Below the pieces are notes generated by a model. That model saw only the letters and a list, made by a program, of their open reading frames with translations. It was not told where the DNA came from and ran no database searches. The position numbers were made by a program, and so were the translations under genes. Positions 1 to 19,042 of a stretch of 19,042 bases of DNA are shown here, one piece after another. Where the stretch lies: assembly GCA_024699005.1 (NCBI GenBank), contig JAILQN010000279.1, positions 1 to 19,042 of the forward strand. The letters run 5' to 3'. The number at the start of each line of letters is the position of its first letter. The first letter of the stretch is position 1. The DNA is from Clostridia bacterium (GTDB taxonomy: Bacteria > Bacillota_A > Clostridia > Oscillospirales > Acutalibacteraceae).

Positions 1-167
1 CTTCTGTTACGGCTTGATTCGCTTTACGCCGAAACCCGAAAAACAGGGACTTTCTGTCTAAAAATTAATATTGTTGATTTCCTCGGATTATTCTGGGGAT
101 GTTTTTCTGTCCGAATGATAATTGTGAGGTGTTGCCATAAAATAAATAATAAAGGAGAGTGTTTTTT

Positions 168-1811
168 ATGAAACTGAAAACAATTGCTTTTCTTCTTTGT
201 TTTGTCTTGCTCCTTTCGGTTTTCGCGCCCGCTATGATCGCCGCGGACGCCGGAACGATCACCTTCGATGCGAACGGCGGTTACTTTGACGGGCAAAAAT
301 CGGTCACCGTCAAAAAAGTCCCTCTGGACGAAGAAGGCTATCCTACGGATCAGCCCGACGCGGAGCGGGAGGGCTGGATTTTCAACGGCTGGCGGACGGA
401 ACCGGATGGCGGCACCGAGATCTGGAACATCGAAAAATTCACCCCGGATATGACTTTTTACGCGGCGTGGAGTGGGATAATACCTGTCGCCACGCCTGAC
501 GAATTCAAAACAAATTACGCCGAGGTACCCGGAGAACAGCACCCCGCCGTGACCCTGACCGCGGATATGACCGTTGACTTCGTTTGTTCCAGCTGGGGGA
601 ACGTATTCGTTCCCGGGGACGTCACCCTGACGATCGGAGACGGCGGCCTGGTTGAGGGCGCTGTCGAGAACAAAGGCACGATACTTGTTAAAAAAGGCGG
701 CATTCTGGCTACCACAATGGGCGGAAATATCGATAATTTCGGGATAATCATCGTGGAAGAAGGCGGCACGGTCCGCAGCCAGATGGGCGGAAATCTTGTC
801 AACAAAGCGGAAGGTTCCATCACTCTGAACGGAGTTTTCGACTGCGGAGCGTTTGACGGTCCCTGGTTCCGTAACGAAGGAAAGATCGACGGGACCGGCA
901 AGATCAAAGTCAGGGTATTATCCCCGTCCGATGATGATCATCCCGGCAAGGAAGCAGTCTATGAACAGACGAAAGCCATGATCGGAGACGCCGAAGTGGA
1001 CGTATCCGTCGAAGATCAGGTCGATTACATGATATCCTTCGACACTGACGGCGGCAATGAGATCGACCCCGTCATGGATGACAGGATCCCGTCGGAGCTT
1101 CCCGTCCCGACGAAAGACGGCTCGGTATTCGCCGGCTGGTATACGGACAAGGAGCTGACCGATCCTGCCGAGAGTTCCGTCCCGATAGACCGCGAAGTGA
1201 CATTATACGCAAAATGGGCCGAGCCGGAGCCTTTCTGCGCGTTTGTGAAGGGGGCGGAAGCGACCCAATATAAGGACGGCGAAACGCTCACCCTGAACCC
1301 CGGCGATAAAGTGCTCATAGGCTTTGAAGGAAACACATATAACGGACAGCTGATCGTCGGCTGGAATTCCGGAGCACTGAACGACAGCGGGCTTATCTGC
1401 GCCGAAGCGCCGGTTTTCGAGAACGATCACAGCTACCTTGACCTGACAGTGCCCGAAGACTTCGCAGGCAAAACGGCGGACCTTCAATATTACACGGTTC
1501 TGGCCTCCGACGTTTTCGGAGAAAACGCCGTGGGCTGGGTGGGCGCAAAACATCTGACGGATTGCGTGGTGCACATCACGGTACCGGCGTCAGGCGCCGT
1601 CGCGACCATGCCGGGCGACGTCGATCTTGACGGCAAGGTCCTTGCGAATGACGCGAGACTTGCGCTCAGGTATTCCGCGAAGCTCGAAACGAATCTGACT
1701 CCGGAACAGATCGCCAACGCCGCCGTAATAGAAAAAGACGGCAAAACAGTCACCGCCGCAGATGCCAGAAAGATCCTGCGCTATTCCGCAAGTCTTGAAA
1801 AGAGCTTTTAA
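168..1811 (+). CDS. Secreted InlB B-repeat protein with C-terminal dockerin-like module
   Basis: A 547-residue exported surface or secreted protein of unknown partner. I chose the ATG at 168 because an AAAGGAG ribosome site lies about ten bases upstream; a GTG at 159 overlaps that site. Residues 1-26 are a signal peptide. Residues 30-101 and about 288-350 are InlB B-type (Listeria/Bacteroides) repeats, with ITFDANGG...GWRTEPDGGTE and ISFDTDGG...FAGWYTD signatures. Residues about 120-240 show short beta-rich turns with many Gly and Asn (GNIDN, GNLVN), like a small beta-solenoid. Residues 483-547 are a dockerin-like pair. The first calcium loop is intact (D484, D486, D488, D495), followed by the helix DARLALRYSAKL. 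The second loop has lost its early Asp residues but keeps ADARKILRYSASL. It stands alone on the plus strand. I find no convincing promoter in the first 150 bases. The fold calls are good; the function is unknown. Confidence 0.9.
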   Translation: MKLKTIAFLLCFVLLLSVFAPAMIAADAGTITFDANGGYFDGQKSVTVKKVPLDEEGYPTDQPDAEREGWIFNGWRTEPDGGTEIWNIEKFTPDMTFYAAWSGIIPVATPDEFKTNYAEVPGEQHPAVTLTADMTVDFVCSSWGNVFVPGDVTLTIGDGGLVEGAVENKGTILVKKGGILATTMGGNIDNFGIIIVEEGGTVRSQMGGNLVNKAEGSITLNGVFDCGAFDGPWFRNEGKIDGTGKIKVRVLSPSDDDHPGKEAVYEQTKAMIGDAEVDVSVEDQVDYMISFDTDGGNEIDPVMDDRIPSELPVPTKDGSVFAGWYTDKELTDPAESSVPIDREVTLYAKWAEPEPFCAFVKGAEATQYKDGETLTLNPGDKVLIGFEGNTYNGQLIVGWNSGALNDSGLICAEAPVFENDHSYLDLTVPEDFAGKTADLQYYTVLASDVFGENAVGWVGAKHLTDCVVHITVPASGAVATMPGDVDLDGKVLANDARLALRYSAKLETNLTPEQIANAAVIEKDGKTVTAADARKILRYSASLEKSF

Positions 1812-1845
1812 AACCTCACCGTTCTTCAGAACATCATAAAAACAG

Positions 1846-1886
1846 CGCCGTTCCGGGCAAAAACGCGTCCGGAACGGCGATTTTTT
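1846..1886 (+). terminator. Bidirectional rho-independent terminator
   Basis: A perfect 11-bp stem, CGCCGTTCCGG (1846-1856) paired with CCGGAACGGCG (1869-1879), is followed on the plus strand by six T at 1881-1886. On the minus strand the same stem is followed by a run of five T (complement of 1838-1842 or so). It lies between two convergent genes ending at 1811 and 1910, so it probably stops both transcripts. Confidence 0.9.
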
Positions 1887-1909
1887 CAGTATACGTTGCC
1901 CTGTGTTTT

Positions 1910-3202
1910 TTATCCTTTGAATGCGGTATCACACAGATATTTCACAGTCCTGTATCTGTCCGTTTTGTCCGCACAGCCCATTACTACCGTTATCAGCAGC
2001 CGTTCGCCCTGCTTCGTCTTTTTCACTGCAGCCACGGCAAGACACTGACCTATGCCCGAATGCCAGCCTGTTTTTATTCCGCGGACGTAATCGATATAAT
2101 GATCTCCCCCGGGGATGACCAGGTCGTTGGTATTAGTGAACGTTCTGAAAACCGAACCGTCGGAGTTATATACCGTCGCTTCAGCCGCTGCGACAACGCG
2201 CTTTATAATGGGAAGTCTGTACAGCGCGTTTGCCAGAAGAGTCATATCATAAGCGCTCGTATAATGCCCCTCCGTGGGGAATCCGTCCGGACATGCGAAA
2301 TGTGAATCTTTCATGCCGAGGCTTTTCGCGGCGTTGTTCATACCGTTGACGAAAGCGGCTATTTCCGTCCCGATGCTCAGATCGTTTCTGTCCAAAGCTT
2401 TCCGTACGCTGTTCACGGCGAGCGTATACGCCGCGTCGCAGCCGGACGGCAGGAACAGACAGTACAGCATGTTTTCAAAGGTCATTTTCTGACCTTTATA
2501 GATCTCCGCCTTCGATGTATTGCTCTCGACGTAATCAAGCTCGTTTCCGACCCTGATGATATCGTCCGCTTTGAAATACGACGCCGCGACGTAGGCGGTC
2601 ATCATCTTCGTCATGCTGGCGGGCTCAAGCTTTTTATGGGCATTGTTTTCATAAATAAACCTGCCGGCTGTCGCGTCATAAACTACCGCCGCTTTGGAGA
2701 GGACCCTGGAATCGTCAAAGCTGTATACCGGGGGATCGTTCTTGGGCGTATCCTCTTCGGGAGATTTTGTGTTTTCCTCAGGCTGCCGGGAACTATGTTC
2801 CTCCTCTCCCGTCCCTGCCGGCAGCGGAGTGACCTGTATCAGTATATAGGACGGAGCATCAAGCTTCGCCGATACTCTGAGTATGGTCCTTGCGTCTTCG
2901 GCCAGTACGACGCCGTTGCGGTCAAAATCTGCGGCGTTCTGCTGATCGGCTCCGGCGTTATACAGGCTGGCCGATATCCTGAGCGCCAGTCTGGCGTCGG
3001 CGGCAGTAACATTATGATCGAAATCCACGTCGCCGACGTAAACATATATTTTATCCCCGGATGCTTCCTCATCCTGCCCGGCGTATTCGATATCCTCATC
3101 CCCGGGAAGCGGAACGTCATCCAAAGCATATGCGAATGCAGACGGGAATAAAAAGATAAAGGAAAGAATAACTGAAAAAATGATCTGGATACTTTTTTTC
3201 AC
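1910..3202 (-). CDS. D-alanyl-D-alanine carboxypeptidase (S11 family) with N-terminal dockerin-like module
   Basis: A secreted penicillin-binding DD-carboxypeptidase of 430 residues that would remove the terminal D-Ala of peptidoglycan stem peptides. The GTG at 3202 is chosen because GGAGG sits six bases upstream and a signal peptide follows at once. The longer frame to TTG 3262 would start inside the likely -35 box. Residues 1-27 are the signal peptide. Residues 56-115 hold two dockerin-like loops, both with complete D-x-D-x-[DN] spacing (D58/D60/D62/D69 and D92/D94/N96/D103), each followed by DAR-x-x-LR-x-SA-x-L. An acidic Pro-rich linker covers about 125-160. The catalytic domain follows: S196-M-T-K199 (nucleophile and base), S253-G-C255 at the SxN position, and K377-T-G. 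The usual Asn of SxN is Cys here. No C-terminal membrane anchor follows KTG; the protein ends soon after. The catalytic family is certain; retention at the surface through the dockerin is inferred. Confidence 0.93.
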   Translation of the reverse strand: MKKSIQIIFSVILSFIFLFPSAFAYALDDVPLPGDEDIEYAGQDEEASGDKIYVYVGDVDFDHNVTAADARLALRISASLYNAGADQQNAADFDRNGVVLAEDARTILRVSAKLDAPSYILIQVTPLPAGTGEEEHSSRQPEENTKSPEEDTPKNDPPVYSFDDSRVLSKAAVVYDATAGRFIYENNAHKKLEPASMTKMMTAYVAASYFKADDIIRVGNELDYVESNTSKAEIYKGQKMTFENMLYCLFLPSGCDAAYTLAVNSVRKALDRNDLSIGTEIAAFVNGMNNAAKSLGMKDSHFACPDGFPTEGHYTSAYDMTLLANALYRLPIIKRVVAAAEATVYNSDGSVFRTFTNTNDLVIPGGDHYIDYVRGIKTGWHSGIGQCLAVAAVKKTKQGERLLITVVMGCADKTDRYRTVKYLCDTAFKG

Positions 3203-3233
3203 GGTTGCCTCCGATGTAAATGTCTTCCTTTGT

Positions 3234-3262
3234 ATTGTACTCCTGCCGGACAAACTATGCAA
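3234..3262 (-). promoter_or_regulatory. Probable promoter of the dockerin-carboxypeptidase gene
   Basis: On the minus strand, TTGCAT (3257-3262) and TACAAT (3234-3239) are separated by 17 bases. The -10 box matches consensus at five of six positions; the -35 box is weak. The predicted transcript start lies about 25 bases upstream of the GTG at 3202, leaving room for the GGAGG site at 3209-3213. Confidence 0.6.
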
Positions 3263-3281
3263 GGGACAGTTCGCATCATAT

Positions 3282-3329
3282 AAAAAAAGCGGGGCCGTAA
3301 AAAACCCGGTTTTTTACAGCCCCGCTTTT
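3282..3329 (-). terminator. Rho-independent terminator of the epimerase-like gene
   Basis: A long, almost perfect hairpin: outer stem GCGGGGC (3289-3295) with GCCCCGC (3319-3325), continuing after one mismatch into GTAAAAAACC/GGTTTTTTAC. On the minus strand it is followed by seven T (3288-3282). It lies 15 bases after the stop of the 3344-4354 gene and before the next gene's promoter, so the two genes are probably separate transcripts. Confidence 0.9.
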
Positions 3330-3343
3330 CAGATTTCCAGAAC

Positions 3344-4354
3344 TTATTCTCCGCGCATACCGATCAGCTCCTGCGTACCCTGGAAAGCGGCGACGGAGAG
3401 CCTGACGGAATCGAAGATGGCGGATTTGATATCGTCGTCCGTCACGCCGTACTCCTTGCAGTACTTGGCGTCGATCCAGGTGTTCATACACATGATATCG
3501 GCAAGCCCGACAGGATCGATACCGCTCTCTATCCCTTTCGCTGCGTAATCCTTGCGCATCTTGATACCGAAGAGCTGGAAGGACGGCTTGTGTATATTGA
3601 TGATCGGCCTCTTGGGAACGCCCATGGCCGCGTGAACGATGTGCAGGAACTCGTTCCATGTGAGGTTGTAATAACCCACCGGCAGAGCGACCGCGCCTTT
3701 GACCTTTTCCGCAGCGCCGCAGATGACCTCGGCTACCTGACGCACGGTGACCATCGTGGTGCCCCCCTTGGGGTACATCGTGACGGGCCCCATCCCTGCC
3801 AGCTGCTCGATCAGGATGACCCAGACGGGCTTCCTGCCGGGCTGTGTGCCGAAGATATAGGGCAGCTCCAGCACGCAGACGTCCATACTTTCATCCGCGA
3901 AGGAAAGAGCTGTGTTTTCCTGATCGATCCTGGAGCGGATATATGGGTGCTTTTCCGTCAGGCGCATCTCGGGGAACTCTTTTGCGAAGTAAGAAAAATA
4001 GGACCCGAGGATGACTGACTTTTTAATGCCGACTTCTTTGGCAAGAGTCAGAAAACGGCGGACGGGATCGATATTGTACTTTTTGTATGCCTCGTATACC
4101 GGAGCCGGGAACTCAACGCGTTCGTCAACGCCTGCGGCAAAAACGAAGGTGTCGCAGCCTGTCATGAGCTCTTTAAGCTCATCGTCGGTTTTTTCAAGAT
4201 AGTTAGCGAAGACTATCTTCATTTCCTCGGGGATGGGTGCGCCCTGCGGAAGCGGCGGCAAAGCCATGGTAACCACTTCTGCTCCCCTGTCGATGAACAT
4301 CTGTGCCGCTGCAGAGCCCAGAAGCCCCGTTCCTCCGATCATAAATACTTTCAT
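3344..4354 (-). CDS. NAD(P)-binding epimerase/dehydratase-like protein (extended or atypical SDR)
   Basis: A 336-residue cytosolic Rossmann-fold protein of the NAD-dependent epimerase/dehydratase superfamily. The ATG at 4354 has AAAGGAG five bases upstream. The nucleotide-binding glycine motif GGTGLLG is at residues 7-13. The usual active-site Tyr-x-x-x-Lys aligns with Y138-I-R-S-R142, so the catalytic Lys appears to be Arg; a Ser that could fill the SDR triad is at 118 (ILGSYF). The second half (YYNLTWNEF, about 228-236) is like sugar-nucleotide epimerase relatives that bind substrate there. The substrate cannot be read from the sequence. A sugar-nucleotide or steroid-like substrate, or a redox-inactive NAD-binding role, are all possible. 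It follows the DNase I-fold gene by 75 bases and has its own strong terminator. Confidence 0.85.
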   Translation of the reverse strand: MKVFMIGGTGLLGSAAAQMFIDRGAEVVTMALPPLPQGAPIPEEMKIVFANYLEKTDDELKELMTGCDTFVFAAGVDERVEFPAPVYEAYKKYNIDPVRRFLTLAKEVGIKKSVILGSYFSYFAKEFPEMRLTEKHPYIRSRIDQENTALSFADESMDVCVLELPYIFGTQPGRKPVWVILIEQLAGMGPVTMYPKGGTTMVTVRQVAEVICGAAEKVKGAVALPVGYYNLTWNEFLHIVHAAMGVPKRPIINIHKPSFQLFGIKMRKDYAAKGIESGIDPVGLADIMCMNTWIDAKYCKEYGVTDDDIKSAIFDSVRLSVAAFQGTQELIGMRGE

Positions 4355-4386
4355 AATAACTCCTTTAAAATGTTGTTTATAAACCG

Positions 4387-4420
4387 GGGGACGGTTCCGT
4401 GATCCGGGTCAGCCGTCCCC
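4387..4420. repeat. GGGGACGG palindrome, possible REP-like unit or weak terminator
   Basis: GGGGACGG (4387-4394) pairs perfectly with CCGTCCCC (4413-4420) around an 18-base loop. It sits ten bases after the stop of the 4430-6415 gene. On the minus strand no real T-run follows the stem, so termination would be weak. The GGGGACGGTTC core resembles dispersed palindromes that I recall from Firmicutes genomes, some of them linked to Y1 (REP-associated) transposases. That link is from memory and only suggestive here. Confidence 0.5.
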
Positions 4421-4429
4421 TGACCGATA

Positions 4430-6415
4430 TCAGAGATTTATATTGCCGTGATCCTTGAAGAGCAGGCCTATCGCTCTGAAAATACTGCGCAGGAACTCCA
4501 GGAATTTGAACAGGAAGCCGCGGGACGGATCGGTCGCGGGATCCCCGTCGTTGGTAAAGGTCTTCCTGGCTTTCTTTTCGACTATCTCGTACGTGAAGCT
4601 CGCGGAAGCATAAGGATGGTCGGAGAGCATGCGCTCGGCGTCATCCTCGGAATAGATCCTGCCGTAGCCGAAGCTCGTCAGATGAAGATCCAGACCGTTG
4701 CCGCTGGCGTACATGATCCTCTCCACGGAATCATAGAAGCCCTCGCGGTACAGATATTCGTCTACCCCAGCAGGTACGGAGTCGCGCCTGGCGTATTCGT
4801 AATAGAGCCCGTAATCGAAATCCGGATCGCTTACATTCTCGGTGATCTCCGCCCTGTCCCTGACGGCCCAGGCGTCGTTGAGGTGCGCCTTCTCTATAAG
4901 GTTTTCAATAAGCCTGGAGTTGCCGGGGGTATCCTCGGACGAAATATAGGTGTTGAAGTCGCCGCCTACGATGACCGCGTGATCGTAAACGCCCTTGTCC
5001 GGATCATAAACGGAGTGAGCCATGATATACTGCGCAAGCTGATCGAACTGGGCGGCTCTCGCTGCCACGTCCGCCGCTGAACCGCCGGCGTCGGCGTGCA
5101 GATTGTAAACGTCGAGATAATAACCTTCCTCAAGTTCGACCGTTGTGACGGAAAAGCCTTTGGGGGTCAGCTCGTCGTTAAGATCATCAGCTATACCGTT
5201 AGCCTCGTTCCATGCGACCCTGGAGGTGTTGTAAAGGCTGTAAGCGCCGGAGAAAGTGTTGAGACCGTCGCCCATGGGCACGCCGCCCTTGTGCTCCGTG
5301 CCGTGACGGTGCGCAAGAGAATTGGTATAATCGATGACTATATTTTCTATCTCCTTGCCGCAGTCCGGGCAGATTATGCTGTTCGTCTCAATGGTCGCTT
5401 CGTTGGTCGCGATGTTGACCGTATCGCAGTAGGGGCAGATAACGGCGGGATCGCGCAGGTCGACGACAGTGTCCCTGTCGACGGGCATAAGCACGCCGCA
5501 TGCGTCGCAGAACTCGCCGTTCTCATCTATAGCGTCGTCGTCGGCAAAATAGTTTTTGACTCCGCAGCCCGGGCACTCGATATAAGCTTCACAGACAAGA
5601 CCGTCCTCAAAATAAACTCTCTTGCCGCAGCCGTCGCCGGCGCAGATCAGACTCTCCCTGGAGGCAAGATCGGCGGCGGTGAACTCCACGGTCGCTTCGC
5701 AGCTCTCACATTCGACCTTATGAACGTCTGCGTAGAACTCCATTTCCTGACGCAGATACTGATCGTAGTTAAAATCCTCCTGTAAAAGCAGGAACTCGGA
5801 CTGAAGGGGATAGCTCGCATCCTTATAGGCGTCGTCGATATCCAGCTTGTCGATCAGATCGGCCTTCGCGCTGCGGCGGGCGGCTATTTTGTCCTCATCG
5901 GAACGGATATGCGCGTCCATGACAGCGATCTGCTCCGCATTGGCGGTGAACTGAGCGTTCAGCTCCGCTATCTCGGCGTCCAGCTGAGCAAGTACGGCCT
6001 CGTCCTCCACGCCCTCTTTCTGGGCGACCTTTCCGTCGATATTACCGAGCAGAGCCGCCTGCATGAGACGCATCTCCTCTATATCCCCGTTGACCGAAAC
6101 TATATCCGCCTCATAAGCGGCGATCTTCGCGTCGATACGTTCTATGCGGGTGTTGATCTCGGCGATCTCCTCATCGGAAAGGCCCACGTAGCCCAGACGT
6201 CTGCCCATCTGTATGGCGTCCGTCAGGGGGTCGCCTTCGGCATCATCCCCGCCGTACCCCTCGGGTATGGGAAGACCGGCAACGTTCTGGACCAAAACGC
6301 TGAAAGCGCCGCTGTCGCCGATATCCGCAGCTGATGCCGCAACGCTTACCGCACAGAGCGTCATCAGCGCAGCCAGGAAAACGGCAAGTGATTTTCTGAT
6401 GGTTTTGTAATACAT
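4430..6415 (-). CDS. Secreted endonuclease/exonuclease/phosphatase-fold protein with coiled-coil and triple zinc-ribbon insertions
   Basis: A 661-residue exported metal-dependent phosphoesterase of the DNase I-like (EEP) superfamily. Start ATG 6415 follows AAAGGG and begins a clear signal peptide (1-30); the longer frame to 6478 would run into the promoter. EEP pieces appear in order: QNVAGLP (43-49), LLLQEDFNY with the metal Glu E213, a His-rich GGVPMGDGLNTFS stretch (369-390), YNLHAD with H440, GGDFNT with D486 and N488, and SDHPY with D599/H600. All main catalytic motifs are present. Two insertions split the front of the fold. Residues about 79-190 are a charged coiled coil. Residues 236-352 hold six Cys pairs (CESC, CAGDGC, CPGC, CDAC, CPYC, CPDC), which fit three tandem zinc ribbons. 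The C-terminus (633-654) is an amphipathic, hydrophobic stretch. The substrate is unknown (nucleic acid, phospholipid or phosphosugar). Zinc ribbons on an exported protein are unusual. Confidence 0.88.
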   Translation of the reverse strand: MYYKTIRKSLAVFLAALMTLCAVSVAASAADIGDSGAFSVLVQNVAGLPIPEGYGGDDAEGDPLTDAIQMGRRLGYVGLSDEEIAEINTRIERIDAKIAAYEADIVSVNGDIEEMRLMQAALLGNIDGKVAQKEGVEDEAVLAQLDAEIAELNAQFTANAEQIAVMDAHIRSDEDKIAARRSAKADLIDKLDIDDAYKDASYPLQSEFLLLQEDFNYDQYLRQEMEFYADVHKVECESCEATVEFTAADLASRESLICAGDGCGKRVYFEDGLVCEAYIECPGCGVKNYFADDDAIDENGEFCDACGVLMPVDRDTVVDLRDPAVICPYCDTVNIATNEATIETNSIICPDCGKEIENIVIDYTNSLAHRHGTEHKGGVPMGDGLNTFSGAYSLYNTSRVAWNEANGIADDLNDELTPKGFSVTTVELEEGYYLDVYNLHADAGGSAADVAARAAQFDQLAQYIMAHSVYDPDKGVYDHAVIVGGDFNTYISSEDTPGNSRLIENLIEKAHLNDAWAVRDRAEITENVSDPDFDYGLYYEYARRDSVPAGVDEYLYREGFYDSVERIMYASGNGLDLHLTSFGYGRIYSEDDAERMLSDHPYASASFTYEIVEKKARKTFTNDGDPATDPSRGFLFKFLEFLRSIFRAIGLLFKDHGNINL

Positions 6416-6465
6416 ATAGCTCGCCCTTTCTTTCTGTTCATGAATGAATAAACTTCTACGGAATG

Positions 6466-6494
6466 AGTATAACATCAAAACTTTAAACTGTCAA
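6466..6494 (-). promoter_or_regulatory. Consensus vegetative promoter of the EEP-fold gene
   Basis: TTGACA (complement of 6489-6494) and TATACT (complement of 6466-6471) are separated by exactly 17 bases on the minus strand. The predicted start is about 45 bases before the ATG at 6415. It lies between the MltG stop at 6541 and the signal-peptide gene, so that gene can be transcribed on its own. Confidence 0.88.
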
Positions 6495-6540
6495 TATTTT
6501 TGTTAAAGAAAATTCACAAATTATTCAAATTTAATAATTA

Positions 6541-7827
6541 TCAATGGGCAAGACCGTAAGCTGTAATATTGTTCTGATGCTCCTCCAGGCTCTTCGCTGT
6601 GCGAAGCTGACCGTTCGCGTCGTGCATGAAATAATAATTGTCTGTCTTCGACGCGTACAGCACCGCATTTATGGACTCGACGCCGGGATTGCAGATCGGC
6701 CCCACGGGAAGTGCGCGCTTGTAGGTATCGTAAAGTTCGGCGTAACGGGCTATCTCGTTCTCCGCCTTGCCGATCGTGACCTTTGAGATATAGTCGCTTG
6801 TGGAGTCGCAGTTCAGCAGCATACCGGAATTGATACGGTTCAGAAGGATCCCGGCGATCTGATCGCGCTCACCCTGGGCCGCCTCTCTCTCTACTATGGA
6901 GGCGAAAATAATGACCTTATCTATGGAGAGGTTTTTCTTCTCGGCAGCTTCGGTAAAGCCGTCGTTCCATTTGGAAGCAAAGTTATCCAGGAACTTCGCA
7001 ATAACGCTGTCTGCGGATTCTCCCAGATAAAAATCGTAGGTATCGGGATAGAAATATCCCTCCAGAGAGTAGAAGCGGCTCGATTTATCGGTAACGGTTT
7101 TAAGGAATTTATAGGAACTGCTATAATCGTTTGTACGCATGGCGGACTCGATCGACTCCCGTGAGCAGACGCCGTTGGATTCCAGGCTGGCCAGTATCCT
7201 GTCGAGAGTATAACCTTCCGGGAATGTCAGAGTGACAACATTCTCCGCAGTCTGCTCGGTGTCCTTTATGCGGTCAAGCATCTTTTCCAGCCCCTGTGAT
7301 CTCTGGAAGCTGTAATCGCCGGGGATATAACCCGTATCGGAATAACCGGCCACCTGAGCCGCAAGTTTGCAGAACCACACGTTTTTAATGACTCCCGCTT
7401 CTTTCAGCTTGCGGATAACCGCCTCGGTGTCCATACCCTCGGTTATGGTGACCGTTCTGGCGGTGTTTGCCTCCGGGCTGACATGTATCGCGAGCACGTC
7501 GTTCATGCAGGAGAGAGCGACATACGAAAGCAGCGCCGAAGTACCCAGGACGATGACCGTAACAAGTATCAGCTTCAGAAAAGACTTGCCGGATTCAACG
7601 CGTTTGCGGTGACGGCGGACGCGCGCCTTTTCCGCTTCGATCCTGGCGCGCTGCTCCGGAGTAAGCTGGCGGGGACGGTTCTGCGCCTGCCGCCTGCGCT
7701 CAAGTTCCGCTTTGCGCTGCTCATAAGCGCTGCCCGTACCCTGCCCGGTACGGGTGTTGTTTTTGTTGTTCGAATTTATACGATACTCGACGTTGTCGTT
7801 ATCTTTTCCCGGAATTCTGTTATCCAT
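6541..7827 (-). CDS. mltG: Endolytic murein transglycosylase MltG (YceG-like)
   Basis: A 428-residue membrane enzyme that cuts nascent peptidoglycan glycan strands and so sets their length. It has a charged cytoplasmic N-terminus (1-80, with a basic Arg/Lys/Glu helix), one membrane helix (about 82-104), a LysM-like region, then the YceG catalytic domain. Signatures include LEGYFYPDTYDF (255-266), IIFASIVEREA with the catalytic Glu E313, LPVGPICNPG (373-382), and YYFMHDANG near the C-terminus. Length is typical for a Gram-positive MltG. No Shine-Dalgarno site is visible before ATG 7827; its start is 13 bases after the DJ-1 stop, so it is likely translated by coupling in that operon. The family assignment is secure. 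Confidence 0.96.
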   Translation of the reverse strand: MDNRIPGKDNDNVEYRINSNNKNNTRTGQGTGSAYEQRKAELERRRQAQNRPRQLTPEQRARIEAEKARVRRHRKRVESGKSFLKLILVTVIVLGTSALLSYVALSCMNDVLAIHVSPEANTARTVTITEGMDTEAVIRKLKEAGVIKNVWFCKLAAQVAGYSDTGYIPGDYSFQRSQGLEKMLDRIKDTEQTAENVVTLTFPEGYTLDRILASLESNGVCSRESIESAMRTNDYSSSYKFLKTVTDKSSRFYSLEGYFYPDTYDFYLGESADSVIAKFLDNFASKWNDGFTEAAEKKNLSIDKVIIFASIVEREAAQGERDQIAGILLNRINSGMLLNCDSTSDYISKVTIGKAENEIARYAELYDTYKRALPVGPICNPGVESINAVLYASKTDNYYFMHDANGQLRTAKSLEEHQNNITAYGLAH

Positions 7828-7840
7828 AATATTATATTAT

Positions 7841-8374
7841 TCAGTATTGCATCTGAGCAAGTATCTTATCCGCCGTTTCTCTGTCCTTAACGGCGGCGAT
7901 TATCTCCGCGCCGAATTCAAACGCGGCGCCGGCGCCTCTCGCCGTGACGATATTTCCGTCGGTAACGGCTTTTGCTTCGGTGACGACCGCGCCGTAAAGC
8001 TCCTTTTCCCAGCCCGGGAAACAAACCGCGCGCCTGCCGGAAAGCAGATTCCTGTGTCCGAGTACGGACGGGGCGGCGCAGATGGCGGCGACTATCCCGC
8101 CCGCGCTGTTGACCTTATCGATCATCGCCTGCACACCGGCGCTTGCCTCAAGGTTTTTTGTTCCCGGCATGCCGCCGGGCAGTATCACCGCTTCGGGGAT
8201 ACCGACAGCCTTGTCGACAGTCATATCGGCAACTATCCCGACCCCGTGAGAGGAAGTAACAGTGCCGCCAGTCACGCCGACGGTCCGCACGTCCAGACCG
8301 GCCCGTCTCATCATATCCAGGGGGATTATCGCCTCGGACTCCTCAAAACCGTCCGCCAAAAACAGATAAATCAT
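7841..8374 (-). CDS. DJ-1/PfpI family protein (YajL/ThiJ type)
   Basis: A 177-residue cytosolic protein of the DJ-1 superfamily, whose members handle oxidative stress, glyoxal damage or chaperone roles. The nucleophile elbow is AICAAPS with C99, and the acidic partner is E14 in GFEESEA, matching the Cys-Glu pair of human DJ-1. The length is standard for a single-domain member. The start overlaps the upstream cohesin-like gene by four bases (ATGA, 8371-8374), which implies translational coupling. The exact activity (deglycase, glyoxalase III or other) cannot be told from sequence. Its position between a surface protein and MltG is odd and may be only co-transcription. Confidence 0.92.
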   Translation of the reverse strand: MIYLFLADGFEESEAIIPLDMMRRAGLDVRTVGVTGGTVTSSHGVGIVADMTVDKAVGIPEAVILPGGMPGTKNLEASAGVQAMIDKVNSAGGIVAAICAAPSVLGHRNLLSGRRAVCFPGWEKELYGAVVTEAKAVTDGNIVTARGAGAAFEFGAEIIAAVKDRETADKILAQMQY

Positions 8375-9042
8375 TTTTTATCACCCTTTTTTCGCATCAT
8401 GAACACCGCGGCAATTGCAGACACCGCCGCGACCGCCGCGACCGCCGCGATGCAGATAACAAGAATGCCCTTCTTTGTGCCTCCGGATTCCGTCTGTTCA
8501 GTTGATTCTTCTGCGGCCGAAACGCTGATCTCGTATGTCATGTCGCGGTCTGTGATAGTCCCGCTGAGTTCCGTCGGCTGCACATCCACCCTCGTTGTGT
8601 CCGGATCCATGGCGCAGGAATCGGTATAAGCCCTTAAACTGAAACTGTCCGCTCCGTCCCTTACGTTGAACGTGACCGTCGCGACCACGCAGGATCCGTC
8701 CTCGGGCAGCACGTCGGCGGGAGCGTAATACAGATCAATGAAAGTTATATTCACCCTGTCGCCGGTCTCTTCATCCAGTCCGGCAATAAAGTTCTCAGTC
8801 GATCCCAGCTGCGGGGTCCTGCAGCTGACGAATTCAAGTTCGTCCGGGTCGAACTGTATGCGGTAATCGGCGCTCTCGGTGCCTACGAAGTTGTTGACTG
8901 TCAGATATACGGTCAGGATGCTTCCGTCGGCGGAATACTCTGCGGAAAGCGCAAGCTCGGGGACATCCCACGCCGAGGCGGACGCCGCGGCTGCAAAAAG
9001 AAGCGCTGCAACGCATAATACGGATAAAACTGTTCTTTTCAT
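8371..9042 (-). CDS. Cohesin-like domain protein with C-terminal membrane anchor
   Basis: A 223-residue surface protein. The ATG at 9042 starts a signal peptide (MKRT..., 1-24); a longer frame to 9078 would spoil it. No strong ribosome site is seen. Residues about 28-165 are a beta-sandwich like type I cohesins: LTVYLTVNNF, then DYRIQFDPDELEFVS, a NITFIDLYYAP strand, and an edge strand after DGSCVVATVTFNVRDG. This pattern fits the cohesin/CBM-like superfamily. A Ser/Thr/Glu linker (176-190) leads to one hydrophobic helix (191-215) ending in RKKGDKK, so the domain faces out. It could bind dockerin-like modules such as those at 483-547 of the 168-1811 product and 56-115 of the 1910-3202 product. 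Binding is inference. It could also be a plain carbohydrate-binding beta-sandwich. Confidence 0.78.
   Translation of the reverse strand: MKRTVLSVLCVAALLFAAAASASAWDVPELALSAEYSADGSILTVYLTVNNFVGTESADYRIQFDPDELEFVSCRTPQLGSTENFIAGLDEETGDRVNITFIDLYYAPADVLPEDGSCVVATVTFNVRDGADSFSLRAYTDSCAMDPDTTRVDVQPTELSGTITDRDMTYEISVSAAEESTEQTESGGTKKGILVICIAAVAAVAAVSAIAAVFMMRKKGDKK
8423..8449. repeat. Three 9-bp tandem units in the membrane-helix codons
   Basis: ACCGCCGCG is repeated three times without change (8423-8431, 8432-8440, 8441-8449). It lies in the gene for the cohesin-like protein and encodes part of the Ala/Val membrane helix. A gain or loss of one unit would keep the frame and change helix length by three residues. 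Confidence 0.85.
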
Positions 9043-9115
9043 AATAATCATCTCACGTGTCAGGTTATCTGTTGACAAATACAGGCTTTCATATCCCGTA
9101 TTCTTTAACTGTCAG

Positions 9116-9835
9116 TTATTCCAGAATATTCGTGGTTATATAATCAACGCCCCAGGATACGAGCTTCTCGGCGTATTCGGGATCGTCGCAGGTCCAGACA
9201 TTGATCTTTATACCGGCGTCGTGCAGAGCTTTGACGCGTTCTTCGGTAAGAAGGATATACTCCGCATCAAGATCCAGGTGATTTGCGGTCAGCACGCTGA
9301 TCAGGGATTCGTCATAGCTCTCGATAAGGTACTGCGCCGGCTGATCCGGATATTTTGCCCTGAGCATCACGAGATTCGTCAGACTGAATGAGATAAAGAT
9401 AACATGCTCGAGGTAATCCATAGACTTGATGATGTCGACTATGGCGTAAAGGTCTGCTTCTTTGAATTCGTTCTTCAGCTCCAGGACCGCGGTCTTTTCG
9501 TAGCGTTTGCAGATGGAGATATACTCCCCCAGCGTGCCGATCCTGTAATCCCAGCGATCCTTTTTGCCGTTTGTGTTCATAATAAGAAGAGAACGCAGAC
9601 CGTCGAAAGTGGATTTCTCAACCGTCATATTGTCGACGCAGATCCTGCCCGTGGTGTCGTCGTGGAATACTACGAATTTGCCGTCGACGGTGCGGTGAAC
9701 GTCGGTCTCGATGCCGAAGTAAGAGCGGTTGCCCGCGGCGACGAAGGCCGCGCAGGTGTTCTCCTGCTCGATGCCCGACACGCCCCTGTGGGCGACCATC
9801 AAAGTGTTCTGTTTGTTGATTTTGATCGTATCCAT
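9116..9835 (-). CDS. Glycerophosphodiester phosphodiesterase (GDPD/UgpQ-like)
   Basis: A 239-residue cytosolic enzyme that splits glycerophosphodiesters into an alcohol and glycerol 3-phosphate. ATG 9835 has GGAGG eight bases upstream. The GDPD barrel is complete: H16-R17-G, E-N-T after it, E43 and D45 (GIETDVH), H58 (VVFHDDT), and E119 in VLELKNE; the end shows the usual INVWTCDDPE...GVDYITTN block. There is no signal peptide, so it probably recycles cytosolic phospholipid head-group products. It sits 72 bases after a flippase and upstream of the cohesin-like gene. Length is normal for the family. Confidence 0.95.
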   Translation of the reverse strand: MDTIKINKQNTLMVAHRGVSGIEQENTCAAFVAAGNRSYFGIETDVHRTVDGKFVVFHDDTTGRICVDNMTVEKSTFDGLRSLLIMNTNGKKDRWDYRIGTLGEYISICKRYEKTAVLELKNEFKEADLYAIVDIIKSMDYLEHVIFISFSLTNLVMLRAKYPDQPAQYLIESYDESLISVLTANHLDLDAEYILLTEERVKALHDAGIKINVWTCDDPEYAEKLVSWGVDYITTNILE

Positions 9836-9907
9836 TCTATTTGCCTCCGATTTATTTTAGCGAATATTGTATGTCCGGTTTTTTACCCGGTTTTGTTTTA
9901 ACTGAAA

Positions 9908-11149
9908 CTATTCCCCTATGCTTTTTTCTCCGGACCGCATGAATCCGATGACGGCCACGAAAACGAATTTCGCCGTGTTCGCGATCATCAGACCTGTCGC
10001 CATGCCCCATATCCCGTGTGAAAGCGTCAGCGGTATGACCGCCGCGGCGTAAACGGCGAGATAAAACAGATTGGTATACATGGAATATTTTTCGCCCGCC
10101 ATACGAAGTATTATAGTCGTCAGGCAGTTGGTAACGAAGAAGAATACCTGCCCCGCGTTGGCTAAAAGGTAATACTGCCGCGCTTCGGCTATAAGTTCCG
10201 GATCGCTGCGGTACAGGACAGGGATAAGGATCAGCGAGCCGACGTAGCACGCCGCGCAGGCGACTACGCCCACGCCCAGGGACGCAAGGGTGAAGATCAG
10301 GAACATTTTTTTCGAGATCTTGCCCTTAAATCTTGCAAGATACCCTATCATCACACCGTTCAGAGGGGTCGTCAGCAGAGACACGACTTTGCCCAGCAGG
10401 GTCGAAACGTAAAATATCGTGACTGCGGCCGGGTCTATCGCCAGGCGGAGGATGATCCTGTCCGCGTTCTGGATAACGGCGCTGACCGCGTTTGAGGCGG
10501 AGAGTATGCCGAAGGACCTGAAGTTGCCGGAAAAATGCTCCGAACGTCTGAGCAGCCCCGGGCCTCTGAATATCCTGCCCGCGAAAAACACGAAGACGAC
10601 CGCTGCGGCCTCGCCGGTGAGAATCGCGATCATCCAGCTTTTCACAAGGTACCTGAATATCGCAAGACCCGCGCAGTAGCCGGCGGTAACGGCAACGTAA
10701 TAGAAGAAATAACCGAGATAATCAAGTTTGAGCCGGAACCAGCAGTCGCCGTAGTACCGCAGGACGGTGAATATCATCAGAAACGACAGTATACAGAAAC
10801 CGGCAACGGTAAAATCTTTGTATATGTAAAGGGTCACGCCCGCCGCCGCGACGCACACGCAGGCCGACATGAGCATGAACAGATTGTAATCCCCGTTTGA
10901 GTCCTTTTTCTCGCGGCTCTTCAGCACCCGCGAATAATTCGCCGCAACACCGAAGGTGGTGCCCATTATGGCGACGATAGCGAATATGGACTGATACTCG
11001 CCGAAGCCGGTCTTGCCCAGCCATTTTTCAAGGGAGGGATTTATGAACAGCTGCATGGCGCCGTTCATGACCACAAGCCCCAGAGCGGAAAGGATAAAAT
11101 CCTTGAAGACCTTAAGGGCGTTTTTTACACTGTTTGTTTTTTCGGACAT
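9908..11149 (-). CDS. Wzx/MurJ-type polysaccharide flippase-like membrane protein
   Basis: A 413-residue integral membrane protein of the MOP (multidrug/oligosaccharidyl-lipid/polysaccharide) exporter superfamily. About 12 membrane helices can be picked out. A marker is the middle block SASNAVSAVIQNADRIILR (about 217-235), seen in many Wzx-like proteins. The likely role is flipping a lipid-linked glycan or other envelope lipid. The substrate is unknown, and no glycosyltransferases are in view. The ATG at 11149 has no ribosome site that I can see. Neighbours are a GDPD gene and an acyltransferase gene on the same strand. Confidence 0.85.
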   Translation of the reverse strand: MSEKTNSVKNALKVFKDFILSALGLVVMNGAMQLFINPSLEKWLGKTGFGEYQSIFAIVAIMGTTFGVAANYSRVLKSREKKDSNGDYNLFMLMSACVCVAAAGVTLYIYKDFTVAGFCILSFLMIFTVLRYYGDCWFRLKLDYLGYFFYYVAVTAGYCAGLAIFRYLVKSWMIAILTGEAAAVVFVFFAGRIFRGPGLLRRSEHFSGNFRSFGILSASNAVSAVIQNADRIILRLAIDPAAVTIFYVSTLLGKVVSLLTTPLNGVMIGYLARFKGKISKKMFLIFTLASLGVGVVACAACYVGSLILIPVLYRSDPELIAEARQYYLLANAGQVFFFVTNCLTTIILRMAGEKYSMYTNLFYLAVYAAAVIPLTLSHGIWGMATGLMIANTAKFVFVAVIGFMRSGEKSIGE

Positions 11150-11156
11150 TTTTTTC

Positions 11157-11222
11157 GTGTTGTGCTTTGCGCGCCGCGCGCTGCGCTTAAGATATCACAG
11201 CATGCTGCCGCAAAACACAAAC
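11157..11222. repeat. Imperfect inverted repeat between acyltransferase and flippase genes
   Basis: GTGTTGTGCTTTGCG (11157-11171) is roughly complementary to CGCAAAACACAAAC (11209-11222); the arms differ at a few positions and the interior is unusually GC-rich at first (11170-11186). The palindrome CAGCATGCTG lies inside. It may be a small dispersed element or a weak stem; I cannot tell which. Confidence 0.4.
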
Positions 11223-11232
11223 CCCATGAATA

Positions 11233-12441
11233 CTACAGATAAGCTCTGCCTGTTTTCCACCGCCATGCGGCGACATATTTCTCTGCGCAGCGCGGGTACT
11301 CCGTACGCAGATCGAGGTAGCATTCGTCTGATATGATCGCGAGGCCTGTTTTTGAAACGGACAGCACGCGTTCGATCCTGTCGAACGGAACTGTCACCGA
11401 GCCCTTGCTGCCGCCCAGAACTATCCAGAAACTGTCCGGATACAGACGCAGGATTGCGTCGTCCGACAGCAGCTTTTTCGATTTGTCTTTTTCTATCTTA
11501 TATACTTTCTGATGTTTTTCCTCGAATATGATCCGGCCATCCGGAGCGCTTGTGACGATTCTCTGCCACTCCTGCTTCTGAAAACGGTCCCATGCGGCTA
11601 TATTGCTGAACATGACGCCGGTTCCGTTCTCCGTGAAAAAGCCGAGTTTGTCCATGCCTACGGAGTAACCGCACTTGTCGCAGGTGAAGGTATCGCCCCT
11701 GCTTCTCATCGTCTGGATACCCGAACATGAAGGACAGATATAAACCGAACGCTCCAGTTCTTCGCAAAGAGCTTTGCCGGTATATTCGTGAGGATCCTTA
11801 CGCTGTTCGTCGTAAATATTGACGTAGGTGTCGCGGCGGATGATCTCCGTGATCTCGGAAACGCTCAGCCCGGCAAGTTCCTCCGCGGAATACTCCGCGA
11901 CTACCCTGGTGAAAGCCGGCCCCTTACGCCTGTTTTTTGCCCAGCGGGGAGCGCGGAGATATCCGCCGATATTCCTCGCGGTGATGAGCGCGGCGCCGCT
12001 GTCCTTTACAAGCTGCCCCGTATGCTCAGATATAAAGCCCGTCTCGCCGTTTTTGGACGTGCCGCCCTCTGCGTGTATCGCGACGGGCACTCCGGCTTTT
12101 ACCGAGGCGATTATCTTTTCGGTAAGCTCTTCCGACGGTCTGTCTTTGTGTTTGAACAGGACTCCGCCGAACACCTTCAGGATCCATCCCGCCACAGGCA
12201 CGCGCTCAAGATGGTCGCTTGCGATAAAGCGCATATATTTATGCACGCAGATCATCTCGTAACCGGGGTCGAAAGCCTGCACGTGGTTTGCGATAAGGAT
12301 AAAGCTCTTTGCCTTCGGTTTATATCTTTTTGGATGAAAATCCCCGAAAAGCCTGAGAAACGGGGTCATTATCCACCGCGCCAGAGTGCAGAAGATGCGG
12401 CAGCGGACCTTGCCGGAATCGGGGTTGTACTGTGTATTCAT
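11233..12441 (-). CDS. PlsC-like lysophospholipid acyltransferase with zinc ribbon and C-terminal domain
   Basis: A 402-residue acyltransferase of the LPLAT/PlsC superfamily, likely acting at the inner face of the membrane. I use ATG 12441 because the longer frame to 12498 begins inside an inverted-repeat element; no ribosome site supports either. The acyltransferase motif is NHVQAFDP with H53 and D58 (HX4D), then AIHAEGGTS (E125-S129) replaces the usual EG-x-R-S. Residues 236-257 form a zinc ribbon (CPSC...CDKC). The rest (about 262-402) is a beta-rich segment that I do not recognise; it might be PH-like. The first half predicts transfer of an acyl chain to a lyso-lipid, but the acceptor is unknown. 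A catalytic LPLAT is usually about 240 residues, so the zinc ribbon and tail are additions. Confidence 0.85.
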   Translation of the reverse strand: MNTQYNPDSGKVRCRIFCTLARWIMTPFLRLFGDFHPKRYKPKAKSFILIANHVQAFDPGYEMICVHKYMRFIASDHLERVPVAGWILKVFGGVLFKHKDRPSEELTEKIIASVKAGVPVAIHAEGGTSKNGETGFISEHTGQLVKDSGAALITARNIGGYLRAPRWAKNRRKGPAFTRVVAEYSAEELAGLSVSEITEIIRRDTYVNIYDEQRKDPHEYTGKALCEELERSVYICPSCSGIQTMRSRGDTFTCDKCGYSVGMDKLGFFTENGTGVMFSNIAAWDRFQKQEWQRIVTSAPDGRIIFEEKHQKVYKIEKDKSKKLLSDDAILRLYPDSFWIVLGGSKGSVTVPFDRIERVLSVSKTGLAIISDECYLDLRTEYPRCAEKYVAAWRWKTGRAYL

Positions 12442-12489
12442 GAGCGTGTTTTTTGTAACGGTCGGTTCAGTCAGGAGACCAGAAGCAAT

Positions 12490-12670
12490 AATGTGCAATG
12501 TTCAATGTGAAATGTGCAATGAATATGGTTTTTGATTGATATTGTGCCGCTTTTGACTACGCATGGCAGTGATGTCCTCTCCACCGGGAAAAAAGACGTT
12601 CCCTTTATGGCGGAACATAAGAAATCTCACTCCCGAACAATTGCACATTGCAAATTGCAAATTGCACATT
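12490..12670. repeat. Inverted-repeat element with paired ATTGCACATT units (MITE-like)
   Basis: The left arm has two copies of AATGTGCAAT (12490-12499, 12511-12520), 21 bases apart. The right arm has two copies of its reverse complement ATTGCACATT (12640-12649, 12661-12670), also 21 bases apart. The arms (31 bases each) match at about 27 positions, around a 119-base core with no gene. It fills most of the 264-base gap between the acyl-CoA ligase and the acyltransferase. It could be a miniature transposable element or a dispersed repeat. I see no transposase, and no clear target duplication. Confidence 0.8.
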
Positions 12671-12705
12671 ATTGAAACTGAAATCTCCGATGAAAAGCCG
12701 AAATT

Positions 12706-14421
12706 TTATTGCTGCGCCTTCTCCTTTTCCTTCTCCTCCGCCTCGGCTTCTTTCTCCAGCACATGGAAAGCGACCTTGCCGACCAGCGTCCGGGGAAGCT
12801 CCTCGCGGAAAACGATCTCCCTGGGGCAGGCGTGATGGTCGAGCCTTTTTTTGCAGTACTCAAGGATCTTCTGCTTCTCTTCTTCGGTCCCCGGCACGCC
12901 CTCGTTCAGCACGATATAAGCCCTGACCTTCTGCATCCTGTACGGGTCTTTTACGCCGATGACACAGGAGTAATCGATATCGGGCATCTCGTCCAGGCAT
13001 TTCTCTATCTGAGACGGATAGACGCTGAACCCGGACGATATTATCATTCGTTTTATCCTCTGCCTGAAGTAGACGTAGCCGTCCTCGTCCATACAGCCCA
13101 TATCGCCCGTGAACAGCCAGCGCACGCCCTTGTCCGTACGGATGACCTGTTCGTTGGCCTCCTCGTTTTTAAGGTAGCCCAGCATCAGCGTGGGGCCGGT
13201 CAGTATTATCTCTCCCGGCTCGTTTGCCGGCAGGTCTCTGAATGTGCCCGGTTTGACGATACGGTATTTCATACCCCGCAGCGGCAGGCCTATGCTGCCC
13301 TCCTTCTCTTTTGAAACGGGAGTGAGGCACGATGCGGTCACGCACTCCGTCAGGCCGTACCCCTCGCGTATGCGGACGGAAGACTTATGCTCCTCCAGGA
13401 ATCTGTCGGCGCGGCGCTTAAGATCTGGCGACAGAGAATCACCGCCGCTGAATACGCCGAGAAGGAAAGAAAGATCCTCGTCCCTGAACTTCTCCGCTTT
13501 TAAAAGCGCCTCATAGAGCGTGGGCACCCCGGCGATGAAATTCGGTTTTTTCCTTACCACCGCCGCTGCGTAGGAATCCTTTGTGAAGGTGGGTATAAGA
13601 ATGCTTTCGACGCCGAACTCAAGCACCGCGTGGATGCCTATGCCCAGACCGAAGCCGTGGAACAGCGGCATGACCGACAGGAACTTGAGCCCCGGTCCGA
13701 TCTTTGTACCGCAGGCGTCCGCGATCTGACAGCCCAGCGCGTTGAAATTATAATCCGACAGGCATATGCCCTTGGGCGTGCCGCTGGTACCTCCGGAATA
13801 AAGGATGACGGCAGTCTTCTCCGCGTCGTATTCCACGGGAGGCAGCTTGACTCCCCTGCCGGTTTTTTCAAATCTGCTCCACAAAACGATATTGTCGTCT
13901 TTGGGGAGTTTTACGGTTTTTCCTATTTTTTTAAAAGTATAACCCACGGCGAGCGGAGCAGGCAGTTCGTCCTGTATCCTTGCGACGAATATCCTGGTGT
14001 GCCTCCACGCTGCCGACGCCGCGGCTGCGATCTTCTCAAAAAACATATCGACGGTAAGTATCGCCTTACTGTCGGAATAATTGAGGTAAAAGGTGATATT
14101 CGTCTCGCCCGAAAGCGGATGCACCATATTCGCGACGCAGCCAATCCTGTTAAGGGCGTAAAGACAGACTATCGCCTGCGGAGTGTTCGGCATGCAGATC
14201 GTGACTACGTCGCCTTTACGGAAACCCGCTTTATAAAAAGCCCCCGCGGCGGCTGTGATCCTCGAATCAAGGGTGCTGAAGCTTGTCCTTTTACCCATAA
14301 AATCTATCGCAGGCTCATCGGGATGTTCCTGCGCAGACATATGGATCGCGCCGTACATAGTGGTTTTGCACCTGGGGGAATCGAATATCGGATCCGGGAT
14401 ATCCGTCACTTTTTTTGCCAT
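12706..14421 (-). CDS. Acyl-CoA ligase (AMP-binding, fatty-acyl or related)
   Basis: A 571-residue adenylate-forming enzyme that would activate an acid with ATP and then form a CoA thioester. ATG 14421 has GGAGGTG seven bases upstream. Motifs are complete: P-loop YSGGTSGTPKG (208-218), GYGLTE (354-359), TGD (438-440), RMIISSGFSVYPSQIE (about 458-473), and PRTLVGKV with K549 near the C-terminus, the adenylation Lys. The extreme C-terminus is a highly charged Glu/Lys tail. A fatty or aromatic acid substrate is possible; the sequence does not say which. It has its own promoter. Its neighbour downstream is an LPLAT, so the acyl-CoA may feed membrane lipid. Confidence 0.94.
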   Translation of the reverse strand: MAKKVTDIPDPIFDSPRCKTTMYGAIHMSAQEHPDEPAIDFMGKRTSFSTLDSRITAAAGAFYKAGFRKGDVVTICMPNTPQAIVCLYALNRIGCVANMVHPLSGETNITFYLNYSDSKAILTVDMFFEKIAAAASAAWRHTRIFVARIQDELPAPLAVGYTFKKIGKTVKLPKDDNIVLWSRFEKTGRGVKLPPVEYDAEKTAVILYSGGTSGTPKGICLSDYNFNALGCQIADACGTKIGPGLKFLSVMPLFHGFGLGIGIHAVLEFGVESILIPTFTKDSYAAAVVRKKPNFIAGVPTLYEALLKAEKFRDEDLSFLLGVFSGGDSLSPDLKRRADRFLEEHKSSVRIREGYGLTECVTASCLTPVSKEKEGSIGLPLRGMKYRIVKPGTFRDLPANEPGEIILTGPTLMLGYLKNEEANEQVIRTDKGVRWLFTGDMGCMDEDGYVYFRQRIKRMIISSGFSVYPSQIEKCLDEMPDIDYSCVIGVKDPYRMQKVRAYIVLNEGVPGTEEEKQKILEYCKKRLDHHACPREIVFREELPRTLVGKVAFHVLEKEAEAEEKEKEKAQQ

Positions 14422-14460
14422 GACTGCCCACCTCCGATCATCAAGGTATCGATTTTAACG

Positions 14461-14490
14461 ATTATATCACATCATAATCAGAGTATTCAA
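14461..14490 (-). promoter_or_regulatory. Promoter of the acyl-CoA ligase gene, extended -10
   Basis: On the minus strand TTGAAT (complement of 14485-14490) and TATAAT (complement of 14461-14466) are separated by 18 bases, and TG-A precedes TATAAT, an extended -10. The predicted start is roughly 30 bases upstream of the ATG at 14421. The -35 box begins five bases after the upstream MFS stop. Confidence 0.82.
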
Positions 14491-14495
14491 GTCAA

Positions 14496-15707
14496 TTATT
14501 TCTTTTTGGCTTGATTTGCGATTGAATTTCGCCCGAAAGCAACAATTATACAGACCGTCATCATACACGGCAGAACCACGGCGGCAAGTATACCGGCGCC
14601 GAGATCATCGCCCTTTGCCGACGCGACGGCTCCGGCAAAGGTAGGCCCCAGATTGCATCCGATGTCCCCGGCAAGAGCAAGAAGCGAAAACATCCTGTTG
14701 CCGCCGTTTTTTACAGAGGCGGCGGAAATGCTCAGGGTACCGGGCCAGAATATGCCGCAGGCGAGTCCGGTCATCCCGCAGGCGACAAGAGACAGCAGCG
14801 GCATTTCCGACAGTGCCGCGACAAGATAGCACGCGACGCATAGAACGGAAGAGGCAAGCATGATTTTCCGGAGTTCCAGCTTATGCCCGAATTTTCCGAA
14901 GGCGGTCCTGGCAACCGCCATCATGACAGCGAACAGCATCGGCCCCAGCAGATCGCCGGCGGTCTTTGACACGCCGAGCCCCCTTTCCGCGAAAGAAGAC
15001 GACCATTGGCTTATCGCCTGTTCGCTGCCCCCGGCGCATATCATCATAAGGACCGAAAGCCAGAAAAACGGGGTTCTGAAAATCGCGGCAAAGCCGCCCT
15101 TCCCGTTTTCCTCCGCGCGGATCAAAGGCGGCATGGGAGCGAAGAACAGCACGATCATATTTCCCAGCGGCAGCAGCCCCCAGATAACAGCGAGGAGTCT
15201 CCAGCGCTCGATTCCGAAAATGGCAAAGAACGCCGTGGTCAGAAGCGTGACCGCCGCCTGCCCCCAGGAATAAAACGAGTGCAGAAGGCTCATTGCGGTC
15301 TCTTTATTGTCCGTGGGACACGCCTCGACTATCGGGCTGACCAGCACTTCTATAAGTCCCCCGCCTATACCGTAGAGACCGGTCGCGACAAACAGACCGG
15401 CGTAACTGTCGGGCAGAACAAAAGGCAGCGTCGCGAGCGAAACAAGTCCGGCCGCACAGAATACATGCGCCGCGAACATGGATCTGCGGTAGCCGAGCCT
15501 GTCGACAAAGAACGCGGAAGCAAGGTCCGTCAGCAGCTGGATGCCGAAATTGAAGGTGATCAGCGCGGTCACCTTCCCGAGCGGCAAACCGAACTGCGCC
15601 CCCCACTCGACGAACAGCAGAGGAGCGAAGTTGACTATTACGGCCTGCACCACAAATGTCACAAAACAGACACGCAGTGTCAAACGATAATCATCACCTG
15701 TCTTCAT
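14496..15707 (-). CDS. Major facilitator superfamily transporter
   Basis: A 403-residue integral membrane carrier, about 12 helices. The loop between helices 2 and 3 is DRLGYRR (69-75), the typical MFS signature. HSFYSWGQ (143-150) and the Gly-rich helices resemble the fucose-permease-like branch, which carries sugars or other small solutes; the substrate is unknown. Its ATG at 15707 lies one base after the stop of the phosphodiesterase gene (TGA-A-ATG), so the two are very probably coupled. The frame ends with a Lys-rich tail (AKKK). Confidence 0.93.
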   Translation of the reverse strand: MKTGDDYRLTLRVCFVTFVVQAVIVNFAPLLFVEWGAQFGLPLGKVTALITFNFGIQLLTDLASAFFVDRLGYRRSMFAAHVFCAAGLVSLATLPFVLPDSYAGLFVATGLYGIGGGLIEVLVSPIVEACPTDNKETAMSLLHSFYSWGQAAVTLLTTAFFAIFGIERWRLLAVIWGLLPLGNMIVLFFAPMPPLIRAEENGKGGFAAIFRTPFFWLSVLMMICAGGSEQAISQWSSSFAERGLGVSKTAGDLLGPMLFAVMMAVARTAFGKFGHKLELRKIMLASSVLCVACYLVAALSEMPLLSLVACGMTGLACGIFWPGTLSISAASVKNGGNRMFSLLALAGDIGCNLGPTFAGAVASAKGDDLGAGILAAVVLPCMMTVCIIVAFGRNSIANQAKKK

Positions 15708-15708
15708 T

Positions 15709-16170
15709 TCACAGAACAGACCGGTGAGTCAGAAGGATGTCCGTACCGCGGATCTCCGCCACGCCGTAATCGCCGCGGGCGAGAGCTCCGGGGTTGAACA
15801 GTCTGACGCCGTCCGAATAATCCTCATACTGTTCATGCGTATGCCCGAACATGACAAGAGCGCAGCCGTTTTTTTTCGCCTCGGCAACAAGCGTCTCCAT
15901 TCCCGACTTGACATGCTCGCGCCAGCCGTGGGTGATATAAATGCCCACGTCTTCCACCGTAAAGATATCGTTCCACGGCAGTTTTGAAAGCACGCTGTCA
16001 CAATTGCCGCGCACGGCGTGGGTCTCTTTGAAAATATGGGTGTTGACTATGTTCCAGTCCATATAGCCGTCACCCAGGAATACGACGCAGTCGGCGTCCT
16101 CATTCGCCCACAGCGCCATCTCCATCAGATAAGAAGCGCCGTGGGAATCGGAGAATACAAGAATTTTCAT
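15709..16170 (-). CDS. YfcE/MJ0936-like metallophosphoesterase
   Basis: A 153-residue cytosolic calcineurin-like phosphoesterase. It has the full set of metal motifs: D8-S-H10, G-D34-G, G-N56-C-D, H81-G, and G-H110-T-H112. Family members hydrolyse phosphodiesters such as bis-pNPP in vitro; the natural substrate here is unknown. Length matches the small YfcE branch. ATG 16170 begins MKILVFSDSHG as in the family; a longer frame reads through the repeat at 16181-16253. No ribosome site is visible. It precedes the MFS gene by one base. Confidence 0.94.
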   Translation of the reverse strand: MKILVFSDSHGASYLMEMALWANEDADCVVFLGDGYMDWNIVNTHIFKETHAVRGNCDSVLSKLPWNDIFTVEDVGIYITHGWREHVKSGMETLVAEAKKNGCALVMFGHTHEQYEDYSDGVRLFNPGALARGDYGVAEIRGTDILLTHRSVL

Positions 16171-16180
16171 GGTTTTTTGT

Positions 16181-16253
16181 GTAGGGGCGACCCTATGTGG
16201 TCGCCCGCCAGATAACGTCTCTCTGACGGGCGGGCACACAGGCCCGCCCCTAC
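16181..16253. repeat. Palindromic dispersed repeat with two inner hairpins (cruciform-like)
   Basis: The outer arms GTAGGGGCG (16181-16189) and CGCCCCTAC (16245-16253) are exact inverses. Inside are two more perfect stems: GGGCGACC/GGTCGCCC (16185-16192 with 16199-16206) and GGGCGGGC/GCCCGCCC (16228-16235 with 16242-16249). It fills the gap between the phosphodiesterase start and the PLP gene stop (16258-16260). The type resembles non-coding elements common in clostridial genomes. There is no T-run to suggest a normal terminator. Confidence 0.85.
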
Positions 16254-16257
16254 GGGG

Positions 16258-17526
16258 TTACCTGTTGCCTGTTCTCAGCACCGCGTCCGCCGCGGACATC
16301 ACGCCGAGTTTGCCCGAGGCAAAATTCAGTCCGCCCTGCATCCATACGGCGAAAGGCTCGCGCAGGGGAGCGTCGCCGGACAGCTCTATCGAGGAACCGC
16401 CCGTAAAGGTCCCCGCTGCCATGATCACCTTGCAGGGGTAACCGGGCATATCCCAGGGTTCCGGGGTCAGGAAGGAATCCACCGGCGAACACGCCTGGAG
16501 CCCTCGGCAGAACGCGATAAGATTTTCGCTGTTTTCAAGCCTGAGAGCCTGAACTATGTCGTGCCTTTCTTCAAGTGAAGACGGAGCCGCGGAAAAGCCC
16601 AGCTCTTCAAACAGCGCCGCGGAGAACACGGCGGTCTTGAGAGCCTCGCCCACCACGTGAGGCGAATGGAAGAGCCCGAGCAGGATATCCCTGTCGTTCC
16701 CGAGGGTAGCGCCGACTTCCCGTCCCAGGGAAGGAGCCGTCATTCTGTAGGCGCAGAGCTCCACGAGCTCCCGTTTCCCGGCTATATAGCCGCCCATCCT
16801 GGCGACTCCGCCGCCGGGATTCTTTATAAGGGAGCCGACCAGTATATCCGCCGCGGGTTCATCCGGCTCAACGAATTCGCCGTAACAGTTATCCACAAAG
16901 ACTACAGAGTCGCTCACTTCTTTAACAGCCCCGACAAGGGCGTTGATCTCCCGGACCCCGAGGCTGGGTCTTAAAGAATACCCCCTTGAACGCTGGATAT
17001 AAACAAGCCTGATCTTCTCTTTTTCAAGAGTTTCCACAACCGCCGGTATATCTATTCTTCCGTCCTCAGTCAGGTCGATCTGCTTATAAGCGACGCCGAA
17101 GTCCCGCAGACTGCCCCTGACCTCGCCGCCATTCCTTTCATCGACGCCCATTACCGGACAGATGGTATCGTAGGGCCTGCCGGAGACGCACAGCATCGTA
17201 TCTCCCGGACGCAAGAGCCCGAACAGTGCGACCGTCAGGGTATGAGTACCGCTGGTGAAGGTGTAGCGGATAAGGGAGTCCTCCATGCCGAAAACCTGAG
17301 CGCATACGGCGTCTGCCTTTTCGCGCCCGACGTCGCCGTAACCGTAACCGGTCGAGCCCCACAGGTCGGTCTCCGCCACCCTGTTGTCTATAAAGGCTCT
17401 GAGGACCTTGCGCTGGTTGTATTCCGCGACGGCGTCGATCCGGGCGAACATGCCGCCTGTTTTTTCAAGGGCAGCCTCCGCTGCGTCGTTTACTTTTGTG
17501 TCAAATGCAAAGAAATCGTTTTTCAT
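16258..17526 (-). CDS. PLP-dependent methionine gamma-lyase / aluminium-resistance family protein
   Basis: A 422-residue cytosolic fold-type I PLP enzyme that matches the Met_gamma_lyase (aluminium resistance) family. PLP Lys K235 is in VGSLIKNPGGG; the preceding Asp D212 in VVFVDNCYGEFVE is the PLP-nitrogen partner; GTHTLTVALFG (93-103) is the phosphate loop region. Length is that of the family, and a C-L/G-rich end block (VWMQGGLNFASGK, about 394-406) is typical. In vivo chemistry is uncertain: gamma-lyase action on Met or another C-S lyase step. ATG 17526 has no Shine-Dalgarno site. A consensus promoter lies about 150 bases upstream, so the transcript carries a hairpin-rich leader. Confidence 0.92.
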   Translation of the reverse strand: MKNDFFAFDTKVNDAAEAALEKTGGMFARIDAVAEYNQRKVLRAFIDNRVAETDLWGSTGYGYGDVGREKADAVCAQVFGMEDSLIRYTFTSGTHTLTVALFGLLRPGDTMLCVSGRPYDTICPVMGVDERNGGEVRGSLRDFGVAYKQIDLTEDGRIDIPAVVETLEKEKIRLVYIQRSRGYSLRPSLGVREINALVGAVKEVSDSVVFVDNCYGEFVEPDEPAADILVGSLIKNPGGGVARMGGYIAGKRELVELCAYRMTAPSLGREVGATLGNDRDILLGLFHSPHVVGEALKTAVFSAALFEELGFSAAPSSLEERHDIVQALRLENSENLIAFCRGLQACSPVDSFLTPEPWDMPGYPCKVIMAAGTFTGGSSIELSGDAPLREPFAVWMQGGLNFASGKLGVMSAADAVLRTGNR

Positions 17527-17544
17527 AGTGTTTTAATTCAATAA

Positions 17545-17632
17545 GGGGCGCCGGCCCCGTCATTCACGAGAGAATTGCAAGGGGCTTCAGCCCCTGTTCT
17601 TCAGCGGCGGATTGCAGCCGCCGCTGAAGAAC
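17545..17632 (-). repeat. Three hairpins in the leader of the PLP gene
   Basis: Three stems lie between promoter and ATG. GGGGC/GCCCC spans 17545-17558 with a 4-base loop. AGGGGCT/AGCCCCT spans 17580-17595 with a 2-base loop in DNA. The third is a perfect 15-bp stem, GTTCTTCAGCGGCGG (17596-17610) with CCGCCGCTGAAGAAC (17618-17632), loop of 7. All would be transcribed in the leader RNA. None has a following T-run except the TTATTG after the first, read on the minus strand. They may be dispersed palindromes or a regulatory leader. No known riboswitch pattern is recognised. Confidence 0.75.
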
Positions 17633-17675
17633 GACGGCACCCGCCGCCGAAGAAGCGGGGGACATCTTATTCCCG

Positions 17676-17704
17676 ATTATAAATTCTGTACGTCCCGTTG
17701 TCAA
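17676..17704 (-). promoter_or_regulatory. Perfect-consensus promoter for the PLP gene
   Basis: TTGACA (complement of 17699-17704) and TATAAT (complement of 17676-17681) are separated by exactly 17 bases, a full vegetative consensus. Its transcript would have a leader of about 140 bases before the ATG at 17526, containing the hairpins at 17545-17632. Confidence 0.92.
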
Positions 17705-17710
17705 TTCCCC

Positions 17711-17739
17711 TTGCAAAAGTAATTCGGATAATGTATTAT
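17711..17739 (+). promoter_or_regulatory. Probable promoter of the sigma-like/GLUG gene, close to its start
   Basis: TTGCAA (17711-17716) and TATTAT (17734-17739) are separated by 17 bases. The -10 box matches five of six positions, the -35 box four. The predicted start is almost at the ATG 17749, so the mRNA may be leaderless. It is six bases from the opposite-strand -35 box, giving a back-to-back pair. Confidence 0.5.
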
Positions 17740-17748
17740 AAAACCGTT

Positions 17749-19042
17749 ATGGATTCAACACAAAAAACTCAAAACTCAAAACTCACCGCGACAGACGCGG
17801 ATATTATCGTAAAGGCGACTCAGGGTTCCGAGAACGCCAGAACGGATCTGTTCAAAAGGCACGTTAAACAGATATATTTTATCTGCGTAAGTCTGAGGGG
17901 ATATCTGCCCGACTCCGCCGATATCTGCGCGGATATTTTCGCCGATATGTACCGGGATCTGCCCGAGCTTGAAAAGATACTCGACTTCCGGCGCGGTTTT
18001 TATTCCGCAGCGGTCTCCTACTGCGTCAAAAGGACCCTCGAGACTCCGGTCAGGAAGACCAGAAGCGTCGAAACGGCTCTTGCGGACCTCGCAGACAAAG
18101 CCTCGGCCGCTCTTGACAGGGGGCTTACGAACGACTACGAGATCCTCCTGTATCAGATGCTCGGCGTGATAATAGACTATATGCCGCTGAAACAGACCGC
18201 GGCTCTTCTGTATTTTGACTTTGCCGGAGGCATCGCCGAGGCAGCTGCGGACTATCCGTTCCTTGACGCGGAAAATATATCTGCTCACAGACAGGCGGCG
18301 GCGGATTATATAAACCGTCAGACTGCTTTTTTGAAGAGCAGAAACATCGACATCGCCGATATAACTTCCGATTTGCCGGCAGCCCTCGACAGACTCGCGG
18401 AGGATACACCTGTCCCGGCGGCGGCCTATACTCTCACCGCCAAAAAAACGGGCGTGCATCTGCGTCCGCCGAAACACGAGGTGATAAGCGCGCCGGAAAA
18501 AAACAGGAGTGAGGGGAAAAACGACGGAAAAACCGCAAAAACAAACAAACGGGACATCCTTATCGTTATCGCAGTCATACTTGCGATCGCTCTGATCCTG
18601 ACGGTCATCGGAGCGCTGCGCGGGAAGAAGGCAAATAACGAAACCGACAGCGGGGATGAAAACGCAAACGCCGTCGTTTACTGGGACGGCGAGGTCGCGT
18701 CCGGTTTCGCATCCGGCGAGGGCACAGCCGATTCGCCGTACGTTATCACCACCGGAGCTGAGCTCGCTTATCTCAGTCAGCAGGTCGCCGCCGGCAACGC
18801 AACAGTTTTGGCGGCGAATTATATTCTGGGGACCAATATAGCTCTCAACACTACCGCAAAGTATTCCGATTGGGATAAAAATCCGCCCGAGCACGCATGG
18901 ACTCCCATAGCCCCCTTCAACGGGGTGTTTGACGGTAACGGTCATACCATAAGCGGCGTCTATGTAAACAACGTCGATTGCGGCGGTCTGTTCGGGCAAA
19001 TCAACAACGCGACGGTCAAAGACCTCAACGTGGAAAGTTCCT
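17749..19042 (+). CDS. Partial: sigma-70-like domain, membrane helix and GLUG-type extracellular domain
   Basis: An open frame that runs off the window after 431 codons, with no stop in view. Residues 16-75 look like ECF sigma region 2: TDADIIVKATQGSE, then ADICADIFADMYRD where a typical region 2 has EDLxQEVFxxAWR. Residues about 130-190 look like a worn region 4 (YQMLGVIIDYMPLKQTAALL). A variable, acidic-basic linker follows (200-268), then a single membrane helix (269-291) with RGKK after it. The outer part begins as GSG-type GLUG proteins do: SGEGTADSPYVITTGAELAYL, WTPIAPFNGVFDGNGHTISGVYVNN, CGGLFGQINNATVKDLNV. The sigma-like part lies before the helix, so it is in the cytoplasm. Start ATG 17749; ATG 17731 (MYYKTV) is in frame, too. 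Neither has a ribosome site. DNA binding by the N-terminus is not proven; it may be a degenerate scaffold. Confidence 0.75.
   Translation, partial: MDSTQKTQNSKLTATDADIIVKATQGSENARTDLFKRHVKQIYFICVSLRGYLPDSADICADIFADMYRDLPELEKILDFRRGFYSAAVSYCVKRTLETPVRKTRSVETALADLADKASAALDRGLTNDYEILLYQMLGVIIDYMPLKQTAALLYFDFAGGIAEAAADYPFLDAENISAHRQAAADYINRQTAFLKSRNIDIADITSDLPAALDRLAEDTPVPAAAYTLTAKKTGVHLRPPKHEVISAPEKNRSEGKNDGKTAKTNKRDILIVIAVILAIALILTVIGALRGKKANNETDSGDENANAVVYWDGEVASGFASGEGTADSPYVITTGAELAYLSQQVAAGNATVLAANYILGTNIALNTTAKYSDWDKNPPEHAWTPIAPFNGVFDGNGHTISGVYVNNVDCGGLFGQINNATVKDLNVESS
17764..17784 (+). repeat. Three-unit AAAACTC heptanucleotide tract in the start of the sigma-like gene
   Basis: AAAACTC is repeated three times without change (17764-17770, 17771-17777, 17778-17784), covering codons 6-12. 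Seven is not a multiple of three, so one unit gained or lost would shift the frame right after the start. Three units is short for frequent slippage. Confidence 0.85.

Follow-up and report, generated by a model that had tools for sequence, protein, structure and literature searches.

ECF sigma factors that are tethered to the membrane have been described from Actinobacteria (ECF48, ECF52 with SCO4117, and ECF53) and from Pseudomonas (IutY) (PMC8999054, PMC5826349). In the accessible parts of these sources, ECF52 (SCO4117 of Streptomyces), ECF48, and ECF53 combine an ECF sigma domain and a transmembrane (TM) helix in one chain, as does the protein analysed here. ECF52 has an extracellular carbohydrate-binding module as its outer part, comparable to the outer domain of our protein (PMC5826349, PMC8999054, same parts). 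The three groups are described there with a zinc-finger domain. Our protein, in contrast, has a degenerate sigma domain and a different conserved juxtamembrane element, and no zinc-finger family was matched by it (up to E 10) or by four of its relatives (up to E 1). IutY (ECF243) shares the fusion of a sigma factor to a membrane part, and its proteolytic release is reported, but it is an active sigma factor in iron-siderophore surface signalling (PMC8999054, accessible sections). A further group, ECF262 (Ruminococcus albus SFB89493.1), appears in Table 2 of PMC8999054 under "Others" as an ECF group with a regulatory extension, an entry that gives no mechanism.

In the SigI/RsgI system of Clostridium, an outer sensor is likewise joined across one membrane to sigma control, and RseP cleaves RsgI (PMC12203970, accessible part). 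RsgI differs in being an anti-sigma factor that is separate from SigI. PhyR from Alphaproteobacteria resembles our protein in that its ECF fold is degenerate in the promoter and core regions, and it titrates an anti-sigma factor (PMC8103513, accessible part). As described there, however, its sigma-like domain is the N-terminal part of a phosphorylated response regulator for which no membrane part is mentioned, whereas no receiver domain was found on scanning our protein and four relatives. To our knowledge, sigma mimicry has so far been seen in soluble PhyR.

The locus is set apart from the known tethered ECF factors by a degenerate yet conserved branch, a GLUG-like outer domain, and an LRR membrane protein that is co-encoded in relatives, and further by the range of outer sensors in a related set of intact tethered factors. 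No paper on the GLUG-sigma branch or on the tethered set was found by title or abstract in a literature collection without most subscription journals.

Domain architecture, relatives, and gene neighbourhood

The window, i.e. the whole stretch of 19,042 nucleotides that was analysed, ends within the gene under study: positions 17749-19041 (+) form a single frame which is still open at the last window base. The 431 residues encoded so far comprise a predicted cytoplasmic sigma-like domain (about residues 13-197), a juxtamembrane element, a linker, a TM helix, and the start of a beta-rich outer part. The region 2-like domain (residues 13-100, 17785-18048) was assigned from an AF2 model, a structural match to region 2 of sigma-E/SigW, and a profile match. 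The region 4-like domain (residues 127-197, 18127-18339) also has structure and profile matches, and its recognition helix has lost basic DNA-contact residues. Profile comparison and structure prediction both point to a sigma fold, and the two domains together with an ECF profile match indicate ECF descent. Pfam by itself finds no sigma part in the window protein, a result that was weighed against the profile and fold evidence.

The helical juxtamembrane element (residues 200-236, 18346-18456) is conserved in the family alignment A3 and lies in a confidently modelled stretch (pLDDT block means of 93-97 across residues 191-240). A motif expression for it matched 17 of 22 relatives; it was written after these had been viewed and is not counted as evidence. 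The charged, variable linker that follows (residues 237-269, 18457-18555) has pLDDT block means of 31-46 (residues 241-270). The TM helix (residues 270-288, 18556-18612) has a hydropathy of 3.35 and is predicted to be N-in, with a flanking charge of +3 before and −3 after it. The GLUG-like extracellular beta domain starts at residue 309 and is cut by the window end (residues 309-431, 18673-19041); it was recognised by alignment with the 18 full-length relatives, which have 637-681 residues and the same domain order. The full-length model of one of these, P0002, matches 3n6z (5.4e-8). Pfam Glug stays below threshold (0.13 for P0002; 0.0014 for L047, with 19.3 of 20.5 bits) and gave no match in the other proteins scanned.

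A first-pass annotation had reported ECF region 2 and 4 likeness, a single TM helix (placed at residues 269-291), and a GLUG-type outer domain in one chain. The observation is confirmed, while the interpretation given to it is partly supported. Its contrast to known systems with a separate anti-sigma factor does not hold, given that ECF48, ECF52 (SCO4117), ECF53, and IutY are described, in the parts available, as sigma factors fused to a membrane part (PMC8999054, PMC5826349), and that in 20 of 20 long relatives scanned one and the same frame encodes a sigma domain together with a TM-like helix. It had also looked to an adjacent anti-sigma or protease gene; none was recognised among the nine window frames scanned.

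A scan of genome contigs with a close alignment confirmed none of 120 stretches; a second scan, for the wider family, gave eight loci. The window subgroup was sought by profile in 398 genomes of the bacterial family (E 1e-10) and 394 genomes of the order (E 1e-30). A match was obtained in 172 of the 398 family genomes. Among the matches listed, most cover the outer part alone, and the sigma and outer parts are spanned only in G002-G006, G011, G118, and G216. Besides the query, a protein search with P0004 retrieved three sequences only: P0002, P0003, and the window protein. The genus of G006 is represented by 11 genomes (completeness not given), eight of which have the full GLUG-sigma protein, while G008 has a sigma-only version and G009 and G010 have none. 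P0005, in which an amidohydrolase is joined to a fragment of the sigma part, appears to stem from a chimeric contig. P0007-P0010 were judged, by coverage and, for P0007, from its sequence, to have only the outer domain in common with the family. All five were excluded from the alignment of the family. A viral fold search yielded nothing at 0.001, the better-ranked named entries being phage sigma factors.

Nine of 11 loci of relatives (L001-L007, L049, and L050) have as their next gene, 90-175 bases downstream and on the same strand, one that codes for an LRR membrane protein. It does not adjoin in L048 or in L047, where only about 500 bases of contig are left. This protein has BspA-type LRR (PF13306, 8.4e-32 for the L001 copy); visual inspection suggests that it also has a signal peptide, a single TM helix near the C-terminal end, and a cytoplasmic tail that is short and highly charged. 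In G118 (about 500 bases of contig follow) and G216 the LRR gene is non-adjacent, with homologues on other contigs, and G009 has an LRR homologue and no GLUG-sigma match. In G008, the sigma-like frame (L050:4531-5235, +) ends at 234 residues, before the TM helix and without an outer domain; the LRR-TM gene lies 115 bases past it. L050 is a natural separation of the sigma-like and outer halves.

Sigma residues, paralogs, and the wider tethered set

The relatives' genomes encode a second paralog of 402-462 residues. Its sigma domain has a basic helix in region 4; it also has a juxtamembrane element resembling that of the GLUG-sigma proteins, a TM helix and, in the copies that were read, a Thr-rich stalk. 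Residues were compared in an alignment of 20 GLUG-sigma members, 10 such Thr-stalk paralogs, and 12 ordinary ECF factors; eight further members were added later (n = 28). The ordinary set consists of E. coli RpoE, SigW, and 10 factors from the relatives' own genomes: of 20 stretches fetched, six did not match E. coli RpoE at 1e-3 and 14 did, four of the latter (L059, L061, L065, and L069) being excluded by eye as other sigma types. L006, which differs from P0023, is outside the 28-member counts; L001 is identical to P0017.

The net charge of the −35 recognition helix ranges from −6 to +1 in the GLUG-sigma members (n = 28), whose region-4 alignment is uncertain, compared to +3 to +6 in the Thr-stalk paralogs and +1 to +5 in ordinary factors. 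It is zero or below in 27 of the 28 members (window protein: −1), the exception, P0004 (+1), falling inside the ordinary range. At the position of sigma-E R176, 22 of the 28 members, including the window protein, have A and one has K; this position is K in 10/10 Thr-stalk paralogs and R or K in 12/12 ordinary factors. In sigma-H of M. tuberculosis, region-4 residues at places that correspond according to our own mapping are required for transcription (PMC6411747, accessible part). The region 2.2 Gln is kept by a single member of 28 (A in the window protein), and the residue following it is acidic in 12 of 28, the window protein having D in place of Glu. The region 2.3 Trp is kept by 23 of 28 members and 12/12 ordinary factors (G in the window protein), and the region 2.4 Asn by 18 of 28 members (11/20 in the first set), 2/10 Thr-stalk paralogs, and 12/12 ordinary factors (S in the window protein). 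The window protein therefore lacks both the −35 residues of region 4.2 and the Trp and Asn of regions 2.3 and 2.4, in line with the caveat of the first-pass annotation that the sigma-like part might be worn out. None of the four proteins in its subgroup has the 2.4 Asn, and three of them, all but P0003, also lack the 2.3 Trp. Region 2 is better preserved outside this subgroup, and 3 of 7 relatives with the window's own layout pass the ECF cut-off of TIGR02937, so some of the GLUG-sigma members may have kept the ability to bind polymerase or to melt DNA.

Values of dN/dS were computed for six pairs of relatives; in all except L003-L007, the sigma part has come close to saturation or passed it. 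For this one unsaturated pair, values are 0.139 (sigma), 0.119 (juxtamembrane), 0.569 (linker), 0.091 (TM), and 0.092 (outer part). In this pair, the sigma domain is under purifying selection and the linker is drifting. The low sigma value and the lost contact residues together indicate that the domain is maintained, though probably not for ordinary promoter reading; judging from its residues, it probably no longer reads promoters.

The Thr-stalk protein L054 passes the ECF cut-offs and scores 67.5 bits to TIGR02937. A profile of the Thr-stalk set (A7), applied with at most five candidates scored per genome, matched in 47 of 398 family genomes at E values of 1e-15 and below, the matching frames being 282-1303 residues long. 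From this list 20 places were picked, mostly high scorers; they contain 22 profile-matching frames, each with one or more TM-like hydrophobic segments. Pfam, run on 20 of these frames, finds region 4 above cut-off in 20/20 and region 2 in 19/20 (not in L088). Their outer parts include LRR_5 (six frames), a solute-binding domain (L081), DUF3298 (L088), and Big_2 (L096), the other 11 frames being without a Pfam hit in the outer part at 0.001. L081:892-3234 (−) combines an intact ECF sigma domain, a TM-like helix, and a family-3 extracellular solute-binding domain (SBP_bac_3, 6.5e-20); judging from these domains, a one-protein ligand-gated sigma factor is possible. L088:1208-3310 (+) has an ECF sigma-like domain, a TM helix, and a DUF3298 outer part with a sub-threshold PdaC match, a layout like that of the outer part of the anti-sigma factor RsiV. 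ECF262 may be the home of this intact tethered set, which is a guess from its table entry.

A midpoint-rooted tree was built from 62 sigma domains, with bootstrap values that had not settled completely. In it, the GLUG set and the Thr-stalk set each form one group (96/90), and a split of 99/95 places the two together versus the ordinary and other tethered factors. L068 and L075 were omitted because trimming to the first Met had shortened them.

Possible mode of action

Comparison and prediction provide the sigma2-sigma4 fold, the ordered juxtamembrane element, the TM helix, the GLUG-like outer domain, and the kinship to a sigma-TM-ectodomain set of Clostridia. We tentatively read the window gene as coding for a single-pass membrane receptor which is built on an ECF sigma factor and probably no longer reads promoters, an interpretation that we consider nearly as probable as its opposite. 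The outer domain, probably a surface sensor or adhesin, would bind a surface or extracellular ligand, and the sigma-like domain would relay the signal by protein-protein contact. Candidate partners are an anti-sigma factor, held or freed by the sigma mimic; a true ECF factor, tethered or free (a sibling sigma); or the cytoplasmic tail of the LRR membrane protein co-encoded in relatives. This would be PhyR-like sigma mimicry, acting from the membrane. PhyR shows that a sigma-like domain can act in this manner, by titration of an anti-sigma factor (PMC8103513, accessible part). It is possible, though on balance doubtful, that this transmembrane pseudo-sigma receptor serves, under the control of a signal, as a sponge that takes up anti-sigma factors or sibling sigma factors, one that does without −35 reading, the charge of its recognition helix being neutral or reversed, and that stands beside intact "ECF receptors" of Clostridia with LRR, SBP_bac_3, RsiV-like, and Ig-like sensors.

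The first-pass annotation had named release by proteolysis, or clustering, as the switch. In the rival reading of a latent transcription factor, an outside signal would trigger intramembrane proteolysis, and the freed sigma would direct polymerase to a small regulon. The layout is that of ECF52, for which release is proposed, and of IutY, for which it is shown, in the parts of the sources available, and the Pfam counts for regions 2 and 4 in the long relatives, the three TIGR02937 passes, and the 2.4 Asn in 18/28 members speak for it. With a −35 helix that is neutral or acidic in 27/28 members, and with the 2.4 Asn lost throughout the window's subgroup and the 2.3 Trp in most of it, we consider this unlikely for the GLUG-sigma branch, and the window protein itself lacks both residues. 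Release is a better fit for intact members of the wider set, and for the GLUG branch it is kept alive by those members with a good region 2.

That the sigma fold merely plugs or scaffolds a surface adhesin on the cytoplasmic side, with no regulatory role, could be suspected from the occurrence of the outer domain in other long proteins of the bacterial family (profile match in 172/398 genomes); yet the sigma part is, in the one pair, nearly as constrained as the outer part and far from the linker, and in L050 it survives without an outer part, so we regard a mere anchor as quite improbable. SigO and RsoA work as two sigma halves (PMC8103513, accessible part), and a GLUG protein with the better region 2 might similarly complement a Thr-stalk paralog with the better region 4 in the same cell. 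Their losses are complementary (K at the R176 position in 10/10 versus 1/28; 2.4 Asn in 2/10 versus 18/28), both sets fall on one side of the 99/95 split, and they co-occur in the same genomes. Such a pairing is nevertheless very unlikely, as L054 looks complete as an ECF factor, the 2.4 Asn is gone from the window's subgroup, and G009 has a Thr-stalk match without a GLUG-sigma match.

If the tethered set works as its domain order suggests, it would be a one-chain route from the outside to transcription in Clostridia, with swappable sensors, independent of histidine kinases and of separate anti-sigma factors. The degenerate GLUG branch, read as a receptor that signals by contact, would be a case of membrane-bound sigma mimicry. 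Together, the intact set and the GLUG branch make silencing and release of tethered sigma factors testable.

Other genes of the window

The divergent neighbour of the GLUG-sigma gene (16258-17526, −) belongs to the methionine gamma-lyase family (PF06838, 2.7e-157), and this divergent pair is common to the window and L006 (1.8e-165 in L006). A sigma-70-type promoter-like site (12/12, 17-base spacer) lies ahead of the lyase gene at 17704-17676 (−). Elsewhere in the window, 8371-9078 (−) codes for a protein with a cohesin domain (PF00963, 2.9e-8) and, C-terminally, a hydrophobic stretch. At the N-terminus of a D-Ala-D-Ala carboxypeptidase (1910-3262, −; Peptidase_S11, 6e-40) lies a dockerin-like repeat (Dockerin_1, 0.0061, below cut-off); a similar repeat was seen by eye at the end of a Listeria-Bacteroides-repeat protein (159-1811, +). 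The cohesin protein and the dockerin-like repeats may constitute a small surface-display system. The frame at 4430-6478 (−) has an Exo_endo_phos2 domain (3.1e-8), a possible signal peptide (by eye), and zinc-ribbon-like cysteines (Zn_Ribbon_TF, 0.00019, below cut-off).
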